Below, piece by piece: positions 1-64,000 of a DNA stretch of 64,000 nt. The stretch spans positions 310,001-374,000 of the forward strand of contig CANQFC010000001.1 of the NCBI GenBank assembly GCA_947598155.1, read 5' to 3'. This DNA comes from an uncultured Clostridia bacterium. GTDB taxonomy: Bacteria > Bacillota > Clostridia > Oscillospirales > Acutalibacteraceae. Numbering within the stretch: the stretch's first letter is position 1; each line of letters opens with the position of its first letter. The notes below the pieces were generated by a model. It was not told the DNA's origin. It saw nothing but the letters and a program-made list of their open reading frames with translations, and searched no databases. Made by a program: the position numbers and the translations under genes.

Positions 1-372
1 ATACTTGATACGCCTAAGACTTTATCGTCTCAAAGAGAAATTCCCATATCTGATGCTTTAAAAAGAGTTATGCTCAAGGCGTATGCAAACAGCAATTCAG
101 GTTTTGTAATCTCAAAAAACAATAATTTTATTGGCACAAGAACCTTTGATTATCAGTACAGGAATATGTTAAAAGCGCACAATCTGCCTGTAATGAATTT
201 TCATATTTTGCGTCACACCTTTGCCACACGGTGTGCAGAATCGGGCATGGATGCCAAAACGCTGAGCCGTTTATTGGGTCATGCTTCCGCAAATATATCT
301 TTGAATGTATATGTGCATCCGTCCATAGATACTATGAAAAAACAGCTTGATTCACTGTACACTTCTGCTTAA
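1..372 (+). CDS. Tyrosine recombinase/integrase, C-terminal part (5' truncated by window)
   Basis: The frame is open from base 1, so only the C-terminal ~123 residues are in the window. The catalytic-domain signature is clear: HILRHTFAT carries the H-x-x-R box, LLGHAS the following His, and LNVYVH the nucleophilic Tyr. Members of this family cut and rejoin DNA at att sites to integrate or excise phages, ICEs and islands. It ends at TAA 370-372. In-frame translation past this stop continues NGQNYGPRNTK, which resembles a short C-terminal tail also found near the tRNA-Trp gene (see findings), so the stop could be a recent truncation. No att site is visible beside it. The element it serves cannot be defined from this window. 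Confidence 0.88.
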   Translation: MLDTPKTLSSQREIPISDALKRVMLKAYANSNSGFVISKNNNFIGTRTFDYQYRNMLKAHNLPVMNFHILRHTFATRCAESGMDAKTLSRLLGHASANISLNVYVHPSIDTMKKQLDSLYTSA

Positions 373-564
373 AATGGTCAAAATTATGGTCCAAGGAACA
401 CAAAAGCCTATACACATAAATACGCCGACTGTCTTTTTAACAGAACTGTTAGTTCTACGAAAATAATATTTTTAGCAAAACTGTCTGTAATTATTCGCGT
501 AAAGATGTGAACGGTAATTTGCCGATTACATATAAAAACAAATTCAATGCAGAGGAGTAAAAAA
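373..564. other. Intergenic region between integrase and protease-FHA gene
   Basis: About 190 bp, AT-rich. It contains a small hairpin AGAAC-tgtta-GTTCT near 436 without a convincing U-tract. No consensus sigma-A promoter could be identified for the downstream operon. Confidence 0.4.
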
Positions 565-2262
565 ATGAAAATTAAAGAAACAAAGAGACGCCGATTTATC
601 AGTCGTGTTATCGCAATTGTAATGGCATTTTGTCTTATGTTCAGCGCAGTCATTACCGTAAATGCGGCGGAGGCTAACGAGCGTGTGCATGACGCAAAAA
701 GCGGCGTTGTTCAGATTCAGGTTTGGTTTTATGATGTAGAAGCCGCACATGAAGAGTTTGTGCACTCGGGAACAGGTTTCCTTATCAATGAAAATACGAT
801 TGTTACATGTCAGCATGTAGCTAACGGCTATTCAGATGAAGAGTATTTATACTGGACTCAGATGATAAATGAAGCTTTAGGCGGAAACCGCACTGTTGCT
901 GAGGTTAAAGATAAGTTAGAGTTGCGCGTAAGTGTTTACCGCGATGTTTATGTTAAAGCCACAGTTAAAAAGGCAAGTACCGAAATGGACTATGCAGTTC
1001 TGACCTTAAACGAGCCCATCAAAGACCGCGTTCCGTTAAAACTCCGCGACAGTTCAACACTCCGTCAGACAGAGGATGTTTTTGCATTAGGTTTTCCTGG
1101 AGAAATGGTAAATCTTGAGAACGCCAAGTATTACGATGTTTCATCTGTTGAAATCACCGGCGGCAAGGTAAATAGAATCGCCGATATGAGCTTTGATGTC
1201 AAAGACAGTTACGGGGAAATAACCGGCCGTTATAACAGTGTAAACTGTGTTGAACACGGCGCAATTATTTCAGGCGGCAATTCAGGCGGCCCGTTGGTTG
1301 ATGCTGACGGCAATGTTGTCGGTATTAATGCGGTGGGCAGCAACACGCGAAATATTGCAATCGCCAGTAAACAGCTTATTGATGTATTAGATGCGCTCGG
1401 AATCTCTTATACATCGGCAGATGCTCAACCGTCTGAATCACCTTCGGAAAATGTCAGCAGTGAAGCGCCGCAAGTGGATACAGGCAGACTGTCAGGATTG
1501 ATTACAGATGCAGAAGCTGTGAATGCTAATGATTACAGCGAAGAGTCATACAAAAATCTTAAAAATGCTATCACAGCGGCTAAATCTGCTTTAACCTCCG
1601 ACTCACAAAGCGAAATTGACAAAGCAGCATCAGAGCTTAAAAATGCAATTGACGCATTAGAAAATAATAAAGCAAAATCTCCTATGGGGAAATACGGTCT
1701 GATTATTGTAATTGCTCTGGTTGCAGTTGCAATTATAGCGGTGGTAATCGTTCTTGTTGTTCTCGGAAAGAAAAAGTCAAAGCCTCAGGCGGCGCAGGCA
1801 GTTCCTGCTTCTGCACCCGTGGTTCAAGCTCCCGCTTCGAAGCCTGTTGCTTCTGCAAAGCCCGCAGCGCCTGCATCTTCGGAAACTACGGTTCTTTCAC
1901 AGGGCTCAAGCGAGACAACCGTTCTTTCGCAGGGAGCAGGGGAAACTACTGTTCTTTCTCAGAATGTACATGGCGGTACTCTGGTGCGTTTAAGCAATAA
2001 TGAGCGTATTCCGATTTGCGCCGCTGAATTTACAGTGGGCAGAGAGCGCAGCAGTGTAGATTACTGCGTAGGCGGAAATACAAATATCAGCCGTGTTCAC
2101 GCAAGATTTGTTGTCCGTGACGGCGCTACATACATTGTAGACAACAAAGCGGCAAACGGCACCTTTGTAAACGGCGTAAAGGCACGCGCAGGACAGGAAA
2201 TTCAGCTTAAAAACGGTGACAAGATTGTTCTTGCCGACGAAAAGTTTGAATTTAATAAGTAA
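565..2262 (+). CDS. Membrane-anchored trypsin-like serine protease with cytoplasmic FHA domain
   Basis: The ATG at 565 is chosen because AGAGGAG lies 7 nt upstream; the ORF-track start at 547 is 18 nt earlier and lacks this. The 565-residue product has a signal peptide (residues 1-35, ending VNAAEA), then a trypsin/HtrA-type fold with His84 (TCQHV), Asp142 (EMDYAV) and Ser240 (GGNSGGPL). A FIVAR-like helical segment follows (about 312-365), then one membrane helix (377-401), a Pro/Ala linker, three tandem ETTVLSQ motifs (440-466) and an FHA domain (about 473-563) with GR, SRVHA and NGTFVNG. So the protease is outside and a phosphothreonine reader inside. The ETTVLSQ threonines are likely targets of the kinase two genes downstream. 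The exact substrate is unknown. Confidence 0.85.
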   Translation: MKIKETKRRRFISRVIAIVMAFCLMFSAVITVNAAEANERVHDAKSGVVQIQVWFYDVEAAHEEFVHSGTGFLINENTIVTCQHVANGYSDEEYLYWTQMINEALGGNRTVAEVKDKLELRVSVYRDVYVKATVKKASTEMDYAVLTLNEPIKDRVPLKLRDSSTLRQTEDVFALGFPGEMVNLENAKYYDVSSVEITGGKVNRIADMSFDVKDSYGEITGRYNSVNCVEHGAIISGGNSGGPLVDADGNVVGINAVGSNTRNIAIASKQLIDVLDALGISYTSADAQPSESPSENVSSEAPQVDTGRLSGLITDAEAVNANDYSEESYKNLKNAITAAKSALTSDSQSEIDKAASELKNAIDALENNKAKSPMGKYGLIIVIALVAVAIIAVVIVLVVLGKKKSKPQAAQAVPASAPVVQAPASKPVASAKPAAPASSETTVLSQGSSETTVLSQGAGETTVLSQNVHGGTLVRLSNNERIPICAAEFTVGRERSSVDYCVGGNTNISRVHARFVVRDGATYIVDNKAANGTFVNGVKARAGQEIQLKNGDKIVLADEKFEFNK

Positions 2263-2297
2263 TTCAAATAAAGGCATTGAATTTATTCATTCAGAGC

Positions 2298-2322
2298 AAG
2301 GGCGGCTGTTGCTGCCGCCTTT
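2298..2322 (+). terminator. Hairpin after protease-FHA gene (weak terminator)
   Basis: A 9-bp stem AAGGGCGGC/GCCGCCTTT with a 7-nt loop is followed by a T-rich but interrupted tract. It may only partly terminate, so the PP2C gene 62 nt downstream could still be co-transcribed. Confidence 0.5.
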
Positions 2323-2384
2323 GTTCTGTTATTGATTTTTGTATTTAGTATATGGCACAAATATTTGTTTAGGGAGTTGCATTT

Positions 2385-3152
2385 ATGAATTTTCTCGTTT
2401 CGGCAAATACAGATATCGGTATTGTTAAAGACACCAATCAGGACGGCTTGTCCGTAAAGGTTATTAACACGTCTCAGGGTAAAATGATATTTGCAATTCT
2501 GTGTGACGGAATGGGTGGCCTTTCAAACGGCGAGGTTGCAAGCACCACAGTAATATCAGCATTTAATGAATGGGTTTTTAATGAGCTTCCCGTGCTGTGC
2601 AGTTCCTCCATTGAGGATTCGACAATAAGAACACAGTGGGAGAATATTGTGATAAAGCAAAATGAGATTATTAAAGCATACGGTGAAAGGCAGGGCATAC
2701 GGCTCGGCACCACTGTTGTTGCAATGTTGATTACCCAAAACAGATTTTACATTTTAAATATAGGCGATTCCCGTGCGTATGAAATTTTTGATACAATTCA
2801 TCAGCTGACAGAAGACCAGACATTTGTTGCCCGTGAAATACAGCTGGGCAGAATGACACCCGAAGAGGCTAAGACCGATTCCCGAAAAAACGTTCTTCTT
2901 CAATGCGTCGGCGCGTCGGAGGAGGTCTATCCGGATATGTTTTTCGGAGAAGTCAAAAAAGATGCAGTTTATATGCTGTGCTCAGACGGCTTTAGACATG
3001 AGATAACACCTGATGAAATATATGAGAAATTTAAACCGGGCGCTCTGACAGATACTGCTGTTATGGATAATAATACAAAACAGCTTATTGAGTTAAACAA
3101 ACAGCGCGCAGAACGGGATAATATCTCGGTTGTGCTTGTCAGAACATATTAA
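2385..3152 (+). CDS. PP2C-family protein serine/threonine phosphatase
   Basis: A 255-residue soluble phosphatase of the metal-dependent PPM/PP2C family, the usual partner of bacterial PknB-like kinases. Visible motifs are DTNQDG (2-metal site, Asp), CDGMGG, LGTTVVA, NIGDSRAY, LTEDQ, CSDGFRHE and the C-terminal RDNISVVLV, in the normal family order and length. The SD AGGGAG sits before the ATG. The kinase gene starts 11 nt after its stop, so the two are translationally linked. It should reverse the phosphorylation made by that kinase, including on the FHA protein upstream. Family assignment is certain; the substrates are inferred from context. Confidence 0.93.
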   Translation: MNFLVSANTDIGIVKDTNQDGLSVKVINTSQGKMIFAILCDGMGGLSNGEVASTTVISAFNEWVFNELPVLCSSSIEDSTIRTQWENIVIKQNEIIKAYGERQGIRLGTTVVAMLITQNRFYILNIGDSRAYEIFDTIHQLTEDQTFVAREIQLGRMTPEEAKTDSRKNVLLQCVGASEEVYPDMFFGEVKKDAVYMLCSDGFRHEITPDEIYEKFKPGALTDTAVMDNNTKQLIELNKQRAERDNISVVLVRTY

Positions 3153-3163
3153 GGGGTAAAGGT

Positions 3164-4873
3164 ATGTTAGAGGTAGGTTCACTTGTTGACGGAAAATATA
3201 AAATATTAAATAAAGTAGGACAGGGCGGAATGAGCGTTGTTTATCTCGCTATGAACGAAAGAGCGAATAAGCAATGGGCAGTTAAAGAGGTGCGCAAGGA
3301 CGGCACTTTGAATTTTGAGGCGGTAAAGCAGGGCCTTATCGCGGAGACAGACATTCTCAAAAAGCTTAAGCATCCGCATCTGCCGAGCATCGCAGATATT
3401 ATTGATACCGAAGATTCGTTCATTATCATAATGGACTATATTCAGGGCAATTCCCTTGATAAAGCAATTCGTGATTTCGGAGCACAGCCCGAAGAGGCGG
3501 TAATTGATTGGGCAAAACAGCTTTGCGATGTTCTCGGATATTTACACAGCCTTAATCCGCCGATTATTTACCGTGATATGAAACCGGCTAACGTAATGCT
3601 TCAGCCGAACACAAGCGATAAATATCCTTGGGGCGAAATATCGCTTATCGATTTCGGCACGGCAAGAGAGTATAAGAATTTTAAAGCCGAAGACACCAAA
3701 AACCTCGGCACACTTGATTATGCCGCTCCGGAGCAGTTCGGCGGCAACGGTCAGACAGACGCCAGAACCGATATTTTTGCTTTGGGCAAAACAATCTATC
3801 ATCTTGTTACGGGGCTTTCTCCGCGCAGTCCTCAAACCGAGTATGATATGCTGCCCATAAGGCAGTTAAATCCTCAGCTTTCAAGCGGTCTTGAAAAAAT
3901 TATTATTAAATGTACACAGCAAAACCGTAACGACCGTTATCAATCCTGTGCGGAACTTCTGTATGATTTGGATCATTACAGAGACCTTGAAGATGAGCAC
4001 ATAAAACAGCAAAAAAATAAAATAAAGCTGTTTGCCGCATCTGCAACACTCACGCTGATTTTTGCAATTGTTTCCGTTTTCGGTTTTTTCTCCGCCGAGG
4101 GGGCAAAAAAAGCAAATTACGAATATTTGCTGGCTAATGCCGACAGCGTAGAAAAATATTATGAAACCATTTTAACCGACCCTACGCGCACAGAGGCGTA
4201 TCTCGGTACAGACGATTTTGACGGCTTAATAGATTATTTGATAGCAGACGGCGAGCTGTCTGCGGAAGACAGCGCAGTTCTTGCTAAGCTGAAGGTGGGT
4301 ATTGAAAAGAGCGACAGTAAAGGTTATAACAGCACGGTTGACGTGCTCAATCAGTTAAAAAAGGATAATCCCGACGGCTTTGAGCAGGTTTGCTATGAAA
4401 TCGGCGAAACATATCTTTTCTACTACAATATAGGCGTGGCAAAGGATAAATATCAGACAGCAACCTCTTGGCTGAAGGACTCGGTTGAGAGTTATCCCGT
4501 GTCTAAAATTTACTGCGATATTTCCAACTGTCTGCAAAATGTATATAAGTATGCTAAGGCAAATCAAACCGCAAAGCTTTATGAAGAATATGGAAACCTT
4601 TGGAATGAGGTCGTTATTTTGCATGATGAGACTGTGGATTTGGAAGATGATCTTAAAATTCAGGTATGGAATGAAATTGTCAATATGGTAAATACCAACT
4701 GTAAAGAATTTTGCGAGGTTACAGCTCCTTCCGAGATTAACTCCATGATGAACAGAATACTATCCGAATCCTCAGGTGTTACCAATACTTTCCTTAAAGA
4801 AAATGTTACCAAATTACAGACGAATATTGAGACAACGCTGTCAAAAATCAGTACGGTTGAAAGCCAAAAATAA
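3164..4873 (+). CDS. Transmembrane serine/threonine protein kinase (PknB-like)
   Basis: 569 residues. The N-terminal kinase domain (about 11-272) has the Gly-loop VGQGGMSVVY, Lys41 (AVKEV), catalytic Asp138 in YRDMKPANVM (Tyr instead of the usual His), DFG at 163-165 and the activation-loop end GTLDYAAPEQF. One membrane helix follows (about 288-310), then a C-terminal region of about 260 residues with no PASTA repeats. That region is helix-rich and could be a sensor; it is unlike classical PrkC. The SD AAGGGG lies before the ATG. It sits between the phosphatase and two small membrane proteins in one operon. It likely phosphorylates Thr/Ser motifs of neighbouring proteins read by the FHA domain; this is an inference. 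Confidence 0.92.
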   Translation: MLEVGSLVDGKYKILNKVGQGGMSVVYLAMNERANKQWAVKEVRKDGTLNFEAVKQGLIAETDILKKLKHPHLPSIADIIDTEDSFIIIMDYIQGNSLDKAIRDFGAQPEEAVIDWAKQLCDVLGYLHSLNPPIIYRDMKPANVMLQPNTSDKYPWGEISLIDFGTAREYKNFKAEDTKNLGTLDYAAPEQFGGNGQTDARTDIFALGKTIYHLVTGLSPRSPQTEYDMLPIRQLNPQLSSGLEKIIIKCTQQNRNDRYQSCAELLYDLDHYRDLEDEHIKQQKNKIKLFAASATLTLIFAIVSVFGFFSAEGAKKANYEYLLANADSVEKYYETILTDPTRTEAYLGTDDFDGLIDYLIADGELSAEDSAVLAKLKVGIEKSDSKGYNSTVDVLNQLKKDNPDGFEQVCYEIGETYLFYYNIGVAKDKYQTATSWLKDSVESYPVSKIYCDISNCLQNVYKYAKANQTAKLYEEYGNLWNEVVILHDETVDLEDDLKIQVWNEIVNMVNTNCKEFCEVTAPSEINSMMNRILSESSGVTNTFLKENVTKLQTNIETTLSKISTVESQK

Positions 4874-4887
4874 GGAGGGGACAAGAA

Positions 4888-5343
4888 ATGTCTTATGATA
4901 TGTATAGATATATTTTTATCGGCGGTCTTGCTCTTTCCGCAGTAATGTTGATTACAACTATTATACTGTTTTTCCTTTTAAATATAAAAGCGGCTGTCGG
5001 CGATATAACAGGCTCAAGTAAACGTAAAGAAATTGAAAATATTCGCAATAAGAATGTTTCGTCAAATCCCGACCAAAAGGCCGAAGGCAAGCTAAATAAA
5101 AAGAATAAAACGGTTTACGAAAATCAGGAAGAAGAGTTCGGCGAAACATCTAAAATCAGTCTTCAGGACCGTTATGACAACTTAGCATCCGAAACATCCC
5201 TATTGAACGAAGAAGAGGATGAAATAAATTATGAAGAAAAATCACAGCCGGTTTTGGAAAGCGATGATATGAAAAACAGTAATTCAAATTTTTATATTGA
5301 GACTGACATAACCTTCGTGCATTCAAATGAGGTTGTAAGATGA
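4888..5343 (+). CDS. Small single-pass membrane protein of kinase operon, unknown function
   Basis: 151 residues, family not recognised. One N-terminal membrane helix (about residues 8-32) is followed by a long, charged, probably disordered tail rich in Lys, Glu and Asn. The tail contains SETSLLNEE, reminiscent of the triple SETTVLSQ motif in the FHA protease, so it may be another phosphorylation or FHA-docking site. The C-terminus ends ETDITFVHSNEVVR, a compact hydrophobic motif that looks conserved rather than random. The SD GGAGGGG lies upstream. Its stop overlaps the next ATG (ATGA), implying coupled translation. Possibly an adaptor between the kinase and the downstream membrane/surface proteins. 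Confidence 0.7.
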   Translation: MSYDMYRYIFIGGLALSAVMLITTIILFFLLNIKAAVGDITGSSKRKEIENIRNKNVSSNPDQKAEGKLNKKNKTVYENQEEEFGETSKISLQDRYDNLASETSLLNEEEDEINYEEKSQPVLESDDMKNSNSNFYIETDITFVHSNEVVR

Positions 5344-5816
5344 ATTTAATATCGCGTTATATACTTGGTTTAAGAGCTTCTGTAATATGCTCTGTGCTTT
5401 CATCATCAGCAGTTCTTATCAGCTTAGCAGGGGTTTATAGACCTAACAATTTTGCAGTTAAGATTTTGGCTCCTTTACTGTTTTGGGGCGGTCTGATAGC
5501 AGAGCAAATACTAATATGGAAATCTAATAAAAGCCGCAAAGTAATAGAAAGCAGTCAGAAAGGGCGGAAAATTCAAGGCCTGCCGGGCATTTTTTCATTC
5601 TTTAAAACAAAAGCCGGCTTTGCCGCAGATGTAATTTTCATTTTTTCGGCGCTGATATATCTTGTTTTGGCTGTTTGCAATACGGGAGTAAAATACGCGC
5701 AGTATATATTCATTTTTCTTACGGTTTTAACCTTCAGGCTGCACTGCATTCTGAATGGAAAAAACTTCAGATACAAAAATAATTTAGCGAAGAGAAAGGT
5801 GTTAAATGATGTTTAG
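5340..5816 (+). CDS. Small polytopic membrane protein of kinase operon, unknown function
   Basis: 158 residues, family not recognised. About four hydrophobic segments are visible: roughly 12-32, 40-58, 92-112 and 118-135. A basic loop (KSNKSRKVIESSQKGRK) lies between the second and third. Its start overlaps the previous gene (ATGA) and its end overlaps the start of the giant surface protein by about 10 nt, so all three are tightly coupled. A membrane partner or assembly factor for the surface protein is plausible, but nothing in the sequence proves it. Confidence 0.65.
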   Translation: MNLISRYILGLRASVICSVLSSSAVLISLAGVYRPNNFAVKILAPLLFWGGLIAEQILIWKSNKSRKVIESSQKGRKIQGLPGIFSFFKTKAGFAADVIFIFSALIYLVLAVCNTGVKYAQYIFIFLTVLTFRLHCILNGKNFRYKNNLAKRKVLNDV

Positions 5817-8800
5817 AGATTTAAAGAAATCAACATCAAGAATAACGGCAGTTGTTTTGAGTGTAGTAATGCTTTTAACAGTGATACCGTTTGGTACGCT
5901 TATTAACGCTTTTGCTGTAACTGTGGACAGCTATACCGTTACTTTAACTGACGGCTCATCAGCTATTAATCTTGATGGGGTTGAGATTACCCTTACAAAT
6001 AAAGCTGATGCTTCGAAAAGTTCTGTACAAAACACTTCAAATGGTGTAGCAATCTTTGAAAACTTTGTAGAGGAGGAAGAAACATATACAGTTTCTGTTG
6101 CTGAAAAAACAGGCTATGAATCTGTAGCTGATTTTGAAATTACTCCTGCAAGCGGGGAAAACAACTATGATGTTACTTATGTGGCAATCCCCGAAATTGA
6201 ACTTCAGGGAACAGTTATTGATGAAAACGGCGCTCCTTACAAGGGCGCTACGGTCGAGGTAACTGGTTATATAACCGAAACGGCAGTAACCGGTGATGAT
6301 GGTAAATATAGTTTTACAGCTTATAAAGGAAAAGACTATACTGTTACAGCAACGGCTAAAGAAGAAAAATATGAAAAGGTTTCAACTGAGATTACTAATT
6401 TAAGTGAAACCCAGCCTGCAAGCGAACTAAAGTTTAAAGTAAAGGAATTTAATATTTCCACAGCTGCAACTGATTCTAACGGAACGATTTCAGAATCAGG
6501 TAATGTTAAGTATGGTGAAAGCAAGACAATTACCGCAACTGCAAATGATGGATATTGTATTGATAGCTTTAAGGTTGACGATGTTGAACAACCAAATGCA
6601 ACCTCTAAAAAAGAATTTACATACTCTTTTTCTAACATTACAGATTCACATTCTGTAAGCGTATCTTTCAAAGTACAAAAATATAAAATCTCCTTTACCG
6701 TTGATGAAAACGGTAAGGTTGAATATACCGAAGGCTCAAAGCGAGAGGAAGTAGGCGGCTCTGTTAAGATTGATAAAGAATTTAATGAATCGGAAGATCC
6801 TTTAAATCCTACAAAAGTAATTGTTGATGCTATTCCTAATGACACATATCGCGTTTCCAAAATCGTGGTTGACGGAGCAGAACAAACATTTACAGAGAAT
6901 GATAAAAAGGTCGAAGGAACAGAATTTATAATGACAAAAGATCACACTTTTGTTGTTGAGTTTAGTCGTAATCAATACTCTGTAAAAATCAATAATGGTA
7001 AAAATGGTACAGCGACAGTCGATAACGAAATTGTTGAATACAATGGCGCGGCTACTGTGACAATTATTCCTGATGATGGTTATGAAATTTCATCATTAAA
7101 ATTAAATGGAGTTGAAGTTGATCCGGAAGGTGAAGATTTTGCTCAAAGCTATACTTTATATGTAGACAATATAACAGCAAATCAAACTATTGATATAGAA
7201 TATGCGCTTATTCAATCTTCAACAGTATTTGATAAAATTGATAATGATTATTATACCATTACTTTTAACAAGGACGGAGATACTTTTAATCCGGTTATTA
7301 TTGGTAATAAGTATATAGTTCCTGACGGCACTATTATTCAAGTACATCCAAAAGCCCCTTATGTTCGTACATCAATTAACTATAATGTAAAATATACTGC
7401 TTCGGTATCAACTATTAAACAACCCATAACAATTGATGAAATAGATGTTGATAAAGATAATAAGATTGGTGGATGGAATCGAATCAAAAATATAAATATC
7501 GAAATAATTTTTGATACAAAATCTCCATCAATTCCTAAAATAACTAAAGAACCTGACAAAGATTTTAATAATTATGAGTACACTATTTCTGCTGCTGTAA
7601 CAGATGACATTGCAGGTGTAGATAAGGTATATTATTCTGCAACCAATGATTTTTCAACAGCTGCAGAGGCAGAGTTCAATTCGGAAACCAATACAGCGCA
7701 ATTCAAAACAGATAGTGCAGAAAATAATTACGAATATTTTATTTGGGCAGTAGATAAAGTAGGAAATTTAACAGCAGGAGATGATGTGAAATCAATTCCT
7801 GTTGCAATTGATAAGTCAGAACCGACAATTGATAAATTCGATTTTTCAAGTAGCTCTCTTAATGTTTGTGAATTTGGCACTTTTAGTAACGAGAATATAA
7901 AGGTTCTTATCACCGCAAGCGATACAAAGAGTGAAACTACAAATTCAGGAATTGCAAGCATTACCTTTAACGGTCAAACTGTTGAGGCTAAGGATTTTAA
8001 AGACGGTAAGGCTGAATTTACTTTAAATGCAAATGATTTTTCTGCGACTAAAGAAGTAAGTGCAACAGCCACAGATAATGCAGGAAATGTAAGCCAAACT
8101 ACAATTCCTACAAGCGAAAACTCAAATATTAAAAGTAATAAAATTACGATTTCTAATGTTAAGGCCACTATTGTATCCGAAAGAAAATACGATGCGAAAT
8201 ATATCAACGGCGAAGAATACTGGTATGATGGCGACACTGATTTCACAGTAAAAGTAACAGATGAATTCGGAATCCAATCAGTTGTCATAAAAATGAACGG
8301 CGTTGAAGTATTAAATAAGAATTATAATAACAGTGCAAATGCCGTTAAGGAAAAAGAATATACTGTTAATACTTCTGAAAACCCGAATGATGGTAAGAAT
8401 GAAATAAGTGTAGAGGTAGTAAATGTAAATAACAATTCGTCAAGCGATAACAAATCGTTATACATTGATACCACAGCGCCCGATGTAGTTGCCTTTAATA
8501 TAACAAAAGTCGGCGAAACACCGCTTGATAAGGTGCTTAATATCTTAACCTTCGGTATTTTCTTTAACGAAAAGGTTGAAATTACAGTAACGGCTAATGA
8601 CAAAAATGCAACCTCAGGTATAGATTCAATTACACTTTACGCAGGCGAAGAATCCCTTGGCACAGAGAATGTCAATAAAGATAATAAGGCAACATTCACC
8701 GTACCCACAGAAGATATTACCGATGAAGCAAAATATTTTGACAAAGTTCTTTCAGCCGTTGCCACGGATAATGTAGGCAACATAACCGAAAATAGGGTAG

Positions 8801-11745
8801 AGCCTACAACAGACAATTCAGACATTCTGAACAGCAATTTAATGATTGAAACAGTTAAACCTACCGTTTCCGTTGAATATATTGCTGCCGCAAATGAAAA
8901 GAATACAGACACAGCAGATGAAAACGACTGGTATAATAAAGATATTGATTTCAATATTAAAATCAATGACGCTGATTCAGGAATCAGAAATGTATCTGTG
9001 AAGATTAACGGCGCCGATATTGTTCTTGATAAAGACAATAAAAATATTGACGCTAAATTCTATGAGAAAGACGAAAAAACAACTGACCTTACCTTCACAG
9101 TGAATACAAATCAGGCAACACGCAATGAAGACGGCTCATATACTATTGAAATTTCGGTTACCGATAATGCGGGGAATGTATCCGAACCTTACAAAAAGAC
9201 AATTTACAAGGATACCGATAATCCCTACATCACTAAATTTGATTTTGAGCCTGAAAATTTTGCCGAGGGCAGTAACACTGATTTAAAGCTTGAGGTTACC
9301 GATTACGGTTTCTACTTTAAGGAAGATACAAAAGTGACAATCTCTTCAAGGGATGACAAACCTTCATCGGGAATTAAGTCAATTACATATTATACAGTTG
9401 ACAAGGACAGCAAAAACAGTGCAGAGATTACTGCGCCCGTAAATGCTGACGGGCAGGTAAGCTTTATTATCAAGGCTAATTTTAAGGGTCAGATTTATGC
9501 AAAGGCTACGGATAATGTAGACAATGTTCAGGAGAATTTTGTAAATCCGAACAGCGCAATTATTGAAGATGAAACAAAGCACAGAGAAGAAGAGCATATT
9601 GCATTTGAAAAAGACAGCACGGCAAATAAAACTCAAAGCGGTTCAGAGCTTTATAAAAATGATGTTCCTGTAACAATTACGGTAACAGACACTTATTCAG
9701 GCATCCGTGAAATTGAATGGTCGGTTGTTGCTCCTTATGACAAAGATAGCAATCAGAGCGGAAAGGTTACCGTAGATAACAAGAAAACCTTCACTGATGA
9801 CAGCGATTCAGGCTGGCGGCAGACAAAGACTGAGGCGAATCTTGTAACGGAAATGGAAAAAACCATTACTGTAAATAACAACAGTAACGATATTGTTGTT
9901 AAAGTAAAAATGACTGACAGAGCAGGAAATACCTCTGAAAAATCAATCAGCTTCTGCATAGATAAAACCAAACCCACAATTGAAGTTACCTACGATAATA
10001 ATACGCCTGACGAAAAATATACAAATATTTACAAGGCAAACCGTACCGCAACAATTAAGGTAACAGAGAGAAATTTTGACAGTAAGAATATCGTTTATAA
10101 CATCACGAATACCGACGGCGTAATTCCGAAACTGTCCGATTGGAAGGAATATAAAAATACCGATAATCCCGATGAAACATACTACATTGCATCAATTGCA
10201 TATACAGCAGACGGGGATTATACATTTGACATAAGCTATTCCGACCGCGCAGGAAATGCGGCTGATAAATTTGCACAGCACAAATTTACAATTGACAAAA
10301 CAAAGCCGATTGTAACTGTTTCTTACGATAACAATTCAGCAAGCAACGGTATTTACTATAAGGCGGACAGAACAGCTACCATTACAATTGTTGAGCATAA
10401 TTTTGATGCTGAGCGTGTAGCAATTCTTGAATCAGCGCCTTCAATCAGCGCTTGGAAGAGTGTCGGCGATACGCATACCGCAACTATTAGTTACAAAACA
10501 GACGGTAAATACACGCTTGATATAGAATTTACCGATATGGCAGGAAACAGCATTGACGATTTTGCCGCTCAGAATTTCTATATAGATAAAACAAATCCTG
10601 TTTTATCTATTTCAGGCATTGCAGATAAATCTGCAAATAACGACAGCGGAAACATCGGCTTTACTGTTACGGCTACTGATGATAACTTCGACGTATTTGT
10701 ACCCGTATTGTCTGCGGTTATAATGAAAGACGGTAAATTTGAATCCCAAAATCTTACTATCGGCAATACTGAGGATATAGAAAAAGGCAAGAGATATACT
10801 GTCACCAATATAAATACCGACGGTATATACAGCATTACCTGTACCGTAACAGACAAGGCGGGAAATGCATACAGCGAGGTAATATTAGAGAATGCTAACG
10901 GGAAAAACTATGTTGAAAAACGCTCAGGCTCAGATAAACTGGTAACATTCTCAGTTAACCGCGGTGGCTCTGTGTTCTCACCCAATGCCTTTACCGAAAA
11001 TCTTTTGAAGACTTATTACGTAAAGAATATTACAGAAAATGTTACGTTAATCGAAATTAACGCAGACCCGATTTTAGAAAATACAGTAACTCTTAACGGT
11101 AAAAAGCTTGTTGAAAATACCGATTACACCGTTACTGCCGACAACAGCGCAGGCTCGTGGTATAAGTATTCTTACAGCATCAATAAGGCTCTGTTTGAGG
11201 GCGAAAGCGAATATATCGTTGTTATATCGTCTAAGGATAAAGCCGGTAACGAGGCATTCAGCGATGTTAAGGGAATTTCAGCTAAATTTGTTGTTGATAG
11301 AACGGCGCCCATAGTTACAGTAGCAGGTATTAAAACAAACGGCAGATATCAAGTCGAAAAGCAAGTTGTTACTGTTGTACCGACAGATGACGGCGGTTCG
11401 CTGAAAAGCCTTATTGTACGCACGGTAGATAAAAACGGCGCGGTGATTAAGGAGTTAATTAACCTTTCAGGCGAAGATTTAGTTAATGCAATTGCAGCCG
11501 GAAATATTACGTTTGAACTTAGCGAGGGTCTTTATCAGAATGTTCAGATTATCTGTGAGGATTACGCAGGCAACATAAGCGGTGCCAAGACAGATGAAAT
11601 TTATTCTAATGTATCTATTTCTTCAAGTGCAATAATGATTTTCTGGGCGAATAAGCCTCTTCGCTGGGGCTCTATTGCAGGGGTAATTCTGTTAACAGCG
11701 GCAATTATATTTGCGGTTATCCGTAAAAAACGCAAAGAAGAATAA
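5806..11745 (+). CDS. Giant Ig-repeat surface protein with C-terminal membrane anchor
   Basis: 1979 residues. The start is ATG 5806 or 5809 (SD GAAAGG upstream). There is a signal peptide ending near INAFA, then two carboxypeptidase-regulatory/CNA-B-like beta domains (about 43-215) and three InlB-type 'bacterial repeat' domains (about 218-455; features such as YGESKTITATANDGY). A long series of Ig-like domains follows, each ending in a D-x-AGN strand (for example TDNAGNVS, TDRAGNTS, SDRAGNAA, TDMAGNS, TDKAGN); I count about ten AGN or VGN copies. Two adjacent modules share YDNN...YKA.RTATI...NFD and look like a recent duplication. The C-terminus has one membrane helix and the basic tail IRKKRKEE, not an LPXTG sorting signal. 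Likely an adhesin or cell-envelope stalk tied to the kinase operon. Confidence 0.85.
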   Translation: MMFRDLKKSTSRITAVVLSVVMLLTVIPFGTLINAFAVTVDSYTVTLTDGSSAINLDGVEITLTNKADASKSSVQNTSNGVAIFENFVEEEETYTVSVAEKTGYESVADFEITPASGENNYDVTYVAIPEIELQGTVIDENGAPYKGATVEVTGYITETAVTGDDGKYSFTAYKGKDYTVTATAKEEKYEKVSTEITNLSETQPASELKFKVKEFNISTAATDSNGTISESGNVKYGESKTITATANDGYCIDSFKVDDVEQPNATSKKEFTYSFSNITDSHSVSVSFKVQKYKISFTVDENGKVEYTEGSKREEVGGSVKIDKEFNESEDPLNPTKVIVDAIPNDTYRVSKIVVDGAEQTFTENDKKVEGTEFIMTKDHTFVVEFSRNQYSVKINNGKNGTATVDNEIVEYNGAATVTIIPDDGYEISSLKLNGVEVDPEGEDFAQSYTLYVDNITANQTIDIEYALIQSSTVFDKIDNDYYTITFNKDGDTFNPVIIGNKYIVPDGTIIQVHPKAPYVRTSINYNVKYTASVSTIKQPITIDEIDVDKDNKIGGWNRIKNINIEIIFDTKSPSIPKITKEPDKDFNNYEYTISAAVTDDIAGVDKVYYSATNDFSTAAEAEFNSETNTAQFKTDSAENNYEYFIWAVDKVGNLTAGDDVKSIPVAIDKSEPTIDKFDFSSSSLNVCEFGTFSNENIKVLITASDTKSETTNSGIASITFNGQTVEAKDFKDGKAEFTLNANDFSATKEVSATATDNAGNVSQTTIPTSENSNIKSNKITISNVKATIVSERKYDAKYINGEEYWYDGDTDFTVKVTDEFGIQSVVIKMNGVEVLNKNYNNSANAVKEKEYTVNTSENPNDGKNEISVEVVNVNNNSSSDNKSLYIDTTAPDVVAFNITKVGETPLDKVLNILTFGIFFNEKVEITVTANDKNATSGIDSITLYAGEESLGTENVNKDNKATFTVPTEDITDEAKYFDKVLSAVATDNVGNITENRVEPTTDNSDILNSNLMIETVKPTVSVEYIAAANEKNTDTADENDWYNKDIDFNIKINDADSGIRNVSVKINGADIVLDKDNKNIDAKFYEKDEKTTDLTFTVNTNQATRNEDGSYTIEISVTDNAGNVSEPYKKTIYKDTDNPYITKFDFEPENFAEGSNTDLKLEVTDYGFYFKEDTKVTISSRDDKPSSGIKSITYYTVDKDSKNSAEITAPVNADGQVSFIIKANFKGQIYAKATDNVDNVQENFVNPNSAIIEDETKHREEEHIAFEKDSTANKTQSGSELYKNDVPVTITVTDTYSGIREIEWSVVAPYDKDSNQSGKVTVDNKKTFTDDSDSGWRQTKTEANLVTEMEKTITVNNNSNDIVVKVKMTDRAGNTSEKSISFCIDKTKPTIEVTYDNNTPDEKYTNIYKANRTATIKVTERNFDSKNIVYNITNTDGVIPKLSDWKEYKNTDNPDETYYIASIAYTADGDYTFDISYSDRAGNAADKFAQHKFTIDKTKPIVTVSYDNNSASNGIYYKADRTATITIVEHNFDAERVAILESAPSISAWKSVGDTHTATISYKTDGKYTLDIEFTDMAGNSIDDFAAQNFYIDKTNPVLSISGIADKSANNDSGNIGFTVTATDDNFDVFVPVLSAVIMKDGKFESQNLTIGNTEDIEKGKRYTVTNINTDGIYSITCTVTDKAGNAYSEVILENANGKNYVEKRSGSDKLVTFSVNRGGSVFSPNAFTENLLKTYYVKNITENVTLIEINADPILENTVTLNGKKLVENTDYTVTADNSAGSWYKYSYSINKALFEGESEYIVVISSKDKAGNEAFSDVKGISAKFVVDRTAPIVTVAGIKTNGRYQVEKQVVTVVPTDDGGSLKSLIVRTVDKNGAVIKELINLSGEDLVNAIAAGNITFELSEGLYQNVQIICEDYAGNISGAKTDEIYSNVSISSSAIMIFWANKPLRWGSIAGVILLTAAIIFAVIRKKRKEE

Positions 11746-11810
11746 TACAAATTTTATCTGTAAATGCTTAGAGCATTACTTGATGATTTGAATTATTCTT
11801 AAAAAACTAA

Positions 11811-11866
11811 AACACTCCTTCTTGATTTTTAAGCGATGACTTAGAATTAAGAAGGAGTGTTATTTT
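11811..11866 (+). terminator. Strong intrinsic terminator of the kinase/surface-protein operon
   Basis: A perfect 13-bp stem AACACTCCTTCTT/AAGAAGGAGTGTT, extendable inward by several A-T and G-T pairs, is followed by TATTTTT. It lies 65 nt after the surface protein stop. Confidence 0.85.
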
Positions 11867-11937
11867 TACTTAAAAATATCTAATATATTTTTCGTAATGC
11901 AATGAAAGAAATAATTGAAATGAAAAAAATGATAGGT

Positions 11938-12000
11938 TTCAATCACTTATATATCAAAAGTTTTTGATTCCTTTGACCCCCATCTGACCCCCATTTTTAT
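11938..12000 (-). pseudogene. Remnant of an integrase C-terminus (17 codons) beside tRNA-Trp
   Basis: On the minus strand the frame KWGSDGGQRNQKLLIYK ends in TGA just before 11941. It is preceded in frame by TAA, so only a fragment exists. The GSDGGQRNQK stretch aligns with GQNYGPRNTK read just past the stop of the integrase at 1-372 (G, D/N, G, RN, K shared). An 11-bp tandem repeat GACCCCCATCT/GACCCCCATTT on the plus strand encodes the glycine-rich part. Such tails are known at the ends of some Firmicutes tyrosine integrases. The assignment is by eye and tentative. Confidence 0.35.
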
Positions 12001-12087
12001 AAAATTCTGTGTGCTTTTATGCCTGTTTACAGGAAAAAGCACATAAAATCAAAAAATAAAAAAGTCTTGAAATCCCTTATATATCAA
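11941..12087. repeat. Imperfect 17-bp direct repeat, candidate att pair downstream of tRNA-Trp
   Basis: AATCACTTATATATCAA (11941-11957) and AATCCCTTATATATCAA (12071-12087) match at 16 of 17 positions and lie 130 bp apart. The right copy is inside the tRNA-Trp terminator; the left copy overlaps the stop of the integrase-like fragment. This is how attL and attR would look after collapse of an element inserted at the tRNA 3' side. A chance AT-rich repeat cannot be excluded. Confidence 0.4.
12011..12042. other. Hairpin between candidate att copies
   Basis: GTGCTTTT...AAAAGCAC encloses an inner CCTG-TTTA-CAGG stem. The structure is nearly perfect but has no U-tract immediately after it. It may belong to the collapsed element. 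Confidence 0.4.
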
Positions 12088-12104
12088 GGAATTACAAGAC
12101 TTTT
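12060..12104 (-). terminator. Intrinsic terminator of tRNA-Trp
   Basis: Read on the minus strand, AAAAGTCTTG pairs with CAAGACTTTT, with an inner stem AATTCCTT/AAGGGATT, followed by TTTATTTTTT. It begins a few bases after the tRNA 3' end. Confidence 0.85.
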
Positions 12105-12108
12105 CTTT

Positions 12109-12184
12109 TGGCAGGGGCAGAAGGACTTGAACCCTCGGCACGCGGTTTTGGAGACCGCTGCTCTACCAACTGAGCTATACCCCT
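12109..12184 (-). tRNA. tRNA-Trp (anticodon CCA)
   Basis: 76 nt including an encoded CCA. Acceptor AGGGGTA pairs with TGCCCCT. The D-loop is AGCTCAGTTGGTAGAGC, the anticodon loop CTCCAAA, and the T-arm contains GGTTCAAGTCC. The overlapping plus-strand ORF (12019-12306, 'QKDLNPRHAVLETAALPTELYP') is the usual shadow of this tRNA. Confidence 0.97.
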
Positions 12185-12293
12185 ATATTTATTTTTGCAT
12201 AAAGACTGTTTTTACCCGCCGCAGGCAACCCGAGCATTGTATTTTGCTCTATTTGGCGGGACAAGTGTGTTTACCTCTTAAAAGCACTGTTCT

Positions 12294-12322
12294 ATTATAC
12301 ATATAACTTGCCTTTTTGTCAA
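12294..12322 (-). promoter_or_regulatory. Consensus sigma-A promoter for tRNA-Trp
   Basis: On the minus strand, TTGACA (12322-12317), a 17-bp spacer and TATAAT (12299-12294). Both boxes are perfect, as expected for a stable RNA gene about 100 nt downstream. Confidence 0.9.
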
Positions 12323-12563
12323 CTCTTATTTTATATCGTATTTACAATAATTATGGACTATCGGGAGTTTTTTGCAGATGAATATACGCTCTGCCGCATC
12401 CGCACCGCCTTATTTTACAATTTTTCGCCTGTCAAAAGGGACTTTGAGAGACAATCGTTAAAAATCAGCTTTAAAAGTACCGTTAATTTGTATGCCGCAG
12501 TGCTGATATTGAGGTAAATAGCATAATGACGGGCAAGTCTCTTATTGAATTTATTTAAAACAA
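12323..12563. other. Intergenic stretch without recognised gene
   Basis: About 240 bp. The ORF 12308-12517 has no SD, no recognisable protein signature and overlaps the tRNA promoter, so it is not called. Nothing else is seen here. Confidence 0.5.
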
Positions 12564-12609
12564 TAAAAAGCGCTCTCAAAGGATTTTGATTTTTTGAGAC
12601 CGCTTTTTT
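12564..12609 (-). terminator. Terminator of the DUF5696-type lipoprotein gene
   Basis: AAAAAGCGCTCTCAAA pairs with TTTGAGACCGCTTTTTT (one C/C mismatch). It has A/T tracts on both sides, so it could act in either direction, but the only adjacent gene ends here on the minus strand. Confidence 0.75.
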
Positions 12610-12617
12610 CTGATAAA

Positions 12618-14810
12618 TTATGAAATCTTTACGCAGTCGTTCGCGTTTACTGTGATGCCGTTTATTTTTACATCCTCTTCGGTGTAGTTGACATAAACCT
12701 TTGCGCTGTTGTTGTATTCCGTGCAGAATACGCCTGTACGCGCCTCATAGTGAGACGTCATTCGCGCGTCTCGCAGGTCAGCAAGAATATCGCTTGCTTT
12801 AACGCAATAGGACACGATTTCGTTTATGTTTTTGTTGTAGTCGTATTTATCGTTTTCTTCCGTTCCCAAGCAATACCAATCGGCGGAGGGTAAAGCGCCG
12901 TATTCAACAGAGCGCAGAAACGCTTTTTTCGGGTCTTCGCTGAGGTTAATGCCGCCAAAGCTGTAATCGTATGTGCCGTGAAGAATCAGCGAAGTAAAAG
13001 GAATTGAACGATACGCCTCATTTTCCTCGCGTGATACGGCTCCTTGCGGAATATATAAAATAACGCTCGCATTTTTCAGCGAATAAAAATTACCGTTGCA
13101 TATCATAACGGGCTTGTTTGAGGAAAGAACGGGGATAAGAGCGGCAATCTCTTTTTTACTGCTTTCTCTTGGATAAAAGTCTGAAGAATAGTCCGAATAA
13201 AGCGCCGTGCCGATGTCGTTCAATGCGAATCCGTCAAAAGAAACGTCTGCGGAATCGTTTAAAAGATTCTCAATTTTGTCTTCAAGCTCGGATATTTTAA
13301 GATACCCGCGCTTTGAGGACGGCATATTAAGATGAGCTTGCGTATTAGGATACGTTGTTTTATTGCCGTAAAGGTTTTTTGCCTTGTCACCCGAGGATTT
13401 TTTGACCGAGAGGACTGGCGTGTCAATGTAAATAGGAAAATTCTGTGTTTTCATATAAGAATAAAGTGCGTCGTAATCTTCTTTTGAGCCGAGCTGTTTA
13501 AGAAAACTGCCGAAATCGCCGCTTTCACCGTTATTTGCGTCGGTAAACAGCCCGCTTGCGTGCAGATAAACGCTGTTAACGCCTTTTGCTTTTAATAGAG
13601 ACATCAGCGCCTGCGCCTGTTCAAAGGTGGATTTTACCGCAAATTTGCCGTTGGAGTCAAAAAACCCAAATTGAAGATTTACTATCAGCGGAAGTGAAGA
13701 ATTTTCGGCGGTTACGGATTTTGAAGAAATAACAGAATTTCTTATAAGATTTTCCCGGCAGGCGGCGGCCATACCGGAATATGTAGCCGATTGCCCCGAA
13801 AGGAAACGGTAACAAAGGCGTATTTCACCGCCGTATTCGCCGCCTAATGTTTTAACCTGCTTTGATTTTTTTGAGACGGTTGAAGAGTCGGTAACGGCAA
13901 ATTCCGCGCCTACGCTGTTAAGCGAAGTGTCTGACAGCCTGTACGCGTTAATATCGGCAACGGATTCACCGCTTTCTATAATGCAGAGGAACGCCCCCTT
14001 GCCGTGCTTAATTCCGAACGCGCCGAGCGGAGCTGAGGCCTTGCCTTTGGCGACAGAGGGGTCGTCGCCGTAAACCTTGAGCGTTATCGGAGAAAAATCC
14101 GGGTTGGAAACGCCCGTTTTTATAATTGCGCCGCTCCCGTCGGGGACAAATATGAAGTCGTCTTTGTCTTGGTCGCTGTAAGCGCCGAAAGAATTTAAAA
14201 ACTTGATTTTTTCAACATATACGCCGTCCGAAAGCTGTAAGTTATTCATATTTACCGAGGCGTAGAACGACCCGTCCGAAAGAATGTATGAAACGGTGGC
14301 GTCGACCCGAACAGATTCTTCGGGGAGGGTGTTTATATCCGCTTTGCCGCTGTCAGCGTCAAGAGAGAGCGAGTATTTAACATTTACGCCGTTGTTTGTA
14401 TTCTCAAAAACGAAATTTCCGAAAGAAACTGAATTGTCCTGCGTATTTAAAACGTACTGTTTGCCGCTTTCGGTTAAAAGAGTTATTTCAAGCGGAGCAT
14501 ATAGAAGAGATTTTTTCTCTTCGTCGGAGGGGAGGGAGCTCCAGAAAATATTTGAAGAAGAGTCGAGTATTCCGACTGAAGTGGTCGTTTTATCAAAAAA
14601 CATTTCAATAAGACCCGACTTGCAGACGGATTCGTAAGAACTGCGTTTTACCTTGTGGTAAGCGTCGCCTGCGTTTTCGGGGTAAATATTTTCAAATTCG
14701 GCGCTCTTTATTTTTACAAGAGTTACGGGCGCGCAGGAGGAAAAAAGCAGAGATAGGGCAAGGCTGATTGCCGTGACCGTAAGGATAATGCCGAGCCTTC
14801 TTTTGTTCAT
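12618..14810 (-). CDS. DUF5696-type lipoprotein, probable carbohydrate-related surface protein
   Basis: About 730 residues from the ATG at 14810. That start gives a clean lipoprotein signal MNKRRLGIILTV...LLFSSC with Cys after a lipobox; the ORF track begins earlier at a TTG. The motif FIFVPDGSGAIIKTG and the barrel-like second half (VYLHASGLFTDAN, SFDGFALNDIGTALYSDYSS) fit the large Clostridia lipoproteins annotated DUF5696, often found near glycan-use and transport genes. The enzymatic role is not known; the second half suggests a TIM-barrel glycosidase fold. It is monocistronic, with its own terminator. The start region is unusual: the only good SD (AAAGGAG, about 14881-14875) is separated from the ATGs by a long hairpin (see findings). 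Confidence 0.7.
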   Translation of the reverse strand: MNKRRLGIILTVTAISLALSLLFSSCAPVTLVKIKSAEFENIYPENAGDAYHKVKRSSYESVCKSGLIEMFFDKTTTSVGILDSSSNIFWSSLPSDEEKKSLLYAPLEITLLTESGKQYVLNTQDNSVSFGNFVFENTNNGVNVKYSLSLDADSGKADINTLPEESVRVDATVSYILSDGSFYASVNMNNLQLSDGVYVEKIKFLNSFGAYSDQDKDDFIFVPDGSGAIIKTGVSNPDFSPITLKVYGDDPSVAKGKASAPLGAFGIKHGKGAFLCIIESGESVADINAYRLSDTSLNSVGAEFAVTDSSTVSKKSKQVKTLGGEYGGEIRLCYRFLSGQSATYSGMAAACRENLIRNSVISSKSVTAENSSLPLIVNLQFGFFDSNGKFAVKSTFEQAQALMSLLKAKGVNSVYLHASGLFTDANNGESGDFGSFLKQLGSKEDYDALYSYMKTQNFPIYIDTPVLSVKKSSGDKAKNLYGNKTTYPNTQAHLNMPSSKRGYLKISELEDKIENLLNDSADVSFDGFALNDIGTALYSDYSSDFYPRESSKKEIAALIPVLSSNKPVMICNGNFYSLKNASVILYIPQGAVSREENEAYRSIPFTSLILHGTYDYSFGGINLSEDPKKAFLRSVEYGALPSADWYCLGTEENDKYDYNKNINEIVSYCVKASDILADLRDARMTSHYEARTGVFCTEYNNSAKVYVNYTEEDVKINGITVNANDCVKIS

Positions 14811-14823
14811 AAAAATCGTCATA

Positions 14824-14881
14824 CGGTACTGCGGTTTCAAAGACTTTTATTAAGCTCTTGAAATTACGGTACCGCTCCTTT
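14824..14881 (-). promoter_or_regulatory. SD followed by hairpin before lipoprotein start codon
   Basis: On the minus strand, AAAGGAG is followed at once by CGGTAC. The stem then includes TTTCAAGA/TCTTTGAAA (one bulge) and closes with GTACCG, and the ATGs at 14822 and 14810 come right after it. If folded, the hairpin brings the SD close to the start. The spoIIAA gene has the same architecture. Confidence 0.45.
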
Positions 14882-14935
14882 CTCATTTTTCGCGGTGAGC
14901 GGTTTTCGAATAATATTCGGTTAATACAGAAAACA

Positions 14936-14964
14936 AGTATAACACATATTTACGAAAAATACAA
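14936..14964 (-). promoter_or_regulatory. Candidate promoter of DUF5696-type gene
   Basis: On the minus strand, an extended -10 TGTTATACT (14941-14936 for TATACT) has a weak -35 TTGTAT 17 bp upstream. It lies about 55 nt before the SD. Confidence 0.4.
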
Positions 14965-15059
14965 ATTTTGGCGTAATTGTTCAAAAAGTATCGAAAAAAT
15001 ATTTGCGGCTGTATGCTGACAGAATATAGATATTTGAATTTTCATATGATAAAATAGGT

Positions 15060-15171
15060 ATCATTTGAGGCGGTATTTATTTCTGTTACGACGGCAGAAA
15101 CACAACGGTTCCGAAAAAATGGAACCCGCCTCAGGAGGCGGGGGACATCTCTTGCCTAAGTTATACGGTCA
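15060..15171 (-). ncRNA. Leader/ncRNA candidate B (GGCAAGAGATGTCC element)
   Basis: On the minus strand, TATAAC-TTAGGCAAGAGATGTCC is followed by the hairpins CGCCTCCTGAGGCG, GGTTCC-attttttc-GGAACC and TTTCTG...CAGAAA. A distal TGAGGCG/CGCCTCA pairing competes with the first hairpin. The first ~45 nt match copy A at 17420-17470 on the plus strand, including the -10-like box. It lies downstream of the XRE gene and upstream of the lipoprotein gene. Function unknown; no Rfam family was recognised. Confidence 0.4.
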
Positions 15172-15257
15172 TAAGCTATATTGCATAACGCGCTTTTTCA
15201 GCGATATTTTACAGTTCGGAAAAATATATGCACTTTCGCCGAAAGAAAGCGATTTGC

Positions 15258-15464
15258 CTAATCGTCTTCGGGAATGTATTCCGCAATATCCTCTAACCTG
15301 CAATTTAAAACACGGCAGAGCTTATCGAGCGTTTTTGTTTCGATATTGTCGTTGCTTTTTAAGCGCCTGACGGTTTTGCTGTCTATGCCGCTTTTTTCTC
15401 TGAGATAATATGTGGTAATATTTTTCTTTTTCATCGTTTCCCAAAGTCTGTCAAATTTTATCAT
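15258..15464 (-). CDS. Small XRE-family (Cro/CI-type) transcriptional regulator
   Basis: 68 residues. Start at 15464 because AAGGGGG lies 8 nt upstream; the ORF-track version to 15710 runs back through a promoter region. Nearly the whole protein is one helix-turn-helix domain: KNITTYYLREKSGIDSKTVRRLKSND, then ETKTLDKLCRVLNCRLEDIAEYI, typical of stand-alone HTH_26-like regulators. It faces a consensus plus-strand promoter overlapped by palindromic sequence, so it probably represses that promoter and perhaps its own. Identity of the regulated function is unknown. Confidence 0.85.
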   Translation of the reverse strand: MIKFDRLWETMKKKNITTYYLREKSGIDSKTVRRLKSNDNIETKTLDKLCRVLNCRLEDIAEYIPEDD

Positions 15465-15477
15465 AATAAATTCCCCC

Positions 15478-15506
15478 TTGACATTTAATATTATGGGGGT
15501 TATAAT
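15478..15506 (+). promoter_or_regulatory. Consensus sigma-A promoter facing away from XRE gene
   Basis: TTGACA (15478-15483), a 17-bp spacer and TATAAT (15501-15506). It starts only 14 nt from the divergent XRE start codon and directs transcription into the 23-codon ORF unit. Confidence 0.85.
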
Positions 15507-15538
15507 CTCTTGATATAAGGGGATATAATCCCCATATA
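15495..15538. promoter_or_regulatory. Operator-like palindromes for the XRE regulator
   Basis: GGGGAT-ATA-ATCCCC (15519-15533) is a perfect palindrome, extended by TATA on both flanks. A related, less symmetric GGGGGTTATAATC overlaps the -10 box (15495-15507). The placement around the -10 and start point fits repression by the adjacent Cro/CI-like protein. Confidence 0.6.
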
Positions 15539-15610
15539 TTCTTTTAATAATTTTACTGTTTATCCTAAAAAAGATAAAATAAATAAAAAAGTGAGGATTA
15601 GGAGAAGAAA

Positions 15611-15682
15611 ATGACAGAAAACCGATTGATTTCAGCATTAAAACAGTTTCCCGATATTTTAAGCTATGCCCACCCTTGGTAA
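15611..15682 (+). CDS. 23-residue ORF in an independent transcription unit
   Basis: Too short for the ORF track. ATG 15611 has a strong SD (AGGAG, 6-nt spacing) and encodes MTENRLISALKQFPDILSYAHPW. The peptide is mildly amphipathic with an aromatic, His-containing end and has no signal sequence. Upstream are a perfect promoter and an operator; downstream is a clear terminator at 15769-15800, so the whole unit is about 285 nt. It could be a functional micropeptide, a truncated gene start, or an ORF in a regulatory RNA. Translation is likely from the SD; function is unknown. Confidence 0.5.
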   Translation: MTENRLISALKQFPDILSYAHPW

Positions 15683-15768
15683 ATAGATTACGTGGAACCC
15701 CCGCCGCCATTCCCGAAAGACGGGCAAAAACTTAAATTTTTTCTGTTGCAAATCAGCTTCAATAAACT

Positions 15769-15800
15769 AACGGGCAGGGTGACCTGTCCGTTTTGTTTTT
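15769..15800 (+). terminator. Terminator of the 23-codon unit
   Basis: AACGGGCAGG-GTGA-CCTGTCCGTT (one G-T pair) is followed by TTTTGTTTTT. The U-tract is on the plus side, so it ends the plus-strand transcript. It may also help stop sigF mRNA from the other side. Confidence 0.85.
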
Positions 15801-15844
15801 GGTATTTAAAATTTTATTTTGCGGTTAAGCGTTTCGGCGGGTTT

Positions 15845-16492
15845 TTACCCAGTCAATTTACTCCTCAGCTGTCTTAAAATGATTTTTTCGCGCCTTGACA
15901 CCTGCACCTGCGAAATGCCGAGTACCTTGGCCGTTTTGCTTTGGGTAAGCTCGTCAAAATATCTTAAACGGATTAGCTTTTTATCGTTTTCCGGCAGTGC
16001 GTCAATCGCCCGCTGAAGTGATATTTTATTGTCGATTGCCGAATAAATATCGTAATCGGGAATGTCGGTCTGGCGTTCGCCGTCGCTGTCGGTGAGCGAT
16101 ATGACAGGGTAGGCGGCGCATAAAAGCTCCGCCGTTTCGGCGTCGTCGATTCCAAGAATCTTTGAAAGCTCCGATACAGTCGGCACAGTTCCGTTTTCCT
16201 TTTCAAATTTTTCCGCCGTCAGCCGAAGCATTCTCGCCCGTTCTTTTAGACTTCGGCTTATTTTAACCGACCCTTCGTCACGAAAAATTCGCTTAATTTC
16301 GCCCAAAATCGCCGGTACGGCATATGTGGAAAAAGCAAATCCCAATTTTTCGTTAAATCTGTCCGCGGCGTGAATAAGCCCTACGCACCCTGCGGAGTAA
16401 AGGTCCTCATATTCAACGCCTTTACCGAGAAACCGTGAGGCGCAGCTTCCGACAAGACCGAGATTTTCGGTTATTAGCTCGTCACGGGTCAT
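15845..16492 (-). CDS. sigF: Sporulation sigma factor F
   Basis: 215 residues, a sigma-70 family member lacking region 1. Region 2 contains YEDLYSAGCVGLIHAADRF and FSTYAVPAILGEIKRIFRDEG, and VKISRSLKE follows, all typical of SigF/SigG. Region 4 ends RLRYFDELTQSKTAKVLGISQVQVSRREK. It directs forespore-specific transcription early in sporulation and is held inactive by SpoIIAB. Its start overlaps the spoIIAB stop (ATGA), the classical spoIIAA-spoIIAB-sigF order, which favours SigF over SigG. Confidence 0.93.
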   Translation of the reverse strand: MTRDELITENLGLVGSCASRFLGKGVEYEDLYSAGCVGLIHAADRFNEKLGFAFSTYAVPAILGEIKRIFRDEGSVKISRSLKERARMLRLTAEKFEKENGTVPTVSELSKILGIDDAETAELLCAAYPVISLTDSDGERQTDIPDYDIYSAIDNKISLQRAIDALPENDKKLIRLRYFDELTQSKTAKVLGISQVQVSRREKIILRQLRSKLTG

Positions 16493-16926
16493 TTGGAGCG
16501 ACCGAAAATCAGTTTATACAGCGTAACGGTTGTACCCCTGCCGACGCTTGAGCGGACGGTGAGCTTGTCCGTAAAGCTTTCCATAACCGAAAATCCAAGT
16601 CCCGCTCTGTCGCTGCCGCCCGTTGTGAACAGCGGCTCTCTTGCTTTTTTTATGTCCTCAATGCCGACGCCTCTGTCTTTTATCGTAATAAGTACCGCGG
16701 ATTCGCTTTTTATCCTTACCGTTATGAAAATTTTGCCGACGCTGTTTTTGTACCCGTGAACTATGCAGTTTGTAACCGCTTCGCTGACCGCTGTTTTAAT
16801 ATCGTTTATCTCTTCAAGCGTGGGGTCAAGCTGAGCGGCGAACGCGGCTACGGCCGTTCGGGCAAACGCCTCGTTTACTGAACGGGAATCGACTGTCATT
16901 TTAAATTCATTTACTACTACGCTCAT
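16489..16926 (-). CDS. spoIIAB: Anti-sigma F factor / serine kinase SpoIIAB
   Basis: 145 residues of the GHKL ATPase fold. N-box EAVTNCIVHGY, G1 box DRGVGIED and G2 box DRAGLGFSVMESF are all present. It binds and inactivates sigma F and phosphorylates SpoIIAA on serine. The SD AGGAGG lies upstream, and the start overlaps the end of spoIIAA by about 20 nt, which helps keep partner stoichiometry. Length is normal for the family. Confidence 0.94.
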   Translation of the reverse strand: MSVVVNEFKMTVDSRSVNEAFARTAVAAFAAQLDPTLEEINDIKTAVSEAVTNCIVHGYKNSVGKIFITVRIKSESAVLITIKDRGVGIEDIKKAREPLFTTGGSDRAGLGFSVMESFTDKLTVRSSVGRGTTVTLYKLIFGRSK

Positions 16927-17245
16927 TTTTAACGCCTCCTTTTTTTATGCTTGCGATATTTGAAAGGCCCGCAAGCTTCATAACCTTGTAAGAAGAATCT
17001 GAAAGTCCGCAAACGGTAAGAGTTCCCTCATACTGTGAGCAAAGCTTGTACCTGCCCATAACAAGCCCGATGCCCGAGCTGTCCATAAACGTTACGTCGG
17101 TAAAATCAAGAATGGTATGTTTCGGCCTTGAATTTTCAATTTTATCGTCAATTTCAAGCCGAATTGCAAAGCTTGAATGGTGGTCGATTTCTCCGCTTAA
17201 AAAGCAATATAATGTTTCGTCATTGAATTCTGTTTTAACACTCAT
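16907..17245 (-). CDS. spoIIAA: Anti-sigma F factor antagonist SpoIIAA (STAS domain)
   Basis: About 112 residues from ATG 17245 (MSVKTEFND); the ORF track uses a TTG six codons earlier. It is a single STAS domain. TFMDSSGIGLVMGRYK holds the serine phosphorylated by SpoIIAB; dephosphorylated SpoIIAA releases sigma F. No SD lies directly before the ATG. A perfect AAAGGAG sits 60 nt upstream, followed immediately by a hairpin that ends 9 nt before the ATG (see separate entry). First gene of the operon. Confidence 0.9.
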   Translation of the reverse strand: MSVKTEFNDETLYCFLSGEIDHHSSFAIRLEIDDKIENSRPKHTILDFTDVTFMDSSGIGLVMGRYKLCSQYEGTLTVCGLSDSSYKVMKLAGLSNIASIKKGGVKNERSSK

Positions 17246-17254
17246 TTCAGCAAT

Positions 17255-17314
17255 GCGATACAATGTGCCGTAAAACGCCGTTTAAGCCGACGTTTCGCGC
17301 GGTATCGCTCCTTT
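17255..17314 (-). promoter_or_regulatory. SD-hairpin element before spoIIAA start codon
   Basis: On the minus strand, AAAGGAG is followed by GCGATAC, an inner stem AAACGTCG-gcttaaa-CGGCGTTT and closing GTATCGC, then 9 nt to ATG 17245. The start of the element (GAAAGGAGCGATACCG) closely resembles that before the DUF5696 gene (GAAAGGAGCGGTACCG). Confidence 0.5.
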
Positions 17315-17349
17315 CTTTTTATTTTTACATCAGCGCTTTTCGCGTTTTT

Positions 17350-17355
17350 ATTATA
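17350..17355 (-). promoter_or_regulatory. Candidate spoIIA promoter region
   Basis: A TATAAT reads on the minus strand here, but no good -35 is 17 bp away. Next to it, GCAGGGGATTT and a downstream CGAAAA 12 nt on loosely resemble a sigma-H promoter, which drives spoIIA in Bacillus. Tentative. Confidence 0.3.
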
Positions 17356-17396
17356 AATCCCCTGCGCCGCAAAACTTGTCGTATTCTGAAAGCTGA

Positions 17397-17425
17397 TTGC
17401 TAAAACAAGTTTTTTCTGATATAAT
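17397..17425 (+). promoter_or_regulatory. Promoter of leader A and the alpha/beta hydrolase
   Basis: TTGCTA (17397-17402), a 17-bp spacer and TATAAT (17420-17425) with extended TGA before the -10. It is divergent from the spoIIA operon. Confidence 0.75.
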
Positions 17426-17575
17426 TTAGGCAAGAGATGTCCACTGCCTTATAGGCGGCGGGTTACGTTTTGGGAATCAGCAGGGGATTCGGTCTCCGCT
17501 GACTCCTCAACGCGGTTTACACCGCGCCTTGCCGCGCCGCTTGACGGTGCAGGCCTTATTGAATTCAACAGAGGT
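17426..17575 (+). ncRNA. Structured leader A (GGCAAGAGATGTCC element) upstream of hydrolase
   Basis: About 150 nt of untranslated RNA. It starts TTAGGCAAGAGATGTCC, identical over 17 nt to copy B near 15150 on the other strand. Hairpins: GCC-ttat-AGGC, TCAGC(a)GGGGA-ttcgg-TCTCC-GCTGA, CGCGGT-ttac-ACCGCG and GCGCCG-cttga-CGGTGC. No poly-U tract precedes the gene, so if it is a riboswitch or leader it would act on translation or by processing. It was not recognised as a known family. Confidence 0.45.
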
Positions 17576-17581
17576 GTTTTT

Positions 17582-18379
17582 ATGAACTGTGAAATTAAAA
17601 CTTATACCGATAAAAACGGACTCAAAACGGACTATGCCGTTTTCGGGCGGGGCAAAAGGGTGTTTGTGATAATTCCGGGTCTGAGCGTTAAGCCAGTCAC
17701 CGAGTCGGCGGATGCGGTTGCAAAAGCTTACAGTATGTTTACGGAAAATTACACGGTTTATCTTTTCGACCGACCGAGAGAAATAAGCGAAGATATGACC
17801 GTCTTTGATATTGCGGAAAATCTTTATGAAGTTTTAATCGGTTTGAATATTGAAAAAGCGTATTTTTTCGGAGCGTCGCAGGGCGGTATGATATTGCTGT
17901 CGCTTATGATAAATCACCCCGGAATAATAAAAAAAGCCGTTCTCGGTTCAACTTCGCCGAGAGCGGACAAAAATATAAAAGATAAAATAGACGGCTGGGT
18001 AAGCCTCGCTGAGAGCGGGGAAAACGAAAAACTCCATATAAGATTTTTTACCGATATTTATTCGGAAGAAATGATAAACTCATTAAAAAGCGGGATTTAT
18101 TCGCTTATCCCCGAATGTACCGCGCGGGAGCTAAACAGATTTTGTATTCTGGCAAGAATGTGTAAGGGTTTTGACGTATATGATAAATTAAACGAAATTG
18201 ACTGCCGCGTTCTGGTAATAGGCTCCGAAAACGACAAAATAATGTGTAAGGAAAGGCAAACGGAGCTGGCGGAGAAAACAGGCGCGGAGCTGTTTTTGTA
18301 TTCCGGGTTTGGCCACGCGGTTTATGACGAGGCGCCGGATTGTAAGCAAAGAATATCGGATTTTTTTGAAAATGACTGA
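17582..18379 (+). CDS. Alpha/beta-fold hydrolase
   Basis: 265 residues. The nucleophile elbow is GASQGG (Ser99). The acid residue probably lies in GSENDKIM and the His in GFGHAVYDEAP, giving a complete Ser-Asp-His triad in the usual order. HGG-like oxyanion residues appear as IIPGLS. It is cytoplasmic (no signal peptide). Related proteins act as esterases, lipases or C-C hydrolases; the substrate cannot be told. The SD AGAGGTG lies upstream. It is alone in its unit, behind the 150-nt structured leader A and ahead of a bidirectional terminator. Confidence 0.8.
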   Translation: MNCEIKTYTDKNGLKTDYAVFGRGKRVFVIIPGLSVKPVTESADAVAKAYSMFTENYTVYLFDRPREISEDMTVFDIAENLYEVLIGLNIEKAYFFGASQGGMILLSLMINHPGIIKKAVLGSTSPRADKNIKDKIDGWVSLAESGENEKLHIRFFTDIYSEEMINSLKSGIYSLIPECTARELNRFCILARMCKGFDVYDKLNEIDCRVLVIGSENDKIMCKERQTELAEKTGAELFLYSGFGHAVYDEAPDCKQRISDFFEND

Positions 18380-18384
18380 AAATT

Positions 18385-18422
18385 AAAATCACCTGAAGAT
18401 ACAAAACTTCAGGTGATTTTTT
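18385..18422. terminator. Bidirectional terminator between hydrolase and lacZ
   Basis: AAAATCACCTGAAG/CTTCAGGTGATTTT is a 14-bp perfect stem with T tracts on both strands. It serves the two convergent genes. Confidence 0.92.
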
Positions 18423-18433
18423 CGTAACAGACT

Positions 18434-21598
<3,165 letters not shown>

Positions 21599-21629
21599 CT
21601 AATCCCCAACAAATCCTATACAATTTAAT

Positions 21630-21657
21630 ATTATAAAGGAAAAGAATATTTTTTCAA
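21630..21657 (-). promoter_or_regulatory. Sigma-A promoter of lacZ
   Basis: On the minus strand, TTGAAA (21657-21652), a 16-bp spacer and TATAAT (21635-21630). It lies about 55 nt before the lacZ ATG. Confidence 0.75.
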
Positions 21658-21701
21658 TAGATATACGGAAAATAAAAAATAAATAAATGTAAATTTTTTT
21701 C

Positions 21702-21730
21702 TTGACAAGTTGACTTGACAGTAGTATAAT
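21702..21730 (+). promoter_or_regulatory. Consensus sigma-A promoter of rpoBC
   Basis: TTGACA (21702-21707), a 17-bp spacer and TATAAT (21725-21730), perfect at both boxes. It places an independent strong promoter directly before rpoB, instead of read-through from rplJL. Confidence 0.92.
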
Positions 21731-21736
21731 TTTAAA

Positions 21737-21888
21737 CTGCTATTAAAGTGGGAATGTGTACTTTTGCCTAATTTTTATTGATTGCGCGTACACCCCGTTT
21801 CCGCTTTAAAATCAAGCGGGAACAGCAAAAATCGTTAATCTCCAAGCGGGGCTTCGGCTCTGCTTTAAGGATAAAATAAGAACGGAGA
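21737..21888 (+). promoter_or_regulatory. Structured 5' leader of rpoB
   Basis: About 165 nt of untranslated RNA. Two stems are visible: GTGTAC...GTACAC and GTTTCCGCTT-taaaatc-AAGCGGGAAC. No terminator-like poly-U follows. Possible site of feedback control. Confidence 0.4.
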
Positions 21889-21900
21889 GTGATAAGCCCT

Positions 21901-24900
21901 ATGGTAAATGTCAAACCTATCCAACTTGGCAGAAACACCCGTATGAGTTTCTCTAAAATAAATGAGGTTATGCAGATGCCCAACCTCATTGAGGTACAGA
22001 AAAACTCCTATCGCTGGTTCCTTGAAACGGGACTTAAAGAGGTATTCCGTGATATTGACGCTATTACGGATTATACGGGAAATCTTGAACTGACTTTCGT
22101 TGATTATCGTATGGACGATAAGCCGAAATACACGGTTAAAGAATGTAAAGAAAGAGACGTAACTTACGCGGCGCCGCTTCGTGTTACCGCACGCCTTCTC
22201 AACAAAGAGACGGGTGAGGTAAAGGAAAACGAGGTATATATGGGCGATTTTCCGCTGATGACAGACAGCGGTACATTCGTAATTAACGGCGCTGAGCGTG
22301 TTATTATTTCTCAGCTTGTCCGTTCTCCGAGCGTTTATTACGGTATGACTCACGATAAAACAGGTAAAGAGCTTTATACGACCACGGTAATTCCCAACCG
22401 CGGCGCTTGGCTTGAGTACGAAACCGATATGAACGACCTTTTCTATGTCAGAATCGACAAGAACAGGAAGATTTATATTACTACGTTTATACGCGCGTTA
22501 GGTCTCAGCTCCAATGCGGATATTCTTGACTTTTTCGGCTATGACGACAGAATTAAGGCCACTTTGGAAAAGGATACGACCGTCAACACGGAGCAGGCTC
22601 TTATTGAGGTATATAAAAGACTGCGCCCGGGCGAGCCGCCGGCGCTTGAAACAGCGCAGGCTCACATTGACAGCTTATTCTTTGACGCTCACCGTTATGA
22701 CCTTTCAAGAGTCGGCAGGTACAAATACAACAAAAAGCTCGGCATAGCGCAGAGAATTGCAGGATTTATAACAAAAGAACCGATTGTCAGCGCTCTTACG
22801 GGCGAAATTCTTGCGGACGCGGGCGAGCTTATTTCAAAAGAAAAAGCCTACCGTATGGAGCAGGAGGGCGTTCAGTCGGTAGTGCTCGATATTGACGGCA
22901 AAGAGGTCAAAGTATTCTCAAACGGTATGGTTGACTGTTTGGAATATCTCCCCGATTTCACCGAAAAAGAGCTCGAGGAAATCGGCGTAAACGAAAAGGT
23001 TCGTTTTTCTGTTCTTACCGAAATTCTTGACAAGTGCGGCAACGATAAAGAGGCTCTCAAAGAAGAGCTTGCGCTGCGCGTAGACGACCTTATTCCCAAA
23101 CATATTATAATAGACGATATTTTTGCGTCAATAAACTATCTTAACGGCCTTGCGTCAGGCGTAGGCGTAATTGACGATATTGACCATTTGGGCAACCGCC
23201 GTATCCGTTCCGTCGGCGAGCTTCTTCAAAATCAGTTCAGAATTGGTTTCGCGAGGATGGAGCGTGTAGTTAAGGAGCGTATGACTCTTCAGGGTCAGGA
23301 GCCCGACAAGGTAACGCCCGCGGCGCTTATCAACATCCGCCCCGTTATGGCGGCGATTAAGGAATTTTTCGGTTCATCTCCGCTTTCTCAGTTTATGGAT
23401 CAGACCAACCCCCTTGCCGAGCTCACCCACAAGAGAAGGCTTTCGGCTCTGGGCCCAGGCGGTCTTTCACGTGACAGAGCGGGTTTTGAGGTTCGTGACG
23501 TTCACTACTCGCATTACGGCAGAATGTGCCCGATAGAAACTCCCGAAGGTCCTAACATCGGATTGATTTCATATCTTGCGTCTTTCGCTAAAATCAATAA
23601 ATACGGCTTTATCGAGGCCCCGTACCGCAAGATTGACAAAAAGACGGGCACCGTGCTTGAAACCGTTGAATATATGACTGCCGACGTTGAGGATAATTAT
23701 AAGGTAGCGCAGGCCAACTCTCCTATTGATGAAAACGGTAAATTTATAAATAAAAAGGTCACAATACGCGAGCGCGACAACTTCAGAGAGGTTCCGGCTT
23801 CGGAGGCCGATTATATGGACGTATCTCCGAGAATGCTCGTATCCGTTGCTACTGCTATGATTCCGTTCCTTGAAAACGACGACGCCAACCGCGCGTTGAT
23901 GGGCTCGAATATGCAGAGGCAGGCAGTTCCGCTTCTCACTACCGAATCGCCTATTGTCGGCACGGGTATGGAGTATAAAGCGGCCGTTGACTCGGGAACC
24001 GTTGTGCTTGCAAAGCGCGCGGGCAAGGTTACAAAGGTTGACGCGCAGAGAATAGTTATCACTGCCGAAAACGGTGAGACGGACGAATATGAGCTTATCA
24101 AGTTTATGCGTTCAAACCAGGGCACCTGCATAAATCAGCGCCCCATAGTTACGGTAGGTCAGGATATTCTCGAAAATGAGGTCATTGCAGACGGACCGGC
24201 AACCTCAAACGGCGAAATTTCTCTCGGCAAAAACGCGCTTATCGGCTTTATGACGTGGGAAGGCTACAACTATGAGGACGCCGTTCTTATAAATGAAAAG
24301 TTAGTCAGAGATGACGTTTACACATCTATTCATATAGAAGAATACGAAATTGAGGCAAGAGATACCAAGCTCGGGCCGGAAGATATTACCCGTGACATTC
24401 CCAACGTCGGTGACGACGCTCTGCGCGACCTTGACGAAAACGGTATTATACGCATTGGCGCGGAGGTTCATTCGGGCGATATTCTTGTCGGCAAGGTAAC
24501 TCCTAAGGGCGAAACCGACGTCGCCACGGCGGAGGAGAGAATTTTGCGCGCTATCTTTGGCGAAAAGGCAAAAGAAGTTCGTGACACATCTTTAAGAGTG
24601 CCTCATGGCGAATACGGCATTGTTGTCGACGTTGAAGTTTTCACAAGAGAGAACAGCGATGAATTAAGCCCCGGCGTAAATAAAGTTGTCCGTTGCTATA
24701 TTGCCCAGAAGAGAAAGCTCTCCGTCGGCGATAAGATGGCGGGCCGCCACGGCAACAAGGGTGTTGTATCGCGTATTTTGCCTCAGGAGGATATGCCTTT
24801 CCTTGATGACGGCACTCCGCTTGACATTGTTCTTAACCCGCTCGGCGTTCCGTCCCGTATGAATATCGGACAGGTACTTGAGGTTCATCTCGGCTTTGCT

Positions 24901-25641
24901 TACAGAAAGCTCGGTCAGAAGATAGCTACTCCTGTATTTGACGGTGCGCATGAGGAGGATATTCGCGAAGCATTGAAAGAGGCGGGCTACCGCGAGGACG
25001 GTAAATCAATCCTTACCGACGGCAGAACAGGTCTTAAATTTGACAATCCCGTTACTGTCGGCGTTATGTATTACCTCAAGCTCCACCACCTTGTTGACGA
25101 TAAGATTCACGCCCGTTCAATAGGCCCGTATTCGCTTGTTACTCAGCAGCCCTTGGGCGGTAAAGCTCAGTTCGGCGGCCAGCGTTTCGGAGAAATGGAA
25201 GTTTGGGCGCTTGAAGCTTACGGCGCGGCCTATACTCTTCAGGAAATTCTTACGGTTAAATCAGACGACCTTACGGGCCGCCGCAAGACTTATGAAGCAA
25301 TAGTTAAGGGGCACAACATACCGACGCCGGGTGTTCCCGAATCCTTTAAGGTTCTTATTAAGGAGCTCCAGTCATTGGCTCTCGATGTACAGGTTCTTGA
25401 CGAAGACGGCAACCAAATAGACCTTAAACAGAGCTTTGACAATGACGACGCGGACTTTGTTCCCGCAAGCACCGAAACAGAGTTTGAAGAAATTAACGAC
25501 GCTTCTTATGAAGACGGATTTATTCCCGACCGGGAAGACGAATACGACTCGTATTTGAATGACGGTTTGGATTCCGAAGAGGAACTTTCCGATGAGGAAG
25601 CGTACAGCGAAACTTTCGTAACAGAAGACGATTTTGAATAA
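21901..25641 (+). CDS. rpoB: DNA-directed RNA polymerase subunit beta
   Basis: 1246 residues from ATG 21901 ([19 protein letters not shown]); the track's GTG at 21889 overlaps the purine-rich SD region. It forms one half of the RNA polymerase active-site cleft. The rifampicin pocket [27 protein letters not shown] is intact and wild-type in appearance. [18 protein letters not shown], and [17 protein letters not shown] are present. The C-terminal ~80 residues are strongly acidic. rpoC follows after 39 nt in one operon. Confidence 0.99.
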
Positions 25642-25680
25642 ACTCAAACATTATTAAGTAAGGAAGAAGGGCTACCTTAA

Positions 25681-28600
25681 ATGGAAAATAAGACATTTGA
25701 CGCAATTAAAATCGGTCTTGCCTCTCCCGACCAGATAAGAGAATGGTCGTACGGCGAGGTAAAAAAGCCTGAAACTATAAACTACCGCACGCTTAAACCC
25801 GAAAAAGACGGTCTTTTCTGCGAAAGGATTTTCGGGCCGCAGAAAGACCTTGAGTGCCACTGCGGAAAATATAAGAAACTCCGTTATAAGGGCAAAATCT
25901 GCGAGCGCTGTGGTGTTGAGGTTACACGGAAGGAAGTTCGCCGTGAACGTATGGGCCATATAGAGCTTGTAACCCCCGTTTCGCATATATGGTATTTCAA
26001 AGGCATTCCTTCAAGAATGGGCTTGATTCTTGATATATCTCCGAGAGACCTTGAAAAAGTTCTCTATTTTGCGAAATACATTGTTATCGACCCCGGCGAC
26101 ACAGAGCTTGAAAAGCTTCAGATACTCAATGAAAAAGAGTATGCCGATATGAAAGAAAAATACGAGGACGATTTCAGAGCAGGTATGGGCGCGGAGGCTA
26201 TTAAAGAGCTTCTTGAGGAAATCGACGTCGAAGAACTTTCAAAACAGCTTCGTGAAGAGCTTGACACGGCAACAGGCCAAAAAAAGACTAAAATTCTTAA
26301 AAGACTTGAGGTTGCCGAGGCATTTAAACAGTCCGGCAACCGTCCGGAATGGATGATTCTTGACGTTATTCCCGTTATTCCGCCGGATATTCGTCCTATG
26401 GTTCAGCTTGACGGCGGCAGGTTTGCAACGTCGGATCTTAACGACCTTTACAGACGCGTTATCAACAGAAATAACCGTTTGGCAAGGCTTTTGGAACTGA
26501 ATGCGCCCGAAATTATTGTCAGAAACGAGAAGAGAATGCTGCAAGAGGCGGTTGACGCTCTTATCGACAACGGCAGACGCGGCAGGCCGGTAACAGGGCC
26601 AAATAACCGCGCTCTTAAATCCCTTTCCGATATGCTTAAAGGTAAGCAGGGGCGTTTTCGCCAGAATTTGCTCGGTAAACGTGTTGACTACTCGGGCCGT
26701 TCGGTTATCGTTGTAGGGCCGGAACTGAAAATATATCAGTGTGGCTTGCCGAAAGAAATGGCGCTTGAGCTTTTTAAACCGTTTGTTATGAAAAACCTTG
26801 TTGAAAACGGCATAGCAAACAATATGAAATCCGCAAAGAAAATGGTTGAGCGCGCAAAGACCGAGGTTTGGGACTCGCTTGAAAAGGTCATTAAAGACCA
26901 TCCCGTAATGCTTAACCGCGCGCCGACTCTTCACAGGCTTGGTATTCAGGCATTTGAACCCGTACTTGTCGAGGGCAGAGCAATTAAGCTTCACCCGCTT
27001 GTTTGTACGGCGTTTAACGCCGACTTTGACGGCGACCAGATGGCGGTTCACGTTCCGCTTTCGGCGGAGGCGCAGGCTGAGGCGAGAATTTTGATGCTTG
27101 CCGCGAACAACCTCTTAAAGCCGTCGGACGGCAAACCCGTTGCTGTTCCCACGCAGGATATGATTCTCGGCTCGTATTATCTTACAATGGATAAAGAGGG
27201 CGAGCCCGGAGAAGGAAAAGTATTCCGTGACGTCAACGAGGCCTTAATGGCATATGACGAGGGCGATATAGGCCTTCATTCAAAAATACGCGTCCGTATG
27301 GAAAAGCAGATAGACGGCGAAACCGCTTCAAAGATTATTGAAACGACACTCGGCAAAATCATATTCAACAATCCTATTCCGCAGGATTTGGGCTTTGTTG
27401 ACAGAACCGACCCCGAAAATGCGTTTAAGCTTGAGGTTGACTTCCTTGTAACGAAGAAAACGCTCGGTAAAATCATTGACAGGTGCATTAAAGTCCATGG
27501 TACGGCGATAGCCGCCGAAATGCTTGACGCTATAAAGGCTCAGGGTTATAAATATTCTACAAAATCGGGTATTACCGTCGCGGTATGCGACGCTACTATT
27601 CCGCCGCAGAAAGCCGATTTGCTTAAAGACGCCGAGGCGAAGGTAGATGAAATTAACGATTACTACAATATAGGCCTTTACAGCAACGATGAGCGCTCCC
27701 GCGCCGTTATTAAGGTTTGGGAAGAGTGCACCAATAAGGTGGCTTCGGGTCTTAAGGACAATTTGGGCAAATACAATCCTATTTATATGATGGTTGACTC
27801 CGGCGCCCGTGGTTCAGAGGCACAGCTCCGCCAGCTTGCGGGTATGCGCGGACTTATCGCCAATACGGCAGGTAAAACAATCGAGGTTCCTATTCGCGCA
27901 AATTACCGTGAGGGACTTAACGTACTTGAATACTTCATTTCTTCCAGAGGCGCACGTAAAGGACTTGCCGATACGGCTTTGCGTACTGCCGACTCGGGTT
28001 ATCTTACAAGACGTCTTGTCGATGTTTCTCAGGAAGTTATTATCCGTGAGTACGACTGCCACTGCCACGACGGTATTGAGGTTTACGATATTAAAGACGG
28101 CAATGAGCTTATCGAGCCTCTTTCCGAGCGCCTTACAGGCCGTTATCTTCTTGAAGATTTCACCGATGAGAACGGCAATTTAATCGCGTCTAAAGACGAT
28201 ATGATTACTGACGAAAAGGCAAAAGAAATTGCCGATATTGTCAACGCGCGGGAAAATGAGGAAGACAGAAAGGTTAAAATCCGTTCGCTTCTCACCTGTG
28301 AATCCGAACAGGGCGTATGTATTAAGTGCTATGGCGCTAACCTTGCGAGCGGCAAGCCCGTCACGGTAGGCGAGGCGGTCGGTATTATCGCCGCCCAGTC
28401 CATAGGCGAACCCGGCACGCAGCTTACAATGCGTACCTTCCACACAGGCGGTATTGCGTCAAGTCAGGATATTACGCAGGGTCTTCCGCGTGTTGAAGAG
28501 CTGTTTGAGGCAAGAAAGCCCAAGACGTTTGCTATTCTTTCCGAAATTGACGGCGTTATTTCGTTCAGAGAAATTAAAGGCAATGAAAACATTGTTGTAA

Positions 28601-29256
28601 CTAACCCCGAAACGCTTGAAGAGCGCGCGTATATGATTCCCTACGGTTTCCATAAGAAATATAATTCGGAAACCGATGACGACGGCAACCCAATCTTTAT
28701 AAAGAAGGGAACCGCACTTACAGAGGGTTCGCCCAATCCCAACGACATTCTCGCTATCAGCGGCGTTCACGCAGTTCACGATTACCTTATAAAAGAGGTT
28801 CAGAGAACGTACCGTATGCAGGGCGTTGACATCAACGATAAGCACATTGAGGTCATTGTACGCCAAATGATGAGAAAACTTAAAGTAGTCGATGCCGGCT
28901 CTACTTCTCTTCTTCCGGGAGCCACTACCGACAAAGCCGAGTTTAATCAGGCGAATGAGAAAGCAAAGGCTGCCGCCGAAGAGAAAGGCGAGGAGTTTAT
29001 TCCGGCAACCTGCACGCCTATACTGCTCGGTATCACAAAGGCTTCTTTGGCAACGGATTCATTCCTTTCCGCGGCGTCATTCCAAGAAACTACCAGAGTT
29101 CTTACCGATGCCGCCATTAAGGGCAAGGTTGACCCGCTTGTCGGTCTTAAAGAAAACGTTATTATCGGCAAAATTCTTCCCTCGGGTACGGGTATGAAAT
29201 GTTACAGCGATGTTGAGCTTGAAAAAACCGCTCCCGACGCGGCTTTAGACGCGTAA
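25681..29256 (+). CDS. rpoC: DNA-directed RNA polymerase subunit beta'
   Basis: 1191 residues. The N-terminal zinc ribbon is [20 protein letters not shown] and the catalytic Mg loop [12 protein letters not shown]. The second zinc site uses CDCHC and [15 protein letters not shown], and the trigger-loop/bridge region includes [19 protein letters not shown]. Full length with no large inserts. It is the second gene of the rpoBC operon and is followed by a strong terminator. An L7Ae-like gene, often found between rpoC and rpsL in Firmicutes, is absent here. Confidence 0.99.
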
Positions 29257-29280
29257 ACATTAAATAAAATAATATTTTTG

Positions 29281-29310
29281 CTTGGGGCTTAGTCAGCCCC
29301 AAGTTTTTTG
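29281..29310 (+). terminator. Intrinsic terminator of rpoBC
   Basis: CTTGGGGCT-tagtc-AGCCCCAAG is followed by TTTTTT. Confidence 0.92.
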
Positions 29311-29329
29311 TGAAAATGTAAAAAAATGC

Positions 29330-29359
29330 TTGACAATAATTGTGCATTAGTGGTAAACT
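29330..29359 (+). promoter_or_regulatory. Promoter of rpsL-rpsG-fusA operon
   Basis: TTGACA (29330-29335), an 18-bp spacer and TAAACT (29354-29359), about 55 nt before rpsL. Confidence 0.75.
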
Positions 29360-29412
29360 ATTCAAGCATGTGGACTTCTGTCCATTATATTTTAATATTG
29401 GAGGTGAAAATT

Positions 29413-29835
29413 TTGCCAACCTTTAACCAGCTCGTTCGCAACGGAAGACAGACGGTTGAGAAAAAGTCAAAAGCTCCTGCTCTGGGTAAGGGACTTAACT
29501 CAAAGAAGAATGTTATGACAAATAACAATTCTCCTCAAAAGAGAGGCGTTTGCACTGTTGTTAAGACAGACACGCCGAAAAAGCCGAACTCGGCTCTTCG
29601 TAAACTTGCCAGAGTACGTCTTACAAACGGAATTGAAGTATCAGCTTATATTCCGGGCGTAGGTCACAATCTTCAGGAACACTCGGTTGTTCTTATCCGC
29701 GGCGGCCGTGTTAAGGACCTTCCCGGTGTGCGTTACCACATTATCCGCGGCACGCTTGATACTCAGGGCGTTAACGGAAGAATGCAGGCGCGCTCAAAGT
29801 ACGGAGCAAAGCGTCCTAAGGCTGCTAAAAAATAA
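29413..29835 (+). CDS. rpsL: 30S ribosomal protein S12
   Basis: 140 residues. The start is the TTG at 29413 with a perfect GGAGGTG 6 nt upstream, giving the family N-terminus [13 protein letters not shown]; the upstream extension in the ORF track is not used. S12 sits at the decoding centre. The streptomycin-relevant loops [11 protein letters not shown] and [13 protein letters not shown] are present with the sensitive-type lysines. First gene of the str operon. Confidence 0.98.
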
Positions 29836-29897
29836 TAGGTTTAACCAAGATTACAGACAGAATCTTCTTGTATAGGCAATATTTTTTGAATATTTGT

Positions 29898-30470
<573 letters not shown>

Positions 30471-30497
30471 TTCAGCAAAAGTTAAGTGGAGGATATT

Positions 30498-32579
30498 ATG
30501 CCAAGAAAAGTATCTCTTGAAAAAACAAGAAATATTGGTATTATGGCTCATATCGACGCCGGTAAAACAACCACTACCGAAAGAATACTGTTTTACACAG
30601 GCGTTAACCATAAAATAGGCGAAACACATGACGGTTCAGCCACGATGGACTGGATGGAACAGGAGCAGGAAAGAGGTATTACCATCACTTCTGCCGCTAC
30701 CACTTGTTTCTGGAAAGAGCATCGTATCAATATTATCGACACTCCCGGCCACGTTGACTTTACTGTTGAAGTTCAGCGTTCGCTCCGCGTTCTTGACGGT
30801 TCGGTAACCGTTTTGTGCGCTAAGGGCGGCGTTGAGCCTCAGTCAGAAACAGTTTGGCGCCAGGCCGACGAGTATAAAGTTCCCAGAATGATTTTCGTCA
30901 ATAAGATGGACATTATGGGCGCGGATTTTTACCGTGTTCTCGACATGGTAAAAGAACGCTTTAACTGCAACGCAGTTCCGATTCAGCTGCCTATCGGCGC
31001 CGAGGCGGATTTTAAGGGAATTATTGACCTTCTTGCAATGGACGCTGAGGTTTATTACGATGACCTCGGCAAAGATATAAGACATGAACCTATCCCTGAC
31101 GATATGAAAGAGCTTGCGGAGAAGTATCATACAAATCTTTTGGAGTCCGTTGCAGAGCTTGACGAAGACCTTATGATGCAGTATCTTGAGGGCGAAGAGC
31201 TTGCGATTGACGACATTAAGAGAGTTATCCGTAAGGCAACGCTTGCCAATGAGATGGTTCCGATTTGCTGCGGCACAGCTTACCGCAACAAGGGCATTCA
31301 GCCCCTGCTCGACGCTATTGTTGACTTTATGCCCGCACCCACGGATATTGAGGCAATTAAGGGTATAAACCCCGATACCGACGAGGAGGAGGACAGACAT
31401 TCCTCTGACTCCGAGCCGTTTGCGGCTCTCGCGTTTAAGATTGCTACCGACCCGTATGTAGGTAAGCTTTGCTTCTTCCGCGTTTACTCAGGTACCGTCA
31501 ACGCCGGCGCAACCGTTTATAACTCTGTTAAAGACACCAGAGAAAGAATGGGGCGTATTCTGCAAATGCACGCTAATCACCGTGAAGACCTTGAGGTCGT
31601 TTATTCGGGCGATATAGCCGCCGCCGTAGGTCTTAAAAATACCACAACGGGCGACACGCTTTGCGATGAAAAACACCCGATTATACTTGAATCAATGAAT
31701 TTCCCCGACCCGGTTATACGTGTAGCTATTGAGCCTAAGACAAAAGCCGGTCAGGAAAAAATGGGTATCGGTCTTCAGAAACTTGCCGAAGAAGATCCGA
31801 CTTTCAAGTGCTATACAGACGAGGAAACGGGTCAAACCATTATAGCCGGTATGGGCGAGCTGCACCTTGAAATTATTGTTGACAGGCTTCTGCGTGAATT
31901 TAAGGTTGAGGCAAATGTAGGTAAACCGCAGGTTGCTTACAAAGAAACAATTCGTACAAAGGTTGACCAGGAAACCAAATATAAACGTCAGTCCGGCGGT
32001 TCAGGCCAGTACGGTCACGTTAAAATTATTCTTGAACCCAATGAGCCGGGTAAGGGCTATGAATTTATCAATGCCGTTACAGGCGGTTCTATTCCCAAGG
32101 AGTTTATCGCTCCCGTTGACCAGGGTATTCAGGGCGCTCTCAATTCGGGCGTGCTCGCAAATTATCCCGTTGTCGACGTTAAGGTAACTCTTTATGACGG
32201 TTCATATCATGAAGTTGACTCTTCCGAAATGGCGTTCAAGATTGCGGGTTCAATGGCGTTTAAAGAGGCCGCGAGAAAAGCGGATCCGATTCTTCTTGAA
32301 CCTATAATGAAGGTTGTTGTTATTGTTCCCGACGATTATTTCGGCACGGTTCAGGGCAACCTTATCGCCCGCCGCGGCGAAATTCAGGGATTTGAGGACC
32401 GTTCGGGCCTTAAGCAGATAAGCGCGCGCGTTCCGCTTGCGGAAATGTTCGGCTATGCAACCGATCTTCGTTCACAGACTCAGGGGCGCGGTCAGTATGT
32501 AATGGAACCCGACGGCTATAAGCCGGTTCCGAAAAATGTTGCGGAAAAAATTATCAGCGACAGAGCCAAAAAGGACTGA
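30498..32579 (+). CDS. fusA: Translation elongation factor G
   Basis: 693 residues from ATG 30498 (SD GGAGG just upstream; the track's GTG 30486 is part of the SD area). GTPase motifs: G1 [23 protein letters not shown] and NKMD. The C-terminal domains IV-V contain the usual [10 protein letters not shown] and GEIQGFEDR. It drives ribosomal translocation and, with RRF, recycling. Length and order are standard. Confidence 0.98.
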
Positions 32580-32596
32580 AAAATCTTATAAAACCC

Positions 32597-32625
32597 TTGA
32601 AATTTTTCAAGATAGTTGATACAAT
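32597..32625 (+). promoter_or_regulatory. Internal promoter before tuf
   Basis: TTGAAA (32597-32602), a 17-bp spacer and TACAAT (32620-32625) in the 104-nt fusA-tuf gap. This would allow extra tuf transcription. Confidence 0.6.
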
Positions 32626-32683
32626 ATGTATCGGCGTAAAAATTTAGTAATTTATTTTCTCAAAATAAAGGAGGACTATTACA

Positions 32684-33883
32684 ATGGCAAAGGCAAAATT
32701 TGAAAGAACTAAACCCCACGTTAATATTGGTACTATCGGTCACGTTGACCATGGTAAGACAACATTAACGGCTGCTATCACAAAGACTCTTGCAATGAAA
32801 GGCTATGCTAAGTTTGAAGCATACGACATGATCGACAAAGCTCCCGAAGAGAGAGAGCGCGGAATTACAATCAACACAGCTCACGTTGAGTATGAAACCG
32901 ACAAGCGTCACTATGCTCACGTTGACTGCCCCGGCCACGCCGACTATATTAAGAATATGATTACAGGTGCCGCTCAGATGGACGGTGCTATCATCGTTAT
33001 CGCTGCAACAGACGGCCCCATGGCTCAGACAAAGGAGCACCTTCTTCTTGCACGTCAGGTTGGCGTTCCGGCAATCATCGTTTTCATGAACAAGGTTGAC
33101 CAGGTAGACGACCCCGAGCTTCTTGAGCTTGTTGAAATGGAAATCCGTGAAACTCTTGCCGAGTATGAGTTTGATGAGGACTGCCCCATCATCAAGGGTT
33201 CTGCTCTTAAAGCTCTTGAGTATTCGGGCGATGACATCAACGCTCCCGAGCTTGCTCCCATTTGGGAACTTATGGACGCTGTTGACTCTTATATTCCCAC
33301 TCCCGACCGTAAGGCGGATCAGCCGTTCCTTATGCCTGTTGAGGACGTATTCACAATCACAGGCCGCGGCACAGTTGCCACCGGCAGAGTTGAGAGAGGT
33401 CAGCTTAAGCTTTCAGAGGAAGTTGAAATCGTTGGTCTTAAAGAAGAGAAGCAGAAGACAGTTGTTACAGGTATTGAAATGTTCAGAAAGCTTCTTGACT
33501 ATGCAGAAGCAGGCGACAACATCGGCGCTCTTCTTCGCGGTATTGACAGAAAGGGCATTGAGCGCGGTCAGGTTCTCGCTAAACCCGGTTCAATTCACCC
33601 CCATACAAACTTTAAGGGTCAGGTTTATGTTTTGACAAAGGATGAAGGCGGCCGTCATACACCGTTCTTCAACAATTACCGTCCGCAGTTCTATTTCAGA
33701 ACAACAGACGTTACAGGTACAATCACTCTTCCTGAAGGAACAGAGATGTGCATGCCCGGCGATAACGTACAGATGGATGTTGAGCTTATCACTCCTATCG
33801 CTATCGAAGAAGGGCTTCGCTTCGCTATCCGTGAAGGCGGCAGAACTGTTGGTTCAGGCGTTGTTACTGCTATCAACGAATAA
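32684..33883 (+). CDS. tuf: Translation elongation factor Tu
   Basis: 399 residues. GTPase motifs [27 protein letters not shown] and NKVD are in order. Domains II and III contain [13 protein letters not shown] and the kirromycin-region [21 protein letters not shown]. It delivers aminoacyl-tRNA to the ribosome. The SD AAGGAGG is strong. It ends the str operon, with a terminator 16 nt downstream. Confidence 0.99.
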
Positions 33884-33898
33884 TTAAAAACAATTTTT

Positions 33899-33927
33899 CT
33901 CCCTCGCTTTGCGGGGGAGTTTTTTTA
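33899..33927 (+). terminator. Intrinsic terminator of tuf
   Basis: CTCCCTCGC-ttt-GCGGGGGAG (one T-G pair) is followed by TTTTTTT. Confidence 0.92.
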
Positions 33928-33964
33928 TATCTGTTTATTAAGAGAAATTTCGGTTAAAGTATTC

Positions 33965-33992
33965 TTGACAAATCATACTCTTGTGTTATAAT
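33965..33992 (+). promoter_or_regulatory. Promoter of the copper operon
   Basis: TTGACA (33965-33970), a 16-bp spacer and TATAAT (33987-33992) with an extended TGT. No CopY box (TACAnnTGTA) or other obvious operator is seen around it. Confidence 0.8.
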
Positions 33993-34024
33993 AATTCATA
34001 GAAATTTAGTAGGAGTTGTTGGAC

Positions 34025-36235
34025 TTGAAAAAAAAGACTAATGTTTTAATCGACGGAATGTCCTGCGCCGCCTGCGCAAGGGGGGTGGAACGTTCCGTTT
34101 CCAAGGTTGATGGCGTGCTTGACGTTGCGGTTAATCTCACTACCAATTCCGCCGCAGTAGCATATGAGAGCAAACAGTGCAGTCTGTCCGATATTGAGGC
34201 GGCGGTTGTGCGGGCAGGGTTTAAGGTTGTAAAAAATCAGCAAACCGCCAATGAAAACGCGGCTAAAAATGAGAAAATGTCCAAAATAAACCTTGCTTTG
34301 GCTCTTGCTTTCGGAATACCTCTGTTCATTGTCTCAATGGGCAGTATGTTAGGCTTAAAACTTCCGAACGCAGTTTCTCCCGAAATTTATCCCGCACGCT
34401 TTGCAATATTACAGCTTTGCCTTGTGATACCCGTGCTTTTTGCGGGCAGAAAATTTTTTATAAACGGCGTTCGCGCTGTTTTCCATAAAAATCCGAATAT
34501 GGATACGCTCGTTGCTATGGGTTCGTCGTCGGCGTTTATATACAGCCTTGTTATGACGGCAAAAATTATCGCGGATAAGGGTGCGCATACTCATCATCTT
34601 TATTATGAGTCTGCGGGAATGATAATAACATTTATTCTTATAGGAAAAATGCTTGAGGCTGTTTCAAAAAAAAGGACGACAGACGCAGTCGGCAAGCTTC
34701 GTTCACTTGTGCCCGATACTGCGGAAATAATAAGAAACGGAGAAAAAATGACAGTAAAGACCGCTGAAATACAGATAGGCGATATTTTTACAGTCGTTCC
34801 CGGCAGCTCTGTCGCGGCAGACGGCAAAGTCATTTCCGGCAGCACCTCTGTGGATGAAAGTATGATAACAGGAGAGAGTATGCCTGTCGGCAAACAGGTG
34901 GGCGACGTCGTTTTCGGAGGAACATTGAATAAAAACGGCACCGTTCAGGTCGAGGTAACGGCTGTGTACGGCGAAACTGTTTTGTCACAGATAATCCGTT
35001 CGGTTGAGGACGCCGGAGCGTCCAAGGCTCCGATAGCAACTCTGGCCGATAAAATATCGGGAGTTTTTGTTCCGTCGGTTTTCGCAATAGCTCTTTTGAG
35101 CGCGGTTATCTGGGCGCTGACGGGTAAGGATTTCGCGTTTGTGCTGAACGTATTTATTTCGGTGCTCGTAATTGCCTGCCCCTGCGCGCTTGGGCTTGCG
35201 ACTCCGACAGCTATAATGGTTGCCACGGGCAAGGGAGCGCAGAACGGCATACTCTTTAAAGGCGGCGAACCTCTGGAGGCGCTGAGCCGTACCGATACCG
35301 TTGTATTCGATAAAACCGGCACTCTTACGAAGGGCGACCCACAGGTGACGGACGTTTTGCCTGTCTCTCTTTCTCAGGAAGAACTTTTGAAATACTGCGC
35401 CTCCGCCGAAAAAAACAGCGAGCATCTTTTAGGCGAGGCAATCGTTAAAAAGTATGACGGAGAATACTTTGACGTAACCGATTTTGAGGCTCTTTCGGGT
35501 TTGGGACTTAAGGCAAACGTAAACGGCAGGCAGGTTTTAATAGGCAACAGGGAGCTTATGAGTAAAAACGGAATAAACGAAAGCGTAACCGAAAGTATAG
35601 GAGAGCCGCTCTCAAATGAGGGAAAAACCGTCGTCTATATTTCAATCGACGGCGATTTCGCCGGGGCGGTAGCAATAGCCGACGTGCTTAAAGACGACGC
35701 CGCCGCAACCGTAAAGGCGCTGAACGGATTAGGAATTGAAACGGTTATGTTGACGGGCGACAACAGAAAAACCGCAAAAGCAATAGCGTCAAAGGCAAAA
35801 ATTAAAACAGTTTTCGCCGAGGTATTGCCTAAAGACAAACAAAATGTTATAATTGATTTGCAAAAGCAGGGGAAAAAGGTTTGTATGGTAGGCGACGGTA
35901 TAAACGACGCGCCGGCGCTCGTTTCCGCCGATGTAGGCGTTGCGGTAGCTTCGGGTACCGACATCGCGGTGGAATCTGCCGATATAGTCCTTATGAACGG
36001 CGAAACAGAATCACTTCACAAGGCGATAAAACTTTCGCAAAAAACACTGCGCAAAATAAAGCAAAACCTTTTTTGGGCGTTTGCATATAACACTGTCGGA
36101 ATCCCTATTGCCGCGGGTCTTCTTTATGCGTTTGGCGGCAGTCTTTTGGACCCGATGTTCGCCGCTGCGGCAATGAGCCTTTCCTCTGTAACGGTAGTAA
36201 CAAATTCATTACTTTTAAGGAGATATAAATTATGA
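34025..36235 (+). CDS. copA: Copper-exporting P1B-type ATPase
   Basis: About 736 residues. The TTG at 34025 has AGGAG 9 nt upstream; the track starts at a TTG touching the SD. One N-terminal metal-binding domain (GMSCAACARGVE) is followed by eight membrane segments. The membrane metal site CPC is in IACPCALGLATP, the phosphorylated Asp in DKTGTLTKGD, then TGES, the SEHLLG His-Pro-like loop, MLTGDN and GDGINDAPAL. The SEHLLG loop carries the family His. It pumps Cu(I) out of the cell. It overlaps the CopZ-like gene (ATGA). Confidence 0.93.
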   Translation: MKKKTNVLIDGMSCAACARGVERSVSKVDGVLDVAVNLTTNSAAVAYESKQCSLSDIEAAVVRAGFKVVKNQQTANENAAKNEKMSKINLALALAFGIPLFIVSMGSMLGLKLPNAVSPEIYPARFAILQLCLVIPVLFAGRKFFINGVRAVFHKNPNMDTLVAMGSSSAFIYSLVMTAKIIADKGAHTHHLYYESAGMIITFILIGKMLEAVSKKRTTDAVGKLRSLVPDTAEIIRNGEKMTVKTAEIQIGDIFTVVPGSSVAADGKVISGSTSVDESMITGESMPVGKQVGDVVFGGTLNKNGTVQVEVTAVYGETVLSQIIRSVEDAGASKAPIATLADKISGVFVPSVFAIALLSAVIWALTGKDFAFVLNVFISVLVIACPCALGLATPTAIMVATGKGAQNGILFKGGEPLEALSRTDTVVFDKTGTLTKGDPQVTDVLPVSLSQEELLKYCASAEKNSEHLLGEAIVKKYDGEYFDVTDFEALSGLGLKANVNGRQVLIGNRELMSKNGINESVTESIGEPLSNEGKTVVYISIDGDFAGAVAIADVLKDDAAATVKALNGLGIETVMLTGDNRKTAKAIASKAKIKTVFAEVLPKDKQNVIIDLQKQGKKVCMVGDGINDAPALVSADVGVAVASGTDIAVESADIVLMNGETESLHKAIKLSQKTLRKIKQNLFWAFAYNTVGIPIAAGLLYAFGGSLLDPMFAAAAMSLSSVTVVTNSLLLRRYKL

Positions 36236-36441
36236 TTAAAACAGTAAAAATCGAAGGTATGTCATGCGGTCACTGCACCGCTCGTGTTGCCGCGGCTCTT
36301 ATGGGGCTTGACGGCGTTGAAAACGCCGAAATGAGCCTTGAAAATAAGACGGCCGTTCTCACTCTTTCCAAAGACGTCTCCGATGACGCCATAAGAGAAA
36401 CAGTCGATGAAACAGGTTTTGACGTAGTCGGAATTGAATAA
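36232..36441 (+). CDS. copZ: Copper chaperone, heavy-metal-associated domain (CopZ-like)
   Basis: 69 residues, a single HMA ferredoxin-like fold with the metal-binding motif GMSCGHC. It would carry Cu(I) to the CopA N-terminal domain. Its ATG overlaps the copA stop, so the two are co-translated. Length is exactly typical. Confidence 0.9.
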   Translation: MIKTVKIEGMSCGHCTARVAAALMGLDGVENAEMSLENKTAVLTLSKDVSDDAIRETVDETGFDVVGIE

Positions 36442-36647
36442 TGGAGCAGAGCAAAATAGACAGAATAAATTTTCTTGCAAAAAAATCACGGACAGAGGAG
36501 CTGAGCCCCGAAGAAAAAGAAGAGCAGGACGCCCTTCGCCGTGAGTACATAGACAGCTTTAAAAGAAGTCTTATCGGCCAACTTGAAAATACATATATAG
36601 TTGACGAAAAAGGAAGAAAGAAAAAAGTCGAACGCAGGAAAAAGTAA
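36441..36647 (+). CDS. DUF896 (UPF0291/YnzC-like) protein
   Basis: 68 residues: RINFLAKKSRTEELSPEEKEEQDALRREYIDSFKRSL matches the DUF896 helical hairpin, followed by a basic tail KGRKKKVERRKK. YnzC in Bacillus is a small cytosolic protein of unclear, possibly SOS-linked role. Its start overlaps the copZ stop (TAATG), so it is co-transcribed with the copper genes, probably by chance of arrangement. Confidence 0.88.
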   Translation: MEQSKIDRINFLAKKSRTEELSPEEKEEQDALRREYIDSFKRSLIGQLENTYIVDEKGRKKKVERRKK

Positions 36648-36679
36648 TCGAATATTTTGGGCATTGTAATTCGTAAGCC

Positions 36680-36709
36680 TTGACTAAACCGCTAAATATA
36701 GTGTATAAT
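36680..36709 (+). promoter_or_regulatory. Promoter of the topoisomerase pair
   Basis: TTGACT (36680-36685), an 18-bp spacer and TATAAT (36704-36709). Confidence 0.75.
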
Positions 36710-36733
36710 TTAAAGGCGGAGCAGGCTGACGGT

Positions 36734-36782
36734 TTAAACCGCGTCGGGCAGAACGGCTCTGCTTTGAGCGGTTTAATTTTTT
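36734..36782 (+). promoter_or_regulatory. Putative transcription attenuator upstream of parE
   Basis: Between the promoter and the gene there is a complete intrinsic terminator: TTAAACCGC pairs with GCGGTTTAA, with GCAGA-acggc-TCTGC inside, followed by TTTTTT. The upstream ACGGTTTAAACCGCGT is an overlapping alternative stem that would free the terminator's right arm. This fits conditional read-through. Confidence 0.6.
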
Positions 36783-36803
36783 ATTGTAAAAAGGATGTAA
36801 AAT

Positions 36804-38789
36804 ATGGCTAAAAAAGCAGAATATACCGAGGAGAGTATTTCTCAGCTAAAAGGGGCTGACCGTGTTCGCAAAAGACCTGCGGTCATTTTCGGTTCGGACG
36901 GCATAGAGGGCTGTGAACACGCGGTCTTTGAGATACTTTCAAATTCAATCGACGAGGCGAGGGAAGGTTTCGGTAAAGAAATTGTCGTTACGCGGTTTCT
37001 TGACGGCTCAATAGAAGTCCTTGACCACGGCAGAGGTATGCCGATGGATTACAACAAAAATGAGGATCGGTATAACTGGGAACTGCTTTTCTGCGAGATG
37101 TATGCAGGCAGTAAATACAACACAAACAGCGGCGGTAGCTATGAGTATTCGCTCGGCCTTAACGGATTAGGGCTTTGCGCCACACAGTACGCCTCCGAGT
37201 ATATGGAGGCTGAAGTCCACACGAACGGCTATTGCTATAAAATGAATTTTAAGAGCGGAGAACCTGTCGGCACACTGCAAAAGGAAGAATACAGCAAAAG
37301 GGACACAGGTACTCGCATCCGCTGGAAACCCGATTTAAAGGTGTTTACCGATATAAACATTCCGCTTGAATACTACAAGGATACGATTAAGCGGCAGTCC
37401 GTTGTAAATGAGGGCGTTAAGTTTATTCTTAAAGACCAAATCGGAGCAAATTCCTTTGAGAAATACGAGTACTTTTATGAAAACGGTATAATTGATTACG
37501 TTAAAGAAATCGCAGGGGATAACGCGTTTTCAGGCGTTCAGTTCTGGCAGGCGGAGCGCAAGGGCAGGGACAGAGCTGATATGCCCGATTACAAGGTGAA
37601 AATAAACGTCGCTCTTTGCTTTTCCAATAAAATTCAGTTTAAAGAGTATTACCACAATTCAAGCTATCTTGAACACGGAGGCGCGCCCGAAAAAGCGGTT
37701 AAGAGCGCCTTTGTAGCGCAAATTGATTCTTATTTAAAAACAAACGGTAAATACCTTAAATCCGACTCTAAAATTACGTTTCAGGATATTGACGACTGCT
37801 TGGTACTTGTAATTTCTTCTTTCTCAACGCAGACGTCTTATGAAAATCAGACTAAAAAAGCCATTACCAACAAATTTATACAAGAGGCAATGACGGATTT
37901 TTTAAAGCACAGCTTAGAGGTCTATTTTATTGAAAATAAGCTCGAGGCAGACAAAATAGCGGAGCAAGTGCTGATAAATATGCGTTCGCGCGTCAGGGCG
38001 GAGAGTACAAGGCTCAATATCAAAAAAACGCTTCAGTCCGGCAACAGTATGACGGACAGAATAGAAAAATTCGTTGACTGCCGTTCAAAGGATGTAAACG
38101 AGAGGGAAATATTTATCGTGGAGGGCGATTCTGCTCTCGGCGCGTGCAAGCAGGCAAGGGATTCCGCGTTTCAGGCTATAATGCCCGTCAGAGGCAAAAT
38201 CCTTAACTGCTTAAAGGCCGAATATTCAAAGGTGTTTAAGTCGGATATAATAACCGATTTAATTAAAGTGCTCGGTTGCGGCGTTGAGGTAAACGCTAAG
38301 TCAAATAAAAATCTGTCGCTGTTCAGTATGGAAAATCTGCGCTGGAGCAAGGTAATAATCTGTACCGACGCCGATGTTGACGGCTTTCAGATAAGGGCGC
38401 TTATTCTCACTATGATTTACAGGCTTATGCCCACCTTAATAAGAGAGGGCAAGGTGTTTATAGCCGAATCTCCGCTCTATGAAATCAACACTAAGGACGA
38501 AACATGGTTTTGCTATACCGAGAGGGAAAAGGCGCAGGCTCTTGAGGAGATAGGCGATAAAAAATACACAATTCAGCGCTCAAAAGGACTCGGCGAAAAC
38601 GAGCCGGAGATGATGTGGCTTACTACTATGAACCCCAAAACCCGCCGCCTTATAAAGGTTGAGCCTGATTTTGACCCTCAGGCCGTTGCGGACAAGTTTG
38701 ATTTGCTTTTGGGCGACAATCTTCAGGGCAGAAAAGACTATATAGCTGAAAACGGATATAAATATATTGATATGACGGATTTGTCATAA
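36804..38789 (+). CDS. parE: Type IIA DNA topoisomerase subunit B (divergent ParE/GyrB)
   Basis: 661 residues. The GHKL ATPase domain has EILSNSIDEA (N-box), DHGRGMP (G1) and a diverged GLNGLGLCATQYAS lid; the usual RPGMYIG is RKRPAVIFG. The TOPRIM domain shows IVEGDSALGACKQARD, the Mg-binding CTDADVDG and the C-terminal RSKGLGENEPEMMW. It supplies ATP turnover to decatenate or relax DNA with the A subunit encoded 20 nt downstream. I call ParE by partner and length; a second gyrase pair would be expected elsewhere. Confidence 0.8.
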   Translation: MAKKAEYTEESISQLKGADRVRKRPAVIFGSDGIEGCEHAVFEILSNSIDEAREGFGKEIVVTRFLDGSIEVLDHGRGMPMDYNKNEDRYNWELLFCEMYAGSKYNTNSGGSYEYSLGLNGLGLCATQYASEYMEAEVHTNGYCYKMNFKSGEPVGTLQKEEYSKRDTGTRIRWKPDLKVFTDINIPLEYYKDTIKRQSVVNEGVKFILKDQIGANSFEKYEYFYENGIIDYVKEIAGDNAFSGVQFWQAERKGRDRADMPDYKVKINVALCFSNKIQFKEYYHNSSYLEHGGAPEKAVKSAFVAQIDSYLKTNGKYLKSDSKITFQDIDDCLVLVISSFSTQTSYENQTKKAITNKFIQEAMTDFLKHSLEVYFIENKLEADKIAEQVLINMRSRVRAESTRLNIKKTLQSGNSMTDRIEKFVDCRSKDVNEREIFIVEGDSALGACKQARDSAFQAIMPVRGKILNCLKAEYSKVFKSDIITDLIKVLGCGVEVNAKSNKNLSLFSMENLRWSKVIICTDADVDGFQIRALILTMIYRLMPTLIREGKVFIAESPLYEINTKDETWFCYTEREKAQALEEIGDKKYTIQRSKGLGENEPEMMWLTTMNPKTRRLIKVEPDFDPQAVADKFDLLLGDNLQGRKDYIAENGYKYIDMTDLS

Positions 38790-38809
38790 CCAAAACCGGG
38801 AGAAAGAAT

Positions 38810-41053
38810 ATGGCGAAGAAAAAGAAAAACGAAATAGACCATTCGGAGGAAGAACTAAATTTAAACGCCCATATTTCGGGCGCGGGCGATGTAGTTAATC
38901 AGTATATTACCGATACTCTTGAGTTAAACTATATGCCCTACGCCATGAGCAGTATTATGTCCAGAGCCATTCCCGAAATTGACGGTTTTAAGCCCTCGCA
39001 CAGGAAATTGCTCTATACCATGTATAAAATGGGGCTTTTGACCGGCGGCACAATTAAGAGCGCAAACATAGTGGGCCGTACAATGCAGTTAAACCCTCAC
39101 GGCGACGCCGCAATTTACGAGACGATGATACGCCTTGCAAGGGGCAATGAGTGCCTGCTTCACCCGTATGTTGAGTCAAAGGGAAACTTCGGTAAGGCGT
39201 ATTCAAAAAATATGCAGTATGCGGCTTCCCGTTATACCGAGGCAAAACTCGCTCCCATAGCGGCGGAGCTTTTTAAGGAGATCGACAAGGACACAGTCGA
39301 TTTTGTGCCAAATTACGACAACACAATGCAGGAGCCAACGCTTTTCCCTGTAACCTTTCCCTCGGTACTGGTAAACGCCAACACAGGCATAGCGGTCGGA
39401 ATGGCGTCAAATATATGTTCGTTTAATTTGGGAGAGGTCTGCAATACCGCAATAGAGCTCATCAAAAACCCCGACGCCGATATTATGGAGACGCTTAAAG
39501 CGCCCGATTTTATAGGCGGAGGTCAGATTTTATATAACGAGGCGCAAATGCGGGATATATATTCTACCGGCAGAGGTAGCTTTAAGCTGAGGGCAAAATA
39601 CAATTACGACAAGCAAAGTAATTGTATCGATGTTTACGAAATTCCTGCAACCACAACAAGCGAGGCCATTATTGACAAAATAATAGAGCTTGCAAAGTCG
39701 GGAAAGGTCAGGGAAATATCCGACATCAGAGATGAAACCGACAAAAAAGGTCTTAAAATCACAATAGATTTAAAGCGCGGAACAGACCCGGATAAGCTGA
39801 TGAAAAAACTTTTTAAAACAACTCCGCTTGAAGATTCCTTCGGCTGTAATTTTAACGTGCTTATTGCCGGTACGCCGAGGGTGCTGGGGGTTCGTGAGCT
39901 TTTGCTCGAATGGATAGCGTTCAGAACGGAATGCGTCAACCGCAGAGTGTATTTTGATATGCAAAAGTCTAAGGATAGGCTCCATTTGCTTGAGGGTTTG
40001 CAAAAAATATTGCTCGATATTGACAGGGCAATTAAAATAATACGCTCAACGGACGAGGAATCCGAGGTTGTGCCGAATTTGATGATAGGCTTTGGCATCG
40101 ACAAAATCCAAGCCGAGTACGTTGCGGAAATTAAACTGCGCCACCTTAACCGCGAATACATTTTAAAGCGCACCGCCGATATTGAACAGCTAAGAAAAGA
40201 TATTGAGGATATGGAGGATATACTCTCCTCAAAATCAAGAGTAAAAAAGATAATCGTAAACGAATTAAAGGAAGTTGCCGAAAAGTATGACAAGCCCAGG
40301 CGCACCGAGATTATCTATTCCGAGGAAATTGAGGACGATGCCGATGAAACCGAGACAGTTCCCGATTATCCCGTAAACCTTTTCTTTACCAAAGAGGGCT
40401 ATTTTAAGAAAATAACGCCGCTGTCACTCCGTATGAGCGGCGAACAAAAGCTAAAAGAGGGCGACAGTATCGCAATTTCTTTGGATTCAACAAATTCTGC
40501 GGAAATTTTGTTCTTTACCAATAAATGTCAGGTCTATAAATCGCGCGCCGCCGATTTTGACGATACAAAAGCGAGCGCGCTCGGCGACTTCGTAGGCTCA
40601 AAACTTTTAATGGAAGAGGGCGAAACCGCCGTTTCAATGGCTTGCCTTAAAGAGTACAGCGGGTATATGCTGTTTTTCTTCCAAAACGGCAAAGTAGCCA
40701 AAATAAATATGAGCGCCTATGAGACAAAACAGAACAGGAAAAAGCTTATCAAGGCGTATTCCGACAAAAGCCCGCTCGTTTCCGCCGTTTATATTGAGGA
40801 CGACAGGGAATTTCTCATACGCTCGTCGGCCGGCCGTTATCTTCTATTTAATTCAGGCGCGATTTCGGCGAAAACCACTAAGGACAGCCAAGGCGTCAGC
40901 GTAATGTCGCTTAAAAGGGGACACCGGGTGGAAGAGGTCGCCGAGTATAAGGAGGGCACATTTGCCAAGGCGGCGCGTTATCGTACCAAAAATTTGCCGG
41001 GCGCAGGCGCTGTTCTCAGCGCGGATGACCAGGGCGAACAGCTTAAAATATAA
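38810..41053 (+). CDS. parC: Type IIA DNA topoisomerase subunit A (ParC-like)
   Basis: 747 residues. The breakage-reunion domain contains IPEIDGFKPSHRKLLYTM (quinolone-region equivalent), NPHGDAAIYETMIRLA, and the active-site Tyr in AASRYTEAKL. VANTGIAVGMA-like NANTGIAVGMASNI and FIGGGQI follow. A coiled-coil arm and an altered C-terminal beta-pinwheel complete it. I see no GyrA-box (QRRGGKG), which favours a ParC-type decatenase. It pairs with the subunit just upstream in one operon. Confidence 0.82.
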   Translation: MAKKKKNEIDHSEEELNLNAHISGAGDVVNQYITDTLELNYMPYAMSSIMSRAIPEIDGFKPSHRKLLYTMYKMGLLTGGTIKSANIVGRTMQLNPHGDAAIYETMIRLARGNECLLHPYVESKGNFGKAYSKNMQYAASRYTEAKLAPIAAELFKEIDKDTVDFVPNYDNTMQEPTLFPVTFPSVLVNANTGIAVGMASNICSFNLGEVCNTAIELIKNPDADIMETLKAPDFIGGGQILYNEAQMRDIYSTGRGSFKLRAKYNYDKQSNCIDVYEIPATTTSEAIIDKIIELAKSGKVREISDIRDETDKKGLKITIDLKRGTDPDKLMKKLFKTTPLEDSFGCNFNVLIAGTPRVLGVRELLLEWIAFRTECVNRRVYFDMQKSKDRLHLLEGLQKILLDIDRAIKIIRSTDEESEVVPNLMIGFGIDKIQAEYVAEIKLRHLNREYILKRTADIEQLRKDIEDMEDILSSKSRVKKIIVNELKEVAEKYDKPRRTEIIYSEEIEDDADETETVPDYPVNLFFTKEGYFKKITPLSLRMSGEQKLKEGDSIAISLDSTNSAEILFFTNKCQVYKSRAADFDDTKASALGDFVGSKLLMEEGETAVSMACLKEYSGYMLFFFQNGKVAKINMSAYETKQNRKKLIKAYSDKSPLVSAVYIEDDREFLIRSSAGRYLLFNSGAISAKTTKDSQGVSVMSLKRGHRVEEVAEYKEGTFAKAARYRTKNLPGAGAVLSADDQGEQLKI

Positions 41054-41115
41054 TAACGGAACAAGCCTCTTATTGAAAAATCAAACGAAAATGATATGTA
41101 TGTCCGAAAACAAAA

Positions 41116-41136
41116 ACCGACCTCAAAGAGGTCGGT
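41116..41136 (-). terminator. Hairpin with U-tract on the minus strand
   Basis: ACCGACCTC-aaa-GAGGTCGGT is a perfect 9-bp stem. On the minus strand it is followed by TTTTGTTTTC, on the plus strand by ACAAACAG. No minus-strand gene precedes it, so it could end an unrecognised antisense RNA or simply act weakly for parC. Confidence 0.5.
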
Positions 41137-41256
41137 ACAAACAGATTCGGCAAACGCACGCTGAACATTCTGTTTGCAAAATTATTATGCACATATAATA
41201 AATAAATATTCATAATAAAAAATATGCGGAAAATAATAATAATTTCAAAAAAAGGC

Positions 41257-41285
41257 TTGCATTTTGAGAAAACCTGTGATAGAAT
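41257..41285 (+). promoter_or_regulatory. Promoter of secG
   Basis: TTGCAT (41257-41262), a 17-bp spacer and TAGAAT (41280-41285) with extended TGA. It is about 40 nt before secG. Confidence 0.75.
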
Positions 41286-41324
41286 ATCAAGGCGTTAAAA
41301 ATGTAAGGTTTGGAGGTATGTGAA

Positions 41325-41573
41325 ATGACACCTGTACAAATAGTTTTCGGAGTAATTCTTACGTTATTGGCAATCGTAATAATAATCCTTATTATGAAAC
41401 AGGAAGGTAACGAACAGGGTCTTGGTGCTATTTCCGGCGGTTCTTCTGAATCTTTTTTCGGCAGAAATAAGGGCAAGACAAATGAGGCAAGAATCGGTTT
41501 TGTAACAAAAATTTGCGTTGCAATATTCTGCGTTTTGGCTCTCGTTGCCGTAGTTGTAATGCTTTTCGTATAA
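41325..41573 (+). CDS. secG: Preprotein translocase subunit SecG
   Basis: 82 residues from ATG 41325 (GGAGG 8 nt upstream; the track's TTG overlaps the SD). There are two membrane helices (about 5-24 and 60-80) separated by the conserved cytoplasmic loop MKQEGNEQGLGAISGGSSESFFGRNKGK. It is the small accessory subunit of SecYEG. The tRNA-Lys gene follows by 34 nt and may share the transcript. Confidence 0.93.
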   Translation: MTPVQIVFGVILTLLAIVIIILIMKQEGNEQGLGAISGGSSESFFGRNKGKTNEARIGFVTKICVAIFCVLALVAVVVMLFV

Positions 41574-41607
41574 AATAATAAATAACCGGCTTGTTGGCCG
41601 GTAATAT

Positions 41608-41683
41608 GATTCACTAGCTCAGTTGGCAGAGCACTTGACTTTTAATCAAGGTGTCCGGGGTTCGAATCCCCGGTGGATCACCA
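41608..41683 (+). tRNA. tRNA-Lys (anticodon TTT)
   Basis: 76 nt with encoded CCA. Acceptor GATTCAC pairs with GTGGATC. The D-arm is AGCTCAGTTGGCAGAGC, the anticodon loop CTTTTAA and the T-arm CCGGGGTTCGAATCCCCGG. Confidence 0.97.
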
Positions 41684-41685
41684 CA

Positions 41686-41720
41686 TTGCGGTAAGCCTTT
41701 TGGTTTGCCGCAATTTTTTT
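41686..41720 (+). terminator. Terminator after tRNA-Lys
   Basis: TTGCGGTAAGCC pairs with GGTTTGCCGCAA (two wobble positions), followed by TTTTTTT. Confidence 0.9.
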
Positions 41721-41822
41721 GAAAATTCTGCCTTTATTTTACTTGATATTTATCTGTTTTTACATACTGATTTATTTAATATGAAAATAATATTAAAAAA
41801 GTGTGAATTTTTAATAAAGTAC

Positions 41823-41851
41823 TTGATTTTTTGGAAAAATGTGGCTAAAAT
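41823..41851 (+). promoter_or_regulatory. Sigma-A promoter of groESL
   Basis: TTGATT (41823-41828), a 17-bp spacer and TAAAAT (41846-41851), just upstream of the CIRCE element. Confidence 0.8.
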
Positions 41852-41855
41852 ATAT

Positions 41856-41882
41856 TTAGCACTCAAAAGAGTAGAGTGCTAA
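41856..41882 (+). promoter_or_regulatory. CIRCE operator (HrcA binding site)
   Basis: TTAGCACTC-N9-GAGTGCTAA, a perfect match to the CIRCE consensus, placed at the expected transcription start of groES. HrcA binding here represses the heat-shock operon at normal temperature. Confidence 0.97.
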
Positions 41883-41910
41883 ATAAACATTCAATTTTTT
41901 CAGGAGGTAA

Positions 41911-43853
<1,943 letters not shown>

Positions 43854-43869
43854 ACCGTAAATGATTTTT

Positions 43870-43899
43870 AAAACGCTCCTCTTTTGAGGGGCGTTTTTT
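43870..43899 (+). terminator. Intrinsic terminator of groESL
   Basis: AAAACGCTCCTC-tttt-GAGGGGCGTTTT is followed by TTG; the stem's own terminal T run gives the U-tract. Confidence 0.9.
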
Positions 43900-43954
43900 G
43901 TTGGTAATACAATAACGTGGCAAGCCCCTTTAAAAAATACGCGATTACACATTA

Positions 43955-43983
43955 TTGACAACGCAAAGCGAATATAATATAAT
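43955..43983 (+). promoter_or_regulatory. Consensus promoter of the sulfoquinovose operon
   Basis: TTGACA (43955-43960), a 17-bp spacer and TATAAT (43978-43983). A second TATAAT overlaps it at 43973. It lies about 40 nt before the GH31 start. Confidence 0.85.
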
Positions 43984-43985
43984 TG

Positions 43986-44007
43986 ATTAAAAGGTTTAAT
44001 TAAAAGG
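43986..44007 (+). promoter_or_regulatory. Direct repeats at the operon start point
   Basis: ATTAAAAGG occurs at 43986-43994 and 43999-44007, 13 bp apart, directly after the -10 box. This position suits an operator, possibly for the ROK regulator encoded in the operon. Confidence 0.35.
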
Positions 44008-44022
44008 CGTTGGGTGGTAAAT

Positions 44023-46023
44023 ATGTTAAAATTTGTATCTGCCGGTAACGGCATTGACATTCAAAGGGACGGCAAAAACATTTTTTCACTGCGCCCCGGC
44101 GGGCAATATGTGTGCGTCGGATTCGGTGAAAACGAATACAAAATGAAACACGGAAGTTTTAAAATTAAGGAAACCGCCTCCAAGCCCGTTCCCGTAGAAA
44201 TTCTCTCTGTCGAATTATCGGAAAACGGCAAAGCAGTAGCAAGGTCGGGCGAGGGTATGTTCACGCTCACCTTGACAAATGAAAACCATATTGACGTTCA
44301 TATTGACGGCTTTGAACGGTACAACAGGCTTTACATAAAGCTCCCGGCGGAAAAAGACGAGCATGTTTATGGCACGGGCGAAATATTTACTGAATTTGAC
44401 TTGCGCGGTCAAAAGATAAATTGCTGGGTGGCAGAGCATATAAACGCCCTTCAGGTGGGCAAAAAGCTTGTAAAACAGATTTTCGGAATAAAAAATACCA
44501 CCCGCAGGAAAAATATTTCAAATTATGAAACGTATTACGCTCAGCCCACTTTTTTGAGCTCTAAAAAGTATTATTTTCACTCATTTGCCTTGGCGCGCTC
44601 GGAATTTGATTTTAGAAACGAAAGCGCGCATTTAATAAAAATTGATGAAATTGCCGATTTTTGTCTCGGATTCGGCAATACTTTTGAAGAAACGATGTTT
44701 GATTTGTCCGAAACATTGGGCAGACAGCCCCTTCTTCCCGATTGGGTCTATAACGGTGAGATTCTCGGAATACAAGGCGGTACGGATATAATGATGCAAA
44801 AGACTGAAACCGCGTTAAATCACAACACTGCGGTGAGCGGCGTTTGGATTCAGGATTGGGAGGGCAGGCGCGTAACGGCCGTCGGAAAACAGCTTTACTG
44901 GAATTGGGAGGTCGATGGCGAACTGTACTTTGACCTTGCTCAGAAGATTAAGGAGTTAAATGAGAAGAATATAAAAGTGCTCGGCTATTGCAATACGTTT
45001 TTGGCTGTTGAAAAGCCGCTTTACAAAGAGGCAAGCGAGAAAGGCTATTGCGTAAAAAATAAAGAGGGAACGGATTATTACGTTACTATTACTACTTTTC
45101 CCGCCGCAATAGTGGACCTTACAAATCCCGACGCGGTCAGGTGGCTCAAAAATATTATAAAGAAAAATATGATTGATTTGGGCTTTTCGGGCTGGATGGC
45201 GGATTTCGGAGAATATCTTCCGACCGATTCCGTGCTTTTCAGCGGCGAGGACGCTCAGCTCGTTCACAATACTTGGCCCGCGCTTTGGGCAAAGCTTAAC
45301 CGCGAAGCGGTTGAAGAAGCCGGCAAATTAGGTGAAATAATGTTTTTTACAAGGGCAGGGTACAGCGAAACGCCGAAATACTCCACTATGATGTGGAACG
45401 GCGATAATCACGTTGACTATTCGGTAGATTACGGTCTCCCGTCCGTTATACCGGCAATGCTCTCGCTTACTTGCATCGGATTCGGACTTTCACATTCCGA
45501 TATAGGCGGATATACAACCTTTTTCAATTTAAAACGCAGTGAGGAACTGTTTATGCGTTGGTTTGAGATGAACGCATTTTCACCTCTTTTGCGCGGGCAT
45601 GAGGGGTTAAATCCCGATTTAAACGTTCAGTTTGACTCAAGCGAAAGGGTTTTAACCCATGGAGCAAAATTCAGCCGAATACACAAAGCCTTAAAGCCGT
45701 ATCTTAAAGACGCGGTTGCATATAACGCGGAAAAGGGCGTGGGCGCAGTAAGACCGCTGTTCTTTTATTATGATGAAGAAAGAGCGTACACCGAGCGCTA
45801 TGAGTATTTACTCGGCCGCGATATTTTGGTCGCCCCTGTAATAAGGGCTAAAGCTGTTTCGCGTAAAGTATATCTGCCTAACGATGTATGGGTTCATTTA
45901 TGGTCAGGCCGCGAATACGGCGGCGGTGAATATGAAATCCCCGCGCCGATAGGCGAAATACCCGTGTTTATAAGAAAAGAAAGCTACTTTAAAGAATCGT
46001 TTTTAAATCTTAAAAAGGAGTAA
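44023..46023 (+). CDS. GH31 alpha-glycosidase, YihQ-like (putative sulfoquinovosidase)
   Basis: 666 residues from ATG 44023 (SD GGGTGG, 6-nt spacing). From memory of E. coli YihQ, the match is close throughout: WIQDWEGRR, GWMADFGEYLPTD (nucleophile Asp), STMMWNGDNHVDYSVD, GLSHSDIGGYTT (acid/base Asp), YLLGRDILVAPV. YihQ releases sulfoquinovose (SQ) from SQ-glycerol. The SQ-pocket Gln in WIQDW and Trp in GKQLYWNW are kept, but the arginine of YihQ (GKR) reads Gln here. It is cytoplasmic. First gene of a nine-gene operon with sulfo-TAL enzymes, which supports the role. Another sulfosugar or alpha-glucoside specificity remains possible. Confidence 0.78.
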   Translation: MLKFVSAGNGIDIQRDGKNIFSLRPGGQYVCVGFGENEYKMKHGSFKIKETASKPVPVEILSVELSENGKAVARSGEGMFTLTLTNENHIDVHIDGFERYNRLYIKLPAEKDEHVYGTGEIFTEFDLRGQKINCWVAEHINALQVGKKLVKQIFGIKNTTRRKNISNYETYYAQPTFLSSKKYYFHSFALARSEFDFRNESAHLIKIDEIADFCLGFGNTFEETMFDLSETLGRQPLLPDWVYNGEILGIQGGTDIMMQKTETALNHNTAVSGVWIQDWEGRRVTAVGKQLYWNWEVDGELYFDLAQKIKELNEKNIKVLGYCNTFLAVEKPLYKEASEKGYCVKNKEGTDYYVTITTFPAAIVDLTNPDAVRWLKNIIKKNMIDLGFSGWMADFGEYLPTDSVLFSGEDAQLVHNTWPALWAKLNREAVEEAGKLGEIMFFTRAGYSETPKYSTMMWNGDNHVDYSVDYGLPSVIPAMLSLTCIGFGLSHSDIGGYTTFFNLKRSEELFMRWFEMNAFSPLLRGHEGLNPDLNVQFDSSERVLTHGAKFSRIHKALKPYLKDAVAYNAEKGVGAVRPLFFYYDEERAYTERYEYLLGRDILVAPVIRAKAVSRKVYLPNDVWVHLWSGREYGGGEYEIPAPIGEIPVFIRKESYFKESFLNLKKE

Positions 46024-46029
46024 AAATAT

Positions 46030-46716
46030 ATGAAATACTTTTTAGACAGCGCGAAGATTGATGAAATCCGCAAGGCTTACGATACCTTCGGAATTGACGG
46101 AATCACAACAAATCCTAATCATATTATGAATTCCGGCAAGCCGTTTTATAAAGTGATAAGCGAGCTCGCGGATTTTGTAAAAGAAAAAAATATTGAGGGT
46201 TGGGAGAATTTTCCCATATCGGTTGAAATCAATCCGCACATAGAAAATACAAATGAAATGATGGAAATGGCTGAAAAAATTTCATCTGTTTGTAAAAACT
46301 TTGTAATAAAAATTCCCTGCACGCAATCGGGTATCGCCGCCGCGAAACGCCTTGAGCAAAAGGGCGTCAGAACAAATCTTACGCTTGTATTTTCGCCGAC
46401 TCAGGCGCTTATTGCCGCCAAAAACGGTTCGCTTTTCGTCTCTCCGTTTATAGGCTGGAAAGAGAACAGCGGAGAGGACTGCACGCAGTACATTCAGGAT
46501 ATTGTTAATATATATAAAAATTACGGATATTACGGTAAAACTCAGATTATTTGCGCGGCGGTGCGCAACGGCAAGCAAATAACCGACTGCGCGGCGGCAG
46601 GGGCGGATATTGTAACGGCGGGACTTCAGGTGTTCTGCGACAGCTTTTATCATCCGTTTACGGATTACGGGCTTAAAAAGTTTCAGGACGCTTGGGATAA
46701 CACAGTAATTGAATAA
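46030..46716 (+). CDS. Transaldolase, putative 6-deoxy-6-sulfofructose transaldolase (SftT-like)
   Basis: 228 residues of the short TAL/FSA class. MKYFLDSA and ITTNPNH start the barrel; the Schiff-base Lys94 lies in FVIKIPC. TNLTLVFSPTQALIAAKNG, FVSPFIG and the C-terminal AGADIVTAGLQVF are typical. In the sulfo-TAL route this enzyme cleaves sulfofructose to sulfolactaldehyde and passes the C3 ketol unit to glyceraldehyde-3-phosphate. The SD AAGGAG lies upstream. It sits 6 nt after the GH31 and before the reductase and isomerase of the same route; on its own it would be called only a transaldolase. Confidence 0.8.
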   Translation: MKYFLDSAKIDEIRKAYDTFGIDGITTNPNHIMNSGKPFYKVISELADFVKEKNIEGWENFPISVEINPHIENTNEMMEMAEKISSVCKNFVIKIPCTQSGIAAAKRLEQKGVRTNLTLVFSPTQALIAAKNGSLFVSPFIGWKENSGEDCTQYIQDIVNIYKNYGYYGKTQIICAAVRNGKQITDCAAAGADIVTAGLQVFCDSFYHPFTDYGLKKFQDAWDNTVIE

Positions 46717-46729
46717 AGGAGAAATTTTT

Positions 46730-47587
46730 ATGAAAATCGGATTTATAGGTCTTGGCATAATGGGCGAGTCAATGTGTGAGAACATCGTAAAAAAGCATAA
46801 CGATAAGGTATATGTTTCAGACCGCAAAAGAGAGCAGGTTGAAAAGCTCGCGGCAGTCGGCGCGGTACCGTGTGAAAATAATACCGAGGTGGCAAAAAAC
46901 GCCGATATAATCATTACGATGGTGCCAAAATCGGAAAATGTAAAAGAGGTTTACACCGAGATACTGCCTGTAATCGACAGCACTAAAATATGTATTGATA
47001 TGAGTACAATAGACCCCGCGGTTTCGGTTGAATGCGCAAATATGGTAAAAGCAAAGGGCGCTCAGTTCTCCGATTGCCCCGTTGTTAAAAGCAAGCCTGC
47101 CGCCATTGACGGAACGCTGGGCATTTTAATAGGCGCAGACGAAGAGCTTGTTCCCGTGATTCGTCCTGTACTTGAATATATGGGGAGCAACATAAAATAT
47201 ATGGGCGGCAACGGCAGGGGACTTGTTATGAAAATCTGCTCGAACGCAATGGTTGCCGCGGTTCAAAACGGAGTTAACGAAACAATGGCGCTTGCCCAGA
47301 AATGGGGAGTTGAAATTGACGATTACGCCGAGGCAATTTCATACGGCGGCGGTAAGAATTTTTATCTTGAACTTCAAAAGGACAATATAAAAAATGAAAA
47401 TTGGACAACCGCGTTTTCACTTGAAAACGAGCATAAGGATTTGGGCATTTGCGAAAGAATGGCAAAAGAAGTAGGGTTTGAAATGCCTGGTCTGAAGGTT
47501 TGCAAAAGCGTTTATGACAAGGGTATGGATAAAGGTATGGGAAAGCTCGATTTCCGTTCTACCTATAAAATAGTAAAGGGTGAGTAA
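46730..47587 (+). CDS. 3-hydroxyisobutyrate-dehydrogenase-family reductase, putative sulfolactaldehyde reductase
   Basis: 285 residues from ATG 46730 (SD AAAGGAG; the track starts earlier). The Rossmann motif is GFIGLGIMGE; the catalytic Lys is in GRGLVMKICSN. The substrate loop reads DCPVVKSKPAAIDGTLG, where ordinary family members have PVSGG and E. coli YihU (SLA reductase) has a basic residue that holds the sulfonate. It would reduce 3-sulfolactaldehyde to 2,3-dihydroxypropane-1-sulfonate (DHPS), regenerating NAD+, useful for a fermenter. Its stop overlaps or touches the next gene. Confidence 0.75.
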   Translation: MKIGFIGLGIMGESMCENIVKKHNDKVYVSDRKREQVEKLAAVGAVPCENNTEVAKNADIIITMVPKSENVKEVYTEILPVIDSTKICIDMSTIDPAVSVECANMVKAKGAQFSDCPVVKSKPAAIDGTLGILIGADEELVPVIRPVLEYMGSNIKYMGGNGRGLVMKICSNAMVAAVQNGVNETMALAQKWGVEIDDYAEAISYGGGKNFYLELQKDNIKNENWTTAFSLENEHKDLGICERMAKEVGFEMPGLKVCKSVYDKGMDKGMGKLDFRSTYKIVKGE

Positions 47588-47588
47588 T

Positions 47589-48251
47589 TTGCTCGAACGG
47601 TTAAACCGTGTAAACGATGTAAAAATATATTCTGTGCTGAGCGGCGAATTTTTGCATTACGGCAGGATTCTTTCGGGCTGTGATTTCAGCGATTTAATTC
47701 AATATTCCGTTGAAAAAACCGAAATTCCCGAAAACGGAAACATTTATGTTCCGTCTGTTCCGGAAATGGAAGAATACCCTGTCTGCGGAACGGTAAAAAA
47801 TACCGTTTTCGGCGGCGGTGAAATTCAGGTCGGCTACTGCAACGGCAAAAACACAACATACAACGGCTTTGAATATCATAAATCTCCCGAAATAAATATA
47901 GCCGTAACGGATTTTATGCTCGTTTTGGGCAAATGTTTTGAAATAGAAAACAACACATATGATATTTCAAGGGCAAAGGTCTTTTTTGTGCCTAAGGGGG
48001 CGGCAGTAGAAATGTTCGGCACAACGCTCCATCTGTCGCCGTGCAGAACAAACGACGAGGGCTTTAAAGACATCGTTATTTTGCCAAAAGGCACAAATAT
48101 GCCTCTTGAAAAAAGGGAAATCACCGACGAAGAGTCAAAATTGCTTTTGTGTAGAAGCAAGTGGGTAATCGCGCACCCGGAGCGCGAACAGCTGATAAGG
48201 CAGGGCGCAGTCGCGGGCGTTATCGGTGAAAACAAAGAATTAAAATACTGA
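47589..48251 (+). CDS. DUF4867 family protein (cupin-like) of the sulfoquinovose operon
   Basis: About 220 residues. Start chosen at TTG 47589, with AAAGGG about 8 nt upstream; the track's GTG at 47580 overlaps the SD and the previous stop. The sequence FEYHKSPEINIAVTDFMLVLG and VFFVPKGAAVEMFGTTLHLSPC is what I know as DUF4867, predicted as a cupin-like beta barrel. Function is not established. The cluster lacks an obvious aldose-1-epimerase, so a mutarotase or isomerase-helper role is possible. It lies between the reductase and the isomerase. Confidence 0.7.
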   Translation: MLERLNRVNDVKIYSVLSGEFLHYGRILSGCDFSDLIQYSVEKTEIPENGNIYVPSVPEMEEYPVCGTVKNTVFGGGEIQVGYCNGKNTTYNGFEYHKSPEINIAVTDFMLVLGKCFEIENNTYDISRAKVFFVPKGAAVEMFGTTLHLSPCRTNDEGFKDIVILPKGTNMPLEKREITDEESKLLLCRSKWVIAHPEREQLIRQGAVAGVIGENKELKY

Positions 48252-48259
48252 GGGAAATT

Positions 48260-49600
48260 ATGAGAAAATTTAATGTAGCTTACGTGCCGATAGGCGTGCC
48301 GACTTTTCACATACCGTCGGCTCAACAGGAATTTGACAAATCGGTTATACTTTTAAAATCACTGACCGATTCCGTCAGCGTGCCGGGCGAAATGCTGTTG
48401 ACTCTTGAAAAATTAAACGGTTTTTTGGACGAAATAAACCCCGATTTAATAGTACTGCAAAATGTAACTTTCGCAAATTCGGCTTATACTGCCGCGGTTT
48501 TGAGAAAATTTAAGTGTCCCGTACTCTTGTGGACGCTCCGCGAACCTGTAATAGACGGCGGACGTTTAAGGCTGAATTCGCTTACCGGCGCGTATTCGGC
48601 GGCAAATACTATAAAACAACTGCGTGACGAGCCTTTACAGTATGTTTACGGTTCTCCCGAAGAAAACGGAGTAAAAACGCAGATAAAAGCTGTGATAAAG
48701 GCGGCTAAATTAAAAAAAGAGCTTGAAAATCTAAATATCGCGTCAATAGGGCACACTCCCGAGGGCTTTGGTTTCGGCAGGGCGCTTGACAACGAACTGC
48801 TCAAAGTGTTCGGAGCGCGTCTTATTTCGATTGAGGCAAGAGAGCTTATTGAAACGGCAAAATCTTATTCGGACAGCGAAATTGAGGAATACTTAAAAGA
48901 CGCCGAAAGCCGCACCGTTGGGCTTGAGAACACTCCCGAGCGGAACAGAAAAGATTTTGCCCGGCTTTACAAGGCGTATGATGAATTTGTGCGCCAAAAC
49001 AATATAGGCGCTCTGTCGTCACGGTGCTGGCCGGATTTCTTTACATCGTTCGGAACGCCCGTTTGCGCCGTACTCGCGATGCTAAACGATTTGGGCGTTG
49101 CCGCCGCGTGTGAGGCGGACGCCTTTGGCGCGCTGTCGATGTATATAGGTATGTATTTTACCGGCAGAGCCGTATTTTTCGGAGACCCCGTGTCGCTGAA
49201 CGAACAAGAGAATACAATAACGTTTTGGCACTGCGGAACGGCCGCGTGCTCTTTGGCAAGAGAGGCGCAAGGCGCCGAAATAGGCGTTCACTGCAACAGA
49301 AAAATCGGACCTACACTTGAATTTGGCTGTAAGCCGTGCGAAAATGTAACGGTTTTCAGAATAGGGAAGGCTCCTAAAGGCGGTTTCAGAGCGTTTATTT
49401 GCGGCGGCGAGGCTCTTGATAAGCCCAAACAGTTTAACGGCACGTCTGTTGTTGTTAAGACCGATAATTCTGCCGAAAATATAGTGAAATCAAGCGTAAA
49501 AGCGGGCTTTGAGCCGCACTTTGCCGTAATTTACGGCGATGTTACGGCAGAAATTTCTGCTCTTTGCGAAATGCTCGGAATTGAAATTTGCGAATACTGA
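48260..49600 (+). CDS. L-fucose/arabinose-isomerase-like protein, putative sulfoquinovose isomerase (SftI-like)
   Basis: 446 residues of the COG2407 fucose/arabinose isomerase superfamily. Two Rossmann-like domains (FNVAYVPIGVPTFHIP; LNIASIGHTPEGFGFGRALD) are followed by the C-terminal metal-binding part with SRCWPDFF, CEADAFGALSMY and FWHCGTAACSLA. The Glu/Asp in ACEADAFG and the His in WHCG are likely metal ligands. In the sulfo-TAL route such an enzyme converts SQ to sulfofructose. The SD GAGGG lies 8 nt downstream of the DUF4867 gene. Confidence 0.75.
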   Translation: MRKFNVAYVPIGVPTFHIPSAQQEFDKSVILLKSLTDSVSVPGEMLLTLEKLNGFLDEINPDLIVLQNVTFANSAYTAAVLRKFKCPVLLWTLREPVIDGGRLRLNSLTGAYSAANTIKQLRDEPLQYVYGSPEENGVKTQIKAVIKAAKLKKELENLNIASIGHTPEGFGFGRALDNELLKVFGARLISIEARELIETAKSYSDSEIEEYLKDAESRTVGLENTPERNRKDFARLYKAYDEFVRQNNIGALSSRCWPDFFTSFGTPVCAVLAMLNDLGVAAACEADAFGALSMYIGMYFTGRAVFFGDPVSLNEQENTITFWHCGTAACSLAREAQGAEIGVHCNRKIGPTLEFGCKPCENVTVFRIGKAPKGGFRAFICGGEALDKPKQFNGTSVVVKTDNSAENIVKSSVKAGFEPHFAVIYGDVTAEISALCEMLGIEICEY

Positions 49601-49606
49601 TGCAAT

Positions 49607-50338
49607 ATGCTTAATAAAATTTTATTTTTAATCGTAGTTTTTTTCTCAAATGTAATTCAGTGTATAACCGGCTTTGCGGGAACAGTGCTCGCAATGCCCT
49701 TTTCCGTAATGCTTGTCGGATTTGACGCGGCAAGACCGATTTTAAACGTACTCGGTCTTTTGGCCTCGGTATTTGTTTTAACCGTAGGATTCCGCTATGT
49801 TGATAAAAGAGAGTTTGTAAAAATAAGCTCCGTTACGGCTGTCGGCATCGTTTTGGGAGTGTTCCTTAAAGATATGCTCTCCTGGTTTGACCGGGCGCTT
49901 TACATAATGCTGGGAATCATTGTTATCGCGTTTGCGGTGATAAACGCCGTTTCTTTCTACTCAAAAAAAGAGCGTAAAAAAACAAATCCGATATTTGAGA
50001 CACTCATACTTATTGCGGCGGGAACAGTGCATGGTATTTTTGTCTGCGGAGGGCCGCTGTTAGTAGCCTACGCCTCGAAAAAATTGCCTGATAAGGAGCG
50101 TTTTCGCTCAACCCTTTCGGCTGTTTGGATTATACTTAACGGAATAATAGCCGTGAGTGACGTGCTGGGCGGCTCGTTTACCGGCGAAACGCTGACTCTT
50201 ACCTTTTGGAGCGTTGCCGCGCTTGCGGCGGCTATGCTCGTCGGCAATCTCATATACAAAAAAATGAGCAGAAAAGCGTTTTTGAATTTAACATACGTTT
50301 TAATGATAATCAGCGGAATCTCTCTTTTGTTAAAGTAG
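49607..50338 (+). CDS. TauE/SafE-family sulfonate exporter
   Basis: 243 residues, about eight membrane helices arranged as two repeats (VIQCITGFAGTVLAMPFSVML; AAGTVHGIFVCGGPLLVAYASKK). The Gly-Pro-rich GGPLLVAYA motif is typical of the TauE/SafE/DUF81 family, which exports sulfite and organosulfonates. Here the likely cargo is DHPS or another C3 sulfonate end product. It starts 7 nt after the isomerase gene and has no strong SD, so translation is probably coupled. Confidence 0.83.
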   Translation: MLNKILFLIVVFFSNVIQCITGFAGTVLAMPFSVMLVGFDAARPILNVLGLLASVFVLTVGFRYVDKREFVKISSVTAVGIVLGVFLKDMLSWFDRALYIMLGIIVIAFAVINAVSFYSKKERKKTNPIFETLILIAAGTVHGIFVCGGPLLVAYASKKLPDKERFRSTLSAVWIILNGIIAVSDVLGGSFTGETLTLTFWSVAALAAAMLVGNLIYKKMSRKAFLNLTYVLMIISGISLLLK

Positions 50339-50345
50339 GTGAAAT

Positions 50346-51434
50346 ATGAAAACAGGACTTAATATGCGCTCCGTCAAGACCGAAAACAGAAGTTTGATTT
50401 TACGATTGTTACAGCAGTACGGCGCTTTGAGCCGAAAAGAGCTTGCCGAAAAATCGTCGCTTACGCCCGCCGCGTTGACAATAATTTGCAGTGAGCTAAT
50501 AAGCAAAGGAAAAATACGCGAAACGGGAGAAATCGAAAAAAACGGCAAGGGCAGGAAAGAGATACTTTTGTCTCTTTCCTACGGAGATAAATATGTGCTT
50601 TGCATTAACGCGGAAACAACCCATATTACTTATTCGGTTTGCTCGTTTTCGGGTGAAAAAATCGCGTTAAAGACAGAAAAATTCACAAATAATAACGGCA
50701 TAATACTTGAGCATACAGAAAAATTATTATATTATAATAACATATCGTTAAATAAAATTTGCGCCGCCGGCGTTTGCGTTGTCGGTTCGGTTTCGGGTGA
50801 AAAGTACGGCCTGTGGGACTGCGCAGAGCTTTGCGCCGGGATAGAGAAAAAATATTCCGTTCCCGTAATTGCCGAAAATAATGTCAGAGCGTTTGCCATA
50901 AGCGATATGCTTTACTCGGGCGGGTACGGCTCTGGGCCTGTTTTGTTTTTTAAATGGGGACCGGGCATAGGCTCTGCCGTCGGAGCCGAAGGAGAGATTT
51001 TTTCCGGCAATGACAAAGGCGTTGCGGAGATAGGGCATTACATTGTAAATCCTGCGGGAAAGAAATGCCGCTGCGGCCGCCGCGGCTGTCTTGAAACCGA
51101 GGCCGGCGAAGAGGCTCTTGTTTCACTTACGGGCCGTCCGTTTTCCGATATTATAAACAGCAGCGATAAAAACATTATAAATATTCTCGATGAAAAAATT
51201 GATATTGCCGCGCTGGCTCTTACAAACACTGCAACGATTTTGAACGCGGAAAAAATAGTGCTTTTCGGTTCAGTTTTTCAAAATGAATCCGTTACCGAAA
51301 AGCTGAAGAGGCAGTGCGTAAGATATAACGGCAATATGTCGCTTGATATGATAGTCAAATCAAAATTAAATAAAAAAATAGGGTATTCAGGCCCTGCCGC
51401 AATATGCGCAAAGAAATATTTCTTTGATTCGTAG
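50346..51434 (+). CDS. ROK-family transcriptional regulator
   Basis: 362 residues. The N-terminal winged helix is LILRLLQQYGALSRKELAEKSSLTPAALTIICSELI. The ROK sugar-kinase-like core contains VIAENNVRAFA, KWGPGIGSA and the zinc motif CRCGRRGCLE. The regulator form binds a free sugar to release DNA. It is probably the local repressor or inducer of the sulfoquinovose operon; direct repeats ATTAAAAGG at the promoter are a possible target. It overlaps nothing but follows the exporter by 7 nt. Confidence 0.85.
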   Translation: MKTGLNMRSVKTENRSLILRLLQQYGALSRKELAEKSSLTPAALTIICSELISKGKIRETGEIEKNGKGRKEILLSLSYGDKYVLCINAETTHITYSVCSFSGEKIALKTEKFTNNNGIILEHTEKLLYYNNISLNKICAAGVCVVGSVSGEKYGLWDCAELCAGIEKKYSVPVIAENNVRAFAISDMLYSGGYGSGPVLFFKWGPGIGSAVGAEGEIFSGNDKGVAEIGHYIVNPAGKKCRCGRRGCLETEAGEEALVSLTGRPFSDIINSSDKNIINILDEKIDIAALALTNTATILNAEKIVLFGSVFQNESVTEKLKRQCVRYNGNMSLDMIVKSKLNKKIGYSGPAAICAKKYFFDS

Positions 51435-51465
51435 GGCAATTTATAAATGAAAAAGGGGATTTAAA

Positions 51466-52896
51466 ATGGAAGAAAAATCTTTAACTCACGGCATCAAACT
51501 CAAAGACCGAGTGGGATACGCCCTCGGCGATACGGCAGGTCTTTTGACCTTTTCGCTTATCGGCGCGTTCCAAAACAAATTTTACACCGACGCTTTGGGG
51601 CTTGACCCTAAAAAAATCGTAGTGCTTATTCTTATAGCGAGAATTTGGGACGCAATTAACGACCCGCTTTGGGGCGCATTCGTTCAGTCGCGTAAGCCTA
51701 ACCCGAAAGGTCAGTTCAGACCGTGGATTTTGGGCTTTTCAATTCCTCTTGCGATTTCTGCGGCGCTTATGTTTTTAAAAATCCCGGGTCTTTCCGAGGG
51801 CAAATATCTTATCTATGCCTATGTTACATATATTCTTTACGGAATGATGTATACGGCGGTAAATATTCCCTATGGTTCGCTTGCCTCCGTCGTTACCGAT
51901 GACGAGCTTGAGCGTTCGTCGCTTTCAATGTGGCGGTCTATCGGCGCAGGCATCGGCGGTCTTCCCGGAACGATTATTCTCCCGATGATTGTTTACACAA
52001 CGACAGGCAAATACGCAAACGGAACGGATATTAAGGCTCTTGACGAAACAAAGCTCTTTTGGTGTGTGCTTATACTGTCCGTAATATCCGTTGCGGTGTA
52101 TTTTGCGCATTACAAGCTCACAAAAGAGCGTATTGCTCCGCAAAAGAGGGAGAGCGGCGAAAAATATAACGCAATGTCAACGCTTAAAGCACTTCTTAAA
52201 AACAGACCGTTTGTAATGCTTTGCTTTGCGTCAATGCTTCTTATAGCGTTCCAGTTCTACTATCAGTCCACCTACACCTATCTGTTTACGGATTATTACG
52301 GTAAGCCGGGGCTTTACGCAATGGTAACAATATGCACTTATGTGCCGATGGCAATCTTTATTCCCGTTATGAACAAGCTAATTGTAAAATTCGGCAAAAA
52401 AGAGCTTTGCGCAGTCGGTATGGTTTTTGCAGCCGTTATAAATATTGTGCTTTTCGCTTTAAGAGGGACTTCCCTTGCGATGAACCCGACCGTATTTCTT
52501 GTGTTCACGTTTTTCTCAGGAATGGGTCAAACCTTCTTGGTGCTTGAGGTTTGGGCTCTTGTTATGGACGTTATTGACTACCACGAGCTCAGAACCGGCA
52601 AAAGGGAAGAGAGTATGGCGTATGCCTTTTTCTCATTTACAAGAAAACTCGGGCAAACTCTTGCGGGCGTTGGGCTTAACATTCTTTTGTCCGCAATTAA
52701 ATATGACGGAGAGCTCTCCAAAAATGGTATTGCCCTGAGTGAAACGGTGCTTTCGCGTCTTTATGACATTTCAACGATTGTACCCGCCGTTATGCTCGCT
52801 TTAATGGCTGTAATTCTATTGTTCGGCTATAATCTTTCCAAAAAGAATCTTGAAGAAATGCATAAACAGCTTGATGCAAAGCGAACGGAGAATTAA
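51466..52896 (+). CDS. GPH-family sugar/glycoside:cation symporter (MFS)
   Basis: 476 residues, 12 membrane helices. The N-terminus KDRVGYALGDTAGLLTF and RIWDAINDPLWGAF are hallmarks of the glycoside-pentoside-hexuronide family (MelB, YihO/YihP-like). Within this operon it would import sulfoquinovose or its glycosides. The SD AAGGGG lies upstream. It is followed by the 831-residue unknown after 3 nt. Confidence 0.88.
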   Translation: MEEKSLTHGIKLKDRVGYALGDTAGLLTFSLIGAFQNKFYTDALGLDPKKIVVLILIARIWDAINDPLWGAFVQSRKPNPKGQFRPWILGFSIPLAISAALMFLKIPGLSEGKYLIYAYVTYILYGMMYTAVNIPYGSLASVVTDDELERSSLSMWRSIGAGIGGLPGTIILPMIVYTTTGKYANGTDIKALDETKLFWCVLILSVISVAVYFAHYKLTKERIAPQKRESGEKYNAMSTLKALLKNRPFVMLCFASMLLIAFQFYYQSTYTYLFTDYYGKPGLYAMVTICTYVPMAIFIPVMNKLIVKFGKKELCAVGMVFAAVINIVLFALRGTSLAMNPTVFLVFTFFSGMGQTFLVLEVWALVMDVIDYHELRTGKREESMAYAFFSFTRKLGQTLAGVGLNILLSAIKYDGELSKNGIALSETVLSRLYDISTIVPAVMLALMAVILLFGYNLSKKNLEEMHKQLDAKRTEN

Positions 52897-52899
52897 ATT

Positions 52900-55395
52900 A
52901 TGAATAAGGTTCATATAGCTTTCGGATTTCATGTCAACTGTTATCACTCTTACCGCGGCGATACGGCGGATAATTTAGGATTTGGCTCTGACATACGCAT
53001 TATACGTAAAATAATAGGCGCGCTTGACGCCCTCAACAGCGAGGGCGTGCCCGTTAAAGGCACTTGGGACTGTGAAAATTTCTTTTCGCTTGAAAAGATT
53101 TTGCCGCAGTTCGCACCCGATATTATTGAGAATATGAAAAGGCGTACAGCGCAAAACGGCGACGAGCAGATTATTATGGGCTATTCAAACGGAGCGCTTG
53201 CCCCTATGACTCAGGAAGAGCTGGAGGCGTCGGTAAATCTTGCCGTTACAAATCCCGAAGGCTCCGGGCTTTTAGACATTTTCGGCAAGTGCGAAATGCT
53301 TGTCCGTCCGCAGGAGGTAATGTTTACCCCATCGCAGGTGCCCGTATATAACAAACTGGGCGTAAAGGCTCTCTGCCTTTATTATTCCTGCGTTCCGTTT
53401 GACGCGTTCCGCACAATAGTTCCCGTATTGCCGGATGAGCTGGCTTTTAATCCGTTGACTTATACTTATAAAGGCGACAGTATAACCGTTCTGCCTACAT
53501 ACAATAACTCTGATATTTGCGACGCAGGCTGTCTGCGCGCGTGGGTCAAGGAGCTTCATAAAAAGCAGGAGTCGGGCGAAATAAAACACGACGTCCTGAT
53601 ATTCGTCAATATGGACGCCGACGCTATCTTTTGGGAAAGTATGAATCTGCCCGTCGTTCGCAATAAAATAGCTAACACAGACGGCATAAACGGACTTGTG
53701 AGAGAAATAGCGGACTTGCCGTTTATTGAGTTCGACACGCCCGGGAATTACATTAAAACGCACGAGGCTTTGGGCAATATTGAATTTACGCAGGACACCG
53801 CAGACGGCAATTTTACAGGCTACGCCTCTTGGGCGGAAAAGCCGTATAACCGCAAAATCTGGACCGCCGTTGACCGTTCAAGGGCTTTGGCAAAGGCGAA
53901 CGGTAAGGACGACAGAAAATCCGCCTCATTCCGAGACAGAGTGCTTTTGCTCTCCACAACGCATTTCGGGCTTGCGACGCCCGTGCTTAATATCCGCCGT
54001 GAGGAAAAGGCCGACGAGCTCGCGCTTTCCGTTGTCAATTCCGAAAAACTCAAGCTGAAAAAATACAAAAAAATTGCCGTATATAACACCGCAAAGAGTA
54101 ATTTTCAGTGCGTTCAGATGTCCGTCAATGAAAAAATCGCCTCTGCCTCTCAAATTGAAATAAGCGGCGCGGGGCTTAAGGATTACACGGTTATTCCGAC
54201 CTCCGGCGACTTATCGTCTGTGTTTGTAATGATGCGTTTTGACGCGATAAAGGACAAATATTTTGTCGAGGCGAAAATCGGCGAATCTAAGAAACCCTCT
54301 AACGAAGATGAGCTTGAGCTTCACGGAAAGGGAATAACGCTTAAATTTTCAAAATACGGCAAGCTGTATAAGGTCATTTACAACAAAAAAGAAATCGGCG
54401 GAACGGATTTTCTTAAAAGCTTTATCACCTTTGACGGCAGGGAGTATGAATTTGAAAACGTAACCTGTGAGGCACTGTCTTTAGGCGGAAACGGAAAGGG
54501 TATTCGCTCAAAGGGTGAAATACATTTGCCGAATGAAAAAGAAAAAGGCGAGTTTACGTTTGATTTTATAGCGGTCGACTACTCAAAAGGTATTTTTGTC
54601 CATACGGATATTAAATATCCGTACACGCCGGAGTATGACTCGATTTCAACGGAAAATTCCTCCTTGGGAAGATATTCCGATATGAAATGGGAGGAGGCCG
54701 TGCCGTTCCAAATCACACCGTCTTTAGACGGCGATATTTCAGTCGTAAAGCGCAACTTTATGGGCGATATTTCCTCTTACAGAACGAAGAGCTTTTCCGA
54801 ATGCGACCCCAAAAACGTCAAATTAGACTCGTTTAACAACCATCTTACGGCAGGTCTTATTGCGCTGACAGACGGGCATACGGGCGTTGCGGTTGCGAAT
54901 GCCCGTAATGTGCTCGGCTCAATGGCTCATTGTCCTATGCGTATGCTTCCCGACGGCAAGGTACAAATGAATCCTTTCGGCACTTATTACGGCAAACAGC
55001 GCCACCATTGGAGCAGAGCCAACGGCGAAATACTTGACACCTATGTATATGTTACTCCTCAAGGCAAGTCGATAGCCCCGGCTTACAACGGCGCGCGCGA
55101 ATGCGCTATGATGGCTCTTTTCGGGTTTGAGGGGGCGGAGCCGACAGGCAAAACGCTTTGCGACATAACGTCTTTTGCCGATGGCGCCGTGGTTTCGTGT
55201 CCGGAAAATTCTGTTTTGGGCGAATATTATCTTGACAACGCTGTGCCGCATAAGCCGGAGGCTCAAAGCGTTGACGAGAAAAAGCTGAAAAATCCGATAG
55301 CCTCAGGTCTTTCCGGCAACCTCGGAAAGTACATTACTCTCGGCTCAAGGGCTGTTTTTCACATTGTCAAGGCGCAAATCAAATCAAGAAAATAA
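52900..55395 (+). CDS. Large GH38/GH57-like protein of unknown specificity
   Basis: 831 residues, no signal peptide. The N-terminal half looks like the beta/alpha barrel of the GH38/GH57 superfamily: HIAFGFHVNCYHSYRGDT, VKGTWDCENFFSLEKILPQF, GYSNGALAPMTQEEL, RPQEVMFTPSQVPVYNKLGV, and VNMDADAIFWE. The second half is beta-rich and resembles the C-terminal domains of alpha-mannosidase-type enzymes (GKGITLKFSKYGKLYKVIYNKKEIGG). No family was recognised with confidence. It closes the sulfoquinovose operon, three nt after the transporter. It could cleave a sulfoquinovosyl glycoside not handled by the GH31. Confidence 0.55.
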   Translation: MNKVHIAFGFHVNCYHSYRGDTADNLGFGSDIRIIRKIIGALDALNSEGVPVKGTWDCENFFSLEKILPQFAPDIIENMKRRTAQNGDEQIIMGYSNGALAPMTQEELEASVNLAVTNPEGSGLLDIFGKCEMLVRPQEVMFTPSQVPVYNKLGVKALCLYYSCVPFDAFRTIVPVLPDELAFNPLTYTYKGDSITVLPTYNNSDICDAGCLRAWVKELHKKQESGEIKHDVLIFVNMDADAIFWESMNLPVVRNKIANTDGINGLVREIADLPFIEFDTPGNYIKTHEALGNIEFTQDTADGNFTGYASWAEKPYNRKIWTAVDRSRALAKANGKDDRKSASFRDRVLLLSTTHFGLATPVLNIRREEKADELALSVVNSEKLKLKKYKKIAVYNTAKSNFQCVQMSVNEKIASASQIEISGAGLKDYTVIPTSGDLSSVFVMMRFDAIKDKYFVEAKIGESKKPSNEDELELHGKGITLKFSKYGKLYKVIYNKKEIGGTDFLKSFITFDGREYEFENVTCEALSLGGNGKGIRSKGEIHLPNEKEKGEFTFDFIAVDYSKGIFVHTDIKYPYTPEYDSISTENSSLGRYSDMKWEEAVPFQITPSLDGDISVVKRNFMGDISSYRTKSFSECDPKNVKLDSFNNHLTAGLIALTDGHTGVAVANARNVLGSMAHCPMRMLPDGKVQMNPFGTYYGKQRHHWSRANGEILDTYVYVTPQGKSIAPAYNGARECAMMALFGFEGAEPTGKTLCDITSFADGAVVSCPENSVLGEYYLDNAVPHKPEAQSVDEKKLKNPIASGLSGNLGKYITLGSRAVFHIVKAQIKSRK

Positions 55396-55471
55396 AACAG
55401 CCCGCGCAGACTTCAGTTTAGCGGGGTAACATTCCGCAGTTTCACCGCAAATTCATAAATATACATAAAAA

Positions 55472-55536
55472 TATGAATAAAATTCGCGTAATATTCATTA
55501 TTATGCGGATTTTTTTATAAAATACGAATAAAACTT
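55472..55536 (+). promoter_or_regulatory. Candidate ArgR (ARG box) sites before argG
   Basis: Three AT-rich sites resemble the Gram-positive ARG box (CATGAATAAAAATnCA-like): TATGAATAAAATTCGC (55472-55487), TAATATTCATTATTATGC (55489-55506, reverse) and AATACGAATAAAACTTA (55520-55536). They lie just upstream of the argG promoter. Confidence 0.45.
55485..55517 (+). terminator. Terminator of the sulfoquinovose operon
   Basis: CGCGTAATA-ttcat-TATTATGCG (one wobble) is followed by GATTTTTTTA, about 90 nt after the last gene. Confidence 0.75.
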
Positions 55537-55545
55537 AATTTTCTA

Positions 55546-55574
55546 TTGACATTTTATTTCCGATTGGTTATACT
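55546..55574 (+). promoter_or_regulatory. Sigma-A promoter of argGH
   Basis: TTGACA (55546-55551), a 17-bp spacer and TATACT (55569-55574), 31 nt before the argG ATG. Confidence 0.88.
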
Positions 55575-55604
55575 TTTATCTGTTAATTATTGGGAGGTAA
55601 AGTT

Positions 55605-56840
55605 ATGAATAAAGAAAATATAAAAAAAGTTGTTTTGGCATATTCCGGCGGTCTTGATACGTCAATCATAATTCCGTGGCTTAAAGAAAATTATAATAAC
55701 TGTGAGGTAATCGCCGTTTCAGGCGACGTCGGTCAGGGAACCGAGCTTGACGGACTTGAAGAAAAGGCAATTAAAACAGGCGCGTCAAAGCTTTATATAC
55801 TTGACTTGAAACAAGAGTATGTTGAGGAATATATTTGGCCCTGCCTTAAAGCCGGCGCCGATTACGAAACTTATCTTCTCGGCACATCTCACGCGCGCCC
55901 CTGCATTGCTAAGGGCCTTGCCGAAATAGCAAAAAAAGAAGGCGCGGACGCTATTTGCCACGGCTGTACGGGCAAGGGCAACGACCAAGTACGTTTTGAG
56001 CTTACTCTTAAGGCGTTTGCTCCCGAAATGCAGATAATTGCTCCTTGGCGCGAGTGGGATATTAAATCCCGCGAGGAGGAAATTGAGTACGCCGAGGCAC
56101 ACAATATCCCGCTTAAAATTAACCGTGAAACAAACTATTCAAAAGATAAAAACGTTTGGCACCTCTCACATGAGGGACTTGACCTTGAAGACCCCGCAAA
56201 CGAACCGATGTATTCAAAAGAGGGCTTTCTTGAAATGGGAGTATCTCCCGAACAGGCGCCGGATTCTCCGACATACGTTAACATTCACTTTGAAAAGGGC
56301 GTTCCCACAGCTATTGACGGCGTTGAAATGACAGGACTTCAAATTGTTGAAACTCTCAATAAAATCGGCGGTAAAAACGGTATCGGCCTTTTGGACATCG
56401 TTGAAAACCGTCTTGTAGGTATGAAATCCCGCGGAGTTTATGAAACTCCCGGCGGAACGATTCTTTATAAAGCCCACGAAATGCTTGAAACGATAACTCT
56501 TGACCGCGACACACAGCATTATAAAAAGCTTGTTTCGCAGAAATTCGGAGAGCTCGTTTATTTCGGCCAGTGGTTCACTCCTTTGCGTGAGGCTCTTTCC
56601 GCGTTCGTTGACAAAACGCAGGAAACGGTTACAGGCGATGTAAAGGTAAAGCTTTACAAGGGCAATGTTATAAACGCGGGCATTACATCTCCTTACACTC
56701 TTTATGATGAAAACGTAGCGTCGTTCGGCGAGGACGGCGGCGCGTACAATCAGGCGGATTCGGCAGGCTTTATCAACCTTTTCGGTTTGCCGATTAAAGT
56801 TAAGGCACTTCTTGACTCAAAAAGAGAAGGCATTGAATAA
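55605..56840 (+). CDS. argG: Argininosuccinate synthase
   Basis: 411 residues from ATG 55605 (SD GGGAGG; the track's earlier start is upstream of the SD). The ATP PP-loop is [22 protein letters not shown] and SPEQAPD-type segments are typical. It ligates citrulline and aspartate with ATP in arginine synthesis. argH follows after 73 nt with an intervening hairpin. Likely ArgR-controlled. Confidence 0.97.
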
Positions 56841-56856
56841 ACCGCAAAAAATTCAG

Positions 56857-56876
56857 GGCGGGGGCTTGCTCCCGCC
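56857..56876 (+). terminator. Hairpin between argG and argH
   Basis: GGCGGGG-gcttgc-TCCCGCC is followed by a poor T tract (GTTTAATCTTT). It may be a partial terminator that lowers argH expression. Confidence 0.45.
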
Positions 56877-56913
56877 GTTTAATCTTTAAGCTCATCTTGA
56901 AAGGACAGTATTT

Positions 56914-58293
56914 ATGGCAAAAATGTGGGAGGGCAGAACTTCAGGCGAAACAAGCAAAATCGCCGATGATTTTAATTCGTCGATAAAATTTGACTCAAAG
57001 ATGTACCGTCAGGACATAACGGGCAGTATGGCGCACGCCGCAATGCTGTCGGCGCAGAATATTATTTCGGCGGAAGAATCCGAGAAAATTATAGACTGTC
57101 TCGGCGAAATCCTTGCGGAAATTGAATCGGGCAAGCTCTCTGTCGATATGACGGCTGAGGATATACATATGTTTGTCGAGCAGATTCTTACCGAAAGAAT
57201 AGGCGACACAGGCAAAAAACTGCACACCGCAAGGAGCCGTAATGACCAAGTCGCTCTGGATATAAGAATGTATCTGCGTGACGAGGCGGAGGAAATTTCC
57301 AATCTTACAAAGGAGTTAATAAGCGTTATTGCCGACAAAGCGGATGAGTACAAGGACGCCATTATGCCGGGATATACACACCTTCAAAGGGCTCAGCCCA
57401 TAACATTCGGGCATCATTTAATGGCGTACACTATGATGCTCCTGCGTGACATTGACCGTATTGCGGACTGTAAAAAGAGAATGAACATTTCTCCGATAGG
57501 TTCTTGCGCTCTCGCGGGAACGACTTATAATACAGACCGTGATTTTGAGGCGGGTAAGCTCGGCTTTGACGGTATATGCTTAAATTCCATAGACGGAGTT
57601 TCCGACCGTGATTTTTGCGCGGAACTGCTCGGCGCTCTTTCAATTCTTATGATGCATTTGTCCCGTTTTTCTGAGGAAATTGTCCTTTGGTCAAGCTGGG
57701 AGTTTAAATTTATTGAGCTTTCCGACGCGTTCACAACAGGCTCTTCCATAATGCCTCAGAAAAAAAATCCCGATATGGCGGAGCTTATAAGGGGCAAAAC
57801 GGGCAGGGTTTACGGCGATTTAATAGGTCTTTTAACAACGCTTAAAGGGCTTCCTCTCGCTTACAATAAAGATATGCAGGAGGATAAGGAATCCGTTTTT
57901 GACGCTTGCGACACAGCAAAAATGTGCCTGCGGGTGATGACCGGAATGGTTTCAACAATGACGGCTGTCCCAGAAAATATGAAAAAGGCCGCTCAGAGCG
58001 GCTTCATAAACGCTACGGATATGGCCGATTATCTTGTAAATAAAGGCCTGCCGTTCCGTGACGCGTATAAAATTTCAGGCAGAATAGTGGCCGAATGTAT
58101 AAAAACTGGCGAGGTGCTTGAAACACTGCCGCTCAGCGTATATAAATCATTCAGCGATAAATTTGACGAAGGGATATACGCCGCGGTTGACCTTGGTTCC
58201 TGTGTTAACCGCAGAATTTCAGCGGGAGGAACGTCCGTCGCATCGGTTGAATCTCAGATAGCGTTTGTAAAATCAATGCTTAAAAACGAATAA
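56914..58293 (+). CDS. argH: Argininosuccinate lyase
   Basis: 459 residues of the fumarase/aspartase superfamily. KMWEGRTSGETSK, HTARSRNDQVALD, the catalytic His in PGYTHLQRAQP and the catalytic Ser loop GSSIMPQKKNPD are all present. It splits argininosuccinate into arginine and fumarate. The SD AAAGGA lies upstream. It is convergent with rpmB, sharing a bidirectional terminator. Confidence 0.97.
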   Translation: MAKMWEGRTSGETSKIADDFNSSIKFDSKMYRQDITGSMAHAAMLSAQNIISAEESEKIIDCLGEILAEIESGKLSVDMTAEDIHMFVEQILTERIGDTGKKLHTARSRNDQVALDIRMYLRDEAEEISNLTKELISVIADKADEYKDAIMPGYTHLQRAQPITFGHHLMAYTMMLLRDIDRIADCKKRMNISPIGSCALAGTTYNTDRDFEAGKLGFDGICLNSIDGVSDRDFCAELLGALSILMMHLSRFSEEIVLWSSWEFKFIELSDAFTTGSSIMPQKKNPDMAELIRGKTGRVYGDLIGLLTTLKGLPLAYNKDMQEDKESVFDACDTAKMCLRVMTGMVSTMTAVPENMKKAAQSGFINATDMADYLVNKGLPFRDAYKISGRIVAECIKTGEVLETLPLSVYKSFSDKFDEGIYAAVDLGSCVNRRISAGGTSVASVESQIAFVKSMLKNE

Positions 58294-58303
58294 GAAAAGA
58301 AAA

Positions 58304-58329
58304 AACGGATACCCGAAAAGGTATCCGTT
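58304..58329. terminator. Bidirectional terminator between argH and rpmB
   Basis: AACGGATACC-cgaaaa-GGTATCCGTT. The U-tract is better on the minus strand (TTTTTTCTTTTC), so it mainly serves rpmB, but it also lies just after argH. Confidence 0.85.
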
Positions 58330-58346
58330 AATTTTCATTGAATTTC

Positions 58347-58535
58347 TCAGACAGCTCTTGTGACCTTGCCTGAACGAAGGCAGCGAGTGCAGGCATAAAC
58401 TCTCTTAGGAGAGCCGTTTACGATTGCCTTAACTCTTTTTACATTAGGCTTCCAAGTTCTGTTGGAACGTCTGTGAGAGTGGGAAACTTTAATTCCGAAA
58501 GATACGTCTTTACCGCAAAATTCACATTTCGCCAT
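58347..58535 (-). CDS. rpmB: 50S ribosomal protein L28
   Basis: 62 residues, MAKCEFCGKDVSFGIKVSHSH... with CEFC and CTRC pairs that make a zinc ribbon, so this is the zinc-binding (C+) paralogue type. SHSHRRSNRTWKPNVKRV is the family core. The SD AAGGAGG is perfect. It is single-gene and divergent from recA. Confidence 0.97.
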   Translation of the reverse strand: MAKCEFCGKDVSFGIKVSHSHRRSNRTWKPNVKRVKAIVNGSPKRVYACTRCLRSGKVTRAV

Positions 58536-58588
58536 TTAAGGCACCTCCTTGATAACAATAAATTATGAATCCAATCACAACAGATGAT

Positions 58589-58617
58589 ATTATAACCGAT
58601 ACAAATAAATTTTGCAA
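58589..58617 (-). promoter_or_regulatory. Sigma-A promoter of rpmB
   Basis: On the minus strand, TTGCAA (58617-58612), a 17-bp spacer and TATAAT (58594-58589). Confidence 0.85.
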
Positions 58618-58660
58618 GGGTTTTTTACAAAAAAAATAGTGTAAAAAATCGAAAAAACTA

Positions 58661-58689
58661 TTGCAATTATAAAAAAAATAATATATAAT
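58661..58689 (+). promoter_or_regulatory. Sigma-A promoter of recA operon
   Basis: TTGCAA (58661-58666), a 17-bp spacer and TATAAT (58684-58689). Confidence 0.82.
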
Positions 58690-58699
58690 ACTATCAAAA

Positions 58700-58713
58700 C
58701 GAACAAATGTACG
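58700..58713 (+). promoter_or_regulatory. LexA (SOS/Cheo) box of recA
   Basis: CGAAC-AAAT-GTACG matches the Gram-positive SOS consensus CGAAC-N4-GTTCG except for one base. It lies just after the -10 box, where LexA would block transcription. Confidence 0.75.
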
Positions 58714-58729
58714 ATTGCGAGGTATAAAA

Positions 58730-59830
58730 ATGGCTGATAAGAAAAAAGCATTGGAAACTGCTCTGCTGCAAATTGAAAAGAGCTACGGCAAAGGCGCCGT
58801 AATGCGTTTGGGCGAAACGGGTTCGCTTAATGTTGAGGCAATTTCGACTGGCTCTATTTCTCTTGACAGCGCAACGGGCATCGGCGGATTTCCAAGGGGC
58901 AGAATAGTTGAGATTTACGGTCCTGAATCGTCAGGTAAAACGACTCTTGCCTTACAGGTCGTTGCGGAGGCGCAGAAAAACGGCGGAGAGGCGGCGTTTA
59001 TCGACGCCGAGCACGCGCTTGACCCCGAGTACGCTCAGAATTTGGGCGTTGACGTCAATTCACTACTTGTTTCTCAGCCTGACAACGGCGAACAGGCGCT
59101 TGAAATTGCGGAGGCTTTGGCTCGCTCCGGCGCTATTGACGTAATCGTTATCGACTCTGTTGCCGCGCTTGTTCCCAAGGCCGAAATTGAGGGCGATATG
59201 GGCGACAGCCACGTGGGGCTTCATGCCCGCCTTATGTCGCAGGCTCTGAGAAAACTTGCAGGCGTAATCAACAAGTCAAATACCCTTGTAATTTTTATTA
59301 ACCAGCTCCGTGAAAAGGTAGGCGTAATGTACGGTAACCCTGAGGTTACAACAGGCGGCAGAGCCCTAAAGTTCTATGCCTCAGTACGCGTTGACGTTCG
59401 CCGTATTGAGCAGTTAAAGGGTCAGAATAACGAATTTATCGGTTCTCGCACCCGCGCGAAAATTGTTAAAAATAAAGTTGCTCCGCCGTTTAAAGAGGCA
59501 GAATTTGACATTATGTACGGCGAGGGCATTTCAAAAATAGGCGAAATCGTCGATTTGGGCGTAAAATTCGGTATAATTCAAAAAAGCGGAGCGTGGTATT
59601 ATTTCGGTGAGGAAAGGCTCGGCCAAGGCAGAGAAAACGTTAAAATTCTCTTTAAACAGCAGCCCGATTTCGCCGAGGGTATCGAAAAGCAAATCCGTGA
59701 AAAGATGAAAGAGGCCATTGAGGCTAAAAAAACAGGTACGGAATCCTCGGCTCCCGAGCTTGTCAAGGTGCCGACGACAAAAGCCGCCGCCAAAGCTGTG
59801 CTTGACATTGCCGTTGACGACGAAGAATGA
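58730..59830 (+). CDS. recA: Recombinase RecA
   Basis: 366 residues from ATG 58730 (SD GAGG; the track start is upstream). Walker A is GPESSGKTT, Walker [11 protein letters not shown], and loops L1/L2 with [19 protein letters not shown] and [22 protein letters not shown]. It catalyses homologous strand exchange and LexA self-cleavage. recX overlaps its stop (ATGA). No intein is present. Confidence 0.99.
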
Positions 59831-60453
59831 AAATTTCGGTAAAGGAAGGCAGAGGCGGCAAGGTACATATTTATATCGACGGCGAGTACAAAACTACCGT
59901 TGATAAATCTTGGTGGTATTCCGAAAAATACCGCGAAATTGAAAATATAAACGAAGGGGAGCTGACGGAGTTTTTAAACTCGGTCAGTTTTCGCCGTGCT
60001 TATAACAAGGGGCTTGACCTTCTTTCACGCAGACCGTATTCTGAAAAGGAGCTGTCAAGAAAACTTTATGAAAAAAATTTTTCTGATGAGGCAATTAAAA
60101 GCGCCGTGCAAAGACTGAAAGAGCTTTCCCTGCTTAATGATGAAAGTTACGCGCAAATGCTTTGCGAACACCTTTACACCAACAAGCATTACGGCGCAAA
60201 AAGAATTATGCAGGAGCTAAGCTCACGGGGTATTGACCGTGTAACGGCGCAAAATGCAGTTCTCGCACTTGACAAAGACGAAATAAATAGTATAGTATTA
60301 TTGCTTGAAAATAAGTTTAAAGATAAAATCAAGGATGAAAAGGGTAAACAGCGCACAGTTGCCGCGCTGTTAAGGTACGGTTATTCGTATTCCGATATTA
60401 AATCTGCGTTTAACACTGTGACCGAAAATTCAGAGGAGGAATTTTATGAGTAA
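59827..60453 (+). CDS. recX: Regulatory protein RecX
   Basis: 208 residues, helical three-repeat RecX family: [45 protein letters not shown] and [25 protein letters not shown]. It binds RecA filaments and restrains them. Start overlaps recA by 4 nt, and the end overlaps rimO by 8 nt, so the three are one translationally coupled unit. Confidence 0.92.
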
Positions 60454-61771
60454 AAAAATCGGTCTGATTTCTCTTGGGTGTCCCAAAAATCAGGCAGATG
60501 CCGAAATAATGCTCTCTAAGCTTCAAAACGGCGGTTACGAAATAGTAGACGACCCGGGCGAAGCGGATTTAATAATAGTCAATACGTGCGCATTTATTGA
60601 GAGCGCCAAAAAAGAATCTATTGAAAATATTCTCGATATGGCGTCTTATAAAGAGGACAACCCGTCTGTTAAATTGCTTGTAACGGGTTGCCTTGCCGAG
60701 CGCTACCGCTCTGAAATATTTGCCGAAATTCCCGAAGTTGACGGAGTTATAGGCATCGGCGCCGATAATGATATTCTCGATGTTTGCGACAGAATATTAT
60801 CGCTTGAAAAGGTTGAAGAATACCCTCCGAAAGAAAATCTTTGCTTTGACGGGGACAGAGTGCTCACAACTCCTCCTTATTCCGCATACCTTAAAATAGC
60901 GGAAGGCTGTTCAAATAAATGCACCTATTGCGCTATCCCGTCTATAAGGGGTGAATACCGCAGCAGACCTGCCGAAAGCATTTTGGCGGAGGCGGAAAAG
61001 CTTGCTCGTAACGGTGTAAAGGAGCTTATAATCGTAGCTCAGGATACCACCCGTTACGGTGAAGATTTGTACGGCAAAAGAGCGCTTTCGCCGCTACTGC
61101 GTTCGCTCTGCAAAATCGACGGAGTTGAGTGGATACGCCTTTTGTATCTATATCCCGAAAGAATTGACGATGAGCTTATAAATACAATAGCTGAAGAGGG
61201 CAAAATAGTAAAATATATGGATATACCCGTTCAGCACTGCTCTGCGAGGGTGCTTAAAAGAATGAACAGACAGGGCGACAGGCAGTCTTTGACGGCTCTT
61301 TTTGGTAAAATCAGAGAAAAAATTCCCGGCGTAACTCTGCGCACCACGTTTATTGCAGGTTTCCCCGGAGAAACGGAAGAGGAATTTGAGGAGCTTTGCG
61401 GCTTTATTTCCGAAATGAAGTTTGAGCGTATGGGCTGTTTCGCATATTCCGAGGAGGAGGGTACGCCCGCCGCGAATCTTGACGGAATGCTCCCCGAAGA
61501 AGAGAGAGCGCGCCGAGCAGATATAATTAACGATATGCAAAACGAAATTCTTGACTCTGTCAATGAATCGCTTATCGGCAAGGAAATTCGGGTAATTGTT
61601 GAGGATTATGACGGCTATACCGATTCTTACTACGGCAGAACTGTTATGGACGCGCCTGAAATTGACACGCAGATTTGCTTTACTTGCGGTTATGAGTTAA
61701 ATGACGGTGATATAGTTTCTGTTGAGGTCATAAACTGTGTTGACGGCTTTTTGACCGGCGAAGTGATTTAA
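60446..61771 (+). CDS. rimO: Ribosomal protein S12 methylthiotransferase RimO
   Basis: 441 residues. The N-terminal MTTase domain starts GLISLGCPKNQADAE with Cys residues in NTCAF and TGCLAERY for one Fe-S cluster. The radical-SAM motif is CSNKCTYCAIP, and the C-terminal TRAM domain follows. SLGCPKN marks RimO rather than MiaB. It methylthiolates an Asp of S12; rpsL is also in this window. The SD GAGGAG lies inside recX. Confidence 0.96.
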   Translation: MSKKIGLISLGCPKNQADAEIMLSKLQNGGYEIVDDPGEADLIIVNTCAFIESAKKESIENILDMASYKEDNPSVKLLVTGCLAERYRSEIFAEIPEVDGVIGIGADNDILDVCDRILSLEKVEEYPPKENLCFDGDRVLTTPPYSAYLKIAEGCSNKCTYCAIPSIRGEYRSRPAESILAEAEKLARNGVKELIIVAQDTTRYGEDLYGKRALSPLLRSLCKIDGVEWIRLLYLYPERIDDELINTIAEEGKIVKYMDIPVQHCSARVLKRMNRQGDRQSLTALFGKIREKIPGVTLRTTFIAGFPGETEEEFEELCGFISEMKFERMGCFAYSEEEGTPAANLDGMLPEEERARRADIINDMQNEILDSVNESLIGKEIRVIVEDYDGYTDSYYGRTVMDAPEIDTQICFTCGYELNDGDIVSVEVINCVDGFLTGEVI

Positions 61772-61785
61772 GAGAAAGGAACGGA

Positions 61786-62406
61786 TTGCGCACAGCGCCG
61801 AACACAACTTATATGAAATTAAATACACCGAATAGACTTACGATAGTGCGGATGTTAATTGCTCCGTTATTTCTTGCGGTTATTATGAAGGATAATTTGC
61901 CGCACAGATTTTTGTGGGCGGCTGTTATTTTTGTTGCGGCGTCAGTTACGGACGCTATTGACGGTATGCTTGCAAGGAAAAACGATCAGGTAACAAATTT
62001 CGGCAGGCTTCTTGACCCCATCGCGGATAAAGTCCTCACCACCGCCGCTCTTTTAGCGTTTATGAAATTGGGGATTTGCAATATTTGGATAGTGATGATA
62101 GTTCTTGCGAGAGAATTTACGATAGCCTCAATCCGTATGATAGCCGCTTCAAACGGGGTCGTGATACCCGCGAATATTTGGGGCAAGCTCAAAACGGTGA
62201 GCCAAATGGTCTTTACCGTAATTATTATGATTTTAGGTGAGGTATATCAATACGCGGAAAATATTGTGCCGGGCGTAACCGCGCCGTATTATTTTACGCT
62301 TTCCAATATTTCTAACACGCTTTTGTGGATAACGGCGGTTCTTGCGGTAATTTCCGGCGTTATTTACATAAAAGACAGTAAAAATGCCATAGATTATTCA
62401 AAATAA
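61786..62406 (+). CDS. pgsA: CDP-diacylglycerol-glycerol-3-phosphate phosphatidyltransferase
   Basis: 206 residues. The TTG at 61786 has AAAGGA 5 nt upstream; the alternative ATG 61813 (MKLNTPNRLT) has no SD but gives a more usual N-terminus. The CDP-alcohol phosphotransferase motif is DAIDGMLARKNDQVTNFGRLLDPIADK (D-x2-DG-x2-AR...G-x3-D-x3-D). About six membrane helices. It makes phosphatidylglycerol phosphate. It follows rimO by 14 nt and probably shares the recA transcript. Confidence 0.94.
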   Translation: MRTAPNTTYMKLNTPNRLTIVRMLIAPLFLAVIMKDNLPHRFLWAAVIFVAASVTDAIDGMLARKNDQVTNFGRLLDPIADKVLTTAALLAFMKLGICNIWIVMIVLAREFTIASIRMIAASNGVVIPANIWGKLKTVSQMVFTVIIMILGEVYQYAENIVPGVTAPYYFTLSNISNTLLWITAVLAVISGVIYIKDSKNAIDYSK

Positions 62407-62431
62407 CAGTAGATTTTTTAAAAAATTGTGA

Positions 62432-62437
62432 TATACT
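62432..62437 (+). promoter_or_regulatory. Probable promoter of the T-box transcript
   Basis: Extended -10 TGATATACT (TATACT 62432-62437); the -35 is poor. It lies 20 to 25 nt before the conserved 5' part of the T-box leader. Confidence 0.45.
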
Positions 62438-62454
62438 GTAATAAAATAAATGCG

Positions 62455-62677
62455 TTGATTAAGAAGAGTAGCAATTTTTTTCCTTTCAGAGAGAAGGCGC
62501 CGTCGGCTGAAAGCGCCTTTAAGTCGGATTTTTGCGAAGTGCGCTTATGAGCAGGCAGGGGGAACTTAGTATCTCTGCACGGGTGATTCCGTTATTTATC
62601 TTTGAGTTACAAAACGAAGTGGAACCGCGATTATTCGCCTTCGGGGTCTTTATCGGCCCTGAGGGCTTTTTATTTTT
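62455..62677 (+). promoter_or_regulatory. T-box leader (probably cysteine-specific) of cysE-cysS
   Basis: The 5' part has GATTAAGAAGAGTAGCAA and CAGAGAGAAGGC typical of stem I. The T-box sequence AAGTGGAACCGCG is at 62617-62629. A terminator CCTTCGGGG/CCCTGAGGG (62638-62665) is followed by CTTTTTATTTTT. Candidate TGC (Cys) specifiers occur in TTGCGAAGTGCGC, consistent with the cysteine genes downstream. Uncharged tRNA-Cys would stabilise the antiterminator and switch the genes on. Confidence 0.92.
62638..62677 (+). terminator. Conditional terminator of the T-box
   Basis: CCTTCGGGG-(10 nt)-CCCTGAGGG with two wobble pairs, then CTTTTTATTTTT. Confidence 0.85.
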
Positions 62678-62698
62678 CGGATTTGAGGAGTTGATATG

Positions 62699-63355
62699 AT
62701 GTTTGAACAGTTAAAAGAGGATATTGCGACCGTTAAAGAGAGGGACCCTGCGGCAAAATCAAGCGCGGAAATTCTTTTTCTGTATCCCGGTCTTAAAGCC
62801 ATAAGAATGCACAGAAAGGCGTATTGGTTCTGGACTCATAATCATAAATTTATTGCACGCGCCATTTCACAGAGGGCGGTAAAAAAGACGGGAATTGAAA
62901 TTCACCCTGCCGCCAAAATCGGCAAACGCTTTTTTATTGACCACGGAACGGGCGTTGTAATAGGTGAGACAACCGAAATAGGCGACGATGTTACTATTTA
63001 TCAGGGCGTTACCCTCGGCGGTACCGGCAAAGATGTCGGCAAACGCCACCCGACAATAGGCAACGGGGTTTTGATTGGCTCAGGCGCGAAGGTCTTAGGC
63101 CCGTTTAAAGTAGGGGATAACACAAATATTGCGGCAGGCGCCGTTGTACTTGACGAAATCCCTCCGAATTCAACTGCGGTCGGCGTACCCGCAAGGGTAG
63201 TAAAGCAGGGAGGCGTTCGCGTAGATAAACTCGACCAAGTTCATATTCCCGACCCCGTATCGCAGGAACTTTGTAAAATGGCAATAAGAATCGACAACCT
63301 GGAAAAAGAACTCAAAGCATATAAGGATAAGGAGAAAAAAGATGAAAATATATAA
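62699..63355 (+). CDS. cysE: Serine O-acetyltransferase
   Basis: About 218 residues from the second of two adjacent ATGs (62696/62699; GAGGAG upstream gives 5- or 8-nt spacing). The short CysE form lacks the long N-terminal helical domain. Left-handed beta-helix hexapeptides: [43 protein letters not shown]. Catalytic His in IDHGTG. It makes O-acetylserine for cysteine synthesis, in the same T-box transcript as cysS, whose start overlaps its end by 14 nt. Confidence 0.93.
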
Positions 63356-64000
63356 TACCCTTACAAGAAAAAAAGAAGAGCTTAAAACCATAAATGAGGG
63401 CGAAGTTAAAATTTACGCCTGCGGACCAACCGTTTATAATTTCATTCATATTGGCAACGCGAGGCCGCTGTGCGTTTTTGACACTCTTCGCCGTTATCTT
63501 GAATACAGAGGCTACAACGTAAGATTTGTACAGAATTTTACCGATATTGACGATAAAATAATTAAAAAAGCTATCGAGGAAAATTCCGATTACAAAACCG
63601 TTTCGGAAAAATATATAAAAGAGTTTTGGAAAGACGTTAAGGGGATGAATTTTAAAGAGGCGACCGTTCACCCGAAGGCAACCGAGAATATTGACGAGAT
63701 TATAAGTATTATCAGTACGCTTGTTGAAAAAGGATACGCCTACGCGGTTGAAAACGGCGACGTTTATTTCAGCCCGAGCAAATTTAAGGATTACGGCAAG
63801 CTGTCGCATCAGCCTCTTGAGGATTTGGAGGCAGGCGCAAGAATAAATATAGGCGAGCTTAAAAAAGAGCCAATGGACTTTGCCCTTTGGAAAGGCGCAA
63901 AGCCCGGCGAGCCCTACTGGGATTCGCCTTGGGGCAAAGGCAGACCGGGCTGGCATATTGAGTGCTCCGCTATGGTACGGCGCTATCTCGGAGAAACTAT
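63342..64000 (+). CDS. cysS: Cysteinyl-tRNA synthetase (3' end beyond window)
   Basis: Missed by the ORF track because it runs off the window. ATG 63342 has AAGGAG upstream and yields [16 protein letters not shown]. The HIGH-type motif is [16 protein letters not shown], with the zinc Cys in ACGPT and a further ligand in GWHIECSAM near the window end. About 219 codons are present of roughly 460 expected. It charges tRNA-Cys, whose charging state is sensed by the upstream T-box. Confidence 0.96.

Follow-up and report, generated by a model that had tools for sequence, protein, structure and literature searches.

The window, a 64,000-nucleotide stretch of a gut-type clostridial genome, carries six co-directional genes at positions 547-11745. 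They are ordered trypsin-FHA, PP2C phosphatase, Ser/Thr kinase, first small membrane protein (SM1), second small membrane protein (SM2) and giant Ig-like protein, with products of 571, 255, 569, 151, 158 and 1979 amino acids, respectively. The six-gene set described in an earlier, sequence-only reading of this DNA is thus present in full. That reading began the locus at 565, which remains an alternative start; the reading frame can also begin at 547. The features, all on the plus strand, are as follows.

547..2262, plus strand: trypsin-like protease / FIVAR / transmembrane (TM) / linker / FHA protein; signal-like N-terminus, may also start at 565
769..1326, plus strand: Trypsin_2 domain, predicted extracellular (Pfam E 5.9e-23)
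1882..1902, plus strand: ETTVLSQ repeat 1, trypsin-FHA linker
1912..1932, plus strand: ETTVLSQ repeat 2, trypsin-FHA linker
1942..1962, plus strand: ETTVLSQ repeat 3, trypsin-FHA linker
2032..2232, plus strand: FHA domain (Pfam E 1.1e-14)
2292..2328, plus strand: 15-bp hairpin separating the trypsin-FHA gene from PP2C, kept in six loci
2385..3152, plus strand: PP2C phosphatase (TseF-like)
3164..4873, plus strand: Ser/Thr kinase (TseD-like) with N-terminal kinase domain, one TM helix and helical ectodomain, no PASTA
4888..5343, plus strand: SM1, with a single TM helix and a long cytoplasmic tail that is probably disordered
5191..5205, plus strand: ETSLL site in SM1 (T-x-x-L), likewise placed in loci L086 and L090
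5340..5816, plus strand: SM2, about four hydrophobic segments, no known family
5806..11745, plus strand: TseI-like surface protein of 1979 residues, Ig-like, carrying a signal peptide and anchored by a C-terminal TM segment

Pfam searches with the six window proteins returned Trypsin_2 and FHA, PP2C_2, and Pkinase, with FIVAR slightly below the cut-off, and matched the giant protein to Big_13, Flg_new_2 and CarboxypepD_reg. SM1 and SM2 gave no Pfam or NCBIfam match. At the C-terminus of SM1 (5296-5340) lies a conserved F-x-I-E-x-E-I-T-F-I-H-T-D-E-I-I-like stretch that recurs at the end of SM1 proteins. Hydrophobicity and charge predict the protease to lie outside, and the linker, FHA domain, SM1 tail and kinase domain inside. 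For the kinase ectodomain, a high-confidence prediction gives an all-helical structure. When the kinase model was used in a fold search, the matches listed were all kinase domains, and the ectodomain gave none that was informative. The kinase had been described as free of PASTA repeats, and indeed no PASTA match was obtained; against the PASTA-kinase NCBIfam equivalog it scores 176.9 of 450 bits, below the cut-off.

The residues expected of each activity are conserved. The trypsin catalytic His (C-x-H), Asp (E-x-D) and Ser (GNSGGPL) are invariant among six orthologues, while the kinase Lys, YRD and DFG and the PP2C DG motifs are invariant in their alignments. The phosphothreonine (pThr)-binding residues of the FHA domain are of the GKE[RKQ] type in 68 of 71 sequences, SRxH in all 71 and N[HG]T in 66; those of the window are GRER, SRxH and NGT. 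An AlphaFold model of trypsin-FHA, built from a six-sequence input, was poor (pLDDT 51) and uninformative on docking, and the FHA stretch had no match among PDB sequences at E 1e-6.

The genes had been read as one operon. From PP2C to the giant gene this agrees with their tight packing, with gaps of 11 and 14 nt followed by overlaps of 4 and 11 nt. The membership of trypsin-FHA, in contrast, rests on conserved order and not on contiguity, because 122 nt with a conserved hairpin separate its stop codon from the PP2C start. Across the six loci, 97.8% of the cells of the hairpin are paired and 6 pairs show compensatory changes; 0 of 500 shuffles scored as high. The hairpin carries a weak U tail. 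It is possibly a leaky terminator or processing stem, and it may set the ratio of the FHA protein to the other products.

Several features flank the operon. A tyrosine recombinase gene (from C1:309257) occupies window positions 1-372 and ends shortly upstream, which hints at mobility. A tRNA-Trp gene lies on the minus strand at 12109-12184; the plus-strand open reading frame at 12019-12306 is antisense to it and is probably not a gene. Both copies of the module in this genome are preceded by a gene for a small, M50-like membrane protein that contains HExxH, at L031:8425-8955 and L020:2179-2679; the first lies at G000:C1:308425-308955, 1.05 kb left of the window. These are the only two copies in the genome, and homologues adjoin the module in L029, L087, L095, L098 and L136.

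Scanning 84,980 species genomes with a PP2C alignment yielded 80 named loci. The kinase adjoins PP2C in 74 of them, an upstream FHA gene is found in 68 and the giant protein in 64. Searches of related genomes also showed the cassette in G010, G030, G040 and G054. The genome of the window itself holds a paralogue at C1:3338-34458, followed by FtsK-like FHA ATPase, WXG100-type and ubiquitin-like genes (full locus C1:3338-45000). Within this paralogous locus, a second kinase and a second PP2C gene stand beside Tad genes at G000:C1:17636-20194. The earlier reading knew of no described system with this composition. However, PMC11217815 gives the same component list as part of the T7SSe: kinase TseD, PPM phosphatase TseF, the one-TM proteins TseH and TseK, giant Ig-like TseI and DUF6382-FHA protein TseJ, with control by phosphorylation suggested.

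The three ETTVLSQ repeats noted earlier in trypsin-FHA are real and span 1882-1962. Pairwise, they differ at two to four of seven codons, and every difference is synonymous, a pattern that favours selection on the peptide over recent copying. All six trypsin-type loci retain repeats 2 and 3 at a constant distance from the FHA domain. The related SETSLL, which had been placed in the second small membrane protein, actually lies in the first; window SM1 has this single clear site (ETSLL) plus one T-S-K-I site. The refutation that the sequence-only reading had offered, a neighbourhood not conserved in related genomes, failed: the neighbourhood is conserved, TTVL and TSLL form one motif class, and orthologues of the SETSLL protein carry exact ETTVL.

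Motif counts were made with no pattern named beforehand, on the 80 loci picked by PP2C similarity and blind to the motif; because the loci share ancestry, these numbers are not independent of one another. ETTVL heads the list of 5-mers in SM1 tails, where it occurs in 39 of 71 proteins, and heads it again, in an independent count, in the linkers before the FHA domain (51 of 70). Its density per 1000 residues is 7.85 in SM1 tails and 4.61 in FHA linkers, compared with 0.013 in other proteins of the same loci, an enrichment of 350-600 times. The background amounts to 5 occurrences in 393,230 residues, 2 of which actually lie in one SM1 missed by the script, and shuffled sequences gave a mean of 0.05 or less. 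Relaxed to ET-x-x-L, the motif occurs in 64 of 71 SM1 tails (shuffled mean 5). The pattern persists after thinning the loci to kinase identity under 75, 65 or 60%. Repeat number in the linkers ranges from 0 to 7 per protein. ET-x-x-L is absent from 7 of 71 SM1 tails and no recognised site was found in 13 of 70 FHA linkers, several of which are truncated or variant; some members evidently do without the motif. A T-x-K-I/L-type site, also compatible with T-x-x-L, is common to 58 of 71 SM1 proteins.

One-letter variants of ETTVL delimit the core. Changes at positions E/T/T/V/L number 23/1/35/32/0 in SM1 and 12/0/8/5/0 in FHA linkers. The first Thr is altered once and the +3 Leu never, while the rest vary freely; the core is therefore T-x-x-L, which matches the pT+3 rule of FHA domains. 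In FHA proteins the repeats are spaced 10-13 residues apart in 50 of 53 cases, and the last motif stands 32-39 residues ahead of the FHA Gly-Arg in 58 of 60. An FHA domain with intact pThr-binding residues and, N-terminal to it, a T-x-x-hydrophobic site are both present, as a GarA-like phosphothreonine switch would need.

Within the 2.14-Mb genome of the window, the ETTVL codon pattern occurs eight times, seven of them in frame in module-family proteins (three in trypsin-FHA, two in the paralogous SM1 and two in the paralogous DUF6382-FHA protein). The eighth, at 58721, was rejected as an out-of-frame match in a ribosomal-protein gene. Other whole genomes contain scattered single codon matches, so the census is clean for this genome only. 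ETTVL-like strings in a few DUF5702 proteins were judged to be chance. Zinc-ribbon proteins at two module loci bear the same repeats (EGT[TS]VLD four times in L028:7434-8657; TETEVLS in L029:6018-6662) and may be a third protein class sharing the motif. A literature search for the string ETTVL found no paper, and the passages of the T7SSe description that were consulted do not mention it (PMC11217815).

These comparisons give the phospho-motif idea strong support at the sequence level. E-T-T-V-L beside the FHA domain and in the SM1 tail points to a phosphorylation-controlled docking system, one that lies beside pilus genes in most relatives and occurs with a type VII secretion system in a few. 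ETTVL could instead be a kinase-docking, scaffold or self-association motif rather than a pThr ligand of the FHA domain, since its multiplicity and the disorder around it would suit any linear docking motif. We consider this unlikely: a near-invariant first Thr and an invariant +3 Leu among free neighbours fit a pT+3 ligand better, and the module couples ETTVL with an FHA domain, a kinase and a PP2C phosphatase.

A reading of similarly low probability is that the module regulates or assembles Tad pili, with the window copy acting in trans on a pilus encoded elsewhere. Among the 60 loci with enough upstream flank, at least one Tad gene lies upstream in 44 and at least three in 31. The genome of the window has Tad genes at C1:20-33 kb, and in G054 the Tad/DUF6382-FHA genes are separate from the kinase cassette. 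Against this stands the clade to which the window belongs. In the kinase tree, the trypsin-FHA loci (window and L086-L090) form one clade of six with support 100/100; an apparent absence of the trypsin-FHA gene from L087 was rejected as a gene-calling error. No CpaF reached 1e-70 in four of the five sister genomes, and the fifth has only a distant match (49%), so this form works without a cognate pilus, and the module in the trypsin-FHA clade is separable from the cognate Tad pilus also. Neither a DUF6382 protein nor a TseC-like ATPase was found in the five. As the sisters lack DUF6382, the ATPase and the cognate Tad ATPase, we read the module of the window as a free-standing form of a phospho-relay already described in part.

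Slightly less probable still is that the operon is simply a secretion-system locus of the T7SSe type, or a fragment of such a locus, in which the kinase, phosphatase, FHA protein, SM1 and giant Ig protein serve secretion. The same component list in PMC11217815 (TseD, F, H, I, J and K) speaks for it, as does the full paralogous locus with ATPase, WXG100-type and ubiquitin-like genes in the same genome. However, the open reading frames of the window include no T7SS ATPase, WXG100 or ubiquitin-like gene, and among 50 genomes with the module a TseC-like ATPase was found in 6, against a CpaF match in 41. Incompleteness of metagenome-assembled genomes may conceal individual genes but can scarcely account for the lack of the ATPase in 44 of 50, and the module is thus separable from the T7SS. 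With the ATPase also missing from all five sister genomes, secretion as the role of the window's form is largely refuted. Finally, the repeats could be a neutral tandem duplication within a Pro/Ala linker of low complexity, which would accommodate their position and varying number, but this is highly improbable given synonymous-only divergence, constant spacing to the FHA domain, retention of the motif in DUF6382-FHA proteins, its recurrence in an unrelated second protein and its scarcity elsewhere in the same loci.

The window therefore probably encodes a free-standing form of a clostridial phosphothreonine relay, in which the kinase marks E-T-x-x-L, the FHA domain reads it and the PP2C phosphatase resets it. 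The membrane kinase, with its helical sensor outside, would phosphorylate the first Thr of E-T-x-x-L sites, namely the repeats in the SM1 cytoplasmic tail and those in the FHA-protein linker, about 35 residues before the FHA Arg. The FHA domain would bind pT-x-x-L either in cis, giving a closed state like that of GarA/OdhI, or on SM1, giving a docked one; the phosphatase would reset the relay. Docking would gather the FHA protein, with its outside trypsin-like protease, at a complex of SM1, SM2 and the giant Ig protein. We infer the phosphorylation, the FHA binding and the cis/trans switch from sequence comparison, and likewise that multiple sites may provide avidity or a graded response. Our guess for the output is control of protease access to the Ig surface protein, or of its assembly. 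The interpretation in the sequence-only reading is partly supported overall.

The wider proposal, to which we give about even credence, is a separable and widespread clostridial phospho-docking relay, with multivalent T-x-x-L shared by the FHA protein and SM1, that is not part of the T7SSe core and is coupled to Tad pili, to the T7SSe or, in the clade of the window, to an FHA-tethered surface protease. The T7SSe description left the kinase substrate and the FHA ligand open; the relay would offer a concrete answer, the first Thr of E-T-x-x-L sites, both in SM1 and in the FHA linker. Our results suggest that many of the components published for the T7SSe form a module of their own, which is associated more often with Tad pili. 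They also add a clade with the reader domain fused to a surface protease.

Among known systems, the T7SSe shares with the window a membrane kinase, a PPM phosphatase, a small protein with one TM helix and an unstructured stretch in the cytoplasm, and a giant Ig-like protein that has a signal peptide and a C-terminal TM segment; SM1 matches the description of TseH or TseK, which the text alone cannot separate (PMC11217815). The genes given there as defining the T7SSe are the FtsK-like TseC ATPase with FHA domains, WXG100 TseA/A2 and ubiquitin-like TseB. The window lacks TseC, WXG100 and ubiquitin-like genes and, without the defining ATPase and WXG100 genes, is not classed as T7SSe. Its FHA domain is fused to an outside trypsin domain, whereas TseJ is a DUF6382-FHA protein, and the module is much commoner than the ATPase in the sampled genomes. 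The nearest family to the kinase domain is that of the PASTA kinases PknB/Stk1/StkP, from which the window kinase differs in having a helical ectodomain in place of PASTA repeats. In mycobacterial GarA, the first Thr of ETTS is phosphorylated and bound by the protein's own FHA domain (PMC5448819). GarA and OdhI resemble the window protein in an ETT motif N-terminal to the FHA domain of the same protein, Thr-phosphorylated there and self-binding (PMC5448819, PMC2784874). They are soluble actinobacterial metabolic regulators with a single motif, whereas the window has repeats, a membrane anchor and a second protein that bears the motif as well. In the type VI secretion system (T6SS), the kinase PpkA makes pThr on a membrane protein and Fha binds it (PMC3953482). 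PpkA/PppA/Fha shares the membrane kinase, PP2C phosphatase, FHA reader and membrane protein (there the pThr carrier), but belongs to an unrelated Gram-negative machine in which the ligand is a single TssL site (PMC3953482). By analogy, the window relay would work most like GarA self-binding combined with the PpkA-TssL-Fha pathway.
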